The notes beneath the pieces were generated by a model. The model was not told where the DNA came from. It saw only the letters and a program-made list of their open reading frames with translations, and did no database searches. A program made the position numbers and the translations under genes. DNA of 64,000 bases from Bryobacterales bacterium KBS 96 (lineage in GTDB: Bacteria; Acidobacteriota; Terriglobia; Bryobacterales; Bryobacteraceae), in NCBI GenBank assembly GCA_000381625.1, contig KB906767.1, forward strand, positions 3,491,304 to 3,555,303. Direction: 5' to 3'. Positions 1 to 64,000 of the stretch are shown in pieces. Each line of letters opens with the position of its first letter. The first letter of the stretch is position 1.

Positions 1-153
1 GAAGGGCTGGACGGGAAGCGGGTTAACGAGCATCAGACAAAGCTGCGAATCCCCGCGTTCGAAGAACTGGAGCCGGCTCCACCCACGACAGACTTGCCGA
101 AGGACGAAAAGCCGCGAAACACCGGCGTACTCGGGAAGCTCTTTGGACGTTAA
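1..153 (+). CDS. C-terminal end of an unidentified protein (cut by window edge)
   Basis: Frame 1 is open from the window edge for 50 codons to a TAA at 151-153. The visible tail is charged and proline-rich in the middle (LEPAPPTTDLPKDEKP) and ends GVLGKLFGR. No domain can be recognised in so short a piece. It lies on the integrase side of tRNA-Ala, so it is probably part of the integrated element, but that is inference. No start or upstream context is visible. Confidence 0.55.
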   Translation, partial: EGLDGKRVNEHQTKLRIPAFEELEPAPPTTDLPKDEKPRNTGVLGKLFGR

Positions 154-252
154 GCCGGCTTTTTCTTTCTCCCCCAGCGGGCCAGCGCCATATTTCGAGC
201 GCATGCGGATCGTTCTTCCGGCGTAAGGCCTTGCCAACGGCGCGCCGCGACT

Positions 253-471
253 TTAACCATTGCTTCGCTCAACATTTCCGGCCGCGCGCCGGTTGGAATT
301 AGGTCCTGAGTATCGTTTCTTTTTCATCTCTTGGGCGAACAGCTCGGTTCCTTGAGTTAAAACTTCCGCCCGAGTGACATTGTGCGCTTTCGCGACTCGA
401 TTGAGTCTGGAATAAAAGCGCGCCGGTAGGCCGAACCAAACCGGTTGGAGGAAGTCATCGGAGGCTTCCTC
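253..471 (-). pseudogene. Ribbon-helix-helix-like DNA-binding protein remnant
   Basis: The minus strand is open from a TAG at 472-474 down to a TAA at 253-255 and encodes WFGLPARFYSRLNRVAKAHN followed by VTRAEVLTQGTELFAQEM. A beta strand followed by two helices with xxSR/TRAEVL resembles the CopG/ribbon-helix-helix fold. There is no start codon in this frame. An ATG at 456-458 with a strong AGGAGG site upstream lies in a different frame and gives only 33 codons. The pattern suggests a small regulator or antitoxin gene broken by a frameshift near its start. It is seen only as an open frame; the family assignment is tentative. Confidence 0.35.
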
Positions 472-546
472 CTATTTCTTTATGACACGCTTTTCGCTCA
501 AGCAATTACTTTACCGCTATTCAGCTATCAGAGTTTTCGCTTTAAC

Positions 547-565
547 TATACATGCTGCATGTATA
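547..565. repeat. Perfect dyad, possible operator
   Basis: TATACATG-ctg-CATGTATA is a perfect 8-base inverted repeat with a 3-base centre. It lies 6 bases upstream of a TTGACA hexamer. Further CATG/GCATGC motifs occur at about 585-593 and 644-654. Such a dyad beside a promoter in an AT-rich gap of an integrated element is a plausible repressor-binding site. No repressor gene is visible in the window. Confidence 0.4.
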
Positions 566-571
566 AAATGA

Positions 572-600
572 TTGACAATGTACCGCATGCATGATATATC
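572..600 (+). promoter_or_regulatory. Candidate sigma-70 promoter
   Basis: TTGACA at 572-577 and TATATC at 595-600 are separated by 17 bases. The -35 is a full match and the -10 a 4/6 match to consensus. It sits in an AT-rich stretch unlike the GC-rich surroundings and points towards the excisionase-integrase pair, about 250 bases downstream. The stretch 600-849 between it and the first gene shows no convincing gene. Confidence 0.4.
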
Positions 601-849
601 GTTCAGTTGCTGAAACGAATTTATTCGGCCTTAGCATTTTGACTGCATTCATGCATCTCTTGTTGAGAGAGCACAAATTCTTAGAAAGGAAACGAAAAAC
701 TTCATGCAGCACGAACAAGCTATCACCGCTCAGACGCAGACACACCTAAGATTGGAATCAATCTATTGCCTGCTCCGGCTGGCAACGCCCAGGTCTCAGC
801 CTAATGTGATCGGACACCCATAAATCGAAGGAACTTCGAGGACGAAACT

Positions 850-1155
850 TTGAATAGCTCATATCTCGAACCTTGGCCGCAGCCGGGGACCCGCGTGGAA
901 TCCGAAACACCTATAAATTCACCGGCATCCTCTCTGGAGCCACACTACTCCGTGCAGGTACTAGCGGAGCTTTGGAGGCTGGACGAATCGACTATCCGCC
1001 GGATCTTCGAAGCCGCTCCCGGCGTTCTACGCCTTGGCAACGACAAGCGGCGGAGCGGAAAGCGTGAATATTTCACGTTGAGAATTCCTGCCTCCGTCGC
1101 TGAACGGGAATATCAGCGGAGAGTTGTGGCCCTAGCTCAGAAGAAGGGCGCTTAG
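850..1155 (+). CDS. Small excisionase/HTH-like DNA-binding protein
   Basis: The 101-residue product has a disordered N-terminus and then a compact domain starting at about residue 33 (YSVQVLAELWRLDESTIRRI), which looks like a MerR/excisionase-type helix-turn-helix. The C-terminal RREYFTLRIPASVAER-like segment is typical of short proteins found next to acidobacterial phage-type integrases. The start is TTG with GAGG 8 bases upstream; no ATG is available in frame. Three bases separate its stop from the GTG of the integrase, so the two are cotranscribed. A role in directing excision or in regulating the integrase is inferred from the fold and position. Confidence 0.6.
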   Translation: MNSSYLEPWPQPGTRVESETPINSPASSLEPHYSVQVLAELWRLDESTIRRIFEAAPGVLRLGNDKRRSGKREYFTLRIPASVAEREYQRRVVALAQKKGA

Positions 1156-1158
1156 GCT

Positions 1159-2360
1159 GTGGCAGATCTGTTTCTCGTTCGGAACCATTCCGAAAAGTGT
1201 CCACATCGACACAGCGGGCCACGCTTCCTGAACTGCAAATGCAATCTCGGTGTAGATGGAGAGATTAAAGGCAAGCGGTATCGCAGATCTCTCTTTACTC
1301 GAAGCCTAGACAAGGCCTATAGAAAACTTGCCGCACTGGAGCGGCCCGACTACCGCCAACCCAAACCGCTGAAAGAGGCAATTGACGCTTTCAAGGCAGC
1401 CAAGAAAGATGTCGGCCACGGCACCAAGCGCAATCATCGGCGAGTTCTGGATAATTTTTTAGCAATCGCCAAAACTGCTAACATCGCGAGGCTCGACGAT
1501 GTCGAAATCGAGACGATTGATTTGTTTCGCGCAAAGCGACCGATTTCCGCGATGACCTGGACAAAAGAGCTCGCCATCTTGAGGAACTTTTTCAGTTTCT
1601 GTGTCAGCCGCAAATGGACCTATTCGAATCCGGCGAAAGAAGTGAAACCGCGCCGAAGGTCAAGCCAAGGCCAAAGGAGCCCTATACCGAGGAAGAAGTC
1701 ACTCAAATTCTTTTGGCGTGTGATCAACTCGGCAGAGCATCTTACGAACGGAGCAGAGCACAAGGCATGGTCCTGTTGCTTCGTTACACTGGCCTTCGGA
1801 TCAGTGATGTCATCACGCTCGCCCGCGACCGGCTGAAAGCGGATCGCATTTATCTACACACCATGAAGAATGGCAAGAACATCTTCTTACCTATTCCACC
1901 GCTGCTTCGAGAAACCCTCGACGCACTTCCTATACCCAAAGGAACGAAAGGGCAATCCAAGTACTTCTTTTGGAGCGGGAACGGAACGACTCGGGCTGTT
2001 ATCCGCGGAGCTACCCGCACACTGGCTCGCGTCTTCGACATTTCTGGAGTGAAGGGCGCTCACGCGCACCGCTTCCGCCATACCCTCGCAACCGCGCTAT
2101 TGGAAAAGGGCTGGACGACGGAGGACGTTTCGGACGTCCTTGGCAGCACTCCAGAGATCATCCGGAAACACTATGCGCAATGGACAGCTCAGCGTCAGGA
2201 ACGGATTTCGAGCCTGGCGCAGGACGTATGGTCTGGCAAGTTTTTGGCAAGCTCGAAAAAATCGGCTGTAACTGTTGATTGTAAAGAGGATAACTTGGTG
2301 GACGGCATGGGATTCGAACCCACGACCCCCACGTTGCGAACGTGGTGCTCTCCCAGCTGA
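1159..2360 (+). pseudogene. Tyrosine recombinase/integrase, frameshifted
   Basis: Two overlapping frames together make a phage-type integrase of about 400 residues. The N-terminal frame (1159-1836, GTG start) holds a core-binding SAM-like domain up to NPAKEVKP. The catalytic half continues in another frame, open from 1614, beginning KVKPRPKEPYTEEEV. The join lies at about 1648-1660 and needs a -1 (or +2) shift. Catalytic residues are all present in the second half: Arg in TGLRISD, His and Arg in HAHRFRHT, and His plus the nucleophile Tyr in IRKHYAQW. I see no slippery heptamer at the join, so decay or an assembly error is likelier than programmed shifting. The last 20 or so residues are encoded by the 3' part of tRNA-Ala on the opposite strand, which marks the attachment site. 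Confidence 0.8.
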
Positions 2361-2371
2361 GCTAGCCGCCC
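2296..2371 (-). tRNA. tRNA-Ala(CGC), probable integration site
   Basis: Reading the minus strand gives a full cloverleaf. The acceptor GGGCGGC pairs with GCCGTCC, with one G-U pair. The D arm is GCTC/GAGC. The anticodon stem CCACG/CGTGG carries the loop TTCGCAA (anticodon CGC), and the T loop is TTCGAAT. CCA is encoded at 2296-2298. The 3' half overlaps the end of the integrase frame, the usual arrangement when an element has inserted into the 3' end of a tRNA and restored it. The partner direct repeat would lie left of the window. Confidence 0.95.
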
Positions 2372-2434
2372 ACAATGCGGGTTAACTCTCTTACTATAGC
2401 ATTCCCGGCGTGCTAGGATGACGTTCAAACCGCC

Positions 2435-3010
2435 ATGGTCCTTTCCGATGTAGATATCCGCCGCTATATGCAGGCGGGCAAGATCCGAATCTCGCCGGAG
2501 CTGCCGCCGGAACAGTGGGGGAGTTGCTCGGTCGACTTCCGCCTCGGCGCGGAATTCAGCGTTTTCGAGCATAGCCGACACCCCTATATCGACCTGCGCG
2601 AGAAGGGCGCCATCCAGGACATCATGTCCACCGTCGTCGTCAAGCCGGGCGAGGCGTTCATACTCCAGCCTCGCGAGTTCGCGCTAGCCATTACTGACGA
2701 AACTCTCGAGCTCGACGACGATGTGCTGGGTCGGCTCGAAGGAAGATCGAGCCTGGGCCGGATCGGCATCATCGTACACGGCACCGCAGGACTTTTCGAT
2801 CCAGGCTGGCGCGGAAAGGCCACGCTGGAGCTGAGTAACCTCGGCCGCATGCCCGTCGCGCTGTATCCTGGCATGCGCATCTGCTCTTTTACCTTCGAGC
2901 AGCTATCGTCGCCTGTTTCCGTGCCTTATTACAAGAAGGCCGGCAATAAGTACGCCGGACAAACGTCGCCGCTTGCGAGTAAGCTGACTGCCGAAGTGAG
3001 TAAAAAGTAA
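2435..3010 (+). CDS. dcd: dCTP deaminase
   Basis: Deaminates dCTP to dUTP in the cytosol, feeding dUMP and dTMP synthesis. At 191 residues it has the usual length for the family. The signature core EGRSSLGRIGIIVHGTAG, followed by DPGWRG and LELSN, matches the dCTP deaminase/dUTPase fold, with the active-site Glu in the TLELSN segment. GxRICSF and the C-terminal Y..QTSP are also typical. Whether it is monofunctional or also hydrolyses dUTP cannot be read safely from sequence alone; a separate dut next door suggests monofunctional. It converges on dut, with 17 bases between stop codons. Confidence 0.93.
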   Translation: MVLSDVDIRRYMQAGKIRISPELPPEQWGSCSVDFRLGAEFSVFEHSRHPYIDLREKGAIQDIMSTVVVKPGEAFILQPREFALAITDETLELDDDVLGRLEGRSSLGRIGIIVHGTAGLFDPGWRGKATLELSNLGRMPVALYPGMRICSFTFEQLSSPVSVPYYKKAGNKYAGQTSPLASKLTAEVSKK

Positions 3011-3027
3011 GAGGCGCTTCGGCCAAC

Positions 3028-3459
3028 TTACCTCCCGGAGGAACCGAATCCACCCGTTCCTCGCGCCGAATCCGCCAGTTCGCCTTCTTCCCACTCGACC
3101 GCCTCATAGCGCGCCACCACCATCTGCGCAATCCGGTCGCCTGCATGGACCTGGTACGGCGCTTTGCCTAAGTTCAGCAGAATGACTTTTAGCTCGCCGC
3201 GATAACCCGGATCGATGGTTGCCGGCGAGTTCGGCAGAGTGATGGCGTGTTTCAGCGCCAGGCCGCTCCTCGGCCGGATCTGCACTTCGTACCCGGTTGG
3301 AATTTCGAGCGCCAATCCCGTGGGAACGACATGGGGGACGTTCGGCTCGAGAAGTGCCGCCTCGAGTGCGCGGACGTCCATGCCCGCGTCCTCCAAAGGG
3401 CCATGCGCATATTCCGGCAAGAGAGCATGTGGATGAAGCTTGTTGATGCGAATCTTCAT
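3028..3459 (-). CDS. dut: dUTP diphosphatase
   Basis: Hydrolyses dUTP to dUMP and pyrophosphate, keeping uracil out of DNA and supplying the thymidylate synthase substrate. The 143-residue protein has all five trimeric dUTPase motifs in order: [15 protein letters not shown], the catalytic-Asp loop [20 protein letters not shown], and the C-terminal [11 protein letters not shown] arm. The start MKIRIN at 3459 is chosen because motif 1 then falls at the normal distance; the frame is open further upstream but that extension would overlap the thyX start. It is divergent from thyX, with 27 bases between starts. Confidence 0.95.
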
Positions 3460-3486
3460 GATTGAATCCGCTATGATAGCGACTTC

Positions 3487-4944
3487 ATGGCTGCTGTTCC
3501 TGGACAGAGTGCTGCGAGTCCCCTCAAACGTGTTTTCACCGTGGCGCCAATGCCCCCGGAAAAGATGGCGTACGCGCTCGCGCGATACAGCCGCTCTCCC
3601 GATTCGATCGTCGATTCCGTTGAATGGGTGCGCACACATGACTCCGCCAAATTCTTAGAAAGCTTTTACTTTCAATATGGCCACGCATCCATAGCCGATC
3701 TGGGGCATCTGGCCGTTTGCTTCGAAGGCATCTCGGAACTTGCTGCGATTGAAATTGAAGATGAGCAGCTTTGGGACGGGCAGGCGCGCAGCTCCCGTTA
3801 TCAGGACTTTTCGCATTCAAACGTCGTCGTCCCCCCGGAGCTTCCGGAAGACCAGGTCGAAATCTACCAGGACGCCGCAAACGAGTTGATGTCGGCCTAT
3901 CGCGCCATACACGAGAAGGCCTTCCAGAAGCTCTGTGTAAAGCTGCCACGGCCGTCCGACATGAAGCCGGAGACGTATCAACGCAACCTGCGGGCCCGCG
4001 CCTTCGATGTGGCTCGTTACCTGTTGCCGCTCGCAATCCCGACCGGTGTGGGCCAGGTCACCAGTATCCGTTCGCTCGAACGGCAGATTCGCCGCCTGAA
4101 AGCGTCGGACTTTGAAGAGGTGCGCGATATCGCGGACGAGCTTGCGACAGCGCTGGCACAGCCCGCGGATTGTGTTTGGGATGCGGCGCTGCCGAACGAT
4201 CCACTGGCGCCAACGCTCGCGCACCATGCCGGTCCGGATGAATACGCAAGGAAGCTTCGGGACACCCTGCAACTGTGGGCCGAACAGAATCTGCCACCGC
4301 GCCGGGATGTTACGGCGAAGCCGGTCGTCTTGCTGCAGCCGACGGATCATATTTGCGATATTTGCGCGACGCTTTTGTACCCGGTCACCGACCGAAGCTA
4401 TCGCGAGTTGTACCATCTCGCAAGCAGTTGGTCGAAAGCGCAGCGAATCGAACTAATGGACCTGGCGGTTCAGGGCCGCGAGCGCCGCGATGAACTGCCG
4501 CGGCATTTTCGAGGCGCACCGTATGTCTTCGACATCATCATGGATATCGGAGCGTACCGCGATCTGCACAGGCATCGCCGGTGCCAGCAGTTCCGCCAGG
4601 ACTACACGAACCGGCTCGGCTATGAAGTGCCGGCGCTAGTGGAAGAGGCCGGGTTACTTCCGGAATACCAGCAAGCGCTCACTGCAGTCGATACCGCACT
4701 GGAAAAGGTCGCCCCACCAGCAGCGCAGTATCTGCTTCCTTTCGCCGCCCGTTCGCGGTTCCTGTTCAAAATGGATTTCGCGGAACTTGAATATATCTCG
4801 CGATTGCGTAGTGGGGTGAAAGGTCATTTTTCATATCGGAAGATTGCCTGGGAAATGAAACAGGCTCTCGATGAGGAGGATCCATCGCTGGGCGCTCTGG
4901 TTAATGCCACGCCGCCGTGGATAGAAGATCCATTAACCCGTTAA
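3487..4944 (+). CDS. thyX: Two-domain FAD-dependent thymidylate synthase (ThyX)
   Basis: Methylates dUMP to dTMP using methylene-tetrahydrofolate and FAD. At 485 residues it is about twice the length of ordinary ThyX and contains two ThyX-like halves. The first has YGHASIADL at about 64-72 and SSRY at 102-105, but where the RHR of the RHRx7S signature should be it reads D92-E93-Q94. The second has R362-H363-R364, but Asp at position 372 where the signature Ser belongs. Both halves keep an ARYLLP/AQYLLP helix. Tandem ThyX proteins of this size are known in several phyla; the sharing of the motif between halves is my reading. With dcd and dut it forms a dTMP supply cluster. The ATG at 3487 has a weak ribosome site. 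Confidence 0.85.
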
Positions 4945-5223
4945 CAAATCCGTTAACCGATCGATTGATAGCTCCGCCTGCTTCCCAATCAAGTCGACTT
5001 CCGCCAAACAACTGAAAATACAGCCATTTCGCTCCTTATTCGACTACAAGCCGATAGTTTTCTCCGTGGATAATTTACCGCAATCGCCCGTAAGTGTTTG
5101 ACCGGGGGATCCGCGGAGTTTGGCATCCGACCTGCCCTATCAACGGTGCCGGCATGGCCGCCCGTGCCGCCAAGAGGACGCGCTCCGACCTTGAAAAGCG
5201 CGCATCTCATGAGGAGTCATTCA

Positions 5224-5946
5224 ATGAGAGCGAAGAAACCATTTCTGGCCAAATCTTTACTGGCCGTCGGGTGTGCCAGCCTGATGGGCTTGGCTATTAT
5301 GCCGATGCTACACGCCGACGAATGGAACAAGAGAACGATCGTTACCGTGGATCAGCCGATTATCGCGGGCAACAAGGTGCTGGAGCCTGGCACGTATGTT
5401 TGGAAGCTGATGGATTCGCCTTCTAATCGCAATGTCGTTCGCATCTACAACCAGGATGGCTCGAAGCTCGAAACCACTGTACTGGCGATTCCGAATTACA
5501 AGCTGAAGGCGAACGGCAAGACCCAATTTGAGTTCTGGGAAACGCCCGCGGGCGTTCCGAAAGCGGTTCGAGCGTGGTTCTATCCTGGCGATAACTTCGG
5601 TCAGGAGTTCGCGTATCCCAAGAAGCTAGTAGCGCAACTTGCGTCCGCCAGACCGGCGCCAATTCCCGCCCATTACAATCCACCGGTTTCCGAAAACAAC
5701 CCCGAACCAGCCCCTGCCCCGGCCGCAGTTCCCGCACCGGAACCGGCGGCGCAACCGCAGCCCGCACCGGAAGTGGCTCAAAATATCCATCCGGAGTTGA
5801 GCATTTCGGCCCAAGCAGAACCAGCCCCGGCAGCCGAGCCCGCAACGCTGCCTAAGACGGCAAGCTACGGTCCGCTGATCGGACTGATGGGCGTTTTCTC
5901 CATTGGACTTGCTGGCGTTCTGACGCTCGGCACAAAGAAGAGCTAA
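5224..5946 (+). CDS. Sortase-anchored (LPxTA) secreted protein
   Basis: This 240-residue protein starts at the ATG at 5224, which has GAGGAG 9 bases upstream; the frame is open further upstream without such a site. An N-terminal signal peptide ends near MLHADEW. A globular beta-rich domain (about 28-140) follows, then a Pro/Ala/Glu-rich linker (about 145-205). The C-terminus is a sorting signal: LPKTA, a hydrophobic stretch (PLIGLMGVFSIGLAGVLTL) and the tail GTKKS. It is followed by a VWA protein and a sortase in the same direction, so it is the likely sortase substrate. The globular domain resembles a secreted acidobacterial family of unknown function; no enzyme motif is seen. Confidence 0.75.
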   Translation: MRAKKPFLAKSLLAVGCASLMGLAIMPMLHADEWNKRTIVTVDQPIIAGNKVLEPGTYVWKLMDSPSNRNVVRIYNQDGSKLETTVLAIPNYKLKANGKTQFEFWETPAGVPKAVRAWFYPGDNFGQEFAYPKKLVAQLASARPAPIPAHYNPPVSENNPEPAPAPAAVPAPEPAAQPQPAPEVAQNIHPELSISAQAEPAPAAEPATLPKTASYGPLIGLMGVFSIGLAGVLTLGTKKS

Positions 5947-5956
5947 CCTGAAAGCG

Positions 5957-5975
5957 TCCCGGAGATCATCCGGGA
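5957..5975 (+). promoter_or_regulatory. Intercistronic hairpin
   Basis: CCCGGA-gatca-TCCGGG forms a 6-base stem, extended by a T-A pair, just after the stop of the LPxTA gene. No run of T follows, so it is not a standard terminator. It could stabilise the upstream message or reduce read-through so that the surface protein is made in excess over the downstream genes; this is inference. Confidence 0.35.
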
Positions 5976-6027
5976 TTTGCGGGAGAACGTCTGGCGGCCC
6001 ATGCCACGCGTTTTCCCTGGTTCAGGT

Positions 6028-7008
6028 ATGAGAGAAAAGGGTCGCTTACGGGTATCTCGTAGGAATCTGCTCAAAATCGCCGGACTTGTGCCTTTCGGGC
6101 GGCTCATCGGCGCCCAAATGCCGAGCCTCGATGAGCAACCTTTTAAGATCATATCCACGGTACTGCGCGTCGTGCTGGATGTCAGTGTGAAGGACCATCA
6201 CGGCCGGTACATAACGGACCTTCAGAAGGACAATTTTCGGGTATTTGAAGACGGACGTCTGCAGCCGATCATCCATTTCTCCAGCGTCGACACACCAGTG
6301 ACCGTGGGCCTGGTTCTGGACGACAGCGGGAGCATGAGTCCCAAAAGAGCTGAGGTCGTGACGGCCGGTCTTGCTTTTGCGAAGGAAAGCAACGCAGACG
6401 ATCAGTTCTTCGTCGTCAATTTCAACAATTACATCGTACCTGGGCTGCCTGAGGGCATGGCGTTCACCGACAAGCTGCAGACGCTGCGCGCCGCGCTTTA
6501 CATGGGCAGCCCGGAGGGTCAGACGGCGCTTTACGATGCAATTGTCTTTTCACTGAAGCACTTGGAGAAGGGCCGCGAACCGAAAAAAACGCTGATTGTC
6601 GTCAGCGATGGCGGGGATAACGTAAGCCGAGCATCTTTTCAGGACGTCATGGGTCTGGTGCAGGCATCCGAAGCGACCATCTACACGGTAGGCCTGTTCA
6701 CGGACGATGACGGCGACCGCGATCCTCGCGTCCTGCGCAAACTGGCGCACCTCAGCGGCGGCGATTATTTCAATCCTTCGAGGCTCGACGAGGTAATCCC
6801 GATTTTTCATCAGATCGCCAAGGATATCCGGAATCGGTACACGATCACTTACGCGCCCGATCCACATATCGATGCCGCGAAACATCCTGTTCGTTCCATA
6901 CGAGTCGTGGCATCGAACGCGCAAAACGAAAAGTTGAAAGTGAAGACAAGAACACAGTATTCGTTCGAGCCGTTCTCCGAACTCCTAGCGCAGGACAAGT
7001 TGCAATAG
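6028..7008 (+). CDS. VWA-domain protein, acidobacterial VWFA-related type
   Basis: The 326-residue product (from ATG 6028) has a twin-arginine-like N-terminus, RRNLLKIAGLVPFG, so it is probably exported. A short beta-rich domain carries the pattern D-V-S-V-K-D...G-R-Y-I-T-D-L...F-x-V-F-E-D-G, typical of the acidobacterial VWFA-related family. The VWA domain follows with a MIDAS metal site DDSGSMS, a Thr in GQTALYDA and the Asp of VVSDGGD. Upstream TTG (5977) and ATG (6001) starts are possible; 6028 is preferred because it places the twin-arginine motif near the start, though its ribosome site is weak. It lies between the sortase substrate and the sortase. It has no LPxT signal of its own. Confidence 0.8.
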   Translation: MREKGRLRVSRRNLLKIAGLVPFGRLIGAQMPSLDEQPFKIISTVLRVVLDVSVKDHHGRYITDLQKDNFRVFEDGRLQPIIHFSSVDTPVTVGLVLDDSGSMSPKRAEVVTAGLAFAKESNADDQFFVVNFNNYIVPGLPEGMAFTDKLQTLRAALYMGSPEGQTALYDAIVFSLKHLEKGREPKKTLIVVSDGGDNVSRASFQDVMGLVQASEATIYTVGLFTDDDGDRDPRVLRKLAHLSGGDYFNPSRLDEVIPIFHQIAKDIRNRYTITYAPDPHIDAAKHPVRSIRVVASNAQNEKLKVKTRTQYSFEPFSELLAQDKLQ

Positions 7009-7020
7009 GTCCGGAGACGA

Positions 7021-7854
7021 ATGGCTCGAAGCACCTCCAGTTCGAGACCAGGCAATTTTCACGCGGGCGCCACACCTCCGCCAACGAAGCCCGGACTACA
7101 TAGCTTCAATCTGAACCGCCGCATGGCTCCGCCGCCCCGTCGCCGGAAGCGGCGAAGGCTGTGGCTCCGGACAATCTTCTATCTCGCCGGCTTTGCGGCC
7201 GTCGGATATTACGGCTATACGCTTGCAGAGCAGTACGTCTATGAACGCTACGAAAATTGGGCTTTCGACCAGGAGATGTCCGGCAGGCGTGTGACTCCCA
7301 AAGATTGGGCGATGACGATCACGCCGTTGGGGGAGTGGACCGGATATTCGTTGCCGCCTGTCCGGCAGGCGCCCGCGCCGGCCACTCGTCAAACGCCCAC
7401 GGTGAAGCGCGACGTTCCGATAGGATCCATGCTCGGCCGCGTGGATATTCCGCGGCTCCACTTGTCGGCAATAGTGAGGCAAGGCGCCGATGAGGAAACC
7501 TTGAAGACTGCGGTTGGGCATGTTCCGTCGACTCAGTTTGCGGGAGAGGTAGGGAACTTCGCGATTGCGGCACACCGCGATACGCTATTTCGCGCCCTGA
7601 AGGACATTCGAATTGGCGACACCGTCACATTCCAATCGACCGGCGGAAGCTACGAATATAAAGTTGCGTCCACGCAGATCGTGAAGCCAACGGATGTGGA
7701 CGTGCTGCGACCGCAAGGCGATCAAAAACTGCTGACGATGATCACTTGTTATCCGTTCTATTTCGTCGGATCGGCGCCGAAGCGTTTCATTGTGACGGCG
7801 CGGTTGAGTGACGGCGATGCGGCCGGGCAAACACAAGCGGCGAGTACAAAGTAG
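7021..7854 (+). CDS. Class D-like sortase
   Basis: A cysteine transpeptidase that cleaves LPxT-type signals and attaches the protein to an amine acceptor. The 277-residue protein has a basic, proline-rich cytoplasmic N-terminus, one membrane segment (about residues 48-66) and a C-terminal sortase domain. Catalytic residues are visible: His185 in AAHRD, Cys243 in TMITCYPF and Arg255 in APKRFIV. The TxxTC-Y-P-F context is typical of class D. The start ATG has GGAG 4 bases upstream and follows the VWA gene by 12 bases. It is the probable processing enzyme for the LPKTA protein at the head of the operon. Confidence 0.88.
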   Translation: MARSTSSSRPGNFHAGATPPPTKPGLHSFNLNRRMAPPPRRRKRRRLWLRTIFYLAGFAAVGYYGYTLAEQYVYERYENWAFDQEMSGRRVTPKDWAMTITPLGEWTGYSLPPVRQAPAPATRQTPTVKRDVPIGSMLGRVDIPRLHLSAIVRQGADEETLKTAVGHVPSTQFAGEVGNFAIAAHRDTLFRALKDIRIGDTVTFQSTGGSYEYKVASTQIVKPTDVDVLRPQGDQKLLTMITCYPFYFVGSAPKRFIVTARLSDGDAAGQTQAASTK

Positions 7855-8151
7855 GGAAGCTGAAGACAGGTCATTTTTCCGTGCGGGCAATGAAGGTTTC
7901 ACAGTTGGGTTAAGCACGTGTGCTCATGAGCAGTTCGGTGCTGAAGAGTGAGCGTTTTCATCACGGTCGGTGAAGTGGCAGTTCCACAACAGTCGCAAGT
8001 TCCATTTAGTGAGGGTTGGCCCCGACGAAAGTGGGCGCCGTGCGGACTGCCCCTGGTTGGTGGTTCCTCCTTACTGGTTTTCGCGCGTCTGCCACGCGCG
8101 CATTTCATCCTCTGGCGCAGTCCGATAGACTGCAATTAGTTATCGAGGGAT
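7855..8151. other. Intergenic region with one hairpin
   Basis: No credible gene lies in these 297 bases. A perfect 7-base stem with a 5-base loop (CGCGCGT-ctgcc-ACGCGCG, 8082-8100) sits about 50 bases before the next start. It lacks a following T run and so does not look like a strong terminator. Confidence 0.4.
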
Positions 8152-9462
8152 ATGCCAAAATCCAATCGAATTGCTTTAGCAATCGCTGTTTCCGCCGCCA
8201 CTTTTCTCGGCGTTGCTCACCTTGTGGCCCGTTCAAAGGCCTCATCCGAAGTTTTGACTGGTGAAAACGCATTCACGGATTATCAGAAGGAAGCGCCGGG
8301 CGTCAAACGGAAAATCACGGTTGCGGATCTGCCGGAGCCTTTTGCGACGCCCGGAGTTTCAAATGGTCCTGACGTAATTGCGCGGCCATCGGATGCCTGG
8401 CCAAAGGCGCCGAACGGATTCAAGGTCGATCTTTTCGCGAGCGGACTGAACAGCCCCCGTAAAATCGTGACGGCCCCGAATGGGGATTTCTTTATTGCCG
8501 AGAGCTTCGCCGGACAGGTCACGGTGTTGCACGGCATGACAAAGGACGGCAAGCCGGAAAAGACCTCTACGTTCGCCACGGGCCTGCATCAGCCGTACGG
8601 ATTGGCATTTTACCCGGTTGGTAAAAATCCGAAGTGGCTGTACGTCGGCAATACGAATTCCGTCGTTCGCTTTCCGTATCAGAATGGCGATCTCCAAGCG
8701 AGTGGCAAGGCCGAAACCATGGTTCCCGATATTCCATCGGGCGGCGGCCACTGGACACGCGACCTGGCCTTCTCACTGGACGGATCGAAGCTGTTTGTCG
8801 CCGTGGGTTCGCGCTCAAATGTCGAGGATACCGACACGCATCCGGCAGAGCACCATCGAGCCAACATTCTCGAATTTACTCCGGAAGGTAAATTCGTAAA
8901 GGTTTACGCAGCGGGCATTCGCAATCCGGCCGGCATCGCCATTCAACCACAAACGGGATTGCTCTGGTGCTCGACCAACGAGCGGGACAACTTGGGGAAT
9001 AATCTCGTCCCCGATTACATCACGCACGTGCGGGAAGGCGGATTCTATGGCTGGCCGTGGTACTACATGGGCGGCCATCCGGACCCGCGCCTCCAGGAAA
9101 AGCACCCCGAACTGAAGGATAAAGTGATTGTGCCCGACGTCCTGCTGCAGCCGCACAATGCATCGCTCGGGCTGACATTTTATGAAGGAACGCAGTTCCC
9201 GAAAGAGTATCAAGGCAACATCTTTGCCGCGGAGCACGGAAGCTGGAATCGCGATCCTCGCGCGGGCTATGAACTGATTCGAGTTCCCATTGAGAACGGC
9301 AAGGCGACCGGCGTATATGAGGACTTCGTTACGGGCTTTGTGAAAGATGGCCAAGTCTGGGGGCGGCCTGTTGGCGTAGCGGTCGGCCAGGATGGTTCGC
9401 TGTTCGTCACTGACGATGGCTCGAAATCGGTCTGGCGCGTCAGCTACGTGGGCGGCAAATAG
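8152..9462 (+). CDS. PQQ-dependent sorbosone-dehydrogenase-like beta-propeller protein
   Basis: A 436-residue exported protein with an N-terminal signal/anchor (about 7-24) and a six-bladed propeller related to soluble glucose/L-sorbosone dehydrogenases. Family features seen are LNSPRKIV, a GLHQPYGLAF blade, GGGHWTRDLAFS, GIRNPAGIA, FYGWPWYY, and AEHGSWNRDPRAGYE near the C-terminus. The substrate is unknown; a periplasmic PQQ-linked oxidation of a sugar or aldehyde is inferred from the family. No PQQ biosynthesis gene is in the window. It stands alone between the sortase operon and the convergent efflux operon. Confidence 0.8.
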   Translation: MPKSNRIALAIAVSAATFLGVAHLVARSKASSEVLTGENAFTDYQKEAPGVKRKITVADLPEPFATPGVSNGPDVIARPSDAWPKAPNGFKVDLFASGLNSPRKIVTAPNGDFFIAESFAGQVTVLHGMTKDGKPEKTSTFATGLHQPYGLAFYPVGKNPKWLYVGNTNSVVRFPYQNGDLQASGKAETMVPDIPSGGGHWTRDLAFSLDGSKLFVAVGSRSNVEDTDTHPAEHHRANILEFTPEGKFVKVYAAGIRNPAGIAIQPQTGLLWCSTNERDNLGNNLVPDYITHVREGGFYGWPWYYMGGHPDPRLQEKHPELKDKVIVPDVLLQPHNASLGLTFYEGTQFPKEYQGNIFAAEHGSWNRDPRAGYELIRVPIENGKATGVYEDFVTGFVKDGQVWGRPVGVAVGQDGSLFVTDDGSKSVWRVSYVGGK

Positions 9463-9547
9463 CGGCGAACAACATCCTAGCCAAGCGCCGAGCTGAGTCC
9501 GGCGCGGCAGATACGAGTGTCCGCCCACCAAATAATATCGGCGTTTT

Positions 9548-12500
9548 CTATCTGGGCTCGACTAGATCGGGTTCGGCCGGGGGCAGGCGGTCGCGCGGGC
9601 TTGCAATCCAGGTGTACACGGTCGGCAGCACATAGACACTGAGCAGCAGGGTTGCGCTGAGGCCGCCGACGATGACGATGGCAAACGGTTTCTGCGAGTC
9701 GGAGCCAATGCCGGTGGAAATGGCGGCGGGCAGCAGGCCGAGTGTCGCTACCAGCATGGTCATCATGATCGGCCGTAACCGGAGCACCGCGCCTTCAACA
9801 GCGGCGTCGCGCACATTGTATCCCCGGGCGCGCAACTGGTTGATGTATTCGATCATGATTACGCCCGTTTCGACAGCAACCCCGAAGAGCGCGAGTGTCC
9901 CAATGCCTGAAGACACGCTGAAATGCGTTCCCGTGAAATAGAGGGCGAACAAAGCGCCGATAGGCGACAGCGCCACACTGACCATGGCGAGACCAGCCCA
10001 TTTGAAAGAGCCGAACATCGAGTACAGCAAAAAGAAAATGACCGCAACCGTGACGGGCACGATCACGGCAAGGCGGGCATTCGCTTCCTTCGCGCTGGCA
10101 TACTCGCCCGCCCATTCGAGCGAATAGCCCGGCGGCAGTTTCACGCGCTCATTCACCTGGCGGATCGCCTCTTCTACCGTGCTGCCCAGATCGCGTCCGC
10201 GGACGCTGTATTTAATAGCGACGTAGCGGGAGTTATTCTCACGGTATATTTGCGACGCGCCGTCACGCAGGTTGATGTCGCATAGCTGATCCAAGGCGAC
10301 TCGTTCGCCCGAGGGCGCTAACAGTCGAATGTTTCGAATCGCATCCATGGTGGTTCGATATTGAGGAAGATAGCGAACGACGAGGTCATATCGTTGCTCG
10401 CCCTCAAGCACCTCGCCCACGGGCTTTCCGCCGACGGCTGTTTCGATGGCGTCCTGAATGTCCGCGACGTTCAATCCATAGCGGCTGGCCTTTTCCCGAT
10501 CGACCGTAAGATTCAGGTTCGGCTGCCCGATAACGCGGAACAAGCCAAGATCCTGCACGCCCGGAATTGTTTTCATGACGTTAACGATCTCGTCGCCCTT
10601 GCCTTCGAGTTCCTTCAGATCGGTCCCGAAAATCTTGATGGCGAGTTCGCCCTTGACCCCACTCACCGCCTCTTCCATGTTGTCGGCGATTGGCTGCGAG
10701 AAATTCCAAAGTACGCCGGGGATCTTCTCCACCTGGAGATCCATGGCTTGAATCAACTCGTCTTTCTTCTCGTGGAACACTGGCCGCCACTGTTCTTTCG
10801 GCTTGAGATCGACAAAATATTCCGTATTCGAAAACAACGCCGGATCCGTGCCGTCATCAGGCCTGCCCACCTGGCTGACCACGTCGGTGACTTCCGGAAA
10901 GCTGCCAAAAATGAGACGCGCCTGCTTCATCACGCGCTCGCCCTCCTCCGGGCCGGTGCTGGGCGCAAGCGTGCCGCGCGCCCAGATGGCGCCTTCATCA
11001 AGGTGAGGCAGGAATTCGGACCCAATCTTTCCGCCAATGAACAGATACAAGGCGGCCGCGAGCAGCGCTCCAGCGGTTCCCAAAACGATCAACCGCCGTC
11101 CAAAGGACGACATGGACCATTCGAGTGACCTCCGGTAGCCGTTGATGAGCCCTTCCAGAATAGGGTTCCTCCACTCCTTGGTGCTCGTGCGAAACAGCAG
11201 GACAGCCAAAACAGGAAGCAACGAGAGAGAGAAGAGCAATGCGCCAATCAGCGCGAACGCCACCGTTAGCGCCATGGGCCGGAACAGCCGCCCTTCGACG
11301 TGCTGCAGCGTAAAGATCGGCAGGTATGCCGTGATGATGATCGCTCGCGCAAAGAACACCGGCCTCTGCACTTCGTGAACGGCTTCGCGAACAATTTCCA
11401 TGAGCGTGCGTTCGCCATGATCGCGTGTGCTCAGGTGACGCAGCACGTTCTCGACAACCACGACGGAACCGTCCACAACCATGCCGAAATCGAGAGCCCC
11501 CAACGAAAGCAGGTTCGCCGGAACATTGCTGAGATTCAGGCATATGGAAGCGAACAGCAGCGCAAACGGAATGGTCAGCACAACAATGAGCGCCGAACGC
11601 ACATTGCCCAGAAACAGAAACAGAATAATGGAGACCAGCAGGATGCCCTCGGTAAGGTTGTGCATCACGGTGTGCGTGGTGAAATGCACTAAGTCGCTGC
11701 GGTCCAGGAAGGGAACGATTTTCACGCCCGGCGGGAGGAAGTGATCGTTCAACTCTTGCACTTTCTGGTGCAGCGCCGTGAGCATGGCGTCTCCATTGGC
11801 TCCTTTTCGCAGCAGGACGATTCCCTCCACCGCGTCGGCATCGTCCATTACGACGCCGTCTTTGCGATGGATTGTCTTGCCAATCTGGCCGAGCCGGATT
11901 TTCGGACCCTGTGTGACAAACGCGACGTCGCGAACATACACGGGCGTGCCGTTCTGCGATTTGAGAACCGTACACTCGATGTCGTGAACGTTGCGAATCA
12001 GGCCGACTTCACGTATGTTGACCTGCTGCGCCCCGCTTTGAATGAAGCTTCCACCCGCATTTGCGTTGTTGTTTGATAATGCCTGCTCGAGCTGACCGAT
12101 GCCGAGGCCGTATGAGATCAACTTATTGGGATCCACCTGAACCTGGTATTCGCGCGTCAGCCCTCCAAAGCTCGAGACGTCGATGACATCGGGAACCGTC
12201 TTCAGTTGCTTCGTCAGCACCCAATCCTGCAGCGATTTCAGTTCCATCAGATCGTACTCGGGGTTTGTGCTCTTGAGCGTGTACCAATACAACTGCCCGA
12301 CGGGGCTGTAATCGGGGCCGATCGACGGCTGGAGGTTCGCCGGCAGAGTCACCATGGAGAGCCGCTCCAGAACCTTCTGCCTGTTCCAGTCGTCGACCGA
12401 TGAATCGTCGAAATTCATCGTGACGACAGAGAGTCCGAATTCCGAGATGGAGCGCACGGTCGAAAGGTGTGGGATGCCGCTCATCTGCACTTCGATGGGA

Positions 12501-12700
12501 ATCGTCACCTGCTGTTCTACTTCTTCGGCAGCCCGTCCCGGCCACTGAGTAATGACCTGGACGTAATTGTTCGCCACGTCGGGATAGGCTTCGACCGGCA
12601 ATTTCTTAAAAGAGATTGCTCCCCATGCGAGCAGCAGAATGCCGACTGCTAAAATCAGCAACTTGTTACGGAGGGAGTAATCGACGAAAGCGCGAATCAT
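9548..12700 (-). CDS. czcA: Heavy-metal RND efflux pump, CzcA type
   Basis: The inner-membrane proton/metal antiporter of a tripartite export system. At 1050 residues it has the RND plan: one N-terminal helix, two large periplasmic loops and twelve membrane segments. The fourth transmembrane helix reads D404-FGMVVD410-GSVVVVE417-N; the D..D..E pattern is that of divalent-cation pumps (Zn/Co/Ni/Cd), not of the Cu/Ag pumps. It is the last gene of czcC-czcB-czcA and starts 21 bases after czcB. The exact metal cannot be told from sequence. Confidence 0.92.
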   Translation of the reverse strand: MIRAFVDYSLRNKLLILAVGILLLAWGAISFKKLPVEAYPDVANNYVQVITQWPGRAAEEVEQQVTIPIEVQMSGIPHLSTVRSISEFGLSVVTMNFDDSSVDDWNRQKVLERLSMVTLPANLQPSIGPDYSPVGQLYWYTLKSTNPEYDLMELKSLQDWVLTKQLKTVPDVIDVSSFGGLTREYQVQVDPNKLISYGLGIGQLEQALSNNNANAGGSFIQSGAQQVNIREVGLIRNVHDIECTVLKSQNGTPVYVRDVAFVTQGPKIRLGQIGKTIHRKDGVVMDDADAVEGIVLLRKGANGDAMLTALHQKVQELNDHFLPPGVKIVPFLDRSDLVHFTTHTVMHNLTEGILLVSIILFLFLGNVRSALIVVLTIPFALLFASICLNLSNVPANLLSLGALDFGMVVDGSVVVVENVLRHLSTRDHGERTLMEIVREAVHEVQRPVFFARAIIITAYLPIFTLQHVEGRLFRPMALTVAFALIGALLFSLSLLPVLAVLLFRTSTKEWRNPILEGLINGYRRSLEWSMSSFGRRLIVLGTAGALLAAALYLFIGGKIGSEFLPHLDEGAIWARGTLAPSTGPEEGERVMKQARLIFGSFPEVTDVVSQVGRPDDGTDPALFSNTEYFVDLKPKEQWRPVFHEKKDELIQAMDLQVEKIPGVLWNFSQPIADNMEEAVSGVKGELAIKIFGTDLKELEGKGDEIVNVMKTIPGVQDLGLFRVIGQPNLNLTVDREKASRYGLNVADIQDAIETAVGGKPVGEVLEGEQRYDLVVRYLPQYRTTMDAIRNIRLLAPSGERVALDQLCDINLRDGASQIYRENNSRYVAIKYSVRGRDLGSTVEEAIRQVNERVKLPPGYSLEWAGEYASAKEANARLAVIVPVTVAVIFFLLYSMFGSFKWAGLAMVSVALSPIGALFALYFTGTHFSVSSGIGTLALFGVAVETGVIMIEYINQLRARGYNVRDAAVEGAVLRLRPIMMTMLVATLGLLPAAISTGIGSDSQKPFAIVIVGGLSATLLLSVYVLPTVYTWIASPRDRLPPAEPDLVEPR

Positions 12701-12721
12701 GTGATTTTTCTGTGACGCTTC

Positions 12722-13858
12722 TTACTGCCCGCTTGCACTTGACAGTTGCAGCGCGTTTCCGACCACTTGCTGTCCGGCATTGAGACCAGCGGCAACGATC
12801 TGCATGCCGTTGCCGGTCATTCCGCCAGAGTGCACCTCGGTCCTACGAAACTTGCCCGGATTCAGCGGAACATACACCCAATCGCGGTCGTGCAGATGCA
12901 GAACCGCCGTGGCGGGAACCGCAGTGACGGCGTCTTTCGTGGCTCCGAAGAAGGTAGCCGTCGCGAACATGCCCACCCGCATGATGCCGGGATTCGCCAG
13001 ATCCAGACGCACCTTTGCGGTTCTGGTATTTGGATCGAGCACGCGTCCGATGTTGGACACGCGCGCATGAAACACCCGATCCGGGTAGCTGTTCAGCTTC
13101 ACATCCGCGGCGCCACCCAGCTGCACGAATGGAAGCTGATTCTCGTACACGTCGCAAAGAATCCACACATGCGATAAATCGGCGATCGTAAACAGATTGG
13201 GCGAATTATCCAGCGTCTTCACGCCCGACGAATTCGTTACGTTCTGTTCGACGATAGTCCCGGATGCGGGCGCGCGAATCTCGATGACAGCGGATGGACT
13301 ATCGAGATCTCCTCCGACAATCCGCAGATGTTCCGCCGTGGTCCGCAGATCGACTTGCGCCTTCTGCTCGGCATCCTCGGCGACTTCCAGGTCTTTCCTC
13401 GCGATGGCGCCGCGGCCATACAGAAGCTGCGCCCGTTCCTGCTGAGCGCGCGCGAGTTGCTCGTCCGCTTTGGCCTTGCTGTAATCCGAGAAACCGGAAG
13501 CGAGGTCGGAGCTTTGAATGCGCATCAGCAATTGTCCTTTCCTGACGTCGTCGCCCAAATGCGCATAAAGCCCGGTCACGCGGCCAGAAACCAGCGACAC
13601 AACGGGAATGGTGCGGGAAACATCCGCCGACACCACTCCGGTGACATCGAGCGACGGCCGTTCCCGATACGCGACGGCGGCGGTCAGCGGGAACCGATCG
13701 GGATGGCTCACCTGAATGACGTTTACATCGGGAACCTCGTCGATCTTCGCCGGTGGCGGAGCGCCGGCGGCGGGATCGAATACCTGTTTCGATCCGCAGG
13801 CGCTTAACGTGGACAAAACGGCCAGCAGGCCGATCACGTGAACTGTCCGGAGTTTCAT
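12722..13858 (-). CDS. czcB: Efflux membrane fusion lipoprotein, CzcB type
   Basis: The periplasmic adaptor joining the CzcA-type pump to the outer-membrane channel. The 378-residue protein starts with a lipoprotein signal ending LSAC. It has a lipoyl-like half (SGRVTGLYAHLGDDVRKGQL), a helical hairpin (about 135-185), the second lipoyl half (APASGTIVEQNV), a beta-barrel and a membrane-proximal domain. Its start overlaps the czcC stop by 4 bases. No His-rich metal-binding N-terminus is visible. Confidence 0.9.
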   Translation of the reverse strand: MKLRTVHVIGLLAVLSTLSACGSKQVFDPAAGAPPPAKIDEVPDVNVIQVSHPDRFPLTAAVAYRERPSLDVTGVVSADVSRTIPVVSLVSGRVTGLYAHLGDDVRKGQLLMRIQSSDLASGFSDYSKAKADEQLARAQQERAQLLYGRGAIARKDLEVAEDAEQKAQVDLRTTAEHLRIVGGDLDSPSAVIEIRAPASGTIVEQNVTNSSGVKTLDNSPNLFTIADLSHVWILCDVYENQLPFVQLGGAADVKLNSYPDRVFHARVSNIGRVLDPNTRTAKVRLDLANPGIMRVGMFATATFFGATKDAVTAVPATAVLHLHDRDWVYVPLNPGKFRRTEVHSGGMTGNGMQIVAAGLNAGQQVVGNALQLSSASGQ

Positions 13859-15111
13859 TGGATCACCTCACGACCGACAGCAAAGTTAAGCTGATTCGCA
13901 GCCGACAAATAGGAACCGATCAGGTTCAAGTAAGTCAACTGCGTGGTCCGGTACTGGTTTTGCGCATCTAGAAAATCGAGGAGCGAAGCTCCGCCACTGG
14001 TATAAGAGAACGACATCGTTTCGCGCACGTCGGTTGCCTGCCGCAAATATTGGTCCTTATATGGTTTGAGCAGCTCGACGGTGCTCATCACGGTTGCGTA
14101 TGCCGAATCGACATCGGACAGAACCGCAGTTTCGGTGGCGTCGCGCAGGCGCTCGGTACGCCCGATTTCAATTTGCGTGCGCGCCTTTTCGCCCTGATTC
14201 CTGTCGAAAATTCTCAGTGGAATGCTTACGCTCACGCCTGCATAGAAGTTCAACGGCGGCTGCCGCCCTACATCGGCGCCAAAGGTGGGGTCGGCCGAGC
14301 CGTTCGCGACTGCGAGCTCGTGGTTTGTCCGCGCCTGCTCAATCGATTGAACGGCAGCGCGCAGGTCGGGCCGCGCATCTAGCGCAGTGTTGCGGATTTG
14401 CTCGAGTGAACCAATATTGCCGTCGAAATCGAATGAGCCGCTAATGTCGAACTGGTCCACCGGCATCTTCTCGTTCATGAGTTGCAGCAGTTGAATCTTT
14501 GCGGTCCGCAGATTCACCTGCGCGTTAATGACGTCCGACTGGAATTGAGCCCGTTGCAGTTCTAGACGATTCATATCGATGCGCGCAATATCGCCGGCCT
14601 GGAATCGTTGGCGATTGATGCCGAGTTCCTTGTCGTAAAACGCCAGGCTCTCTTTGGCTAATTGCAGAACCGCTTTCGCTTGCAGCGTCTGAACGAAGGC
14701 AGTGCGCAGGTTGTAGACAAGATTCCGTTCGAGATCGCCCCGCTGCGATGTCGCGATGGCCGTTCCCTCGCGCGCGCTTTGAAGCCGTAACTCGCGCTTG
14801 TGCTCGCGCTCATGAAGGTAATCGACCGAAAGCGCATAGATGCCGTTCGAGAGCGGGCGGTACGGGTTAGGCGTAAAGAGGCCCAACTCATCCGTAATTG
14901 CGGTCGCGGTGGGGTTCGGCCGCAAGTACGCAGTGACTTCGTCCTGACGGGACTCGTCAATTCCCAAACGGGCTGCTTTCAACGTCGGATTGTTTGCTTG
15001 AAACCGGCCTCGAACCTGCTGCCAGGTCAGGGGCTGCTGTGCAAACACCGGGCCTGCCAAGTATCCCGCAAGCAGGATACCGGGGCACATACGCCAAATA
15101 CGGCGATACAT
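13855..15111 (-). CDS. czcC: Outer-membrane efflux channel, CzcC/TolC type
   Basis: The outer-membrane duct of the metal efflux complex. The 418-residue protein has a signal peptide ending near VFAQQ and two TolC-type repeats. Each has long coiled-coil helices (for example the stretch after LNLVYNL and around 305-365) and the strand motifs PLTWQQV and NFYAGVSVSIPL. The terminal GREVIQ overlaps the czcB start (ATGA). It is the first of the three efflux genes; the 160-base gap upstream could hold a promoter. Confidence 0.88.
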   Translation of the reverse strand: MYRRIWRMCPGILLAGYLAGPVFAQQPLTWQQVRGRFQANNPTLKAARLGIDESRQDEVTAYLRPNPTATAITDELGLFTPNPYRPLSNGIYALSVDYLHEREHKRELRLQSAREGTAIATSQRGDLERNLVYNLRTAFVQTLQAKAVLQLAKESLAFYDKELGINRQRFQAGDIARIDMNRLELQRAQFQSDVINAQVNLRTAKIQLLQLMNEKMPVDQFDISGSFDFDGNIGSLEQIRNTALDARPDLRAAVQSIEQARTNHELAVANGSADPTFGADVGRQPPLNFYAGVSVSIPLRIFDRNQGEKARTQIEIGRTERLRDATETAVLSDVDSAYATVMSTVELLKPYKDQYLRQATDVRETMSFSYTSGGASLLDFLDAQNQYRTTQLTYLNLIGSYLSAANQLNFAVGREVIQ

Positions 15112-15274
15112 GACTGGACTCCAAAAATTATGTTTTAAAAGGAAATGCCAATAAACTCTTCAACGCCAAGCGATCGAGAGCACGCTTGCCGGCGCGGACG
15201 GTCCAGCGCCACAATTTTGCGCCGAATGCACTCCCGGACGGAGCGGCACAGACCCTTTGCGCAAGAGAAGTACT

Positions 15275-15703
15275 TTATACAGGAACGGCGATGGGGGGTG
15301 AACGGCCGCCAAAGTTCGGCGTGCTGCGTTCACACCGTTCGAAGACAGGGTTAACTACGAGGGAAAAGAAAACGAGAGCAAGGCTGAAGGAACAGCCATG
15401 CGTCATGAGCGAATTATCGATAGTGTCGTAGAGGCGAAGCAGGTCGTTCAGATGCTGGTGCTGCGTCGATTGCTTCTCATGGCCGCCCATTGCCGCCGCA
15501 ACGTGCTCGATCTGCAGCATGTCATCGGTAGCCGAAATGTATGGGAACAACGCGGCGACAACCAGAGATACGCCGATGAAACGCAACAGACGCGAACGGA
15601 ACGGGCGAAAGCCTTGATTCCGATAATCGATCCACGCCATCAACATCAGAGCGGCCAATCCAAGGCCGGCCCAAACTAAGTTGAGTGTGGAATCAAAATG
15701 CAC
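15275..15703 (-). CDS. Small membrane protein upstream of the efflux operon
   Basis: The 142-residue product starts at GTG with AGAGAGAA just upstream. It has predicted membrane segments at about 8-24, 41-56 and 104-121, and a histidine-rich bit (GGHEKQSTQHQHLND) in between. No family is recognised. It points the same way as the czc genes, 163 bases upstream of them, and divergently from the next gene. Its position and its histidines allow a link to metal handling, but nothing in the sequence proves it. Confidence 0.55.
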   Translation of the reverse strand: MHFDSTLNLVWAGLGLAALMLMAWIDYRNQGFRPFRSRLLRFIGVSLVVAALFPYISATDDMLQIEHVAAAMGGHEKQSTQHQHLNDLLRLYDTIDNSLMTHGCSFSLALVFFSLVVNPVFERCERSTPNFGGRSPPIAVPV

Positions 15704-15789
15704 TTCTCTCTGAGATTATCATGCAGAGAACGAGTTAAATAGCGCCGGTTTTAAGAGGTTCTGGGCCGCGAATTGCTGGTTAGGAATGT

Positions 15790-17868
15790 ATGAACCGGCA
15801 CCCGGTTAAAATTGGGATTATGATGCCCGGCTTTGCGTCGAGCGTCATGGCCGGTTTCCTGTTAATCTCGGGGCTTGCATTTTCAGCGGATTTCCCGACA
15901 CGAACACCGGCCTCATGGCGCCAGGCTACGCCGCACACCGCTTCGAGTTATCACTGGGCAATCACTCCGATTGCAGGCGGCGGTGCGGAACTTCTTACCC
16001 TTTTCGGTCGTTTTGACGGCCTCGGGCAATTACCAGCCGCGGATAACGTGCCCTTAGTGGCCGTGCTCCGCGACACGCTGTCCGACCCCAATCCTGACAA
16101 CGACAGGCTGCGTTACGTATACCTGTTGACGCTTAACCGACCGAACCTAGGGCAGCGTGTCCTATCGGCGGTACCGTTCTTTTACTGGCGAATTGGTGAC
16201 GGAAATCTATCCACTAGCAAGAATCCGCCCAAGCCGCTGCTGGATATGTCCGACCCAAGGCGGCACGTCTGGACGAGGCTGGGGCACGATTTAGTGCAGT
16301 GGACGACCTTGGATCCGATGATGATGCCGGTTCGGGCATCGTCGCATGCCTATCGCACGAACCTGATTGACCATGAGCGGCTGCACATTGAAGAGGCGCT
16401 CAGCTTTCTGCGGCAGGCTCCCGCCGACAGCACAGGCAAGGCATTGACCCGTCCGGAACTGGACAGCGTGATTGCGCGACTGACCCTCGCGAAAAATCTG
16501 CTTGGAGGATTGATGAACGACGGCCATCTTTTGCGGGTAGCGCGCGCACGCGAAGTCCAACGGACGGCAACCATCGGCCGCAATTGGGAACTTCTCCGCA
16601 CGTCGGCAGAGCGGGCGGGGCTGATTTTCGAGCCGTTGCATCTCGGCGATGGCGCTTCGCAGTATGCAGTGCTCTGGTTTCCAGCGAACGGGAGTTTTTC
16701 GGCGCCGGGCATCTCTCTCAAAACCACGTGGAAGCTGCTGCACATCTCAAATCCGTGGCGTGACACGCGACTCAACCCGGTCAGCCGCGACGCAAGCGCA
16801 GGCGGCATGGGCATGGCGAGCGGCGACGGCCACGCGCAACAAGTCTTGCCGGAGTGGAAAGGCTACCGCCAGGAACGTTATCTGGATGCCAGCGGCAGAC
16901 TGTTACCTCGCGGGCAAACCGGACCGGCCAAGGTGACTCTTGTGCCGCTTGCAGTTTATAGTTTGACGTACCCTCGGATGCCGCTGCTCCTGGTCGATTT
17001 TCGGTCCGCCATGCACACTAAGTGGCGCGAGATTTTCCAACGCACGAGAGACGACGCCATCACCGGCGTGCTCGGCCTATCGCACTTCTCGAACTGGTAT
17101 TACTATGCCGGAGACGCTCTTTACCAGTTCATCAGAAGCCGCCGCGGAACTGCCATGGACCAGGACAACCGCCTGGATTGCTACTCCGAGTTTCGCGTCG
17201 CGGTAGCCCTTAACCGGAGTCTCGACCCGGATTTCCGCCAGGAGCTTCAACATAGTATCCAGATGCTGGCGCTGAATCCGCTCGAGGCTTCACCGGAACG
17301 CGAAGTGGCCATGGCACGGGCAAATTATCAGGCTCTTGAGAACGCCGCCGGAAATCCCGACCGGCTACCGGTGCGCCTGGAAAAGGACCGGCGGAAAGAA
17401 CTGGCTGCTTTCGGCGAAAGTCGTCGATGGCGACTAGCCCAAAATACACTCCATTACATGACCCTAGGAGCTTTTACCGCCCGCGTGCCGCGCAACGACG
17501 AGAACGACGCGATGCTCGATCGGGATCGCAGAACGGAGTCGCTGATTCGCTATCTTCGCGAGGTTGCCGATTCGGGCGTCGATCCGGAGGTGTCATTCGA
17601 TGCCGTTCAAATTCGCAACTCGATGGATGAGCTAGCCAGCCTGGTCGACAATGTCTCGTCGAAGCGCATGCACAACCGAGCCGTCGCCGTTGTTGAGAAG
17701 CTTCAATCGGAGTTTCAGAATGAGGCCTTACGCGCCAACTGCGCCCGCGCGCTGCTGGCGATGAATGCCGGCGCTACCGAGGCAGCGGCAGTCAATGACA
17801 AGGCGCCGAAAGCTCGCGCTCTAGTCCCTCCGGCCATTTCCGGCAAAGTAGCGTTTGAAGCCCAGTGA
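15790..17868 (+). CDS. Secreted protein of unknown function
   Basis: A 692-residue protein with an N-terminal signal peptide (cleavage near LAFSADFP). No known domain is recognised. The first half is beta-rich and keeps many aromatic and Gly residues (SSYHWAITPIAGGGAELL); the second half is largely helical with charged helices. It overlaps the start of the next gene by 4 bases (GTGA), so the two are translationally coupled and probably act together outside the cytoplasm. An ATG a few codons downstream (MMPGF) is an alternative start. Base use matches its neighbours. Confidence 0.7.
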   Translation: MNRHPVKIGIMMPGFASSVMAGFLLISGLAFSADFPTRTPASWRQATPHTASSYHWAITPIAGGGAELLTLFGRFDGLGQLPAADNVPLVAVLRDTLSDPNPDNDRLRYVYLLTLNRPNLGQRVLSAVPFFYWRIGDGNLSTSKNPPKPLLDMSDPRRHVWTRLGHDLVQWTTLDPMMMPVRASSHAYRTNLIDHERLHIEEALSFLRQAPADSTGKALTRPELDSVIARLTLAKNLLGGLMNDGHLLRVARAREVQRTATIGRNWELLRTSAERAGLIFEPLHLGDGASQYAVLWFPANGSFSAPGISLKTTWKLLHISNPWRDTRLNPVSRDASAGGMGMASGDGHAQQVLPEWKGYRQERYLDASGRLLPRGQTGPAKVTLVPLAVYSLTYPRMPLLLVDFRSAMHTKWREIFQRTRDDAITGVLGLSHFSNWYYYAGDALYQFIRSRRGTAMDQDNRLDCYSEFRVAVALNRSLDPDFRQELQHSIQMLALNPLEASPEREVAMARANYQALENAAGNPDRLPVRLEKDRRKELAAFGESRRWRLAQNTLHYMTLGAFTARVPRNDENDAMLDRDRRTESLIRYLREVADSGVDPEVSFDAVQIRNSMDELASLVDNVSSKRMHNRAVAVVEKLQSEFQNEALRANCARALLAMNAGATEAAAVNDKAPKARALVPPAISGKVAFEAQ

Positions 17869-20264
17869 CACGCCGCGACGCGATCTCACTGATGCTCGTG
17901 GGAGCAGGCTCTCTCTTCGCGCAGGCTTCCGAAGCGGAGTCACAGCGGCTCGTCCTTCTGAAAGTGGATGGACTCGGCGCGGATCTGCTGTTCCAGACCA
18001 TGCAGGAGATCAATCCCGCGACGGGTAAATCCTGGTGTCCGTGGTTGACCCAGATCTTCTCGAACAACGGCGTGATCTTCGACAACTTCTATGTACGCGG
18101 CATCAGCCTCTCGGCGCCCTCTTGGTCGATGCTCGACACTGGCCGCCACCTGCTTATCAAAGGGAACGTCGAATACGACCGCTTCACGGGCCGGGTTTAC
18201 GATTATCTGAATTTCTTCCCCTTCTACCTCGGATATGCGCGCTCTCACGAAGTGGATATGCCGAGTGTTCGCGTGCTTGACGAGGCTGGCGTTCGGCTTC
18301 TCAGCGACCAGTTCACGTATCACCAGCGGTATCAGAGCTTCCAGCTATTTCAACGAGGCGTTCGCTGGAAGACGCTGCAACACGGACTCGAGCGCCGATT
18401 CTCGACGAGCAAATTGCTTTCGCTGATCGAAGACCCGCAAGGTGGGCTTGGATTAGAGGAGGGACTCGCGAAGCAGACCGAGGAAGAACTGCTACGAGGT
18501 TTGCGGAATCCGGACATTTTCTATCTCGATTTGTACACGGGCGATATCGATCATGCCGGTCATTCCATCAACGATCCCCAAATTCTGCGGCTCGAATTGC
18601 AAAAACTCGACTCGCTTGCGGGCAAGATTTGGACTGCCATCCAGGCAAGCCCTCTCGCTTCCCGTACAACGTTTGTGATGGTCTCGGACCATGGCATGAA
18701 CAACGTGCCGGGCATATACAGCCAAACTTTCAGCATTCCCGACCTGTTGAATTCGCCGGCCGGAGGCGCGCACCACGTCGTAACGAATCGCCACCAGTTG
18801 AGCGATTATAAAATCGCGGGGCTGGATCCGCTCGTTTCGCGCGTAGTGAACCCAAGCACCGCGTCCCTTTACCTGCAAGGTCAGGCGAACGACTATCCCA
18901 CCGCGTGGCTCGACCTGGATGGCAACGAGCGCGCGGCGGTGTGCCTGCGCAACTCCGATCTTAATCGGATTCAGATCCTGTTACAGCAACTCAGCAGGAC
19001 GGATCTGGCCGCTCCTCTCCGTTCAGCCGCAACTGCCTACTTTCGCGAGCTTCTCGACAGCAAACAGCACAGTTGGAGCGAAACGATACGCGAACTGGGC
19101 GCGGAATTGGATGAGCTCGGGCGCGCGATTACAAGCCGGCAGGCAGAGCTGAAGGATCAGCCAAAGCATTGGCCCGAGCGGCTACGCAGGCAAGGCCTGG
19201 ACAAGGGAGTCCGCCGCAAACAATCCGAAATGAATAGCTGGATTGAAGAGCGGCGGCGCTATCAAGAGTATCTCGATCATCTCGCGGCGCTTCTTGAACT
19301 GCGGCCGGACGGCATCACACCACTTCGCGTGGGCACGGAGCACATCGTGCCACCGCGCTCGCTGGGCGACCATAACTGCGTTTTCGATATTCAGAACTAT
19401 GTCGCGGGCCCCGGACCGGCGGGGCTGGTAATCGATGAGCGCGGCCGCCTGGATGAAACCAAGTCGTTTTACTACGTCGATTACTTTCCTCTCCTGGCGG
19501 CCCAAACGGTTCGCAACGTCCCTCAGCGTGAAGTATCGTCCGCCCCCATCGACTTCATGTTGATGGCGTTGCCGCCCGGCCGGATTCCAGCCAATTTTGC
19601 GGATAGATCATCGCCATTAACTCAGGCGATTTGGCTCTATGGCGACGATGAACATCAGCTTGTCGAGCTTGTGCGATATGACGCCGGAGAGATGCAGATC
19701 CGGGTGCTTCCTATCGCGCGGCTGCGGCAGTCCAAAGATGGCAGGGTCAGTTGGAACGACCAGGCGTGGGGACCTGGTTTTCCGCTACGTTTGTTCGAAG
19801 ATCCCAATTTAGCGGTTCCGGACGCGGCCGGACGCGCCTCGTGGCTTTCAGCCTGGCACTCCGAACGAGAGTGGTTTCAAGCGATCCATCACTGTCGCTA
19901 CTCGAATGGCGTGATCGGAGTAACCGAGCACCTGCTGCCGCCTTCACAATCCCTGCCCCAACGGCCCGGCATAAATCCCCTGCTGCAAAGATTGGAACTC
20001 CGGCGGCGGCAGTTGGTGCAGGCCGACTTTCACATCTTCGCCACAGACCACTGGAATTTCAATGTGCGCAATTTTAATCCCGGCGGCAATCACGGCAGCT
20101 TCTTTCGCATCTCCACTCATTCCGTCTGGATGATGGCGGGGCCATCCATTCCGCGAGGCCGTCACATCCGGGAGCCTCATGACAGCTTGAACTTCGCATC
20201 GACTATTCTGGCGGGCGCCGGGAAGCAACCGCCAATGCCGGATCGAGTCGTCGATTTCAAGTAG
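17865..20264 (+). CDS. Exported alkaline-phosphatase-superfamily phosphodiesterase-like protein
   Basis: A 799-residue protein starting at GTG. The N-terminus MTRRDAISLMLVGAGSL is a twin-arginine-like signal. Superfamily metal-site elements are seen in order: LLKVDGLGAD (first Asp), a nucleophile segment ISLSAPSWSM, TGDIDHAGH (Asp and His), SDHGMN (Asp-His) and GGNHGSF near residue 740 for the final His. The spacing between the fourth and fifth is very long because of a charged helical insert (about 405-475). It resembles nucleotide pyrophosphatase/type I phosphodiesterases; the substrate is unknown. It is coupled to the preceding secreted protein. Confidence 0.72.
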   Translation: MTRRDAISLMLVGAGSLFAQASEAESQRLVLLKVDGLGADLLFQTMQEINPATGKSWCPWLTQIFSNNGVIFDNFYVRGISLSAPSWSMLDTGRHLLIKGNVEYDRFTGRVYDYLNFFPFYLGYARSHEVDMPSVRVLDEAGVRLLSDQFTYHQRYQSFQLFQRGVRWKTLQHGLERRFSTSKLLSLIEDPQGGLGLEEGLAKQTEEELLRGLRNPDIFYLDLYTGDIDHAGHSINDPQILRLELQKLDSLAGKIWTAIQASPLASRTTFVMVSDHGMNNVPGIYSQTFSIPDLLNSPAGGAHHVVTNRHQLSDYKIAGLDPLVSRVVNPSTASLYLQGQANDYPTAWLDLDGNERAAVCLRNSDLNRIQILLQQLSRTDLAAPLRSAATAYFRELLDSKQHSWSETIRELGAELDELGRAITSRQAELKDQPKHWPERLRRQGLDKGVRRKQSEMNSWIEERRRYQEYLDHLAALLELRPDGITPLRVGTEHIVPPRSLGDHNCVFDIQNYVAGPGPAGLVIDERGRLDETKSFYYVDYFPLLAAQTVRNVPQREVSSAPIDFMLMALPPGRIPANFADRSSPLTQAIWLYGDDEHQLVELVRYDAGEMQIRVLPIARLRQSKDGRVSWNDQAWGPGFPLRLFEDPNLAVPDAAGRASWLSAWHSEREWFQAIHHCRYSNGVIGVTEHLLPPSQSLPQRPGINPLLQRLELRRRQLVQADFHIFATDHWNFNVRNFNPGGNHGSFFRISTHSVWMMAGPSIPRGRHIREPHDSLNFASTILAGAGKQPPMPDRVVDFK

Positions 20265-20303
20265 AACCGGTCGCACTCAGTCCGGTTGTATCCTGAACTG
20301 AGT

Positions 20304-20380
20304 GGGGACGTAGCTCAGATGGATAGAGCAGCCGCCTCCTAAGCGGCAGGTCGGCAGTTCGAATCTGCCCGTCCCTACCA
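20304..20380 (+). tRNA. tRNA-Arg(CCT)
   Basis: Full cloverleaf with acceptor GGGGACG/CGTCCCT (one terminal G-U pair), D arm GCTC/GAGC, anticodon stem GCCGC/GCGGC with loop CTCCTAA (anticodon CCT), T loop TTCGAAT and encoded CCA at 20378-20380. It reads the rare Arg codon AGG. Confidence 0.95.
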
Positions 20381-20489
20381 GGTCTCACGTTCAAAAATTC
20401 TAGAGTTATGAAGGTCGCTAACGCTTCCCGGCTCAGTTGAGCGGCTCCACTGTATAGACTGCGTTCGATTTTCGGGAGATTCGAAAGGC

Positions 20490-20566
20490 TGGTGCCGGCG
20501 GCAGGAGTTGAACCTGCGACCTACGGATTATGAGACCGTCGCTCTAACCACCTGAGCTACACCGGC
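20490..20566 (-). tRNA. tRNA-Met(CAT)
   Basis: Minus-strand cloverleaf with acceptor GCCGGTG/CGCCGGC, D arm GCTC/GAGC, anticodon loop CTCATAA (CAT), T arm GCAGG/CCTGC with loop TTCAACT and encoded CCA at 20490-20492. It lacks the three G-C pairs flanking the initiator anticodon loop, so it is an elongator; an Ile2 tRNA (modified CAT) is less likely but not excluded. It converges on tRNA-Arg. Confidence 0.92.
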
Positions 20567-20737
20567 GCCTTTTCTTTAATCTAACATGTGGGGGGTCGTT
20601 CCAGGACAATTGACCGCTTCATTACGGGGTGAGCGCATGGACTTATGATCAGCTCGGTGCAGTAGCGGAGTGCATCCGGATTAGCACCGAACAGCCGATC
20701 CTCGGGGAGCGGCTTTTCAAGGGAGTGTCGATGGGTG

Positions 20738-20803
20738 TGCGGCCCAGCAAATGTGATAAACATGATTGGCTGCCTGCACCGAGCCGCGACTGTCAAGGGA
20801 CGG
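20738..20803 (+). repeat. Dispersed repeat, copy A
   Basis: A 66-base stretch aligns without gaps to the copy inside the nicotinamidase gene (42465-42530), at about 49 of 66 positions by hand count. The core is CTGCACCGAGCCGCGACTGT. It lies between tRNA-Met and the ATPase gene. In one frame it reads LPAPSRDCQG, cognate with LPAPNRDREG in copy B. The remaining gap 20567-20856 shows no gene. Confidence 0.6.
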
Positions 20804-20856
20804 ACGCTTCACCCGAGCGGTGTCTCGCAACAGCACGGCATCACACGATCGCAGTA

Positions 20857-21954
20857 CTAGTCTGTCGCCACGATTGTTTCTCCATCTCTCATCTCGAGGC
20901 GAATTTTCGGCGCCCCCGAATGCTGTTCTATTCGCTCCGCCAAGGCCCTCGAATGGGTCGTTATCCAGACTTGCGTACTCTTTGAAGCCACAACAACGAG
21001 GCGAGCCAGGGAATCGATCAAATCGGGATGCAGGCTGGTTTCCGGCTCGTTCAAAGCGAGCAAAGACGGAGGTCTTGGGCTGAGCAAGGCAGCACATAGA
21101 CACAAAAATCGGAGTTGCCCATCGGAGAACTCGCGAGGCTGCAAGGGCCGCAATAGACCGGGGATCTGGAGGCTCATCGTGAATTGTGTTCCTTCCGCTT
21201 CAATTCGAAGAGAAGCGCCTCCCAGTGCCTGATGGATTGCGTCGTTCAGTGCCGTCTCGTCACCGATTTCGAGAATCGTTTGAAGCGCGGCGGCGAGATC
21301 CGATCCATCATGGCTGAGCACTGGGGTTTGCACGCCGATCTGCGGTTGCCGCAATGGTGATTCACTATCGGTGCGGAAGTGGTGATAGAAACGCCATGCG
21401 AGAATTTGGCTGCGTACGCTCGATATCTCCGGATAGAGGTGGGGATCGACGATCTGCGAGAGGACGGACTCCGACTTTACGATTTGGAACGGATACGACA
21501 CTATCGTTCCTTCCGCATTTCTTAGCCATGCGGAAGGCTCATCTCGTTTCAGCATGAGCACGCGTCTTGTGTTCGAGGGCCAGATGTATTCTTCTTTCAC
21601 CCGTGGATCGAGCGTGAACATGGTTGCCAGAGCATGCTCGTTCAAAGACGGGAGTCCGATCTGAAGTTCATATCCGTAGTCCTCGCTTTCAAAGCCGATG
21701 ATTACCCTGCGCGGCGGGCGTTTGCGTTGCATTCGGATGCGCTCGCCGCCCGCCCAAAAGACGCTCGGCGTTCCGCCTTCCCACGCAATTGCGCGCGCCA
21801 GGCGGCCCTCCGCGGCTCGTCCGATCAAAACCAGCGAATTGTAGAGGTTAGATTTTCCGCAGCCGTTCGGACCCGTCAGCACATTAATGAGCCCGAGTTC
21901 CAGACTCAAGTCGCGGACGGAGCGATAGCCCGCAACATGCAACTGTTTAATCAC
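20857..21954 (-). CDS. AAA/SMC-like ATPase (RecF/OLD-type ABC ATPase)
   Basis: A 365-residue cytosolic ATPase. It has a Walker A motif TGPNGCGKS (about 27-35) just after an N-terminal strand typical of SMC-like proteins. A signature-like segment EFSDGQLRFLCLCA comes near 275, then Walker B LLALNEPETSLHPDL, and the switch-like TTHSRAL. There is no TOPRIM domain and almost no coiled coil, unlike full OLD nucleases. Proteins of this kind occur alone in many genomes, and sometimes in defence modules, but no partner gene is seen here. The function is unknown. Confidence 0.78.
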   Translation of the reverse strand: MIKQLHVAGYRSVRDLSLELGLINVLTGPNGCGKSNLYNSLVLIGRAAEGRLARAIAWEGGTPSVFWAGGERIRMQRKRPPRRVIIGFESEDYGYELQIGLPSLNEHALATMFTLDPRVKEEYIWPSNTRRVLMLKRDEPSAWLRNAEGTIVSYPFQIVKSESVLSQIVDPHLYPEISSVRSQILAWRFYHHFRTDSESPLRQPQIGVQTPVLSHDGSDLAAALQTILEIGDETALNDAIHQALGGASLRIEAEGTQFTMSLQIPGLLRPLQPREFSDGQLRFLCLCAALLSPRPPSLLALNEPETSLHPDLIDSLARLVVVASKSTQVWITTHSRALAERIEQHSGAPKIRLEMRDGETIVATD

Positions 21955-22032
21955 CGCTTCTCAGAATACGTGAGAGCTAAAACTGAAAATTGGATTCAGG
22001 ACTGTCCAACGGCGCTTATCGAGTACGCGATG

Positions 22033-23337
22033 TTAAAGCGTTGAACTGGTGAGGTCCTCGTCTTTCGTTTCCCGGATTGAAAGCAATCCTAGAAGCGTCA
22101 GAACCGCCGATCCGGTGAGATAGTAGCCAACGTACGAGAGTCCGTGGGTTTCTGCCAGCCAAGTGGCAATGTACGGCGCCAAAGAGGCGCCCAGGATTCC
22201 GGCTAAATTGAAGGCAAGGGAGCTGCCTGTATAACGCACTGGCGTCGGGAAGAGTTCGGAAATCAGCGTGCCGAGCGGGCCATAAGTGAAGCCCATCAAT
22301 GCCAGACCCAATGCCATCGCCACCAAGGCTCCCGTGGCGCTGGCCAGAAACATAGGCGCCATCACCAGCCCGAAGATGCCTATCAACACAGTTACCCAAA
22401 GCATCAAGCGACGGCGCCCTCGCTCCGCCAAAACGGCGGAGATTGGAATGGTCAGCGCAAAGAAGAAGATATCGAATAACTGCATTAGCAGAAACTTCTC
22501 GCGGCTATAGCCGAGCGCGCTGGTGCCCCAAGACAGACAGAAGACCGTCATTAAATAAAAAAGAACGAACGTTGCAAGACACACGAAGATGCCTGCGACC
22601 AGCGCCCTGGTATGGTCGCGAAAAACCGCCAGCATTGGCAGCCGCACTTGCTCGCCCCGATTCAGAGCCTCCTGGAACACGGGAGTCTCGGTAATTTTCA
22701 GGCGGACATAGAGACCAACAAACACCAGCACGGCACTCGCCAGGAACGGAAGCCGCCAGCCGAAAGCGAAGAACTGTTTGTCGGTAAGCCATCCGGAGAG
22801 CAGCAGGAAGACCCCGCCGGAGAGGAAGAAACCGATTGGCGCGCCGAGTTGCGGAAACATGCCATACCAGGCGCGCTGTTTGGGAGGCGCATTTTCAATC
22901 GCCAAGAGCACCGCGCCGCCCCATTCGCCACCGAGACCGAGCCCTTGTCCAAAGCGGCATAGAGCCAGAAGCAGCGGGGCCGCGAAGCCAATTGTGTGAT
23001 AGGTCGGCAATGCTCCAATGGCGACCGTGGAGATTCCCATGGTCAACAGCGCGATGACCAATGTCGCCTTGCGGCCAATGCGGTCGCCAAAGTGACCGAA
23101 CACCGCCGAGCCGACCGGTCTCGCGAGGAAGGCGATCCCAAATGTCGCCAGCGAAGCCAGCGTGGCAGCGGCCGGGTCCGAAGCCGGAAAGAATAACCGT
23201 GGAAAGATGAGAACCGCCGCGGTTGCGTAAATATAGAAATCGAAGAACTCAATGGTCGTGCCGATCAGACTGGCGAAAAGGACTTGACGTGGCGTATTAG
23301 CAGGCGTATCGATCCTGACATGCGTCGTACTCATCAA
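22033..23337 (-). CDS. MFS metabolite:H+ symporter (MHS family)
   Basis: A 434-residue, twelve-helix carrier. Family signatures are clear: IGTTIEFFDFYIYATAA in helix 1, GHFGDRIGRKATL in the loop after helix 2, and RFGQGLGLGGEWGGA in helix 4, as in ProP/ShiA/citrate symporters. It imports an organic acid or betaine-like solute with protons; the substrate is not predictable. Two adjacent ATG codons are possible starts. It is divergent from the exported TIM-barrel protein, with a 158-base shared control region that contains TTTAGC/GCTAAA half-sites. Confidence 0.88.
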   Translation of the reverse strand: MMSTTHVRIDTPANTPRQVLFASLIGTTIEFFDFYIYATAAVLIFPRLFFPASDPAAATLASLATFGIAFLARPVGSAVFGHFGDRIGRKATLVIALLTMGISTVAIGALPTYHTIGFAAPLLLALCRFGQGLGLGGEWGGAVLLAIENAPPKQRAWYGMFPQLGAPIGFFLSGGVFLLLSGWLTDKQFFAFGWRLPFLASAVLVFVGLYVRLKITETPVFQEALNRGEQVRLPMLAVFRDHTRALVAGIFVCLATFVLFYLMTVFCLSWGTSALGYSREKFLLMQLFDIFFFALTIPISAVLAERGRRRLMLWVTVLIGIFGLVMAPMFLASATGALVAMALGLALMGFTYGPLGTLISELFPTPVRYTGSSLAFNLAGILGASLAPYIATWLAETHGLSYVGYYLTGSAVLTLLGLLSIRETKDEDLTSSTL

Positions 23338-23495
23338 ACCTCCGATTATTTAGCGGACCACAGGCCGAAATATATGTCCAGCCAAAACTCGCTTTAGCAG
23401 AATGACTGGATGCAAGCCTTACGCTAAAAGTGAAAGAAACTACTCATCATCTCCTAACGAGCACGAGAGTTCTACATTGGTTGAGGAGCTAACTT

Positions 23496-24440
23496 GTGAA
23501 CCGAAGAGATTTTACGCGACTGAGTGCCGCCGGGGTTTGGGCTTGGCCGGCGTTCCACGCTTTGGCCGAAAATTTGGATTATCCCTGGAATCTCGGCATC
23601 ATCACTGACCAGGTCGACTTGGATCTGAATCGTGTCCTGAGCAGCTTTTACACGAAATATCACCTGCGTTGGGCAGAAATTCGTTACTTGAAACTTAACG
23701 ACGCGAAGAGCTATGTCTATGTGGACGCCACGCAAACTCAACTGAAACAGGTAAAGCGGCGCCTCGACGACGCAGGCGTAAAGCTCTCGGTTCTCGACAC
23801 GGCCGTCTACAAAATTACATTGCCGGGCTCCATTCCGGTTGGCGAAACGCCCGCCTACGTTGATCCGGAACAGAGTCAATTCGGCCGTCAAATGGACGAC
23901 CTGAAGCGGGCGGCGGAGGCAGCACACGCACTTGGCGCCGAACGAGTCCGCATCTTTACTTTCAGGCGTGTAGCGGACCCGGCGGCAATATTTGACCGCG
24001 TCGTGGAACAATTGCAAAAAGCAATTGACGCCGCTCGGCAATACGATATCACTCTGCTGGTCGAGAACGAATACGACTGCAACATTGGCACGGGCTCGGA
24101 AATTGCCAGACTGTTCAAGGCGATTCCGGACAGGCGATTGATGCACAACTGGGATCCCTGCAACGTTTACGAAATGGGCGAGCGGCCATTTCCCGACGCA
24201 TGGAATCAGCTTGACCATGGCCGGATCGGTCATATTCACTTGAAAGATGCGAAGGGCCAGGAATGGAAGCCGATTGGAGCAGGCGAACTCGACTTCGCCG
24301 GCCAGTTTCAGGCATTGAAACGCATGAAATATGCAGGAACGTTATCTGTTGAGACGCGCTACAAGAACCCGCGGCAGGATTTGTATGCCTCAAGCGTCGA
24401 GTCGATGAACGGGCTCATGAGCGTGCTAAAGAAAATTTGA
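23496..24440 (+). CDS. Exported sugar phosphate isomerase/epimerase-like TIM barrel
   Basis: A 314-residue protein of the xylose-isomerase-like/AP endonuclease 2 superfamily. The N-terminus MNRRDFTRLSAAGVWAWP is a twin-arginine signal, so it is likely exported. Metal-site elements of the barrel are seen: LLVENEYD (Glu), LMHNWDPCNVYE (Asp), GHIHLKDAKG (His) and TLSVETRYK (Glu). The GTG start at 23496 has GAGGAG 7 bases upstream. The substrate is unknown, probably a sugar or cyclitol. The neighbouring divergent symporter may carry a related compound, but that is inference. Confidence 0.8.
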   Translation: MNRRDFTRLSAAGVWAWPAFHALAENLDYPWNLGIITDQVDLDLNRVLSSFYTKYHLRWAEIRYLKLNDAKSYVYVDATQTQLKQVKRRLDDAGVKLSVLDTAVYKITLPGSIPVGETPAYVDPEQSQFGRQMDDLKRAAEAAHALGAERVRIFTFRRVADPAAIFDRVVEQLQKAIDAARQYDITLLVENEYDCNIGTGSEIARLFKAIPDRRLMHNWDPCNVYEMGERPFPDAWNQLDHGRIGHIHLKDAKGQEWKPIGAGELDFAGQFQALKRMKYAGTLSVETRYKNPRQDLYASSVESMNGLMSVLKKI

Positions 24441-24490
24441 CTTTTGCTTTGCCGACGGCGATTATCGACAATATTTCCGCAGTTCGAAAC

Positions 24491-26932
24491 TCATGGCTTC
24501 CGGCTAGTGGCCGGTTGGCTTGCCGCCGCTGGACCATAGTTGCGGCTTTCTTTTTCCTCACCCTTGGAGACCTGGAGCAGTATCGGAGCGGAGGGATGCA
24601 TTGTTGGGGAATTGGACTCAACTCTGCCCACGACATAGACCGGCTGGGTTATCGGCTTGGCCCAGTCTTCGGCACGAAGCGTAAATGTGCGGCTGGACTG
24701 GGACTCCGTCACCAGCACACCGTTCAATCCAACATTCACCACACGCACGCCGGGTGGAAGGTTCTCAATCGAACACGGCACCCGGCCTTTGAATCCATTC
24801 TGGCGTTGAACATGAAGCGTGACCGTAACGGATTTCCCTGGCTGAATGGCGAGTTGAGCGGGCTCCGCCGTCACCAAAACATCGGGGGGAGGAATCACGG
24901 AAGCGAGTTGCAGCACTGTGTCCTCGTTCGCCACCCTGACTAGATCGCGCCCGGCGACGCTCGCATGCCCTACGATCTTTATGGGCGAAGGGAGCGCGCC
25001 GGCAGAGGCGTTTGGACCAGCCGAAAGGACGAGCACGGTCGAAGTTTGCCCCGCCGGAATCGTTGCGCGGCCTGCTGCCACACCCGATGGAAGGCCCTGT
25101 ACTTGAATTTCAATTGCGCCCTCATAACCGGGCAGCCTGTCGGCTCTTACCGAGATCGGAACGGATCCGCCTTGCGGGATATTAGGATTCTCCGGGTCCG
25201 CTTCCAACCGGTAGTCGGGATTCGCATCTCGAATGGATAGACGATATGCATAATCCGGCCCTTCGAGATCGCGAACATCCTTGAGGTGAAGGATGTAATC
25301 GCCATCTTCCGGCGCCGCAAAATCGAGCCGGGAGTCCGCTCCGTATCCGGGGCCGCCATCATCGTTACGCCAAGTCAGGTGGAACACGGGCAAGCCGTTC
25401 GGCGGAAACTTGGCGGCTGCGGGAAGAATCTCAGCCCGGTATGCCGGCGTATTGACAGCATGTACATCCGGCGATGTGCCCAGAAAAGCGATCCGTAAAC
25501 CGGCGGCTCCTTCCATCTCTATGTCCGCATCGGGCTGGTCCGGGATGACGGCGATTCGGTCCAGCTCGTCGCCAATCATGAGGTAGTCCCCTTCGTGAAG
25601 ACCGGAAGTGGATACAAGCCGGATACCGGTTGTCCGCGAATCTCTGTCGGAAAGCGTGGTCATCGTCTGGTTCTGGCATCGAACCGTCGCGCGAGGAATC
25701 GGATTGCCCTGCGTGTCGAGCACTTCTATCACGGAATCGAGCCGCGAGCCTAGCCTGTCAGCCGCAACTTGAATGTCCAGACTTTGACCTTTCTTTGCGT
25801 GGAACCGAAAATAATCCTCATCGGACTTCTCGTCAACCGTCGCGCCGGCATCGATATGCCCGTTAATCGTCACCGGCAGGGAAACCACTTGTGCGTGCGC
25901 CGGCGTATTATTGGGTTCCTGCTCAAGGATCTCAGGCTCGTTTCCCACCGCAAGCATCACTTTGTTCAGCGATGAACTTTGGCCGTTCTTTATCTCGACT
26001 GGTAGCGTTATCCAGCCGTCGGACCACTTCGGAGGATGGATATCGACTTGATGAGAGCCACCGAGATTTACTCCGCTTACCGACACTCGCGCCGGGTTCC
26101 CGGCACGAACGCCCAGCGGGAAGACGCCTGTCACATAAGGAAGAGGCCCGGCACTCACACGATAGAAATGATCCTTCCCTCCGCCCTTCTCCCGATCGGC
26201 GATGGATACGGTGTAAATGCCTTGCCCCGGCAGTTTGTAGCTGAGTACCGCATCCTGGCGATTGTCGTTCTCGCCGGCCTCGGCTAATACCTTACCCGAA
26301 GAATCGCGCAAGACTAACAGCGACTGGAGTTTCGATCCTATCGGCGAAGCAACAACCTGGAAAACAAGCTCCTCGCCTGCCTTGCCCTCGAAGCTATAGT
26401 CCTGCGTGTCACCTGGGGCTGCGATCGTACCAATCAAGGTCGCCGGTAACTCGACCCGCTGCGGTCGCACCGCGGAACCTTTTAACGATTTCCCACTTGC
26501 GTTGATTTCCGGCAGTGAGCCAATAGCGATCACGGCCATGTTCGATGTTCCGAGGGGTGTTTGAATCCGAAACCGGTGAATTCCCGGCTCGACATCTTTC
26601 GCGACCGTAATTTCCATTTGAGCCCGTTCCTTCCTGCCGCGAGGGACCTGAGCCTCGGTGTCCACGCCCGCGCGCGGGCCGCTGATTTTCTCGGGTACTG
26701 CGATAATCCCAGAGAGCTTCGCACGAATGCCAGGTGAATCAAAGATAACGTCTTTGGCGCCTGAGAGGCTTCGACCATCAATCCTGAAGATGGCTGTGCG
26801 GCCTCGCTGCATGCCGGACGGCCAGATTTTGGAAATGGTCGGTGGAATAATCTGGTCGTTCGCGCGCAATGGCAGAGCGAGCGAAGCTCCCAGCGTCAAC
26901 ACCAGGCCCGTAACAAGAATCTTGACCTTCAT
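24491..26932 (-). CDS. Secreted PPC/Ig-like domain protein
   Basis: A 813-residue protein with a signal peptide ending near LPLRAND. It contains IPT/TIG-like and bacterial pre-peptidase C-terminal (PPC) beta domains: one around 160-265 (GDTQDYSFEGKAGE) and one around 345-420 opening with EQEPNNTPAHA and followed by DEDYFRFHAKKGQ. More beta-sandwich domains follow. No catalytic motif is seen, so it probably binds or presents. It is the last gene of the four-gene operon, 21 bases after the WD40 gene. Such proteins accompany DUF1501/DUF1549 clusters in Planctomycetes and Acidobacteria; the role is unknown. Confidence 0.78.
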   Translation of the reverse strand: MKVKILVTGLVLTLGASLALPLRANDQIIPPTISKIWPSGMQRGRTAIFRIDGRSLSGAKDVIFDSPGIRAKLSGIIAVPEKISGPRAGVDTEAQVPRGRKERAQMEITVAKDVEPGIHRFRIQTPLGTSNMAVIAIGSLPEINASGKSLKGSAVRPQRVELPATLIGTIAAPGDTQDYSFEGKAGEELVFQVVASPIGSKLQSLLVLRDSSGKVLAEAGENDNRQDAVLSYKLPGQGIYTVSIADREKGGGKDHFYRVSAGPLPYVTGVFPLGVRAGNPARVSVSGVNLGGSHQVDIHPPKWSDGWITLPVEIKNGQSSSLNKVMLAVGNEPEILEQEPNNTPAHAQVVSLPVTINGHIDAGATVDEKSDEDYFRFHAKKGQSLDIQVAADRLGSRLDSVIEVLDTQGNPIPRATVRCQNQTMTTLSDRDSRTTGIRLVSTSGLHEGDYLMIGDELDRIAVIPDQPDADIEMEGAAGLRIAFLGTSPDVHAVNTPAYRAEILPAAAKFPPNGLPVFHLTWRNDDGGPGYGADSRLDFAAPEDGDYILHLKDVRDLEGPDYAYRLSIRDANPDYRLEADPENPNIPQGGSVPISVRADRLPGYEGAIEIQVQGLPSGVAAGRATIPAGQTSTVLVLSAGPNASAGALPSPIKIVGHASVAGRDLVRVANEDTVLQLASVIPPPDVLVTAEPAQLAIQPGKSVTVTLHVQRQNGFKGRVPCSIENLPPGVRVVNVGLNGVLVTESQSSRTFTLRAEDWAKPITQPVYVVGRVESNSPTMHPSAPILLQVSKGEEKESRNYGPAAASQPATSRKP

Positions 26933-26953
26933 TCGAAAATCTCCCGTGTAGTC

Positions 26954-28300
26954 TCAGTCCGGCTTTGGGGCGGCGGCCCTCAATTGCTCCGGCGAGGAGT
27001 TTTGCGTTTTGGTGTCGTACAGCCTTAAGCTGCCGTCGTACCGGCCCGCGGCGAGCCGCGATCCATCCGGGCTGATGCTGAGAGCCTGCACCCAATCAGG
27101 CTGATGGTCAATCACCCGCAGAGGATTGAGCGTATCGGCATCGCGAAAACGAATAGAGCCGTCGGAAGAGCTGGTGACAATCGTCTTCCCGTCGGGTGCC
27201 CAGACCAGAGCGAGGATGCTGCCTTCATCGGCGATCAACGATTGAATGAGACTGGAGTCACTGTCGCCCAAGCGCCAGACGTAAATTGTCTTGTCGTAGC
27301 CGGCCGCGGCAATCCGGTCGCCCGAGGGCGAGTACTCGAGACTTGTCAAACCGTCCGAGGCGTCGCCCAGCGTGTACAAGCGCTTGCCTGAGGCAACATC
27401 CCAAATCTTTACGGTCCTGTCCTGAGAGGCCGAGGCAAGGCGCTTCCCGTCGGGACTGAACGCGACGGCAAACACGGCGTCGATATGATCCTGAAGATTG
27501 CGAACTTCCTTCCCCGATGCCACATCCCAAAGCTTCACCATTTTGTCGTAACTGCCCGAAGCGATCAATTTCCCATCCGGGCTCCAGGCAACGGAGTAGA
27601 TACAATCCTTGTCGCCCTGCATAGTTTTAACAAGCTGGTGCGACCGAGTGTTCCAGATTTTGATTTCACCTCCGCGCTGGGGCAGGCCGCCGCCGGCGGC
27701 GAGCATCTTTCCATCCGGGCTGAAAGCGATGGACCGCACGTAATCCGCGTGCCCGGGAAGAGTGGCCAGCAGCTTGTTCGTTGCAGGGTCGATCAGCCGG
27801 ACTTCTCGATAGGCGCCCACCGCCAGAAGCTTTCCATCGGGAGAGAACTTCAATGACGCGATGGGCGACACCACTGGAACCTCGGGCTTGATGTCCGGTA
27901 TGGCTAATGGCGCTAGTGCCGGCGCGGCATCGCCGGCCGCTGGGCCTAAGCTGCCAGCGTCGATCCATGCCTTGATTGTTGCGATATCGGCGGCCGGCAA
28001 CGGATCGCTTCCGAACGGCATGCGGGGCTGAACCTTTCCCTCCAGCATCCTTACCAAACGGCTCTCTCCGGACTTGCCCGGAATGATGACCGGCCCATGC
28101 GCGCCGCCTTTCATCAGCAGATCGAATTTCTCCATCACGAGCCCGCCCATCTTGGCCGCGCTGGAGTGACATGCGAGGCAGTTCTTTTGCAGGATCGGAG
28201 CAACATCCGCGCTAAAACTGGGCGTCGAGGCGGCGTGAACCTGGAGGTTCAGGAGAACCGCGCAGATCGCCACGAGCAAGGCATGCTTGTTGGAATGCAT
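26954..28300 (-). CDS. Cytochrome c (planctomycete type) plus WD40 propeller protein
   Basis: A 448-residue exported protein. After a signal peptide (about 1-24) comes a single-heme planctomycete-type cytochrome domain with CLACH and a distal methionine region (PRMPFGSDPLP). It is followed by seven WD40 repeats making a propeller, each with an F/WSPDGK turn and, in several, IKIWD/VKLWD ends. The heme attaches in the periplasm. It follows DUF1549/1553 by 15 bases and precedes the PPC gene, so it belongs to one transcript. It probably passes electrons or scaffolds partners; no substrate is known. Confidence 0.88.
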   Translation of the reverse strand: MHSNKHALLVAICAVLLNLQVHAASTPSFSADVAPILQKNCLACHSSAAKMGGLVMEKFDLLMKGGAHGPVIIPGKSGESRLVRMLEGKVQPRMPFGSDPLPAADIATIKAWIDAGSLGPAAGDAAPALAPLAIPDIKPEVPVVSPIASLKFSPDGKLLAVGAYREVRLIDPATNKLLATLPGHADYVRSIAFSPDGKMLAAGGGLPQRGGEIKIWNTRSHQLVKTMQGDKDCIYSVAWSPDGKLIASGSYDKMVKLWDVASGKEVRNLQDHIDAVFAVAFSPDGKRLASASQDRTVKIWDVASGKRLYTLGDASDGLTSLEYSPSGDRIAAAGYDKTIYVWRLGDSDSSLIQSLIADEGSILALVWAPDGKTIVTSSSDGSIRFRDADTLNPLRVIDHQPDWVQALSISPDGSRLAAGRYDGSLRLYDTKTQNSSPEQLRAAAPKPD

Positions 28301-28315
28301 GAATTCAATATCCGC

Positions 28316-31006
28316 TCAATGATTGAACATGAACGCTTCACTAGTGAGCATGGCCCACATCATGTCGTTCAGGGCGTCGCGGCGCGGGCTATCCACGCCC
28401 GACGTCTTTTGTTGTTCGGCTGAATGAAGAGCCTTCACTAGCGCGGCACGCTCACTCTGATTCGGGTAGCGGCTGAAAGAGGCGAGGTAAAGATCGTTCA
28501 CGATTTGTTCGTCGGGAAGGCCTCGCTTTATCAGCACGCCGATCGAGTTATTGGACGCGCGCAATTTGTTGTTGAGCGTGTCTCCGTTGATAATATGGAG
28601 CGCCTGGGTGATGGTGGGTACGGAGGTGCGCTCGCTTTCCCGTGTCTGCTGCCGCGCGGGCCGCCCGAAGGCGTCCAGGAAATACGATTTTACCGCCGTA
28701 TCCGGTAATTGCAGCGCGCGCGTGCCCGCAGGATACCCAGCGAATTTTTCCGGTTCCTTCGTTACCTCCGAATAGGCATCGAGCAGCACCTCCGCCGGTA
28801 GGCGCTTAATGAGATAGTGCGAGCCGTATTTGTCATCGCCGGCATTTTCCTTGAGGGGCTGGGAGGAGGCCTGATAGGTGGCCGATTGCATAATTGTTCG
28901 AATCATGTAATCGATATCGAAATTGTGAGCGGTAAAGTCCTTGACCAGCTCATCGGGTAGTTCGTCGTTGGTGGCGGGATTGGTGGCCCGAAGATCGTCG
29001 ACCGGCTCGATTAGTCCGCGTCCCATGAAATTCCGCCATAACCGGTTTACGATATTGCGAGCGAAAAATGGATTGTCGGCCGAGGCGAGCCATTTGGCAA
29101 AGTAAATTCGCGTATCGCCCGGTATCGCTTCCGGAAGAGCTTTAGCGTCCAGCGGCTTCGGCGGCAGCACGGTCATGTAACGGTCGTCGGTAAACTCGCC
29201 TGTCGGGGCTGAGTAAACGGTGACGTTATTGAAAAGCGGCCCTATCCCGGGACGGGATCCACTCGGCGAAAAAGTCTTCAACCGCACGCGAGCGAACAGA
29301 TTGGCCATGCCGTAGTAGTCCTTCTGAGTCCACTTGGCCAGCGGATGATTGTGGCAATGCGCGCACGTGATCGTAATGCCGAGAAACGCCTGGGCCATGT
29401 TCTCGGAAGTGTCCAGGGGATCGCGATGGATTACCCAGTAGTTAGCCGCCCCATTCCGAACCGTATTGCCCGTCGCGGTAACAATTTGATATACAAGCTG
29501 ATTCCACGGCTTGTCGCGCGCAACGCTATCGCGAATCCAGTTGTAGTAGCTCCACATCTCCTCGTTTGAGAGGCGGTTACTTGAAACCAAGAGCAGATCG
29601 GACCACTTGTAGGCCCAGTAATCCACAAATTCGGGCCGCTTCATCAGAGCATCAATCATCCGGTTCCGCTTGTCCGGAGATGAGTCTTTTACAAATGCCT
29701 CTACTTCAGCGGGCTTGGGCAGAATTCCGGCGCCATCCAGATAAGCTCTGCGAATAAATTCCGAATCGCTTGCCGGGGGCGAAGGTGGAATATGCAGGGC
29801 TTCCAGGTGCTTCAAGATGGCGTTGTCAATGTAGTTGTGCCGCGGCGCATTCTTGAACACGGCCTCCTGGAGGTGATAAGGATAGGGTATCCGCAGCCGC
29901 GAAAACGTAACGTGACTCTGATACCACACCGTAACCGGGGCTTCGCCGTAGCTGTGCATGGTAACGTGGCCGTTATTATCAACAGTGGCTACGCCTTCGT
30001 CGCCGCTATCATATTTAGCCCAGCGCGTCACGTCCTCGGCATGTCCGTCGGAAAATAACGCAGTTACAATTAACTGCTGCTCGCCGCCGGGACGCAGCGA
30101 AGCCTCGCGCGGCTGCACTTGCAACGCCGTTACACGCGCATCCGATTCCCGTGGGGCAGGCATCCCTTGGGCGATCCAGCCCGAAATGATCTTGTACTCC
30201 GGAGAGCCAGTCGGGAAACGTCTTCCGCCGCCGTGCGGAATCGTTAACGTGGGTTTCAGGAGGATCAAACTCTTCGCTGGTTCCATCCGCTCAGTCCGGC
30301 GCGCCAGCGCCTGGTGAGTAAGGGTGTAGTAATCGGTTTCCGGATCGTAGCCCCGCAACGTCAACTTGAATCCGTTTTTACCCGCGGCCGCGCCGTGACA
30401 CGGCCCGGAGTTGCATCCCATTTTGGTCATCACGGGCAGGACGTCGTTGCGAAAGCTCCAGGGCAAAATCGCGGAGAAACCCCTCACAGCAAGAGGCGCG
30501 CTCGCCCGGTGACCCTGTACTACCGCCGAAACTATGGTGCGCCCGTCGGTCCCCGGCTGCACAAAGCTGCTATTGTCGATTGATGCAATTTTCGGGTTGG
30601 AACTGACGATCTGCGCTTCCGCGGTCAGGTCCTCCTGGTGTCCGTCGGTAAAAGTCCCCTCCACGACCAGCCGTTGGCTGTAACGCGGGCCAACGAGTTC
30701 AATGGCAGCCGGCAGAATTTCTACTTTTGTAAGTGCCGACTTCGGGTAGGATACGGGTTCCGCCAGTGGATCCGGAGGTTTGGCCGGCTTGCTTGTCTTC
30801 GATACAGCTTTTTCATGGTATGTCGCATCGCTCGATTGAAAAGCCTGAGCTGCGAACGGCGCAGCGGCGAGCGCCAGGAAGGCAGCAAGACTTAGTACGG
30901 CTGTTCGTAAGTACGAGCAGGTGTTGTAACAGGGCCACTTCCTTGCGGTCGTGGATCGGAACCGAGCCGCGCGCGCAGCAATATTTAGCGAATTAAAACG
31001 TTTCAT
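28316..31006 (-). CDS. DUF1549/DUF1553 (PSD1-type) exported protein with Ig-like domains
   Basis: An 896-residue protein from the ATG at 31006, chosen because it overlaps the end of the repaired DUF1501 frame as ATGA and gives a signal peptide (LSLAAFLALAAAPFAAQA); the frame is open a further 76 codons upstream. It has a BIG2-like domain at about 85-170, then a cytochrome-like region with MGCNSGPCH. A second BIG2-like domain, the DUF1549 domain with CAHCHNHPLAKW (heme-type CxxCH) and the DUF1553 domain (FFARNIVNRLWRNFMGRG) follow. The family is abundant in Planctomycetes and Acidobacteria and has no settled function. Confidence 0.85.
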   Translation of the reverse strand: MKRFNSLNIAARAARFRSTTARKWPCYNTCSYLRTAVLSLAAFLALAAAPFAAQAFQSSDATYHEKAVSKTSKPAKPPDPLAEPVSYPKSALTKVEILPAAIELVGPRYSQRLVVEGTFTDGHQEDLTAEAQIVSSNPKIASIDNSSFVQPGTDGRTIVSAVVQGHRASAPLAVRGFSAILPWSFRNDVLPVMTKMGCNSGPCHGAAAGKNGFKLTLRGYDPETDYYTLTHQALARRTERMEPAKSLILLKPTLTIPHGGGRRFPTGSPEYKIISGWIAQGMPAPRESDARVTALQVQPREASLRPGGEQQLIVTALFSDGHAEDVTRWAKYDSGDEGVATVDNNGHVTMHSYGEAPVTVWYQSHVTFSRLRIPYPYHLQEAVFKNAPRHNYIDNAILKHLEALHIPPSPPASDSEFIRRAYLDGAGILPKPAEVEAFVKDSSPDKRNRMIDALMKRPEFVDYWAYKWSDLLLVSSNRLSNEEMWSYYNWIRDSVARDKPWNQLVYQIVTATGNTVRNGAANYWVIHRDPLDTSENMAQAFLGITITCAHCHNHPLAKWTQKDYYGMANLFARVRLKTFSPSGSRPGIGPLFNNVTVYSAPTGEFTDDRYMTVLPPKPLDAKALPEAIPGDTRIYFAKWLASADNPFFARNIVNRLWRNFMGRGLIEPVDDLRATNPATNDELPDELVKDFTAHNFDIDYMIRTIMQSATYQASSQPLKENAGDDKYGSHYLIKRLPAEVLLDAYSEVTKEPEKFAGYPAGTRALQLPDTAVKSYFLDAFGRPARQQTRESERTSVPTITQALHIINGDTLNNKLRASNNSIGVLIKRGLPDEQIVNDLYLASFSRYPNQSERAALVKALHSAEQQKTSGVDSPRRDALNDMMWAMLTSEAFMFNH

Positions 31007-32381
31007 ACCAAGAGCTCGTCTATCGGCTCCAAGCCGTGATCCACCAGACGCACTACACGGCCTTGTGGAGTCTTCAATTCTATGTCGATCGGTATCCCGA
31101 GACATTTGTAAACTGTCGCCGCCACGTGACCCGGCATAACCGGCCGGTCCTTGGGCGCGCTGGCTATGGAGTCGGATGAGCCTACAATCTGGCCGCCCTT
31201 CACTCCGCCACCCGCCATGACGACCGTCCAGCACTGCGGCCAGTGATCCCGCCCGCCGCCGGGTTCACTCGCGGCGTGCGTCCGAACTCGCCTGTCGCTA
31301 GCACTAGAGTGCTGTCGAGCAAGCCAATGTGGCTCAGATCCTCAAGCAGCGAGGTGTACGCGTTGTCAAACATCGGGCCCACCAATTCGCTGTAGCAGCT
31401 AATCGGGCTGAAAGGAGCCGACCCGTGGATGTCCCACGTGATGTCGTTAAAAACCGTTTCAAACATATTTACGGTCACGAAGCGCACGCCTCGCTCCACC
31501 AGCCTCCGCGCCAACAAGCATCCCTGGCCAAAACGATTGAGGCCGTAACGCTTACGCATCTCCTCGGTTTCCTGATTGAGATCGAAGGCTTCGCGCGCTT
31601 TAGCGGAAGTCATTAATGTGTATGCCTGGTCAAACGTCGAATCCATCAGCTTGGCATCCTGATTGGACTCCTCAAAATATTTCACCGACTGATCGATCAC
31701 CTGCCGCCAGTCTCGCCGGCGATCGACGCGCACCGCTGAGATGTAATCGGGCGGCAGCATATCCGGCACTTTGAAGTTCGCCTCGGCGGGATCGGCATTT
31801 AATACAAACGGGTCATAGGCCTTGCCCAGAAACCCGGCCGTATCGCCGTGCGGCAGGTTTCCGCCGAGTTGCCCGATCATATACGGGATCAGCACGTTGG
31901 GCGGCATATCGCCGCGCGGGCCTTTTTCAAACCTCAATACCGAACCGTAATTCGGCGACTCCAGGCCGCCTTGGAACAACCTGCCGGTTTGCATCATCTG
32001 ACAGCCCGTGTCATGCACCGCGGCCGCCGTGTGGTAAACGGAGCGCAGCAGGGCAAACTTATCCGCGTGCTTTGCCATCCGCGGGAAGATCTCGGATATC
32101 TCCATTCCCGGAACGTTGGTCTTGATCGGCTTATAGGGACCGCGAATGGAAGCCGGCGCGTCAGGCTTCATGTCCCACGTGTCGAGCTGGCTCGGGCCGC
32201 CCACCAGCATCAACTGGATGCAATTTACGTCCTTCTTAGGATCGACAGCCCCGGCGGCCTTGAAGGTGAGGAACTCCGGCAACGTAAGGCCCAAAAAACC
32301 GAGTGACCCCGCGTGCAGAAAATCACGGCGCGTTACACCGTCGCAGAAATGGACTTTTTTGTCAGCGTCAAGCCTAAACAC
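31003..32381 (-). pseudogene. DUF1501 protein with a frameshift near its 3' end
   Basis: DUF1501 proteins are exported, sulfatase-like proteins of the alkaline-phosphatase superfamily. Here a 393-residue frame (32381-31200) has a twin-arginine signal (TRRDFLHAGSLGFLGL), MLVGGPSQLDTWD and ATGEFGRTPRVNPAAGG, then departs from the family and stops. The family's tail, MAGGGVKGGQIVGSSD to LVDHGLEPIDELL, is present in another frame at 31218-31003. One extra base in the G/C-rich run at about 31248-31262 would join the two into a full-length protein ending in an ATGA overlap with the next gene. Either a young mutation or a sequence error; the latter is likely because both parts are otherwise intact. 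Confidence 0.85.
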
Positions 32382-32606
32382 CGTGTTGCCTCCACACTAG
32401 AAAGCTTGGGGCTCATGAATGGCAGCCTGCACGGCCTACTCACTCGCACTCTTCTCAACGTGTAATCCAGGCGTCGCAGTGTTTGCGAGTGCAGGGGGGA
32501 AAGTTAGACCAATACCATATACATGTTGGCGTCCCTTTACAGCGGTATGAGCATATCACAAGGAACACACGTGCGAATCTAGCCGATGGCAGGTAACTAA
32601 GGGATG

Positions 32607-32930
32607 TTAACCACCGTGTTCCCGCAGTATCGTAACCATGCCGGCGTGTCCCATTTTTTCCGCCCAGGCGCCGGGCCGCGCCCATGGTTTGGTGATCTGC
32701 TTCGATCGCATCCGCGCCCCTCTCAAGCATTGCCTTTGCGACTACTGTACGTCCACAGCGGCACGCCCATCCGAGCGGCGTGTTCTCTTTTCGTTGCGCC
32801 CGGTGTCCGCTCATTCGGGCAGAAAAGAGTTCATCGAAACCAAGGTCCAGAGAACGGTCATTTCAGAGGGACGCAGTCCTTTCCGCGGACACGGCGGCGC
32901 TGTGAAACGCGCCAGAGAAATCATAGCAAT
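32607..32930 (-). pseudogene. Decayed ankyrin-repeat gene
   Basis: Reading leftwards, fragments in different frames resemble ankyrin repeats. One is FHSAAVSAERTASL near 32890. Another is ENTPLGWACRCGRTVVAKAM then LERGADAIEAD at about 32700-32790. The last is AEKMGHAGMVTILREHGG, ending in a TAA at 32607-32609. At least two frame breaks separate them. No intact frame covers the region, so it is a relic. The rest of 32382-32606 shows nothing beyond the probable promoter zone of the DUF1501 operon. Confidence 0.45.
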
Positions 32931-32968
32931 CGGGAGTGGACTCCAGGATCGGAAGGTTCTATAAGAAT

Positions 32969-34126
32969 TTAGGATCGATGTACGTGGAAACCCTCATGGT
33001 GCGGGTTCATTGCAAATGCGCGCCGCGAAAGCTCCTGGCTCTCTTGCGAATGTCCAGCGGCTGCCTTAATGGCCGCAGCTTTAGCGAACAGATGCCCATC
33101 CCGTACACCCGAACCGAGCGCGCAGTCCATCATTGCGTCGGCTTCCGCGATTTGGCCATTACGGTAAAGCGCCCACGCAAGGGCGCCTTCGGTGCCGAAG
33201 TTCCGGCGCAGTTCGAAATCCCTGCACGCCCAAGCTACCGCCTCGGACCCATCCTCGCGAACGTCCGAAAAGAAATCGACCAAGTGATGGTAATAATGCA
33301 CGCCGCCATTCTCCGATGCTTCGAGAAACCCGGCAAGCGCCTTATCGAACCACTTTTCGGCCTCGTCTTTTTCGCCCATCGCGGCGTAAAGCTCGCCAAA
33401 AGCCTGCTGCAGTTCCGGCCGGGCAATCGTCGCCAGCACGCGTTCGTAGGTCGCCACGGCTTCGTCGTACTTTCCCTGCGAGCCATACAATTCGGCAAGG
33501 TGTTCGTCAATTAGCCAGTAACCGGAATACGCATCGCTTGCGCGACGGTAATGGGCTGCCGCTTCTTCATAACGGCCCCGCCGTAGATCAAGTAAACCTT
33601 TCTGTAACTGGACCCACGCGTATCCCCGCATCTCTTTCGCGGTGATCTCTTCTTCAGCCTCCGTGTAGATGCGTTCGGCATCCTCGACCTCGCCGAATTT
33701 CCACTCCCAGTAGGCGAGCCGGGCCAGATTGTCCCAGGTGCGATCTTCCGCAACCAGCGCTTCGCACATCTGCTTCGCCCGCATGTAGCGGCCTTCCTGC
33801 AGGTGGATGTCGGCCCATATCACTCGGCCAGAAAAGCTCTCCGCAAGGCCGGGAGCCATCTCCAGGGCGCGCTTGGCGCCGGCCAAACGATGGAATTTCA
33901 TATCCAGATTTGCTTTCACGAGGCAAAGATCCGGCCACGGGCCGATCTGGTTGAAAGCTTCCGCAATCGCCGCTTCGGCCGCGGCGAATTCGTCGAGCCT
34001 TCCAGTCAGAGCCGCACGCTGGTAAAGCCCGTAGGCGCGCCGGGTGGCTTGGTGGCTATCCGATGGGGCGCCAATTTCGGCGATGTTACGTTCGATCTTC
34101 CGCAGATCGTTCTGGTAATCGGTCAC
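32969..34126 (-). CDS. TPR-repeat protein
   Basis: A 385-residue protein with GTG start and no signal peptide, built of about seven or eight tetratricopeptide-like helical hairpins (for example RRGRYEEAAAHYRRASDAYS, GSQGKYDEAVATYERVL and AAMGEKDEAEKWFDKAL). TPRs bind other proteins. It starts 17 bases after the DUF4331 gene and is therefore cotranscribed with it. No enzyme domain is present. Confidence 0.85.
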   Translation of the reverse strand: MTDYQNDLRKIERNIAEIGAPSDSHQATRRAYGLYQRAALTGRLDEFAAAEAAIAEAFNQIGPWPDLCLVKANLDMKFHRLAGAKRALEMAPGLAESFSGRVIWADIHLQEGRYMRAKQMCEALVAEDRTWDNLARLAYWEWKFGEVEDAERIYTEAEEEITAKEMRGYAWVQLQKGLLDLRRGRYEEAAAHYRRASDAYSGYWLIDEHLAELYGSQGKYDEAVATYERVLATIARPELQQAFGELYAAMGEKDEAEKWFDKALAGFLEASENGGVHYYHHLVDFFSDVREDGSEAVAWACRDFELRRNFGTEGALAWALYRNGQIAEADAMMDCALGSGVRDGHLFAKAAAIKAAAGHSQESQELSRRAFAMNPHHEGFHVHRS

Positions 34127-34143
34127 GTTGGCTCTATCGCTAC

Positions 34144-35709
34144 CTACCAGGGTTCCGCAAGGTAAGGGAAATGATCCAGAAACTCTTTATCGTTCTTCAG
34201 CGGGTTGGGTGGAGTTTTCGGAACAATCGGCGCGTTTTTCCAAAGCTCCGGGTCGCCCAGGGTTTCGACATGGTATTTCCGGCCGTTCAGTTCCGCTCCC
34301 ATGTCCAGGAATAGAGAAAGGAATCGGGTGGCCACCTGATCCTCGGGACGGCGTCCAAAAGGCCAGCTTCCTGTGGTGTCCATGTCGGTCGCACAGACGT
34401 TCGGGACAAAGATTTCAAAAGGCCGGCGCAGCGGGATATTCATCCCTTTGGGATTCCACGAATCGTCAGGCATGTTTAGCTTCTGGAACAGCGTTTTGCG
34501 GACCCTCGGAAAAGCGGCAATCGGATTCGAATAGGTTTTGTGAACCGAAACAGGCGAATTATCGTGATCGAATGAGGTCTGCAGGCCGAGCGCCGTGATC
34601 GACGGACCAAAGCCCCATCCTAGATGAGCCAGACGGTTGATGAAGTGCGGGGCGAGCCAGAAATTGTTAGCTCCTAATTGCCGGTTATTTTCTCGCTCGC
34701 TCAGTGCTGCGTCGGCAAACGGCAGTCCGTCCGTATCCACCAGCTTGTATCTATTCAGTTGCTCGTCCGATTGGGAGCCATCGAGCAGCGCCCAAGGGTG
34801 CTGATGCCAGAACAGCTCGTCGGGAATAGTTTCGACTTTGTGCGCTGCTTTCAGCACCCAGCTTTCGCCCCAACTGTTCACAATCCTGTTTTGCCCGCTG
34901 TCCCGCGTGATAAATGCGAGAGGGATTTCAAAAATAATTGCATTGCAATTTTTGCCGGCACGCGCGTCTTCGCCATCGTAAACGAAACGATAATTCCCGT
35001 TTTCGTCTTTTTTGAATCTGTCGCCGGTCCAGGTCCACGGACCAGGAGGCAGATCTTTCTTCATCGTTTTACCCCACTGCGGAGTGGCGGGGTCGAAATT
35101 GAAAAGGGAATTGCCTTCGAGTTCGATGAGAGTTTTCGGGATAGGGAGTTCACGTGCTTCCATCATCGATTGGGGAACGTGATAGAACTGCGGAGCGTAA
35201 TTAATGGAGCGAAAGAAGCCAGGCAGGTCGTTGAAGAACGCTTCCTCGCGGCCTCCGATATAAACCTTAATGGCATGGCCATCCGGCGTCATGACGGTTT
35301 CCACCTTGTTCGTGCCCACCGTTTTCGAGAAGTCGCCGCCCGGAAAGCGCAGAAATGCCAATTGCGCCCGACCATGGTCATCGACGGTTACCCGGATTTC
35401 CGACGCCTTGTAGATGCTCAGGTATTTGTCCTTCACGGAGCCAAAGTACTTCAGAAGCGTATCGAGCGTCTGTTCTTCCGCTTCCGACCACGAGGAGCGG
35501 GGCGCGGCCACCATCTGGACTCGGTACAGCATGTCTGTATCTAAGACTCCGGTTTCGGGAACAGCCGCCATAGTGAGGGCAATAACCGCTTTTTCGCCAT
35601 CGGCGATATCGGCGGAAGGAAACCCGAATAAATCGTAGAGATCCGCTGCGCTCACGTCCACATCGGAAAAAATCGAATTTACCGCATTGGGATCGTTGTG
35701 ATCTGCCAC
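34144..35709 (-). CDS. DUF4331-family protein
   Basis: A 521-residue protein beginning MADHNDPNAVNSIFSDVDVS and continuing AADLYDLFGFPS, the hallmark opening of DUF4331 proteins (an Asp-His-x-Asp followed by A-D-x-Y-D-L-F). Later family-like segments are KAVIALTMAAVPE and KNCNAIIFEIPLAFI. No signal peptide is visible, although many relatives are exported. The family has no established activity. It is the first gene of a two-gene operon with the TPR protein. Confidence 0.75.
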   Translation of the reverse strand: MADHNDPNAVNSIFSDVDVSAADLYDLFGFPSADIADGEKAVIALTMAAVPETGVLDTDMLYRVQMVAAPRSSWSEAEEQTLDTLLKYFGSVKDKYLSIYKASEIRVTVDDHGRAQLAFLRFPGGDFSKTVGTNKVETVMTPDGHAIKVYIGGREEAFFNDLPGFFRSINYAPQFYHVPQSMMEARELPIPKTLIELEGNSLFNFDPATPQWGKTMKKDLPPGPWTWTGDRFKKDENGNYRFVYDGEDARAGKNCNAIIFEIPLAFITRDSGQNRIVNSWGESWVLKAAHKVETIPDELFWHQHPWALLDGSQSDEQLNRYKLVDTDGLPFADAALSERENNRQLGANNFWLAPHFINRLAHLGWGFGPSITALGLQTSFDHDNSPVSVHKTYSNPIAAFPRVRKTLFQKLNMPDDSWNPKGMNIPLRRPFEIFVPNVCATDMDTTGSWPFGRRPEDQVATRFLSLFLDMGAELNGRKYHVETLGDPELWKNAPIVPKTPPNPLKNDKEFLDHFPYLAEPW

Positions 35710-35869
35710 TAAATTCTCCTCGATTAAATCAGCGTAGTCGATTTTTTAACAAACGGATATGCTCCGTCAATCTATTTATTGGCAGAATGTTGTCGCAATC
35801 GGCCTACCGGATATATCCTGCCGATGGCTCACCCGCTTGAGTGTGCTTGTTGATTCCGCTCGTAATGAA

Positions 35870-36007
35870 TTACTCGACCGCAGTTTCGTACGTCCGAGGG
35901 AGATACGAACCTGCGAGATCTGACGCGGCGCCGTTTTCGGCCCAAGCGATGCCGGGACCTTGGCCAATCGCATCCAGAAGCGCGGCACGATACCAGAATG
36001 CGCTCAA
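35870..36007 (-). pseudogene. Possible gene scrap
   Basis: A minus-strand frame ending at a TAA (35870-35872) reads SAFWYRAALLDAIGQGPGIA then WAENGAASDLAGSYLPRTYE, with a protein-like composition but no usable start upstream. I do not recognise the family. The rest of the gap 35710-36176 shows no gene; TTTATATAAGAG at about 36023-36034 is AT-rich and may hold a promoter. Confidence 0.2.
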
Positions 36008-36176
36008 GATAGCTGTGCACCTCTTTATATAAGAGAAATGCAGACCAAACCCGGCTTGGCTGCAACAATGGTATACTTCGCATCGGCTTGCCGTCGGTCG
36101 CCGGCGGCAGCGAGGTTGCGTGCTTTTGTTTTACGTGAACGCGCCCTCGGACTCGTTGAAGTCAGGGTGATAATTT

Positions 36177-37265
36177 GTGGATCACGTCAAGAGAAACGAT
36201 CTGCTGCTAGTCAGGATTGCTTTTGTCGTTTTATTGGGCGCCGCTACCGCGGTGCTGACGCCGTTTTCCTTACCTAATTGGATTGCCGCTCTCTGCGGAG
36301 TTGGCGGCGGATTGCTCGCCGTAGCTCTGGAAATCCGGCTGCGCCGTGCCGGAATCAAGCAACTGTTGGGAGGCGCCGCCGGCACGCTGATTGGCGGCTT
36401 ATTGGGTATCCTGTTCGTCGTTCTGCTGAACGCGAGTTCGTTTGCCGACCATCGGACGGCGCCTTTCTTCCAGCTTGTGATTCCGCTCTCCGCCGGTTAT
36501 ATCGGGCTGCTGGTCGGAATCGGCAAGGCGGAGATGCTCAACCTGAACGCGGTGGGCATTCTAAGCGGCGATACCTCGTCCACGCGCTCTATGAAGCTGC
36601 TGGACACCAGCGTAATTATCGATGGGCGCATCGCTGAAATAGCTGAAACCGGATTTCTGGATGGCGTGCTCGCGGTTCCGCAATTTGTCCTTCGCGAGCT
36701 TCAGTTTGTCGCCGATTCGGCCGATTCCATGAAGCGCAACCGGGGGAGGCGTGGTCTCGATGTGCTGCAGCGGCTTCAAAAAATGCCACGAGTCGACGTG
36801 CAGCTTCTCGACGACGACGTCGCGAGCGTTCGCGAAGTCGATTTGAAATTGATCGAGTTGGCGAAGATATATCGCTGCAAAGTTGTGACCAACGATTTCA
36901 ATCTCAATAAAGTCGCGCAGGTCCACGGCGTGGAGGTCCTCAACATTAATGAGCTTGCGAATGCACTAAGGCCGGTTGTCCTTCCAGGCGAGTCCATGCG
37001 GGTTTTCATTCTGAAAGAGGGTAAGGAATACAACCAGGGTGTCGCGTATCTGGATGACGGAACCATGGTTGTGGTGGACAACGCCCGGCGGCAGATCTCG
37101 CGGACAATCGACATCACCGTGACAAGCGTGCTGCAGACGACCGCCGGGAAAATGATTTTCGGTAAGTTCGACGAGCGCGCCGAACGCGCGAACCATCCTC
37201 CCCAGGAACGCGCCGCCACCCCGCCTGCGGCCATCGCATCGGCGAAAGAGCCGCGCGCGGTGTAA
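36177..37265 (+). CDS. Membrane-anchored PIN/TRAM-domain protein (YacL-like)
   Basis: A 362-residue protein with GTG start. About four membrane segments fill residues 10-112. A PIN nuclease-like domain follows (LLDTSVIIDGRIAEI with the first Asp, a middle Glu in LRELQFVAD, and CKVVTNDFNLNKVA with the last Asp). A C-terminal TRAM domain (about 280-335) is suited to RNA binding. This matches the YacL/YccL family of putative membrane-bound RNases. Some PIN acidic residues are present, so activity is possible. It stands alone between divergent and convergent neighbours. Confidence 0.88.
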   Translation: MDHVKRNDLLLVRIAFVVLLGAATAVLTPFSLPNWIAALCGVGGGLLAVALEIRLRRAGIKQLLGGAAGTLIGGLLGILFVVLLNASSFADHRTAPFFQLVIPLSAGYIGLLVGIGKAEMLNLNAVGILSGDTSSTRSMKLLDTSVIIDGRIAEIAETGFLDGVLAVPQFVLRELQFVADSADSMKRNRGRRGLDVLQRLQKMPRVDVQLLDDDVASVREVDLKLIELAKIYRCKVVTNDFNLNKVAQVHGVEVLNINELANALRPVVLPGESMRVFILKEGKEYNQGVAYLDDGTMVVVDNARRQISRTIDITVTSVLQTTAGKMIFGKFDERAERANHPPQERAATPPAAIASAKEPRAV

Positions 37266-37285
37266 TCGTTTCCTGGCGTTGCGGT

Positions 37286-39799
37286 TCACCTGCTTTTGAT
37301 TTCCACGTAATCCAAGCTGGCGTTGTCTCCGCCGTTCGGCGTGCCGGTGATTCGGATGTCGTCGCCCGGCTGTAATCGGACGCCGGCAATTCTCTTTCGC
37401 GTTGACGTGTCGCCGTTCGGAATCTTCGATGGCAGGTTAGCGTCCGCTACCCAGGATTCGATGAGTTGCTTGCCTACGAACAGTTCAAATCGCGCCACCC
37501 CGCTGTTGCCGTCGAAGTACTGAATATCGATATCGCGCCAGCCCGGGTTGCCTTTATAAATGAATGACGCAGTGCAGTTCTTCGAAGCTGCGCCGCAGCC
37601 AACTGCCTTGCCGCGCGATGCATCTTCGCTGGGCGCGACGTCTTCAACCGCGTATCCATCGAGTTGCATCGATTCTGCTTCGATGCGATCGGGAAAGTGA
37701 CCGGCGCGGCCTTTCACATCGGCAATGCCGGATTCCCGTAGAAACCACGTGCAAATTGCATCGCGCCAAACGATCGCATGTCCGGCTTGATAATTGAGCT
37801 TGTTGAGCACGGCTTGATAACGCTGCTCATCGATGCGGCCCCGCAGTGCCTCCCACCATTTCGGGAACTGCTGCGCCTCTTCCGCCGCATCGTAATGTGA
37901 ATCGTACACGTATTGAATTACCGTTTTGCCGGAATGAAGCATATACGTATACGGCACGTGGTGCATAAACAGGAGCAGATTGTCGGGGCAGGTTTCCAAC
38001 GATTCGTATAAGCGCGCGACCTCCGGCCGATATTGGCCGATATAACCGGTGCCCGTCGCCACCGTGCGATGCATCCCGATGCCTTCGCGATCCGCTCGAA
38101 TCCACTGTCCCCAGCCGTTCCGTTCGGCGGATTCGATATCCGGTCCGTAGTGGCCGTGAAGAATATTGGTGAGCGTGCCCAGGCCGAGCGGTCCCGTATA
38201 GCCTTCGTATACCTTCCACGATTCCATTTCAAGTTGGACAATCGTATCGACGACACGTGGATCGTTGCCGAATGTCATTCTCGTCCATTCTTCCGTGATC
38301 TGCGGCGCCGGGAGATCCGGATTCCACGCGAGGCGGCCAAATCCATAGAGATTCGCCATCGCCAGATCATAGCCCAGCCAGTTGAGATCGCGGCCTACAT
38401 TCGCGACGCCGACGAAGCCTCCAAGCGGACGATGGAAGCTTTTTCCGGCCACAACTTGTTTGACCGGAGTATCTCCGCCGTTCACATGCAGGTTGAAGTC
38501 AAGTACCTGTTTCCACATGGGAACCAGATAGCAAAGATGCCTCTGCTGTCCGGTGTATTCCTGCGTGATCTGCAGTTCAATCGTTTCGTTGGTGTGTTGA
38601 AGGCCGCCAAACAAGGGCGAGACAGGCTCGCGCGCTTGAAAGTCGATCGGACCGTACTTAATTTGCACGGCGGCGTTAGCGGCAAACTTGCCGTCGAGAT
38701 CGTGGAAGTTGTCGTATGCGGCCCGGGCGCGGTCGTTCTTGAGATTGCGCCAGTCGAGATGATGATTGTAGACAAAGCCGCGATAGACCACAGTTCCGCC
38801 GTGTGATTTTAGAGCCGCAGCCAATACGTTCGCGGCATCGGCGTGAGTGCGTCCATAGGTGGATGGGCCCACTCGGCCTTCTGAATCCGCCTTCAGAACA
38901 AAGCCACCGAAATCCGGAATCGCGTGATAGATCTCATTCGCTTTCTGCTGCCACCAGGCGGCGACGCGCGGGTCGAGAGGATCGAAAGTGTTCAAGCCGC
39001 CGATCGTCTTGGGGCTGCCCAGGTCCACGGAAATAGAAAGCCGGACGCCCCACGGCCGGAACGCGGCGGCAATCCGCGCCAGTTGGGGAAGAAATTCGGA
39101 AGTCAGAACAAGCGGATTTGCGTTCACGTTGTTGACCGTGCAGCCATCGATACCTATTGACGCAAGCAAGCGTGCGTAATCGGCAGCCCGAGTCAGATCC
39201 GGCAGTGCGCGATCGCCTTCGAAGAATATCGAGCGGCCGGCGTAACCTCGCTCGATGCTGCCGTCGAGGTTATCCCACTGATTCACCCATCGAATCGGCG
39301 CAGAAGGATTGCTTGTTTCGTCAAGCTGGTCGATACGCTGGTGCAGCGCCATGCGGCGGAGGAGCGCGAATGCTCCATACAAGACGCCGCGGTCGTTCGG
39401 CGCCGTAACCAACAAAACATGTCTGCCGCCCGTAACGGTCGCTTTCAGCCAATAGCCGTCGGTGATGAGATCGGCCGGCAGCGGCACTCCCGGAAGCGCC
39501 TGCTTGACGGACGCGAACGTGCCGAGCAGAATCATATCGTCTCCAACGGACCTATCGCTCGCGCGCAACGTCCGCCTGAGCATCCCTCGCACGCCGCGCA
39601 CGATTTCATTCTGTGCGGATGTCAGCGTGGGCGAGTTGTCGAGCTTCACAATAGAGGCCGGGAGACGATCATACCCGTCGATGAGCGTTCTTTCGCTAAT
39701 ACGTGGATAGCGCAGCCACGCGTCATATCCTGTTTCCGCATGCAGAGAAACGATCGGCAGCAGCAGTATCCACAACAGTCGTGAGCGAACCGGCCTCAT
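37286..39799 (-). CDS. aguA: GH67 alpha-glucuronidase with C-terminal carbohydrate-binding-like domain
   Basis: Releases 4-O-methyl-glucuronic acid from xylo-oligosaccharides. The 837-residue protein has a signal peptide (to about 21), the GH67 N-terminal domain (LLGTFASVKQAL, NDRGVLYGAFALLRRM), and the catalytic barrel (WDNLDGSIERGYAGRSIF). LKADSEGR holds a likely acid Glu and KYGPIDFQAREP the Asp/Glu base pair. GH67 enzymes are normally about 700 residues. The extra 130 residues begin RIEAESMQLDGY and end DNASLDYVEIK, the usual opening and ending of a CBM6/CBM35 beta-sandwich. It follows the SDR gene by 1 base. Confidence 0.9.
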   Translation of the reverse strand: MRPVRSRLLWILLLPIVSLHAETGYDAWLRYPRISERTLIDGYDRLPASIVKLDNSPTLTSAQNEIVRGVRGMLRRTLRASDRSVGDDMILLGTFASVKQALPGVPLPADLITDGYWLKATVTGGRHVLLVTAPNDRGVLYGAFALLRRMALHQRIDQLDETSNPSAPIRWVNQWDNLDGSIERGYAGRSIFFEGDRALPDLTRAADYARLLASIGIDGCTVNNVNANPLVLTSEFLPQLARIAAAFRPWGVRLSISVDLGSPKTIGGLNTFDPLDPRVAAWWQQKANEIYHAIPDFGGFVLKADSEGRVGPSTYGRTHADAANVLAAALKSHGGTVVYRGFVYNHHLDWRNLKNDRARAAYDNFHDLDGKFAANAAVQIKYGPIDFQAREPVSPLFGGLQHTNETIELQITQEYTGQQRHLCYLVPMWKQVLDFNLHVNGGDTPVKQVVAGKSFHRPLGGFVGVANVGRDLNWLGYDLAMANLYGFGRLAWNPDLPAPQITEEWTRMTFGNDPRVVDTIVQLEMESWKVYEGYTGPLGLGTLTNILHGHYGPDIESAERNGWGQWIRADREGIGMHRTVATGTGYIGQYRPEVARLYESLETCPDNLLLFMHHVPYTYMLHSGKTVIQYVYDSHYDAAEEAQQFPKWWEALRGRIDEQRYQAVLNKLNYQAGHAIVWRDAICTWFLRESGIADVKGRAGHFPDRIEAESMQLDGYAVEDVAPSEDASRGKAVGCGAASKNCTASFIYKGNPGWRDIDIQYFDGNSGVARFELFVGKQLIESWVADANLPSKIPNGDTSTRKRIAGVRLQPGDDIRITGTPNGGDNASLDYVEIKSR

Positions 39800-39800
39800 A

Positions 39801-40577
39801 TTACGAGTTCACTCCGGAAGCAAGATAACCGCCGTCGACCGCAAGACACTGTCCCGTAATGAAGCTGGCGGCGTCGGACGCGAGCAAAACCGCAGCTCCC
39901 ACCAATTCATGAGGATTGCCGAACCGGTGCATGGGCGTGCGTAGTAAGATTTCCCGGCCGCGTTCGGTTCCGGTCAATAGGTGACTGTTCAAGTCGGTGG
40001 GAAACACACCGGGCGCAATAGCATTCACGCAAATTCCGTCATGCGCCCACTCGCACGCCAGGCTGCGGGTTAGCGACAATACCGCAGCTTTCGATGCGCA
40101 GTACGCCGCGACTTCGTGGAAGGCGACGAACGAGCCGAGAGACGCGATGGTGACGATGCGGCCTGCGCCGCTCGCTTTGAGAGCCGGATAAAACTCCTGG
40201 CACGTACGGAGAAGCCCAGTCAGATTTGTGTCTATCAGAGTCGACCATTCTTTGTCATCGACAGAGAGAGTCGGCTTCCGAAAGGTTGTCCCGGCCGCGT
40301 TTACGACGATGTCGACGCGCCCGAATTCCTCGACGACTTGGTCGCGGAGTTGCCGGATAGAATTGCGATCCCGAACATCCGTGCTGTACAGGAGAGTACG
40401 GCGGCCAACTTTCTGAATTTGCGCGCAGGCATCCGCGAGCAACTCCGCCCGGCGGCCCGTGGGGACAACATCCGCGCCGTGCTCCGCCAATCCGATTGCG
40501 ATTTCCTTGCCAAGCCCGGACGTGGCGCCAAACACGACCGCCACGCGGTCTGTCAGATCGAGGCAATTTCTTCCCAT
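39801..40577 (-). CDS. Short-chain dehydrogenase/reductase
   Basis: A 258-residue NAD(P)-dependent oxidoreductase with Rossmann motif GATSGLGKEI, NAAG and the catalytic Ser with YCASK (Tyr-x3-Lys). The start at 40577 (MGRNCLDL) is chosen for its GAGGAC site 5 bases upstream; an upstream in-frame ATG adds 11 residues. It resembles gluconate/2-keto-3-deoxygluconate dehydrogenases (KduD/Ga5DH type), but substrate cannot be fixed by sequence. Cotranscription with the alpha-glucuronidase suggests uronate or sugar-acid use. Confidence 0.85.
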   Translation of the reverse strand: MGRNCLDLTDRVAVVFGATSGLGKEIAIGLAEHGADVVPTGRRAELLADACAQIQKVGRRTLLYSTDVRDRNSIRQLRDQVVEEFGRVDIVVNAAGTTFRKPTLSVDDKEWSTLIDTNLTGLLRTCQEFYPALKASGAGRIVTIASLGSFVAFHEVAAYCASKAAVLSLTRSLACEWAHDGICVNAIAPGVFPTDLNSHLLTGTERGREILLRTPMHRFGNPHELVGAAVLLASDAASFITGQCLAVDGGYLASGVNS

Positions 40578-40658
40578 ATTGTCCTCAACGTAAGTTCCAC
40601 AATGTAGCACTCAGCCCGGCTCCGATATCCACATATCCGACAATAAAGGAAAGCCTCC

Positions 40659-41990
40659 ATGCCGGCCCTTAATACAGACCTTTATGAATTGACGATGGCT
40701 GCCGGATATTTCATGTCCGGCAAAGCGAACGATATTGCCACGTTTGAATTGTCGGTCCGGCGGCTACCCGATCGGCGCAACTTTCTGATCGCCGCCGGTC
40801 TTCAGCAGGCGCTCGAATACCTTTGCGAGCTACGCTTCGAGCAAGATGAATTGGACTATATCCGTTCCCTGAAGCAGTTTGCCAATGCGCCGCCGGAGTT
40901 TTTCGATTACCTCGATAAGCTTCGCTTTGAGGGCGACGTGTTCGCCGTTCCGGAAGGCACTCCGGTGTTCGCGGGCGAGCCGCTGCTCATCGTGCGAGCG
41001 CCGCTGATTCAGGCGCAACTCATTGAAACGTACCTGTTGTCAACCTTGGCGTTCCAGACAACTATTGCGTCGAAAGCCGTGCGCTGCGTGATGGCCGCAA
41101 AGGGGCGTTCCATCGTTGAATTCGGGAGCCGCCGGGCGCATTCACCTGGCGCGGGACCGCTCGCCGGACGGGCGGCATATCTGGCCGGCTGCGCCGGCAC
41201 GAGCAATGCGGAAGCCGGCATGCGGTTTGACATCCCGGTGTTCGGCACCGCGGCGCATTCGTGGACCATGTCGTTTGCGGACGAAGAAGAGTCGTTCCGT
41301 CAGTTGCAAAAGCTGTTGGGCGAAGAGACCGTGTATCTGATCGACACCTACGACACAATCGAGGGTGTGCGGCTGGCGGCGCGACTTGGGCGACCGCTGT
41401 GGGGAGTGCGCCTGGACAGCGGCGATCTCGCGGCGGATGGCCGGGAAGTACGGCGCATTCTCGATGAAGCAGGCCTTAAGAATGCCCGCATTATGGCGAC
41501 CAACGATCTCAACGAAAAACGAATTGCCGATCTGCTCGCGGCGGGAGCACCCATTGACGCCTTCGGCGTCGGTACCGAGTTGGCGACCTCCGCCGATGCG
41601 CCGGCATTGTCGGCGGTTTACAAGATGGTCGAATTGCAGGTGGGCGAATCACGCTCTTACACGGCAAAGTACAGTCCCGACAAGGTGACGCTGCCGGGAG
41701 CGAAGCAGATTTACCGTTATGCCGATTATGATCTTTTGACGCTCTACAACGAGTGCAACCAGGAGTTCCAAGGCGACCCGCTTCTCCGCCCGATGCTTGC
41801 AAAGGGGGTACGGCTGGAACGATACCCGTCACTATCGGATCTGCGCCGGCATGCGGCAAAAGCCGTGGCCGCGCTACCCCCGGACCTGCTGAGCCTCGAT
41901 CATGCTGCCGCTTATCAAGCGGAAATCAGCGAACGTCTGCAATCGCTTGCGAATAGCGTGCGCACGTCCCATCAGATGGTCGCATCGTGA
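40659..41990 (+). CDS. pncB: Nicotinate phosphoribosyltransferase
   Basis: Converts nicotinate and PRPP to nicotinate mononucleotide with ATP, in NAD salvage. The 443-residue length fits the family. Seen: LNTDLYELTMAAGYF at the N-terminus, EFGSRRAHSPGAGP, GTSNAEAGMRFDIPVFGTAA ending in His200-Ser-Trp (the phosphorylated His), LIDTYDTIEG, GVRLDSGDLA and GVGTELATS for PRPP binding. The stop overlaps the next gene's GTG by 4 bases. Confidence 0.94.
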   Translation: MPALNTDLYELTMAAGYFMSGKANDIATFELSVRRLPDRRNFLIAAGLQQALEYLCELRFEQDELDYIRSLKQFANAPPEFFDYLDKLRFEGDVFAVPEGTPVFAGEPLLIVRAPLIQAQLIETYLLSTLAFQTTIASKAVRCVMAAKGRSIVEFGSRRAHSPGAGPLAGRAAYLAGCAGTSNAEAGMRFDIPVFGTAAHSWTMSFADEEESFRQLQKLLGEETVYLIDTYDTIEGVRLAARLGRPLWGVRLDSGDLAADGREVRRILDEAGLKNARIMATNDLNEKRIADLLAAGAPIDAFGVGTELATSADAPALSAVYKMVELQVGESRSYTAKYSPDKVTLPGAKQIYRYADYDLLTLYNECNQEFQGDPLLRPMLAKGVRLERYPSLSDLRRHAAKAVAALPPDLLSLDHAAAYQAEISERLQSLANSVRTSHQMVAS

Positions 41991-42691
41991 AGACAGTTTT
42001 CCTGGATATCGATACACAAATGGATTTTCTCTATCCCGCTGGGGCGCTTTACGTGCCAGGGGCCGAGAAACTGGTGGGAGTGCTTGGCAAATTGACGCAG
42101 CATGCGGCCGCCAATCGGATACCGTTAGTTTCGACAACGGACGCGCATTCCGAAGACGATCCCGAATTTAAGATCTGGCCGCCTCATTGTGTGGCAGGCA
42201 CGGCGGGACAGCAAAAGAGCGGCGTGACTCTGCTGCCACGGCGGTATGTCCTGACGGGCGCGCTGGACGCGCTGGATCGAGATGCGGCTTTAACCTCGCA
42301 GCAGATCGTTGTCGAGAAGCACCACGTCGATCCCTTTAACAATCCGAATCTGCCGCGCCTCCTCGATCTTCTTGAAGCCGAGCGCTACGTGGTCTACGGA
42401 GTCGTTACCGAGGTTTGCGTTGCAAATGCCGTCCGTGGGTTGCTTGGAATTGGTTCGGGTTCCCTGCAGGCCACCAAAGGTGATGAAGACGCCCGGTTGC
42501 CTGCACCGAACCGCGACCGTGAGGGAGCGGGCATCTTTAACGGAGCGAAGCATGCCCGCCCGGTGCAAGTCGAAATCGTTGAGGACGCGGTGAAAGAGTT
42601 TTCAGAACCGGCAGGCCGGGATGCTCTCGCCGGATTGGTATCCGCCGGAGCCGTGCTGACATCCACGCGAGCTATTTTGGAGAAACTGTGA
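41987..42691 (+). CDS. pncA: Nicotinamidase/isochorismatase-family protein with an in-frame repeat insertion
   Basis: Hydrolyses nicotinamide to nicotinate, the substrate of PncB next door. GTG start. FLDIDTQMDFLYP carries the catalytic Asp and TEVCVANAV the nucleophile Cys (144); DAHSED and HCVAGT are also typical. Between VRGLL and VEIVEDAV there are about 40 extra residues (GIGSGS to HARPV), coded by a dispersed repeat and reading LPAPNRDREGAG. In relatives this point is a short turn before a beta strand. The frame is kept, so the enzyme may still fold. It overlaps pncB and der by 4 bases each. Confidence 0.85.
   Translation: MKTVFLDIDTQMDFLYPAGALYVPGAEKLVGVLGKLTQHAAANRIPLVSTTDAHSEDDPEFKIWPPHCVAGTAGQQKSGVTLLPRRYVLTGALDALDRDAALTSQQIVVEKHHVDPFNNPNLPRLLDLLEAERYVVYGVVTEVCVANAVRGLLGIGSGSLQATKGDEDARLPAPNRDREGAGIFNGAKHARPVQVEIVEDAVKEFSEPAGRDALAGLVSAGAVLTSTRAILEKL
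42465..42559 (+). repeat. Dispersed repeat, copy B, inside the nicotinamidase gene
   Basis: The first 66 bases match copy A at 20738-20803. The core is CTGCACCGAACCGCGACCGT, shared in part with copy C. It continues into a perfect 8-base inverted repeat GCGGGCAT (42527-42534) and ATGCCCGC (42552-42559) with a 17-base loop. It is a multiple of three in effect, as the reading frame is preserved. The translated form NRDREGAG is, from memory, recurrent in proteins of Solibacter-like genomes. Confidence 0.65.
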
Positions 42692-43992
42692 CGGCAACGG
42701 ACGAGACAATACCGGCGGTAGTGATTGTGGGGCGGCCTAATGTCGGTAAATCGACGTTGTTCAACGCCATCCTGGGAAACCGGCGTTCCATCGTCGGAAA
42801 TGAGCCGGGCATCACGCGCGACCGCATCTACGGCCAGGCAAGTTATCGTGGCCGGCCCTTCCTATTGATCGATACGGGCGGCATTATCCCCGATGACGAT
42901 GCGCTGATCCCCAGCGAGATTCTGAAGCAGGCGCACGTGGCGCTCGAACGTGCCGCGCACATCCTGTTCGTAATCGATGGGCGCACCGAAATCACCGCGT
43001 CGGACCGCGACCTGGCGAGGCTGCTGCGGCCGCTTAACAAACCGCTTTCGCTTGTAGTCAACAAAATCGATAGCCCGGTGCGCGAAAACCTCGTTCACGA
43101 GTTCTATTCGCTGGGCTTGGGCGATCCTTTCCCGGTTTCCGCCGAACACAAGCTGGGCATCTCGGACCTTCTGGATGAAGTGACTGAATCCTTTCCGTCC
43201 GAAGCGCCGCCGGAAGAGGGAGAAGAAGACAATCGCCTGATTAAAGTCGCCATTATCGGTCGGCCGAACGTCGGTAAATCAACGTTACTGAATGCGCTCG
43301 TCGGATCGGAACGGTCCATCGTGTCGCCCGTCGCCGGAACCACTCGCGACGCCGTGGACGAATCGATCACGCACGGGAACGCAACCTATCGCTTCGTCGA
43401 TACAGCGGGAATCCGGCGCAAGGGCAAAACAACCGAAATGACGGAGAAGCTGAGTGTTGTGATGGCGCGGCGGAACATCCGTATGGCAAATGTCGTGTTG
43501 CTAATACTCGATGCGACCGAAGGCGTGGTGCACTCGGACGCGACCATCGCCGGGTATGCTCACGAAGAAGGCCGGGCCGTAATCCTCATCGTTAACAAGT
43601 GGGATGCCGTCCCGGAACACGGCAAGCGCGCGTTCACGGAGAAGATTCGGGACGAGCTGAAATTTCTCGACTACGCTCCCATTCTGTTTACGTCCGCTAA
43701 GAATGGCGAAGGTCTGCGCCGTATTTTTATAGCTGTCCGCCGCGCCTACGATTCGGCATCGAAGCGCATCACAACCGGAGAATTGAATCGCTTTGTCGAA
43801 GGGCTGAAGTTTGAGAGCGATATCAAAATTTACTATCTAACGCAGGCGTCGATGCGGCCCCCTACATTCGTTGTCTTCACGGACAAGGCGGAAAAGATGC
43901 ACTTCTCGCTCGAACGGTTTCTTGTCAACCGTCTGCGCGAGAAATTCGGTTTCGAGGGCACTCCCATCGTCCTCAAGACGAAGCGCCGGTAA
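42688..43992 (+). CDS. der: Ribosome biogenesis GTPase Der (EngA)
   Basis: A double GTPase needed for 50S subunit assembly. The 434-residue protein has two G domains: GRPNVGKS at 15-22 and again at about 191-198, each with DTxG and NKxD (NKID, NKWD) motifs. A C-terminal KH-like domain (about 355-434, ITTGELNRF to TPIVLKTKRR) completes the family plan. Start GTG, overlapping the nicotinamidase stop by 4 bases. It runs 20 bases into the convergent thiD. Confidence 0.96.
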   Translation: MTATDETIPAVVIVGRPNVGKSTLFNAILGNRRSIVGNEPGITRDRIYGQASYRGRPFLLIDTGGIIPDDDALIPSEILKQAHVALERAAHILFVIDGRTEITASDRDLARLLRPLNKPLSLVVNKIDSPVRENLVHEFYSLGLGDPFPVSAEHKLGISDLLDEVTESFPSEAPPEEGEEDNRLIKVAIIGRPNVGKSTLLNALVGSERSIVSPVAGTTRDAVDESITHGNATYRFVDTAGIRRKGKTTEMTEKLSVVMARRNIRMANVVLLILDATEGVVHSDATIAGYAHEEGRAVILIVNKWDAVPEHGKRAFTEKIRDELKFLDYAPILFTSAKNGEGLRRIFIAVRRAYDSASKRITTGELNRFVEGLKFESDIKIYYLTQASMRPPTFVVFTDKAEKMHFSLERFLVNRLREKFGFEGTPIVLKTKRR

Positions 43993-44779
43993 AGTCGTCC
44001 GCAGTGCTTGCAAAATGATTGAGCGGGCCCTTGCCGCGTCCGAGGCCCGGCGCCGTCTCGATCGCTCGTTGCACGAACGCCTTGGCGCTCCGAATGGCTG
44101 GGATCAGGTCGTAGCCCTTTGCGAGCAGCGCCGTAATTGCCGCCGAGTAGGTGCATCCGCTTCCGTGAGTGTGCTGCGTATGAATCCGCTTGCCGGGGAA
44201 ATAATGGAGCGCCCCATCCAAATAGAGCACGTCGGTCGCATTGTCATCGAGATGGCCACCCTTCACCAGTACGGCGGTCACGCCAAAACTCCCGATCTGC
44301 TCAGCCGCCCTCCCGGCACCCTGAAGATCGGCGATGCTAGCTCCGCTTAGGATTTGCGCCTCTGCAATATTGGGCGTCACGAGCGTGCAGCGAGGTAGCA
44401 GAAGGTCGCGCATCGCCCTTTCCGCATCCGCTGCGAGCAGGCGATGGCCCGATGTGCTGACCATAACGGGATCTACCACTAGCGGGCATTCGAAACCGGA
44501 GGCAAGCTCCGCCACGATCTGAATCGCCTCCTCGCCGCCGAGGGCACCTGTTTTGATGGCCGCCGGCCGGATGTCGGCGAGAACCGCTTCCATTTGCTGC
44601 CGGATGATGCGCCCAGGTATCAGTTCGATTGCGCTTACGCCCAATGTGTTCTGAACGGTCAGCAGCGCGAGGGCCGCTTCGCCGTAAACCCCGAACTGAT
44701 GGAAGGTCTTGAGATCGGCTTGAATGCCGGCGCCGCCGCTCGGATCGGAACCGGCTATGGTCAGCGCCGCGGCAATCAT
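43973..44779 (-). CDS. thiD: Hydroxymethylpyrimidine(phosphate) kinase
   Basis: Phosphorylates HMP and HMP-P for thiamine synthesis. The 268-residue protein opens with ALTIAGSDPSGGAGIQADLK. It carries VDPVMVSTSGHRLL, TPNIAEAQIL, VLVKGGH and the anion-hole/base region HTHGSGCTYSAAI, all in the family order. The last codons overlap the end of der on the other strand by 20 bases. No TPP riboswitch is seen upstream. Confidence 0.94.
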   Translation of the reverse strand: MIAAALTIAGSDPSGGAGIQADLKTFHQFGVYGEAALALLTVQNTLGVSAIELIPGRIIRQQMEAVLADIRPAAIKTGALGGEEAIQIVAELASGFECPLVVDPVMVSTSGHRLLAADAERAMRDLLLPRCTLVTPNIAEAQILSGASIADLQGAGRAAEQIGSFGVTAVLVKGGHLDDNATDVLYLDGALHYFPGKRIHTQHTHGSGCTYSAAITALLAKGYDLIPAIRSAKAFVQRAIETAPGLGRGKGPLNHFASTADDFTGASS

Positions 44780-44814
44780 GCTCCAACGGTAGCGCAGCGG
44801 CTACGGTGAGCCGC

Positions 44815-45471
44815 TCAGAACGATATTCCGAGCAGAAAATCCGCCTGGTTGCTCACGCTCTCGATCAGTCCGCTCTCGCGAGGAACCGCGTCCGAACTCC
44901 AGTGCGTGTAACGAAGTTCCGGCTCCAGCCGCAGCGGCCCGGCTTTCAGCGAGAGTCCGCCGCCAACCGTAAAGCCGCCGGTGTTATTGTTGAAATCCGT
45001 CATAAGCGGCTGCGTGGTCGTTTCTCCCGTGGCGATCACGGTCGTCGTTATTCTGTCATAAGCAGGCGACACGTGGCGGTACGTGTAGCCTCCGTCGACG
45101 AACGGATGAATGGGACCGTAACCGTAGCCAAGCGTGTATTTCGCAAGGAACGGAATCTCCCAATCGTTAATTGCTGTGCGCGAGAAGTAGCGCACTTCCC
45201 GCTCTAGCGAGTCGGGAGCCATTCCCTCTGCATCGAACCCCGTTCGACGATACAATGCGTCCACTTCAAAGGAGAGATGGAGCGGGAGGTGTACTTCGGC
45301 GCTTGGTCCAACGACATAGCGCCGCACTCCATACGACAGTTGTGGCCTAAGCGACCCGGCTCCGAAGACCTGCCAGGGATCGGTGAGTGGCGCTCCGCCC
45401 TTCACGCCAACGGAAATCAATTGCGGAAATGCGGGTGCGCTAAATAAGAAAAAGAAAATGAGTTTACGCAC
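44815..45471 (-). CDS. Outer-membrane beta-barrel protein
   Basis: A 218-residue protein with a signal peptide (to about 16) and alternating strands typical of small OmpA/OmpW-like barrels, such as LSYGVRRYVVGPSAEV, HPFVDGGYTYRH and GGFTVGGGLSLKAG. It ends in phenylalanine (FLLGISF), the C-terminal signal of many outer-membrane proteins. It is the last gene of the PP2C operon, 38 bases after the anchor-type protein. It supports the presence of an outer membrane. Confidence 0.7.
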   Translation of the reverse strand: MRKLIFFFLFSAPAFPQLISVGVKGGAPLTDPWQVFGAGSLRPQLSYGVRRYVVGPSAEVHLPLHLSFEVDALYRRTGFDAEGMAPDSLEREVRYFSRTAINDWEIPFLAKYTLGYGYGPIHPFVDGGYTYRHVSPAYDRITTTVIATGETTTQPLMTDFNNNTGGFTVGGGLSLKAGPLRLEPELRYTHWSSDAVPRESGLIESVSNQADFLLGISF

Positions 45472-45509
45472 AATTACCTTACTCTACTGGATGGAACCGG
45501 AATGTTGTT

Positions 45510-47324
45510 CTATTGAAACTGGACGCGCTGCGTTTTCGATTGGCCCTGGGAATTCTGAATCGTGACGTCCACGGATCCGACCGTTGTCAAATCTCCGGTC
45601 ACCGGGAACTTGGCTTGCAGCGCAAAGGCGCCTCCAGCCGCGTTGCTGCCAAAGAAGTATTGATGGAAGTCCTGTGACTCGTCAAGTGTGATTCCGCCTG
45701 GCGCTATCCCATTTCCGTTAGTGTCATAAAAGTTGAAGAGCAGCTTGCCCGCGGAATAGGTATTGTCGAATGCCGTAAGGTTCACCATCAAATAAGGAAC
45801 TTGCCGCGTCGCGGTAGCGGAAGCGAGTTGAATCGTCGACGGGAGAATGTCCACGGACTTTTTATAACTGTCGCCGTTCGCGAACGACAGCGCGAACGTA
45901 AGCGTCCCGGCTGTTGTGCCGGTCTGGAATGTCAGTGAATTCTGGCCGTTAAATGTGGCGCTTGCCGATCCGGCCGTAATGGTGGCGCTCATATTTCTTC
46001 CGCCCGTGGCCGCGAACAGAATTGCCGGATCGTCCGAGATTCCAGCGACGGCGCTCTGAAACGACATCGACAGCGTGCCTAAGGAACTTGCTTGCGGAGC
46101 GTCCGGGAACTGGATGGAAAGCTGAGCTTGCTGCTGACTCGCTAGTGTCGCCGGAGTGAACTGAAATACCGGATTCAGCGTCTGGCCCGTGGCTTTACCC
46201 GTGAGTGTGTATTGCAGCGAGCCAATCGTAAGAGTCGCCGTCGCCGTCCCGGGTTGAGAAGGCGAGAAAATCACATTGAAGCTGGCTTGCTCGCCCGGCT
46301 TCAGGGTTTCGGGAAAAGGTACGTTCGCCAGCGAGTAGCCCGATCCCGAAATAGCCGCGCCCGGCACTACCAGTGCGTCGAAATTCGTCTGCGGATTGAG
46401 CACGGTGAACGTAAATTTGATCGATGAACCCGCGACAACGGAGCCGAAATCGATGGGCGAGGCCGTCGAAACGTTATAGTGTACGCCGCTTGGCAGCGTA
46501 TAAGAGACGAGTAGCGACTGCAGACCGGCGCCCGGAATCCCGATTCCCGAAAGCGGATATTGGCGCGTGCCGAGTTCCAATGTCGATGAAGTGATGAGAA
46601 CTGCTTGAGTGGGGGCAAACGAGATTGTAAATGAGGCGTCTGCTCCCGGCTGAAGCGTTGCGGGCAAGTCCGACAGCGAGTCGAGCGAGAACGGCGGCTG
46701 CGAAAACACCGGCGAGATTAACTGCGGCGTTGGCAGTGCGAGTGCGCCGCTCGACACATTTTTGACATTTATCGTGAGGGTTTGGTGGGAATCAATGGCG
46801 ACCTGGCCGAACGCAATGGTGTCGCCGTAGCGCAGTTGAGTGCTAGCACCTCCGTTCGTGACCGATACGCTTAGCGTCGCGGCGAGTCCGTTGCCCTGAA
46901 GTGTGGTGAGGGTCATTACGTCGAAGTTCGGAAGTGTATCGGCCGGGCAGCCGGCGGAGACGGGGTAAGCCTTGTAAGCAACCTGTAGCGCTCCGGAAGC
47001 CAAACCTTCGGCACGGGGCACGAACGCCACAATGAAATCTTCCGCGCTGCCCGATGCAATGCACTTGTCCAGGCTTGTGCCTGAAATCACAAAGGAATTA
47101 TTCGATGAAAGAAACGTGGAAACCAAATAGACCTGGGTAGTCGATGTGTTCCTCAGCCGGAAGCTGACCACAGATCCGTCATCAACGGCAGTATCCGGAA
47201 ATGAGTAGGTCGCTCCGGCGGAGGGACCGTCACTCGGCGATCCAGGCGTGTGTACCAGGAGTTGCAGACCCGTATCCGCTCGGAGGCTTGCCGTCACGAG
47301 CAGAAGCAGAAACAGCCATTTCAT
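45510..47324 (-). CDS. Secreted multi-domain beta-sandwich (choice-of-anchor D-like) protein
   Basis: A 604-residue protein from the ATG at 47324, which overlaps the previous stop (ATGA) and gives a clean signal peptide (MKWLFLLLLVTASLRA). It holds four or more Ig-like/ASPM-SPD-2-Hydin-like beta domains. Repeating elements are FGxVxVxS (FGQVAIDSHQTLTINVKN, FGSVVAGSSIKFTFTVLN), LxPGxxASFxIxF and LxLGTRQYPLSG. No catalytic motif. It probably binds partners in the periplasm or at the surface. Part of the PP2C-led operon. Confidence 0.72.
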   Translation of the reverse strand: MKWLFLLLLVTASLRADTGLQLLVHTPGSPSDGPSAGATYSFPDTAVDDGSVVSFRLRNTSTTQVYLVSTFLSSNNSFVISGTSLDKCIASGSAEDFIVAFVPRAEGLASGALQVAYKAYPVSAGCPADTLPNFDVMTLTTLQGNGLAATLSVSVTNGGASTQLRYGDTIAFGQVAIDSHQTLTINVKNVSSGALALPTPQLISPVFSQPPFSLDSLSDLPATLQPGADASFTISFAPTQAVLITSSTLELGTRQYPLSGIGIPGAGLQSLLVSYTLPSGVHYNVSTASPIDFGSVVAGSSIKFTFTVLNPQTNFDALVVPGAAISGSGYSLANVPFPETLKPGEQASFNVIFSPSQPGTATATLTIGSLQYTLTGKATGQTLNPVFQFTPATLASQQQAQLSIQFPDAPQASSLGTLSMSFQSAVAGISDDPAILFAATGGRNMSATITAGSASATFNGQNSLTFQTGTTAGTLTFALSFANGDSYKKSVDILPSTIQLASATATRQVPYLMVNLTAFDNTYSAGKLLFNFYDTNGNGIAPGGITLDESQDFHQYFFGSNAAGGAFALQAKFPVTGDLTTVGSVDVTIQNSQGQSKTQRVQFQ

Positions 47325-48130
47325 TTTACGGTCTCCCCCGGCGCCGCTTCGGCGGTCGGCGTGCCGGGCAATTCGGAGAGAACCGGATTGCGCGCATCGA
47401 GGTGAAGCATCCATTGCTGTCCGGCGGAAGCCGAGCTGATGTGAAGCCAGTCTTTGCCGCTTTTCTCAAACACCAGATCGGCCTGCGGTATGGGAAGCGT
47501 GCGCATTGCGCCATCCGGCCCGCGGAGTTCGAGTCCCGAAGCGTCATGAAACAGCAGAAATGAATTCGCTTGAAACGCGGCTTCTCCGGATTCGGGCAAC
47601 ACCTCGCTCCGAACCGGCACGCCGTCCGCAATCGAAATGCAGACACGTTCCAGCGTCTCGCCATTTGCGACGAGCAATTCAAGATGGTCCGAATCGAGCA
47701 GATGAGCGGCGCGAATGTCGCCCGCCAGTCGTGAGGCGTCGAATGCGGAATCGGCAAATACGCGCCCATTCCAGCGAACGAATTTGCCCGCCGAGGGCAG
47801 CCAGGCGAGCGCGGTATCCAGCGCGTCGTCTATGTCGAGAAGTGCATTCATTTCGCCGGTCGGATAAGAGCTAACAATTTTGCCGTCGGGCGATATCAGT
47901 TCAATGCTGCCCCTAACGAGCACGAGTCCCGCTTGATCGGAAAATGACGCAGCCAGCACCGGACCGGCTAAAACCGGCCCGCCCACGATCAAATTCGAAG
48001 GCAATCCAAATAGGGGATGGATAGAGCCATCCGGTTCACGAATGGCGCCGATGCGGGGCGCAAAGGAGCCAGCCCACACGACGGCAGCGACCCCGAGCAT
48101 CAATCCGAATGGAAGAATTTTGCGAATCAT
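47321..48130 (-). CDS. Secreted protein of unknown function, beta-propeller-like
   Basis: A 269-residue protein starting at the ATG at 48130, which shares one base with the previous stop (TAATG). It has a signal peptide (about 1-20, ending VVWAGSF). Repeated short beta segments (GLVLVRGSIELISPDGKIVS, LELRGPDGAMRTLP) resemble degenerate propeller blades. No family is recognised. Coupled at both ends to secreted neighbours. Confidence 0.65.
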   Translation of the reverse strand: MIRKILPFGLMLGVAAVVWAGSFAPRIGAIREPDGSIHPLFGLPSNLIVGGPVLAGPVLAASFSDQAGLVLVRGSIELISPDGKIVSSYPTGEMNALLDIDDALDTALAWLPSAGKFVRWNGRVFADSAFDASRLAGDIRAAHLLDSDHLELLVANGETLERVCISIADGVPVRSEVLPESGEAAFQANSFLLFHDASGLELRGPDGAMRTLPIPQADLVFEKSGKDWLHISSASAGQQWMLHLDARNPVLSELPGTPTAEAAPGETVK

Positions 48131-48945
48131 TATGGGCGCCCGATGCTGACCGAAGGGCTGCCGATCGATACGGAACCAGCGGAACTGGAACCCGGCGAAG
48201 AATGCGAACGTCCCGCGGCCGCAAACGCTCCGGCAGCAGCGCCAGCGCCAATGAGCGCGATCCATATCCATTTTTTTCTGCTGGAATGAACGGACTCCTT
48301 CGAATCGGTGATGACGCTTACCGAAGGCAATTCGGCGGGGCGGGTAGTGGCCCCGGCTGGCGATAGGGTTGCCGGTTGTAGTGGGGCTGGCTGCGGCGCA
48401 GGCTCGTCGACTGGAGCGGCCGATTTGGGTGGAGCGAGCTTCGTCGCGGGTGGAGGATTTCCTGCCGTTGCCTTCGCATGCTTGGAGCGGCTCCCAGCGG
48501 TCAACATCTCGGGAACCAGGATGCCCGCGTGCGCCGCGCCTTTGGTGGCGGTGATACGCAGAACGACCGGGCCGGGCGTGCTTCCCCATTGGATGTTGCG
48601 GACCGCCGCCATACCCTGCATGTCGGAATAGGCGATGACGACACGCGTGCCATCCGTGAATGCGCCGGTTGCGCCCTCATCGGGTAACCGGAACAGCACG
48701 GCCACGCTCGGGACCGGAGAACCTTCCTGGTCGGTTACAGCAACGACCACACTCTCAGCGGAGAGGGAGCCGGTCTTGTACTCTGCCCCGCCGCCTTCGA
48801 CGACGCGGAGGTGCAATTCCTGGATGCTCTGGTCGGAGCCAGTTGCGGTTACTTGTGCTTCGAGCGCGGGTCCAAGGACAAGGAGTGGGGACAGAAGAGC
48901 GGCGATATGACGGCAGATTAGGCTCATGCGGCAATTCGGCCGCAC
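48130..48945 (-). CDS. Membrane-anchored protein with Ig-like domain and Pro-rich linker
   Basis: A 271-residue protein, GTG start 5 bases after the PP2C stop; an ATG at 48927 is an alternative. After a signal peptide there is a Big-1/carboxypeptidase-regulatory-like beta domain (about 50-145: VVVAVTDQEGSPVPSVAVLF). A Pro/Ala-rich linker follows (about 165-205), then a membrane segment (WIWIALIGAGAAAGAFAAAG) and a Ser-rich tail. It is probably held in the envelope. Function unknown. Confidence 0.65.
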   Translation of the reverse strand: MRPNCRMSLICRHIAALLSPLLVLGPALEAQVTATGSDQSIQELHLRVVEGGGAEYKTGSLSAESVVVAVTDQEGSPVPSVAVLFRLPDEGATGAFTDGTRVVIAYSDMQGMAAVRNIQWGSTPGPVVLRITATKGAAHAGILVPEMLTAGSRSKHAKATAGNPPPATKLAPPKSAAPVDEPAPQPAPLQPATLSPAGATTRPAELPSVSVITDSKESVHSSRKKWIWIALIGAGAAAGAFAAAGRSHSSPGSSSAGSVSIGSPSVSIGRP

Positions 48946-48950
48946 GGGCG

Positions 48951-49667
48951 TCAGTGGATTTGGATTAGAACAACGGTTACGTTGTCCGGTCCACCCTGCT
49001 CTTTGGCGGCTTCGATAAGGTAGTGGGCTTTATCGGGCAAAGATTTCTCCGAATTGAGCGCCTCGTGCAGAATTTTTTCGTCGACCACGCCATGCAGGCC
49101 GTCGGAACAGAGCAAAATCTGATCGCCCGAAAAGACGCTGACCACGTGAGAATTCAAACGAACCTCGTCGGCAACGCCGATGGCCATGGTCAACAGGTGC
49201 CGCATCGGGTGTTTGCGGAGAGCCTCATCGCTCAGGCCGAGGCGAGATCCCACTTCACTCACCCAGGTGTGGTCTGTCGTCAGGATGGAAAATTCGCCGC
49301 CTGAGAGCGAATAAGCGCGGCTGTCGCCGACATTCGCGAGTTGCAGGTGAAAATCGTCCACGGCGCGCACCGCCACGAGTGTAGTGCCCATTCCGTCGAA
49401 TTCCGGGCTCTCCTGGGATGCTTGCCGGACAACCGTGTTTGCCTGCGCGAAGCCGTTTTCGAGCGTATTCAGGCTGTTGTCAGCGGCGCCGGCGAGCAAA
49501 TACCCATAGAGCGTCTCCGCGCTCAGACGGGACGCGTATTCACCTGCGTTCGCGCCGCCCATGCCATCAGCCACGATGAAAATGCCGGAGCGGCTGTCGC
49601 TGATGAAATAGTCTTCGTTATTGGTACGGACGCACCCGGGATCGGACAGCCCAAAGGCCTCAAACAT
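48951..49667 (-). CDS. PP2C-family serine/threonine phosphatase
   Basis: A 238-residue cytosolic metal-dependent protein phosphatase. Motifs in order: GCVRTNNEDYF, the metal-site ADGMGG, MGTTLVAV, ANVGDSRAY, LLCSDGLHG and GGPDNVTVVL. These match stand-alone PstP/PrpC-type enzymes that reverse Hanks-type kinase phosphorylation. No kinase is nearby. It leads a five-gene operon of envelope proteins. The promoter probably lies just upstream of 49667. Confidence 0.9.
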   Translation of the reverse strand: MFEAFGLSDPGCVRTNNEDYFISDSRSGIFIVADGMGGANAGEYASRLSAETLYGYLLAGAADNSLNTLENGFAQANTVVRQASQESPEFDGMGTTLVAVRAVDDFHLQLANVGDSRAYSLSGGEFSILTTDHTWVSEVGSRLGLSDEALRKHPMRHLLTMAIGVADEVRLNSHVVSVFSGDQILLCSDGLHGVVDEKILHEALNSEKSLPDKAHYLIEAAKEQGGPDNVTVVLIQIH

Positions 49668-50135
49668 AAGGCTATCCGATTATATACAGCACGTGCGCCG
49701 AAGAAGAAAATTCGAGTGCAAAGAAATGTACCAGCCCTGAATTATTCGGCGGCGGCTCAGTTACACTCTTCGATGATAGCTACGAAACGCGCGGATGGCG
49801 ATCCACGCCAAGCAGCAGGCCCGAGGATAAGCAGAATCGCCGACTGCACGATCGTAATGAACACCACCTGGCACAACCGGCCGGCGCAATCCGATTCAGC
49901 GGCGAAACCAGGAAACGATCGAGCATGCGCGATCGACGGAGAACGAGAGGCCGTCGAGGCACGTACGCCGCCCGGATAGGTCTTCGTCAGTGACGCGCAT
50001 TAATTGCGAATATCCGATCGGGCCCTGATGTGCGTCCAAATTGTGCATGTATCGGCCACAGGCCGGCTAAAACCTGATTCGACTCCTTCATTTTCTTCTC
50101 CGGTGAACTGCGCTGAATGGGTCGTGGTTCCGATA
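49668..50135. other. Gap without a recognisable gene
   Basis: These 468 bases contain only short open frames on both strands. A 34-codon minus-strand frame starting near 50092 has GGAG in front of its ATG but no recognisable product. Base composition is near that of the coding regions. I see no RNA gene or clear terminator. Confidence 0.4.
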
Positions 50136-50390
50136 CTAGAGCACCGGCCAGGCTTTGTCCCCAGGGTCGGAATGCGGAGTATCGGGAAGGGCTACGTCGC
50201 AAATACGATTCAGTTCCATTCGGATTGTCGAAAGGACGTTGGACGCGTCCGAAATAAAGGACCGCACGACAAGAAGCAACGGCTCCGCATGGGCATGGAG
50301 CGATTCTCGTGATACCGGAGCATCGGCGAGGCCGGAAGCTCCGAACGCCGCGAGAGTGAGGATGCAGAAGGCCTCGGCAGCGGAATTCAT
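50136..50390 (-). CDS. Small secreted protein of unknown function
   Basis: An 84-residue protein starting at the ATG at 50390, chosen because GAGG lies 6 bases upstream; the frame is open further upstream without a site. MNSAAEAFCILTLAAFGASG looks like a signal peptide with cleavage near GLADAP. The mature part is about 60 residues with a helical stretch (LLLVVRSFISDASNVLSTIR). It is divergent from the sigma-54 activator, whose start lies 59 bases away. Confidence 0.5.
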   Translation of the reverse strand: MNSAAEAFCILTLAAFGASGLADAPVSRESLHAHAEPLLLVVRSFISDASNVLSTIRMELNRICDVALPDTPHSDPGDKAWPVL

Positions 50391-50449
50391 AGATTGCCTC
50401 TTTAGACGGTATAAGCAGCAATTCGAAGGCCAACCCCACTTCAAGGCGG

Positions 50450-52171
50450 TTGATCTTGTCTTTTCAACCCATTAGAGAACGGGGTCGACAAGTCGCCACC
50501 AACTCTATTAACAAGTTGTTGCGAATTCGCAATCTGATCTCACAAATTGATAAACTACGTCCTATGCTGATAGGAACCGAGAGCCAGAAGTATGCGTTGT
50601 TGCTTCGGACTTGGGAGGCGATCAATACGGAACGGGCGCTTCCTGGTGTTCTGGTCAGTTTGTCGGAAGTGCTTTTACCGCTTGTCCCTTACGACAGCAC
50701 CGCAATCATCGCTTACGAAGAGGGCGGCCGGCACAATCTGTACGCCATGCATGTTCCCGGCAGGCCAATGGAAGAGGGAGAGACGCTCGAGACCTACGGC
50801 AAGAGGCTGGCGAAAGATGCCGAACCGCTGAGCGAAGTTCGGCCGCTGGTCCCTTATCCGGCGATTCCGCCCACGGATGACAAGCTGAGAGCCGAGCCGT
50901 ATGTTTGCGACGATCTACTCGAGAAAGAGACGTGGTACGAGCACGATTTTCATCTTGCCGCCAGCGGCGTCCGGACATACGTCGTCATCCTTCTGGTCGT
51001 AAACGGAAAGCTGCATGGGTCGGCAGTGTTCACCCGGACCGCCCCTTTGAAATTTACTCAGCAGGAGATTTCCATTTTGCGGGAGGTCTCACGCCCGCTT
51101 GCCGTCGCGGTAGCCAATGCTCTCGCAAACGAGGAGATACGCAGGCTACGCGACCAGCTAGAAGCGGAGAACATCTCCTTGCGTGAGCAACTGGGGCAGG
51201 CTCCGTGGTTTGAGGAGCTTGTCGGGGCTTCCGTGCCGCTGCTCCGCGTACGCGACCGCGTGGAACAAGTCGCCGTCACCGATGCGACCGTTCTGATTAC
51301 TGGCGAGACAGGCACCGGAAAGGAATTGATTGCCCGCGCGATTCACCGGCGTTCGGCCCGCGCGCATGGGCCTCTTGTGAAAGTGAATTGTGCCGCGATT
51401 CCGGAGACCCTGCTTGCTTCCGAGTTATTCGGGCATGAGCGCGGCGCCTTCACTGGGGCTATCGACCGGCGGAAAGGTCGATTCGAACAAGCGCACGGTG
51501 GAACGTTGTTTCTCGACGAGATTGGGGAACTGACTCCCTCCACGCAGGTGATGCTGCTGCGAGTTTTGCAGGAGCGCGAGTTCGAGCGATTGGGCGGCAG
51601 CCAGACCCTACAGACCGACGTGCGCCTGATCGCCGCGACCAATCGGGATCTGGGCGAGGACGTACGCGGCGGCCGCTTTCGCGGCGATCTCTACTACCGT
51701 CTGAACGTATTTCCCGTACACATGCCCGCGTTGCGGGAGCGTACCGGCGATATTCCAGCGCTGGTTGCGCATTTTGCATCGAAGCACGGCGAGAGGTTTG
51801 GGAAAAAGATCAGCCGGATCGATCGCCGGTCCATCCATGCTTTACAGTCGTGCGCATGGCCGGGCAACGTCCGCGAATTGGAAAACGCGATCGAGCGGGC
51901 CGTCATTCTTTCAGAGCGGGGCACGCTGACAGTGGATCGCGACAGTCTGGCCAGCGCGCCCGCTCAAGCCAACATCGGAGACCGGCTTCGCTCACAGGAG
52001 CGCGAAACCATCGAGACGGCGCTTCAGGAAACAGCCGGCCGCGTGTCGGGAGTAAATGGCGCGGCGCGACGCCTGGGAATGGCGGCTTCCACGCTCGAAT
52101 TTCGCATCAAACGCCTGGGCATCGACAAGTTTCGCTATCGGGAATCTACGGCTCGCGAATACGCGAGTTAA
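50450..52171 (+). CDS. Sigma-54-dependent transcriptional activator with GAF domain
   Basis: An enhancer-binding protein of 573 residues that opens sigma-54 promoters by ATP hydrolysis. A GAF-like sensor occupies about 55-220. The AAA+ domain has Walker A GETGTGKE near 285, the sigma-54 contact GAFTGA near 332, Walker B GGTLFLDEIGE and the arginine finger region FRGDLYYRLNVFP. A Fis-type helix-turn-helix (GAARRLGMAASTLEFRIKRL) ends it. The longest frame starts at a TTG; an ATG at 50564 would also keep the sensor. It resembles FhlA/NorR-type regulators. The signal and targets are unknown. Confidence 0.9.
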   Translation: MILSFQPIRERGRQVATNSINKLLRIRNLISQIDKLRPMLIGTESQKYALLLRTWEAINTERALPGVLVSLSEVLLPLVPYDSTAIIAYEEGGRHNLYAMHVPGRPMEEGETLETYGKRLAKDAEPLSEVRPLVPYPAIPPTDDKLRAEPYVCDDLLEKETWYEHDFHLAASGVRTYVVILLVVNGKLHGSAVFTRTAPLKFTQQEISILREVSRPLAVAVANALANEEIRRLRDQLEAENISLREQLGQAPWFEELVGASVPLLRVRDRVEQVAVTDATVLITGETGTGKELIARAIHRRSARAHGPLVKVNCAAIPETLLASELFGHERGAFTGAIDRRKGRFEQAHGGTLFLDEIGELTPSTQVMLLRVLQEREFERLGGSQTLQTDVRLIAATNRDLGEDVRGGRFRGDLYYRLNVFPVHMPALRERTGDIPALVAHFASKHGERFGKKISRIDRRSIHALQSCAWPGNVRELENAIERAVILSERGTLTVDRDSLASAPAQANIGDRLRSQERETIETALQETAGRVSGVNGAARRLGMAASTLEFRIKRLGIDKFRYRESTAREYAS

Positions 52172-53829
52172 GAGATTTCAGCGAGCTTGCGCTGGCGCTC
52201 CCATGCCAGCCGGTCGCGAAATTCCTGGTAAAGCGTCGAAAACCCGGCCCAATAATAGCCGCAGACGAACAGCATAATAAACGGTATTGCGAGAAAGTTG
52301 TAGCTATCGATAGCCCAACTGACCATATACACGAAATAGCTTCCGATCGCAATTTCGATGTAGGGTAGCCAGCCGCTACGGCGGCGGTACGCTTTGGCGG
52401 CCGCATGGGCTTTGTCCGTGCCGTATTTCGGCGTTCGCGCGAAACTTGTCTGAATGCCGAGCAGAGCTTCAAGCACCGCTTTCGTGTTGCTGATGGTCAG
52501 CGCCACGCCGGCGGCCATCAGCATCGGCATGAACGCAATCGACTTCCACCAGCTCTTTGGGTATAGTTCCTTTTGGGCAAACAAATAAAAGGCGGAAATC
52601 GAGAAAAAGGACGCGCAAGCCAGAGGGAGGTCCAGGAATACCATCTGCATCCAGCCCATGTAGAAACGCACAATCATCACGGGCAGCATCAATGCGGAGA
52701 GCAGAATCATCAGCGGATAAGAGATGTTGGGCGTCAGGTGCAAAAAGGCTTCCACTTTCAGGCGTAATGGAATCTTGGCTCTGAAAATCGCGGGTAGCAG
52801 CTTCTTGGCAACTTGCGTCAGGCCTTTGGCCCAGCGCGATTGCTGGACCTGAAAGCCGTAGGTTTCCACCGGTAGCTCCGACGGACAATCCAGCCCCATC
52901 ATGTAGACGAAACGCCATCCTCTGAGCTGAGCGCGGTAACTGAGATCGGAATCCTCGGTCAGCGTATCGTGCTGCCATCCGCCGGCATCTTCGATCATCC
53001 TCCTACGGAGGATGCCCGCCGTGCCATTGAAGTTGAAGAAGAAGCCCGCGCCGCAGCGGGCGCCGTGCTCGAGCACGAAGTGGCCGTCGAGCAGCATGGC
53101 TTCTATCTGCGTCAGGATGTTGTGCTCTTTATTCAGATAGCTCCAGCGCGTCTGAACTACGCCGACCTGCGCGTCCGTGAAAAAGTGGATGGAGCGCGTC
53201 AGGAAGTCCGCCGGAGGAATAAAATCGGCATCGAAGATCGCGACGAACTCGCCGGTTGCGGTTTCGAGCCCTTCCTGCAGCGCTCCAGCCTTGTAGCCGC
53301 GCCGGTTCGTCCGATGCCGGTATTCGATCGGGTATCCTTGAGCCGCGAGCTCATTGCACAGCCGCTGAGTGTACGGGTGCGTCTCATCGGTGGAATCATC
53401 GAGCACCTGAATCTGCAGCAGGTCCCTTGGGTATTCGATCTTGCACGCCTCGTCGAGTAACCGCGCCACGACAAAGCGCTCGTTATAAAGCGGCAATTGG
53501 ACGGTGACCCTGGGAAGTTGATCGAATTTGTTCGGCGGTTCCTTCGGCAGCTTGTGCCGGTGCTTCAGGTACACGCGCATGGTTTCGTACCGGTGTACGC
53601 CGTAAATCGAAAGAATCACCAGAATCGTGAAGTACGGAATGAGCAAAGACCAGTCGAAAGGCGATAGCTGGTAGATGCCGGAGAAAGTATCGTCGAAAAG
53701 ACCGTTTACGATTCTCGTGCCAAGCGTCGGGTTTGCGAAAAGCAAAGCGAGCACTACAAGATGCGGGAGCATAATCGGCAATTGAAGATGAACTGGATCT
53801 CGTACATACTGAAGCGGCGGCTCTAACAT
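52168..53829 (-). CDS. Processive family-2 glycosyltransferase, cellulose-synthase-like
   Basis: A 553-residue membrane enzyme that likely polymerises or transfers a sugar across the inner membrane. Two N-terminal and about four C-terminal membrane segments flank a cytosolic GT-A domain. The D,D,D,QxxRW signature is complete: Asp144 in LDDSTDE, D200-A-D202, TED-S-D near 293 and QQSRWAKG. There is no PilZ domain. Relatives include beta-glucan and mannan synthases. Its 3' end overlaps the sigma-54 activator by 4 bases, convergently. Confidence 0.88.
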   Translation of the reverse strand: MLEPPLQYVRDPVHLQLPIMLPHLVVLALLFANPTLGTRIVNGLFDDTFSGIYQLSPFDWSLLIPYFTILVILSIYGVHRYETMRVYLKHRHKLPKEPPNKFDQLPRVTVQLPLYNERFVVARLLDEACKIEYPRDLLQIQVLDDSTDETHPYTQRLCNELAAQGYPIEYRHRTNRRGYKAGALQEGLETATGEFVAIFDADFIPPADFLTRSIHFFTDAQVGVVQTRWSYLNKEHNILTQIEAMLLDGHFVLEHGARCGAGFFFNFNGTAGILRRRMIEDAGGWQHDTLTEDSDLSYRAQLRGWRFVYMMGLDCPSELPVETYGFQVQQSRWAKGLTQVAKKLLPAIFRAKIPLRLKVEAFLHLTPNISYPLMILLSALMLPVMIVRFYMGWMQMVFLDLPLACASFFSISAFYLFAQKELYPKSWWKSIAFMPMLMAAGVALTISNTKAVLEALLGIQTSFARTPKYGTDKAHAAAKAYRRRSGWLPYIEIAIGSYFVYMVSWAIDSYNFLAIPFIMLFVCGYYWAGFSTLYQEFRDRLAWERQRKLAEIS

Positions 53830-54060
53830 CCATCAAAGCCGCTATTAAGCCATCCATTATTGTAACGGTTTTGTGAGCCGTCTGCTCGGCCATGTTATTG
53901 ATCCTGCGCCGGTTGTAGGGTGAACGCGCAGTTTGCAGGTTTTCGGGGATCAGGATGCCCCGTGGCTTCATTCGAATGGTTCCAGCTGCGGACGCCGTAA
54001 TGCGCAGCCCTCAGCACGCGAAAACAACTATACTTTGGAGGTCGAGGACGCGGAGTTCGT

Positions 54061-54504
54061 ATGAGAGATCACATCAAGATACTTGGCGTGTTGAATATCG
54101 TCTGGGCCTCCATCACCATTGTCATCGGCCTGGTTGTTTTATTCGTCTTCGGCGGTCTGGCTGGATTTCTAAGTGTGGCCGGCGCGGCCAATAGCGATAA
54201 CGGCGGCATCCTGGTCGCGCCGTTTATGGCAATTCTCGGCGTTTTCATCGTTGCAATTGTATGCATCGTCTCGCTGCCGGCGCTCATTGGCGGCATTGGA
54301 CTGATTAAATACAAGAACTGGGCGCGCGTACTGATGATTATCATCTCAGTGCTGCACCTTTTTAGCGTGCCCATCGGGACCGCGCTCGGAGTGTATGGTC
54401 TGTGGGTGCTATTCCACGACGATACAAAGCGGATATTCGATTCCAATACCGTGCCTTACTTTCCGCCGCAGCCGCCTCCGCCGACGATGGCGCCGAATCC
54501 ATAA
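54061..54504 (+). CDS. Small four-helix membrane protein
   Basis: A 147-residue protein with about four hydrophobic helices (12-32, 36-45/60-85, 100-120) and a short proline-rich cytoplasmic tail (PPQPPPPTM). The KNWARVLMIIISVLHLF segment occurs in small uncharacterised membrane proteins related to DUF4064/DUF2127-type. No catalytic residues. A GGAGG-like site precedes the ATG. It stands alone. Confidence 0.65.
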   Translation: MRDHIKILGVLNIVWASITIVIGLVVLFVFGGLAGFLSVAGAANSDNGGILVAPFMAILGVFIVAIVCIVSLPALIGGIGLIKYKNWARVLMIIISVLHLFSVPIGTALGVYGLWVLFHDDTKRIFDSNTVPYFPPQPPPPTMAPNP

Positions 54505-54630
54505 AGCAGCGCGAAGATTTACGAAGCTGTTGCAGCCTGGAAACGGAGCCCCCGGCGGGTTGTTCGGTTGTCAACGTGAGTGAGTTGTGCGTCAGGGACC
54601 TACCCCAATTGCTAAGGTGCTCCCTCTCTC

Positions 54631-54660
54631 CAGCAGCGAACCGCGACCGTCCGGGAGCCG
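54631..54660 (+). repeat. Dispersed repeat, copy C (core only)
   Basis: CAGCAGCGAACCGCGACCGT followed by CCGGGAGCCG shares the core GCGAACCGCGACCGT-xxGGGAGC with copy B and more loosely with copy A. The similarity does not extend upstream as it does between A and B. It abuts the end of the MFS gene at 54665; the terminal residues RRRESAL of that protein are probably repeat-derived. Confidence 0.5.
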
Positions 54661-54664
54661 ACGT

Positions 54665-55954
54665 CTACAGGGCGGATTCCCTACGTCGTGGGAACAACAG
54701 GGCCGCCCCCAGCAACAGTATGCCCGCCGCAATATACACCACGGAGGCCAGCGCGATCCCAAGCCCCAGCGTGTAATGCTCGGCGATCAGGCCAATGACT
54801 AGCGGCGCGCTGCCCCCGCCTCCCAACCACCCGACCGTATTCATGAAGCCGGCTGCCGTGCCTCTTGCTTCCGGCCGCACCACATCGAATAGGGACGCAA
54901 AGATATTGGCGTCATAGAGTCCCTTGAAGAATCCCCATGCCGTCAGCGCGACAATCAGCCAAAGAACCGATGTTGTCAGTCCGCACAGCGCCACGAACGG
55001 AGCGCCCGCGAAGACTCCGATCATTTGGACGAGCACGCGCCCGCGCGGCGTTCGCCGGCTCATCCAATCCGCCATCCAGCCTCCGTAAACCGATCCCACC
55101 ATGCTGGCCAGTTGAACGAAAATCGTTGCGGTCAAGCCCGCCATCGCAAGGCCCATGTGGAATTTATCGTAAAGGAACTTCGGCATCCAGCTCAGGAGGA
55201 CCACGGCCACAAAGTTTGAACAGAGAAACGCTGACATTAACAGCAAAGCCCTGGGCGAGGTCCAGACGATTCCGATTCCCTCGCGAATGCGCATGCGGTG
55301 AGTAGCCTCCGGAAACTCCGGATCCGCGTGGTCCGCCGCGCCTCGCTCAGGCTCTCTCAAATACCGATTCAGTACAAAACCGAGTAAGACTCCAAGCCCC
55401 CCGAATACAACGAACGACCAGCGCCATCCATAACGCTGCGCGATCAGCGCCGCGAAAAAACCACCCGCGATTGTCCCGATGTAAACGCTGGTTTGGTGGA
55501 CGCCAATTGCTTTCGAGCGCGTGGCTTTTCCGTGATAATCGCTCAGCAGCGACATTGAGGCTGGGTAGTAGAACGTTTCGCCCAGCCCTTCCGCCGCCCG
55601 CATCACGAACAATCCTCGAAAGCTCGTGAAGAGAGATGTCGCCATGCAGACGATGCTCCACGTATAGAGCCCGCCCAGAATGGCCGTTTTGCGCTTCACA
55701 CGGTCCACAATAATTCCCGCAAACTGACCGCCGATGCCGTACACCCAGGCGAAAGAACTGCCCAACATTCCTAATTGCACGGCGTCCAGGCCAAGTTCTT
55801 TTTGCAGTAACGGAAATACGGAAAAAATGGCCTGACGGTCCGCGTAGTTGAAAAAGGAAATCGCCCACAGCATCGCAACGACAGACCAGCGATATCGATC
55901 GGACGCGATATCGCGGTAAGGCGAAATGGACGGCGTCGTTAGGTTGGGTGTCAC
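54665..55954 (-). CDS. MFS transporter (ACS/hexuronate-type)
   Basis: A 429-residue twelve-helix carrier with NYADRQAIFSVFPLLQKELGL in helix 1 and DRVKRKTAILGG after helix 2. RAAEGLGETFYYPASMSLLS in helix 4 resembles anion:cation symporter and Spinster-like carriers. It starts 11 bases after the aldolase gene, so it is the last gene of the GntR operon. Uptake of a sugar acid is the best guess from context. Confidence 0.83.
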   Translation of the reverse strand: MTPNLTTPSISPYRDIASDRYRWSVVAMLWAISFFNYADRQAIFSVFPLLQKELGLDAVQLGMLGSSFAWVYGIGGQFAGIIVDRVKRKTAILGGLYTWSIVCMATSLFTSFRGLFVMRAAEGLGETFYYPASMSLLSDYHGKATRSKAIGVHQTSVYIGTIAGGFFAALIAQRYGWRWSFVVFGGLGVLLGFVLNRYLREPERGAADHADPEFPEATHRMRIREGIGIVWTSPRALLLMSAFLCSNFVAVVLLSWMPKFLYDKFHMGLAMAGLTATIFVQLASMVGSVYGGWMADWMSRRTPRGRVLVQMIGVFAGAPFVALCGLTTSVLWLIVALTAWGFFKGLYDANIFASLFDVVRPEARGTAAGFMNTVGWLGGGGSAPLVIGLIAEHYTLGLGIALASVVYIAAGILLLGAALLFPRRRESAL

Positions 55955-55965
55955 TCGTTTGCCGG

Positions 55966-56772
55966 TCAGTACAGTGCCCGTCCTGAAGGTGGAACGCCCG
56001 CTATCCCTAACGGTTCGAGCAGTTGTGCCGCGCCCAGAGCCATCAGCCCCAATTCGGTGACGGATTGGAAAAACTGGAATCCCTGTTCACGGAATCGCTG
56101 GACGGCGCCGGCATTGCCCGCGGGGCGTCCGACGAACTTATTGTTGCGCTTCGCGGCGGCGATAATCTTCGCAATCGCCTCATCGAGCAGCGGTTCATTC
56201 TGGCGTCCGCGTAGGCCAAGCGAGAACGAGAGATCGCTGACGCCAATGAAAATGACATCGAGTCCCGGCGTGGCGGCGATCTCGTCGATATGATCGAGCG
56301 CGCTCGCCTCTTCAATTACAGTAACCGTCATCACATGCTTATCGGCCGAATCGTAATAAGAACCGGGTTCAGGCCAGCACGCGACAGCCAGTCCGGCGCC
56401 CGAGCCTCGCCGGCCGGCGGGTGGATATCTACATGCCGCAACTGCTTTGCTCGCAAGCTCCGGTGTCGACGTGAAGGGGAAAATGACGCCTTGTACGCCC
56501 TGATCGAGAACCCGTTTCGCCGTCCACAGCTCGACAACGGGCACTCGCGCGAACACTGGCGCCGGCAACCCACGCGTTGCCAAAACGATTGCTCGCAAAG
56601 TTTCGAGCGTGATGGGTGAGTGCTCCATTTCGACCCAGAGAAAATGAAATCCCAGCTTGGCCGCGTGAGCGGCGGAGTCGAGGCTCGTTCCCGTTACGGT
56701 CATTCCAACTACGAAATCGCCTGCCTCCAGGCGCGCTCGGACGGGGTTTGACCAACCAACTGTTTCGGACAC
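55966..56772 (-). CDS. HpcH/HpaI-family class II aldolase
   Basis: A 268-residue metal-dependent aldolase cleaving a 2-keto-3-deoxy sugar acid or similar to pyruvate and an aldehyde. Family elements: VEMEHSP (His base), FARVP (Arg), QGVIFPFTST, the metal Glu in VIEEASALDHI and the metal Asp in GLDVIFIGVSDLS. Substrate length cannot be read from sequence. It lies 28 bases after the glycosidase-like gene, consistent with breakdown of the released sugar acid. Confidence 0.87.
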   Translation of the reverse strand: MSETVGWSNPVRARLEAGDFVVGMTVTGTSLDSAAHAAKLGFHFLWVEMEHSPITLETLRAIVLATRGLPAPVFARVPVVELWTAKRVLDQGVQGVIFPFTSTPELASKAVAACRYPPAGRRGSGAGLAVACWPEPGSYYDSADKHVMTVTVIEEASALDHIDEIAATPGLDVIFIGVSDLSFSLGLRGRQNEPLLDEAIAKIIAAAKRNNKFVGRPAGNAGAVQRFREQGFQFFQSVTELGLMALGAAQLLEPLGIAGVPPSGRALY

Positions 56773-56800
56773 GGATGAAATCTCCTGTTTCGTGTTCTTC

Positions 56801-59182
56801 CTACGGAATGCGAATCAACCACACCTCGGCGACTTCGGCGCCCCGGCCGTTGCCTCCGAGTCCCCGCGGCCCGGACCATTCGAGTTCCAGCGCTCCCGTT
56901 TGCGTTGCGCTCCGAGGGATATCGAATTCCTGGGGCGCCGGATACGCCGGTTTCTTCATCAACGGATGAATTTCAATGGAATGGTTGGCCATCAACCGGA
57001 TAGGAACGCGCGGCATGTCGCCTCCATAAACCACCCGGAGCTTATAGCGCGCGGCGCCGTCGAGGCCCGTATAGCGCATTTCAAGCGGTTGATCGTACAA
57101 AGTCAACATATGAGTGACCCACGAAGTGCGCCAACCGCCTTCCGCGGTTCCGTTGCCCACGCCGCTTCGAGCGGATGCCTCGCCTGCCGGGTCTTTATCG
57201 AACCCGCGCCCGGCGACTAGATGCGGCTGTTGTGCGGGATTGCCCAGGTCATCGTAGAATCCGCCTGGGCCGGGATTGGTCCAGTTCAGGATCGCGTTCA
57301 CTTTAGCGAGGCGATCAGACGCGCTCGACATTTTCCGGATCTCGTCGAAGCGGTTCTCCAACCAAACGCGATTGTTCAGAGCAAAGTCAATCGCATCGAG
57401 ATTTGCGCCGCGTTCAAGCCCAATCGCTTTATAGCGGACGACGCTAAGCTGCATGTGGATGCTTTGGTACAGCGCCTCGGCCAGTTCGAATACGCGAGCG
57501 CGGTATTCGCGGGCCATCGACGTCAGCATATCGGTATCGAGAATATTCTCTGCCCGAGCGAGTGAGTCCAGGCCGATTGTGTGGAACCTCTGCAGTTCGC
57601 TAAGCGCCATCTCCTCCTGGCGCGTTTCGGTAATAAGCCGGCTTCGGATAAACGCATCGTAGTATGCGCGATACAAGGCTTCCTGAAAACGCCAGTTCAG
57701 CTTTTGCTGCGGAGTCGCCTCGGTTTCGAGGCTCTGAAACTGCTGAAGCGTAACGTCGACTCCGTAGTTGCTCAGAAGCGATCCGCGCCAGTTCTGTTCC
57801 AGCGCGAGTAATCCGCTTGCGAAACCTTCGGCGGCCCGAGGGCCGATAAAGAAATGGCTATAGTCGCGCAGAATATCTTTTATATTTGCGTCGGAGTTCC
57901 ATCCCAGGCTGCTCCAGATGAACTTGTTCACGTCGTCGTTGCAGCCTTCCGAATAGCTGACGAACCCAGTAATGTACGGCTGAAAGTAGTGAAAGATAGT
58001 CGCTTCGTCAAGCGGCCTTGGATTGATGACCTCGCGGCCTTCCGTCGCCGCCAGTGCTCCGTCCCAGTTCGGAACCGGGAATTCGGACCGCCAGCTATGC
58101 GTGATATCCGGGTAGAAACGGATCGGATAACGTTTGGGAATCCGCGCACGAAATTTAGCGATCGGCTCCCGAACTTGCGGTCCGTAGACCACGCCCGTTA
58201 GCCAGGCCGGCTGTTTGTCAAGAATGCCGTAAAATTCTTCGAGCCACGCCTTGTCGAAGCTCTGCGGAGAAATCCAGACCTGCGCGTGCGGATGATACCG
58301 CCGCAGACTCGCCGCTTGCTTTTCGAGCAGGGCCAGCAGATACTTCGGTTCGGTATGTCCCGGGTCGCCGCCCGGCACGAAAATGGCATCGAGACGGGGA
58401 AGTTTCCGGTAGACTTCAGACCATTCCTTCACGGCCGCATCGACGGTTTTGGGGTCCGAATAATCGGCATCCATCGCCGGAAACCACACCGATACGTTCA
58501 AGTCGTATTCGCTCGCGATCCGGGACATTTCGACCATCATTTCCATCTTTGGAAGCGGAAAATGGGGACTGTCGTCGGCGTCGTCGGAGCGGGGTGGAAT
58601 CAATTCGATTGTGTTCGTGCCGAAAATGGCAAGTTCACGGATATATTGCTCCCACATGGGCACGGACCACGCGTCGTAAGCATTCGTCTTCGGACGGTAT
58701 CCGAGTTGGTGCCCGCGAACCGGCATTTGCGGCGCCGAGGATTTGTGAATGCCCGGCGACAAATCGAGGCGCTGACGTTCCATCGTCAACTGGCGCAGTA
58801 AGTAGCCGGTTCCAAAAATTACACCGCGATCGTCATTGCCGGCGACAACTGCGAGCGGCGTGGGGCCTTCCGGTGACGACATTAGCGTAAACCCTTCAGC
58901 TTTGCCGCGCGAAATTCGGCCTGCAAGTTCCGGGGCTAGCTTCTTCACGGCCTCCACTGTGCCCAGAACAAAAGCAGGCCGGCCGGAGGGCATTTCGTGA
59001 GTAATGGGAAGGCGCAGTTGCGTCCGCTTCTCAATCTCTTCCGTCAGCATGGTGGCGGCCTTTTTTTGCACCGGATCGGCATCGCGGGAAATTACGATGG
59101 CCGCCTGCCGGAAATCCGCGCCGCAAAGCGCCATCGGCGCCAATGCGCAGGCCAGGCAAGCTGTAATACAGAGATTCTTCAT
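56801..59182 (-). CDS. Large secreted glycosidase-like protein, GH67/GH20-related N-terminus
   Basis: A 793-residue protein from the ATG at 59182, which overlaps the regulator's stop (ATGA) and gives a signal peptide (MKNLCITACLACALAPMALC). The N-terminal alpha/beta domain (AATMLTEEIEKRTQLRLPIT, NDDRGVIFGTGYLLRQL) is like those before GH67 and GH20 barrels. A TIM-barrel-like middle (RGHQLGYRPKTNAYDAW, NTIELIPPRSDD, FVPGGDPGHTE, ISPQSFDKAWLEEFYG) and a helical, then beta-rich, C-terminus follow. I cannot assign a GH family. Candidate acids are in PPRSDDADD and FVPGGDPGHTE. Likely releases a sugar acid from a plant glycan. Confidence 0.65.
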   Translation of the reverse strand: MKNLCITACLACALAPMALCGADFRQAAIVISRDADPVQKKAATMLTEEIEKRTQLRLPITHEMPSGRPAFVLGTVEAVKKLAPELAGRISRGKAEGFTLMSSPEGPTPLAVVAGNDDRGVIFGTGYLLRQLTMERQRLDLSPGIHKSSAPQMPVRGHQLGYRPKTNAYDAWSVPMWEQYIRELAIFGTNTIELIPPRSDDADDSPHFPLPKMEMMVEMSRIASEYDLNVSVWFPAMDADYSDPKTVDAAVKEWSEVYRKLPRLDAIFVPGGDPGHTEPKYLLALLEKQAASLRRYHPHAQVWISPQSFDKAWLEEFYGILDKQPAWLTGVVYGPQVREPIAKFRARIPKRYPIRFYPDITHSWRSEFPVPNWDGALAATEGREVINPRPLDEATIFHYFQPYITGFVSYSEGCNDDVNKFIWSSLGWNSDANIKDILRDYSHFFIGPRAAEGFASGLLALEQNWRGSLLSNYGVDVTLQQFQSLETEATPQQKLNWRFQEALYRAYYDAFIRSRLITETRQEEMALSELQRFHTIGLDSLARAENILDTDMLTSMAREYRARVFELAEALYQSIHMQLSVVRYKAIGLERGANLDAIDFALNNRVWLENRFDEIRKMSSASDRLAKVNAILNWTNPGPGGFYDDLGNPAQQPHLVAGRGFDKDPAGEASARSGVGNGTAEGGWRTSWVTHMLTLYDQPLEMRYTGLDGAARYKLRVVYGGDMPRVPIRLMANHSIEIHPLMKKPAYPAPQEFDIPRSATQTGALELEWSGPRGLGGNGRGAEVAEVWLIRIP

Positions 59183-59943
59183 TGATCTGTGAAAGGCGAA
59201 TTCATATACACGGGTATCGACTGGCTCAACGACCTCTCCCGTTCCCAATCGTCGAACGACTGCAAGCGTTCCTGGCGGCTCAATTGAATGTGTTCTCTTA
59301 GCAGTCGCTTGGCCGCCTCTACATCGCCCCGAACGACCGCGTCCAAAATCTCGCGGTGAAAGCGATGAATCTGGACCAGCAGGTCCGCATCATGGCCTTC
59401 CCGGCGAATCGAAAAGATCTGTATGAGCAGTCTCGTGTCCTGAACGACTTTGAGGATTCGTCTATTCCCTGCCAGGCGCAGCAGCAATGCGTGATACCCA
59501 AGATCCGCGCGCACAAATCGCTGCATCTGTTCCTGGTTCAAGCCCGGTCCGTGTGCCGCCGCCAGTTCTTCATGGAGATTCCGAACCTCGTCGACAAAGC
59601 CGTACAACCGTTGCCGGTCGGAGCTGTCGATCTCTCGCCGCGATACTTTTTCAACCGCGTACACCTCAAGCGCTTCTCGCAATTCGTAGAGTTCAAGAAT
59701 ATCCTGGCGATCGAACTGAGTGACGATCGTTCCGCGGTTAGCGATCTGTTCCAGAACTCCTTCGCTGACCAGTTGTCCGATCGCCTCGCGAATCGGTGTA
59801 CGGCTGCTATTGAGCTCTTTCGCGAGTGATACTTCGGAGATAGCCGTTCCGGCCATGAGTTCGCCGGATACAATCTTCTGCTGGATCAGGTGATACGCCT
59901 TCTCCCGCATGGAAGGCTCGCGGACTATCGGAGTGTTGCTCAC
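59179..59943 (-). CDS. GntR-family regulator, FCD subfamily
   Basis: A 254-residue repressor or activator with an N-terminal winged helix (REKAYHLIQQKIVSGELMAG, ELNSSRTPIREAIGQL) and a C-terminal all-helical FCD ligand domain (LYELREALEVYAVEKVSR, HALLLRLAGN, IHRFHREILDAVVRGD). The metal-site His and Asp of FCD are visible. The start is taken as GTG 59943; ATG 59910 is also possible. The frame is open to 60024 but that would place the operator palindromes inside the gene. First gene of the sugar-acid operon; probably autoregulated. Confidence 0.87.
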   Translation of the reverse strand: MSNTPIVREPSMREKAYHLIQQKIVSGELMAGTAISEVSLAKELNSSRTPIREAIGQLVSEGVLEQIANRGTIVTQFDRQDILELYELREALEVYAVEKVSRREIDSSDRQRLYGFVDEVRNLHEELAAAHGPGLNQEQMQRFVRADLGYHALLLRLAGNRRILKVVQDTRLLIQIFSIRREGHDADLLVQIHRFHREILDAVVRGDVEAAKRLLREHIQLSRQERLQSFDDWERERSLSQSIPVYMNSPFTDQ

Positions 59944-59978
59944 GGATTCTCTAAAAGCATATCCGAAAAGTCGGGCGT

Positions 59979-60009
59979 TTGTCGACAATGGCACACTAAA
60001 TGTCGACAA
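59979..60009. promoter_or_regulatory. Paired palindromes, candidate GntR/FCD operator
   Basis: TTGTCGACAA (59979-59988) is a perfect palindrome. A second TGTCGACA (60001-60008) follows, centred 21 bases from the first, so two helical turns apart. TTGT-N2-ACAA is the usual half-site pattern for FCD-type GntR regulators. The site is 36 bases upstream of the GTG of the regulator gene and could control both that operon and the divergent IclR gene. Confidence 0.6.
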
Positions 60010-60178
60010 CTGATAGGTGACCAAAAATTATAGAACGGCCGGCCGGAGCACTTGGCGCCCCACGGGGCGGCAGTTACCGATTGCCCACACACATCCCGGC
60101 AAAGGCAGCCCAACCGTAAACCCCGGAGCCCCAGTTGTGCCTCTTATCGCTTTCTGACAAAATCGGGGCTGCCTAGGA

Positions 60179-60991
60179 ATGCAAAGCCCCTCCAAATCTC
60201 TTCCGCGGACAAAAAAGACAACAAACCGGGCGGTTAAGAAAGCGGATCCCTATTTTTCACGAGCGATCGGGAAAGCCTTTGAGTTGATCGACGGATTGTC
60301 CCAAAGTTCAACTCCGCTTACCCTCAATCAACTTTCCGCTTCGGTTGGCCTGACCAAGACGTCGACATTTCGTATCCTTCATACCCTGGAGGCATTGGGG
60401 CACGTCTCCAAAACCGCCGAAGGCCGCTATTTAATCGTTGGCGGCCATGGCTCACAACGTCCGCTGCAACGGATTGATCGCATGATTCAGGTCAGTGCGC
60501 CTATCCTGGAGCGGCTTCGGCGCGAGTTTAAGGAGACCATAAGCCTCGCCGCCGTCTTCGAAAATCACATCGAAGTAGTGTCCACACTGGAAAGCCCGCA
60601 ACTCATCCGGATGGGCAACACCGTCGGGCGCATCCTGCCACCGCATGCCAGTTCGCTGGGAAAAGCGATTACGGCTTTCCAGCCGCCACAGATTCGCGAG
60701 CGTCTGCTGCGGAGCTATGGCATGACGCTATTTACGCCGCGCACGATCGTCGATGAGACGGCGATCCAGGAACAGTTCCAACTAATCCAGGAACGGGAAT
60801 ATGCCGAGGATTGGGAGGAGAGCACGCTGGGCGGGTGCTGCTTTGGCGCGCCAATCCGGCGGCCGAATGGTTATGCCATCGGCGCCTTGAGCCTCTCCAT
60901 GCCGAAAATTCACTTGAAGACGGACGAGCAGCCCCGAATTGTGAGCGCGGTCAGACGGGCTGCTCTCGACATTCAAACACAACTGGTTTAA
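60179..60991 (+). CDS. IclR-family transcriptional regulator
   Basis: A 270-residue protein with a basic N-terminal tail, a winged helix (LTLNQLSASVGLTKTSTFRI then LHTLEALGHVS) and an IclR ligand domain (ETISLAAVFENHIEVVSTLE, LPPHASSLGKAITAF, GGCCFGAPIRRPNGYAIGAL). Relatives control sugar-acid and aromatic catabolism (KdgR, IclR). It is divergent from the GntR operon and 111 bases upstream of the dehydrogenase genes. Ligand unknown. Confidence 0.88.
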   Translation: MQSPSKSLPRTKKTTNRAVKKADPYFSRAIGKAFELIDGLSQSSTPLTLNQLSASVGLTKTSTFRILHTLEALGHVSKTAEGRYLIVGGHGSQRPLQRIDRMIQVSAPILERLRREFKETISLAAVFENHIEVVSTLESPQLIRMGNTVGRILPPHASSLGKAITAFQPPQIRERLLRSYGMTLFTPRTIVDETAIQEQFQLIQEREYAEDWEESTLGGCCFGAPIRRPNGYAIGALSLSMPKIHLKTDEQPRIVSAVRRAALDIQTQLV

Positions 60992-61102
60992 TGCATCGGC
61001 GGACGGTGCAGTAAACTGGAATGCTGTTTCAATTTGTTGTTGACGGCAAGCGCACACCCGATCTAGGATGAAGCGCATAGCCCGAAAGGTAATCGCATTC
61101 TC

Positions 61103-61696
61103 ATGAAACGCCGCCACGTATTGCAATCTTTGGCGATCCTCCCTGGAGTTGGACTAATGTCCGGCGCCGAGCAGCAACCGGCCACCCCCAAAGCGGCGCG
61201 GGCGCCGATCGATGAAACGCCTACGCTTCAAATTGCAACTACGGACAGCGCGGCGGAAACAGTCGAACACTACTTTTCGGAGAGCCAGTTTCAGGTCCTG
61301 GAGCGTTTGAGCGATATCATCGCTCCCCCAATCTCGGGCGTACCGGGGGCGCTGGCCGCGGGAGTGCCCGCTTTTCTCGATTTTCTAACCAGCCAGTCGT
61401 CTGCCCATATTCAAAACCTGTACCGCGACGGGCTGGATGCGCTGAATCACCAAGCGCAGAGCCGCTTTAAGACCGATTTCAAAGGAACCACGGCTTCTCA
61501 GGCGGACGAAATTCTTGCCCCGCTACGCAAGCCTTGGACGTATGAAGCCCCGGCGGAACCGCTACAGGCGTTTCTGGTTCTGGCGAAAGGTCAAATTTTG
61601 CAAGGGACGGTGAATTCGCGTGAGTGGATTAGCGTCGTCTCGAAGCGCGACCGCAGGGCCAGCGGGCTTGGCACGTACTGGCACACCATCGATTGA
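61103..61696 (+). CDS. Gluconate 2-dehydrogenase subunit 3-like protein
   Basis: A 197-residue exported small subunit. [20 protein letters not shown] is a twin-arginine-like signal. The core ([33 protein letters not shown]) matches the gluconate 2-dehydrogenase subunit 3 family, which helps export and stabilise a GMC-type flavoprotein. The gene for that flavoprotein follows 13 bases downstream. Confidence 0.83.
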
Positions 61697-61709
61697 GGCT
61701 TCTGGTTAT

Positions 61710-63272
61710 ATGAGTCCCACTTACGACGTTCTCATCATCGGCTCCGGCGCCTCGGGCGGCATGGCTGCCTATACACTCGCGCAAAAAGGTGTCAATTGCC
61801 TGATGCTCGACGCGGGGCCGGAAGTGGATTTCACCCGGGACCGCAGTCTGAAGCGCGTTTATGATCTGCCTTATCGCGGATTCGGAAGACCCGGACAGTT
61901 TCCGCACGTCACGCAGGCCAGCGAATTCACGGCCAATGTATGGGCGGATGAAAAGCAGAACCCATATACGTACGATCCAAACGATCCTTACTATTGGGTG
62001 CGAATCCGTCTCGTTGGCGGTAAGAGCCTGTTCTGGGGCAGAGCTTCCTGGCGGTTGAGCGACTACGAATTCAAGTGTAAGGACCATGACGACTTCGGCG
62101 ACAACTGGCCGATCGGCTACAGCGATCTCGCGCCGTACTACGATCGCGTGGAGCCGTTGTTTCGTGTTTCGGGCCGAAAAGAAGGATTGCCGCAGCTTCC
62201 CGATGGAGTGTTCATCGAAGACAACTCAGTCGATAGCGAAAGCGTCAAGCGTTTCGTGAAGTCGTGCGCGGCCGTTGGCATCCCTACCACCAAGGGGCGC
62301 CGCGCTACCGGGCAATTCGCGAGTTCCGTCAATCTGCTGCTTCCTGACGCACTTGCCAGCGGAAACCTGACGCTCGTTTCAAATGCAGTCGTCCGCAACA
62401 TCACGGTAGACCGCAATACCGGGTTAGTGAACGGCGCTAACTTTGTCGACCGCCGCTCCAAGCGCGAGATGCATGCGAAGGCCCGTGTCGTCATGGTGGG
62501 GGCCTCGTGCCTGGAAAGCACGCGTCTCCTGCTTAATTCAGGCATTGCCAATTCCAGCGGTGTGCTGGGACACTATCTCTTCGACGAATTCTATGTGAAG
62601 AATATCGTGCAAGCTATCGTACCGGAATTGCGAAACGGCAGCGGCCGTCATGGAGTGATCAGAGGAGGCGGATATATTCCGCGTTTCCGTAACCTGAAGA
62701 CTCGCGAAAAGAATTTCATCCGGGGCTACGCGGTCGATTTCGGCAGCGGCGGCACGCCGGACCCTACCTACTTCCCGCTCTATGGAGAGGCGCTGCAAAA
62801 AGAAGTGAATGCCTGCAAGGAAGCGGGTTTCGAGATGACGGCGATGGGAGAGGTGCTTCCGCGTTTTGAAAACCACGTGCGCATCGATCCGAACGTTCAG
62901 GATGCTTTTGGAATTCCAGCGCTTCACATACAGGCGCGCTACTCGGATAACGAGCACGCAATGGCTCGAGACGCAATGGATACGCTCGACGAGCGATGCC
63001 GCGCGGCTGGCTTCGAAGTTCTGGTGAAGCACTCGCAAATGGTGCCTCCGGGCGAGAGTATTCACGAATTGGGAACATGCCGGATGGGCGATGACCCGAA
63101 AACAAGTGTTTTGAATAAGTGGAACCAAAGTCACGACGTTAAGAATCTTTTCGTGGTGGATGGCAGTAGCTTCGTTTCCGGCGGCTCCCAGAATCCCACG
63201 CTGACGATTCTGGCGCTTTCCATGCGCAGCTCGGAATATGTAGCCGCTCAACTGCGGTCCGGCAATTTGTGA
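61710..63272 (+). CDS. GMC-family flavoprotein dehydrogenase (gluconate 2-dehydrogenase-like)
   Basis: A 520-residue FAD oxidoreductase from the ATG at 61710; the upstream in-frame extension overlaps the previous gene and has no ribosome site. The Rossmann motif GSGASGG (11-17), the [13 protein letters not shown] flavin region and the active-site pair His452 ([11 protein letters not shown]) with Asn495 ([10 protein letters not shown]) are clear. It has no signal of its own and is probably carried out by the twin-arginine small subunit. It likely oxidises a sugar or sugar acid and passes electrons to the cytochrome gene, which overlaps it by 4 bases (GTGA). Confidence 0.87.
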
Positions 63273-63769
63273 TCGGCGGCCGTGCCATATTGTTGGTCTG
63301 CGCGCTGACGCAAATTGTTTTCGCGCAGAATCAAGCCGCGAAGGAGCCGCCCGCGCAGCCGCTTCCGTTCAGCCACAAGCTCCACGCTGGCGCTCTCAAA
63401 GTTCCTTGCAAAATGTGTCATCCCGGTCCCGATCCGGGTGAGGTGATGACGCTGCCAGAAGCTTCAAAGTGTATGGAGTGCCACTCCGCCATCAAAAAAG
63501 ATAGTCCGGCAATTCAGAAATTGGCGGCCTACGCAAATACGAATCGGGAAATCGATTGGGTAAGAATTTATCAGATTCCTACTTATGTGATCTTCAGCCA
63601 CAAAACGCATCTCGATAGCGGCGCGAAGTGCCAGGATTGCCACGGGCCGGTAGCGGAGCGGGAGCGCCTGTTTCGCGAAACCGATATCTCGATGGGCGGG
63701 TGCATGGCTTGCCATCGCGCAAAAAACGCCAGCATCGATTGCACCACCTGCCACGACCAGCTGCGCTGA
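63269..63769 (+). CDS. Pentaheme c-type cytochrome (class III/c7-like)
   Basis: A 166-residue secreted protein (GTG start, signal peptide ending near FAQNQ) with five CxxCH heme sites: CKMCH, CMECH, CQDCH, CMACH and CTTCH. FSHKLH and FSHKTH supply distal histidines in the class III manner. It is the likely electron acceptor of the GMC flavoprotein. The small-subunit/GMC/cytochrome order is that of membrane-linked sugar-acid dehydrogenases, where the usual third subunit is a different, three-heme cytochrome. Confidence 0.88.
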
Positions 63770-63894
63770 TTTACAAAACGCGCCGAATCTGAGTCGGGAA
63801 GCGTAAGCGACCTTCTTCAATTAACGACGGGCGAGGTATGCCTTCGCCACTACAGGAAAGGTAAGTTTTAAAGTGGGCTGGAGGACCCTCGGCA

Positions 63895-64000
63895 TCACAC
63901 CTTCGGTTGCGGCGGAGCCAACTCACAGGCGACGCATTCCGACTCAAATCCCTGGCGCTTGTGCGCACCGTCACAGAACGGCTTCCTCTCCGAATGGCCG
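63895..64000 (-). CDS. CDGSH iron-sulfur domain protein (C-terminal part)
   Basis: The last 106 bases hold the end of a minus-strand gene cut by the window edge. The visible part reads GHSERKPFCDGAHKRQGFES then ECVACELAPPQPKV and a TGA at 63895-63897. K-P-F-C-D-G-A-H matches the CDGSH motif that binds a 2Fe-2S cluster with three Cys and one His; the first two Cys would be just outside the window. The gap 63770-63894 shows no gene. Confidence 0.7.
   Translation of the reverse strand, partial: GHSERKPFCDGAHKRQGFESECVACELAPPQPKV

Follow-up and report, generated by a model that had tools for sequence, protein, structure and literature searches.

A tandem ThyX protein with its catalytic motif divided between two homologous domains, a predicted split-site FAD-dependent thymidylate synthase

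FAD-dependent thymidylate synthase (ThyX) is essential to its hosts, has become a target for drugs, and has an active site assembled from several subunits. In the M. tuberculosis (Mtb) enzyme, subunit A holds FAD and part of dUMP through the RHR sequence (residues 95-97) and R199, subunit B holds FAD through S71 and R190, and subunit C contributes R87, S105, R107 and Y108, the last three of which hold dUMP and shield the reaction (PMC6514825). The same two-sided site is found in PBCV-1 ThyX (PMC3498832). In the T. maritima enzyme, the conserved His53 lies on a third monomer, beside Tyr91 (PMC11940539), and R174, the equivalent of Mtb R199, activates dUMP (PMC8316439). The canonical ThyX motif is RHRxxSxxExSxRY (RHRx7S). 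Most Chloroflexi were reported to possess a ThyX with a domain duplication, uncharacterized at the time (Valas and Bourne, 2009; PMC3224940). A duplication of this general kind has also been described in the monomeric herpesvirus dUTPases, where a homo-oligomer became one long chain and its motifs were shared out along it (PMC8961515).

Our analysis showed that the window, i.e. the whole 64,000-nucleotide stretch of Bryobacterales bacterium KBS 96 DNA considered here, encodes a tandem ThyX on its plus strand (positions 3487 to 4944), with predicted split-site thymidylate synthase activity. The open reading frame is uninterrupted by stops and specifies 485 residues followed by the stop codon; its start is uncertain, as the ATG at 3487 has no clear Shine-Dalgarno sequence and the real start may differ. 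This single frame contains two matches to the Pfam Thy1 domain (PF02511; 110.9 bits for the 485-residue protein against a cut-off of 24.8), and in a profile search of its own genome each half exceeded the Thy1 cut-off separately. Half 1 (3526 to 4191, + strand), putatively the dUMP side and the bearer of roles B and C, is joined to half 2 (4336 to 4905, + strand), putatively the FAD side (role A), by a linker of residues 236-283 (4192 to 4335, + strand), delimited by alignment, in which the model places helices at residues 242-247 and 252-268. The AlphaFold2 single-chain model of the full protein, built from 49 family members, has a mean pLDDT of 89.9 and a pTM of 0.89, and half 2 modelled alone reaches a pLDDT of 91.6. 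Half 1 aligns with Mtb ThyX (3gwc) over 198 residues (VIA-align Z 13.3, rmsd 2.7; hmmsearch E 2.1e-21); the highest score of half 2 is with C. glutamicum ThyX (3ge9; Z 15.5, 163 residues, rmsd 2.0), and it also matches 3gwc by hmmsearch (E 2e-12). These fold matches to solved ThyX chains therefore identify both halves as ThyX domains. A direct comparison of the halves confirms their mutual homology (hhalign 95%, E 1.9e-8), and the tandem ThyX that an earlier note had read from the letters of this DNA is thus borne out by domain matches, folds and mutual homology alike.

The catalytic motif is divided between the two domains. In half 1 (residues 92-105; 3760 to 3801, + strand), RHR has been lost and replaced by DEQ (D92-Q94), and SxRY is kept as S102 (3790-3792), R104 (3796-3798) and Y105 (3799-3801). 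In half 2 (residues 362-375; 4570 to 4611, + strand), RHR is kept (R362-R364, 4570-4578), SxRY is lost and D372 (4600-4602) stands at the position of the motif Ser. The complete motif is thus present in neither domain, and only the two halves together supply all of it; the earlier note had described this division exactly. The Glu/Gln position of the motif is occupied by alanine (Ala100) in the window protein and in its one relative from the same family. Outside the motif, H66-A67-S68 of half 1 (3682 to 3690, + strand) corresponds to H69 and S71 of Mtb ThyX, H66 being the equivalent of T. maritima His53. R177 of half 1 (4015 to 4017, + strand) corresponds to Mtb R172 (T. maritima R147) and is absent from half 2, and R195 of half 1 (4069 to 4071, + strand) to Mtb R190, the FAD-binding arginine of role B. 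The dUMP-activating arginine, Mtb R199 (T. maritima R174), has its counterpart in half 2, as R441 (4807 to 4809, + strand).

A scan of GTDB genomes recovered 560 relatives or more. Among the best 80, Acidobacteriota predominate, and the others are from Chloroflexota, from Bacillota (Tumebacillus, Sulfobacillus), from candidate bacteria and from archaeal bins. Many of the relatives come from metagenome bins, which may be misnamed. Among 49 aligned relatives with 20-62% identity, S102, R104, Y105 and R177 are invariant in half 1, and R362, H363, R364 and R441 in half 2. We also aligned 154 tandem proteins, encoded in genomes, on plasmids or by two phages, 136 of them belonging to the group of the window protein and 18 to a second, very divergent group (loci L164-L183 except L175 and L181; about 90-130 bits to the window's family). 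Conservation was counted from this alignment, some half 2s carrying an earlier RHR string outside the motif. SxR[YF] is present and RHR absent in half 1 of all 154 proteins, SxRY is absent from half 2 of all 154, and RHR is found in half 2 of 153, the exception (L189) reading RHNR. In the second group, the consensus is [AS]HPxxNSEQxSQRY for half 1 and QRHRxTPxSRP for half 2, with the polarity unchanged. A further 46 loci from phages and IMG/VR viral contigs, among which the L189 record appears again, obey the same polarity, so that SxRY in half 1 and RHR in half 2 are shared by about 200 relatives of bacterial, archaeal and phage origin. The alignment of two-domain ThyX proteins that the earlier note had called for thus yields the same split throughout the 154, and this constancy, together with the 46 additional loci and the invariance in the 49 relatives, indicates that the split is not the chance decay of a single gene. 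RHNR in place of RHR in half 2 recurs in tandem ThyX proteins of Bacillales phages and plasmids (L189, L209, L216, L220, L224, L229-L231 and L235).

Each half lies above the Pfam cut-off by itself and retains part of the motif, as would also be expected if one half were a dead structural domain and the other formed, alone, a whole ThyX site that has diverged and uses substitute residues. We consider this very unlikely: neither half has residues of all the roles, what each has lost is what the other keeps, and the complementary losses occur in two divergent groups as well as in phages. Moreover, S102, R104, Y105 and R362-R364 would not stay invariant in a dead half.

To assign the roles, both halves of all tandem proteins were placed in one alignment with 30 single-domain ThyX proteins and the sequences of the Mtb and T. 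maritima enzymes. As a control, the residue set lies within one domain in 30 of the 30 single-domain proteins, five of which read KH[RQ] for RHR. In tandem ThyX, the role A residues (Mtb R95, H96, R97 and R199) are fixed in half 2, and half 1 has the residues for roles B and C fixed (H69, S71, S105, R107, Y108 and R172). Within the window's group, S105, R107 and Y108 are present in half 1 of all 136 proteins, S105 and R107 being nearly absent from half 2, and half 2 retains R95 and H96 in 135 of the 136 and R97 in 133. The S71 column is Ser in every half 1 (136/136) and never in half 2, and the R190 column is Arg in 123 of 136 half 1s and Ala in 93 of 136 half 2s. The second group gives the same picture for S105, R107 and Y108 (18/18 half 1s), for R95, H96, R97 and R199 (18/18 half 2s) and for R172, which is confined to half 1; in this group the S71 position is Thr, and Arg is missing at R190. 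The split is unclean for R199 in the window's group, where the half 1 column is also Arg in 106 of 136 proteins, with an ambiguous one-residue gap. R87, a role C residue in Mtb, is unconserved in this half 1, and likewise in T. maritima. This partition agrees with the ThyX structures (PMC6514825) and supports the suggestion, made in the earlier note, that the RHR part would serve FAD and the Ser/Arg part dUMP.

Judging from these residue patterns and from the genomic setting, the window protein is very probably the FAD-dependent thymidylate synthase of its host (dUMP to dTMP), composed of two subfunctionalized ThyX domains, with two chains forming a pseudo-tetramer that contains two whole sites. 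The order and folds of the domains, the conserved partition of residues and the gene neighborhood are observed, whereas the assembly, its count of sites and its catalysis are inferred. Half 2 would play role A, binding FAD through RHR and positioning dUMP with R362 and R441. Half 1 would play roles B and C, its H66, S68 and R195 serving the FAD/folate side and its S102, R104, Y105 and R177 the dUMP side. The dimer would be a D2-like assembly containing each half twice; with A being half 2 and B and C being half 1, the fourth D2 position (D) would be half 2. Both sites centered on a half 2, that at D included, would then be complete, each combining this half 2 with a pair of half 1s, and the remaining sites, centered on half 1, would be dead, lacking the residues of all three roles. 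Since roles B and C fall to separate copies of half 1, a lone chain would be unable to complete a site. The earlier note had envisaged one composite site per pair of halves; each polypeptide would indeed carry the parts of one site, and the wording is refined here in that the predicted site takes three domains and hence two chains.

The dead sites of this predicted assembly could have acquired another use. The RHR position of half 1 has taken on a new consensus, DEQ (84/136) or DEP (15/136) in the window's group and AHP or SHP in 16 of the 18 proteins of the second, where drift would leave variety, and the two degenerate sites might, in addition to the main explanation, bind a nucleotide or folate ligand and regulate the two active ones. 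We regard this addition as unlikely, since half 2 varies widely at its SxRY position, the dead sites would be without residues of the three roles and the new consensus may be structural. In a broader and still rather improbable version, tandem ThyX would be an ancient, widespread and obligately asymmetric class that gave up half the sites of its ancestral tetramer and, as the new consensus would hint, reused the dead ones, either to bind an allosteric ligand or to secure how the halves pair.

The genomic setting bears on the function of the protein. Profile searches of the host genome found no thyA, no second Thy1 gene and no TK1-type thymidine kinase gene (tdk), and only a weak DHFR match, under the cut-off. 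Such a weak DHFR match is usual for ThyX organisms. Directly upstream of thyX lie dcd, encoding the dCTP deaminase that makes dUTP (2435 to 3010, + strand; TIGR02274, 186.4 bits against a cut-off of 92.8), and dut, encoding the dUTPase that makes dUMP (3028 to 3459, - strand, start at 3459; NF001862, 161.5 bits against a cut-off of 103). The dut gene is divergent from thyX, with 27 bases between the two start codons (3459-3487), and the divergent pair is repeated in a relative from the same family (L005). Two Thy1 matches occur in 202 of 396 genomes of the phylum, a number that includes at least two intein-interrupted single-domain genes and one genome (G316) that is probably not tandem. A strong ThyA match is present in none of these 202, compared to 96 of the 194 others (Fisher p 1.7e-37, a statistic that ignores shared ancestry). 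The lack of a detected thyA or thymidine kinase gene, the single Thy1 gene, the adjacent dcd and dut and the exclusion of thyA across the phylum together suggest that tandem ThyX is almost certainly the working thymidylate synthase of the host. The protein scores below the cut-off of the NCBIfam ThyX equivalog model (TIGR02170; 40.3 against 87.9 bits), and ThyX relatives with UMP activity exist (PMC5954106), which could be taken to mean that it is a relative acting on a different substrate, in the way that PolB acts on UMP. The host genome, in which no further thymidylate synthase or TK1-type thymidine kinase was found, the dcd and dut neighbors and the thyA exclusion in the phylum make this a remote prospect. 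Further upstream, the region 1159-2371 of the window contains a tyrosine integrase whose N- and C-terminal parts are in overlapping frames (1159-1836 and 1614-2360) and which is possibly frameshifted; this region ends at a tRNA-Ala(cgc) gene (2296-2371, - strand) and has the appearance of an integrated element's end.

Tandem ThyX is also carried by phages, namely as gp020 of Ma-LMM01 and gp50 of Tunturi_5, the latter adjoining a dUTPase and a dCMP deaminase. Split-motif proteins of this kind are present in large phages (Microcystis and Vibrio phages, and IMG/VR contigs of up to 470 kb; L185 and L190-L235), several of them annotated only as hypothetical. Where a viral locus matched only half 1, a separate half 2 gene was looked for, and split genes were rejected: each such locus is one long frame whose half 2 has diverged, with the exception of L236, an ordinary single-domain ThyX. 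Inteins or intein-like inserts were seen in the wider family. A tandem ThyX gene in another genome of the phylum (L035:100-2745, genome G009) has an intein-like insert of about 330 residues in half 1, between GHA and SVAEH, directly before the FAD-contacting active-site Ser, with a weak LAGLIDADG match; inteins in essential proteins are often found at places of this kind. Two single-domain ThyX genes (L181:2-1927 and L175, - strand) have an HNH-type intein inside RHRxxS, between KHRI(A/G) and the Ser. In a quick tree, each half of each tandem group forms one clade, and the duplication and the split therefore predate the spread of each group. A constraint joining the half 1s of both groups is not rejected and gave a better likelihood than the free tree (p-AU 0.957), and the half 2s of both groups fall together without support (44). 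It is possible that the two groups have a single origin.

The tandem form is the sole thymidylate synthase detected in its host genome and is common in its phylum. It resembles canonical ThyX (PF02511; M. tuberculosis 3gwc, T. maritima 1o26) in the fold of each half, in having the main catalytic residues once per polypeptide and in its genomic role, exclusive with thyA. It differs in having two domains per chain, each without part of the motif; canonical ThyX has four identical sites, whereas the tandem form is predicted to have two active and two dead ones per tetramer equivalent. Such a divided site in linked, specialized domains would be a clean natural case of subfunctionalization inside an oligomer, and would allow the FAD side and the dUMP side to be altered separately, which is impossible in a homotetramer. 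We found no description of the divided ThyX motif in the open-licence literature searched; the duplication was already noted in 2009, and the split site appears to be undescribed. The duplicated Chloroflexi proteins, as presented in the ThyX passages of that study, have the same architecture, and Chloroflexota relatives (L107, L126 and L132) are part of our set; those passages do not mention a split motif (PMC3224940). The monomeric herpesvirus dUTPases likewise derive from a homo-oligomer with inter-subunit sites that duplication turned into one chain, its motifs distributed along it (PMC8961515). Their fold and reaction are different, and their whole site lies in one monomer, whereas that of tandem ThyX is predicted to take three domains from two chains.
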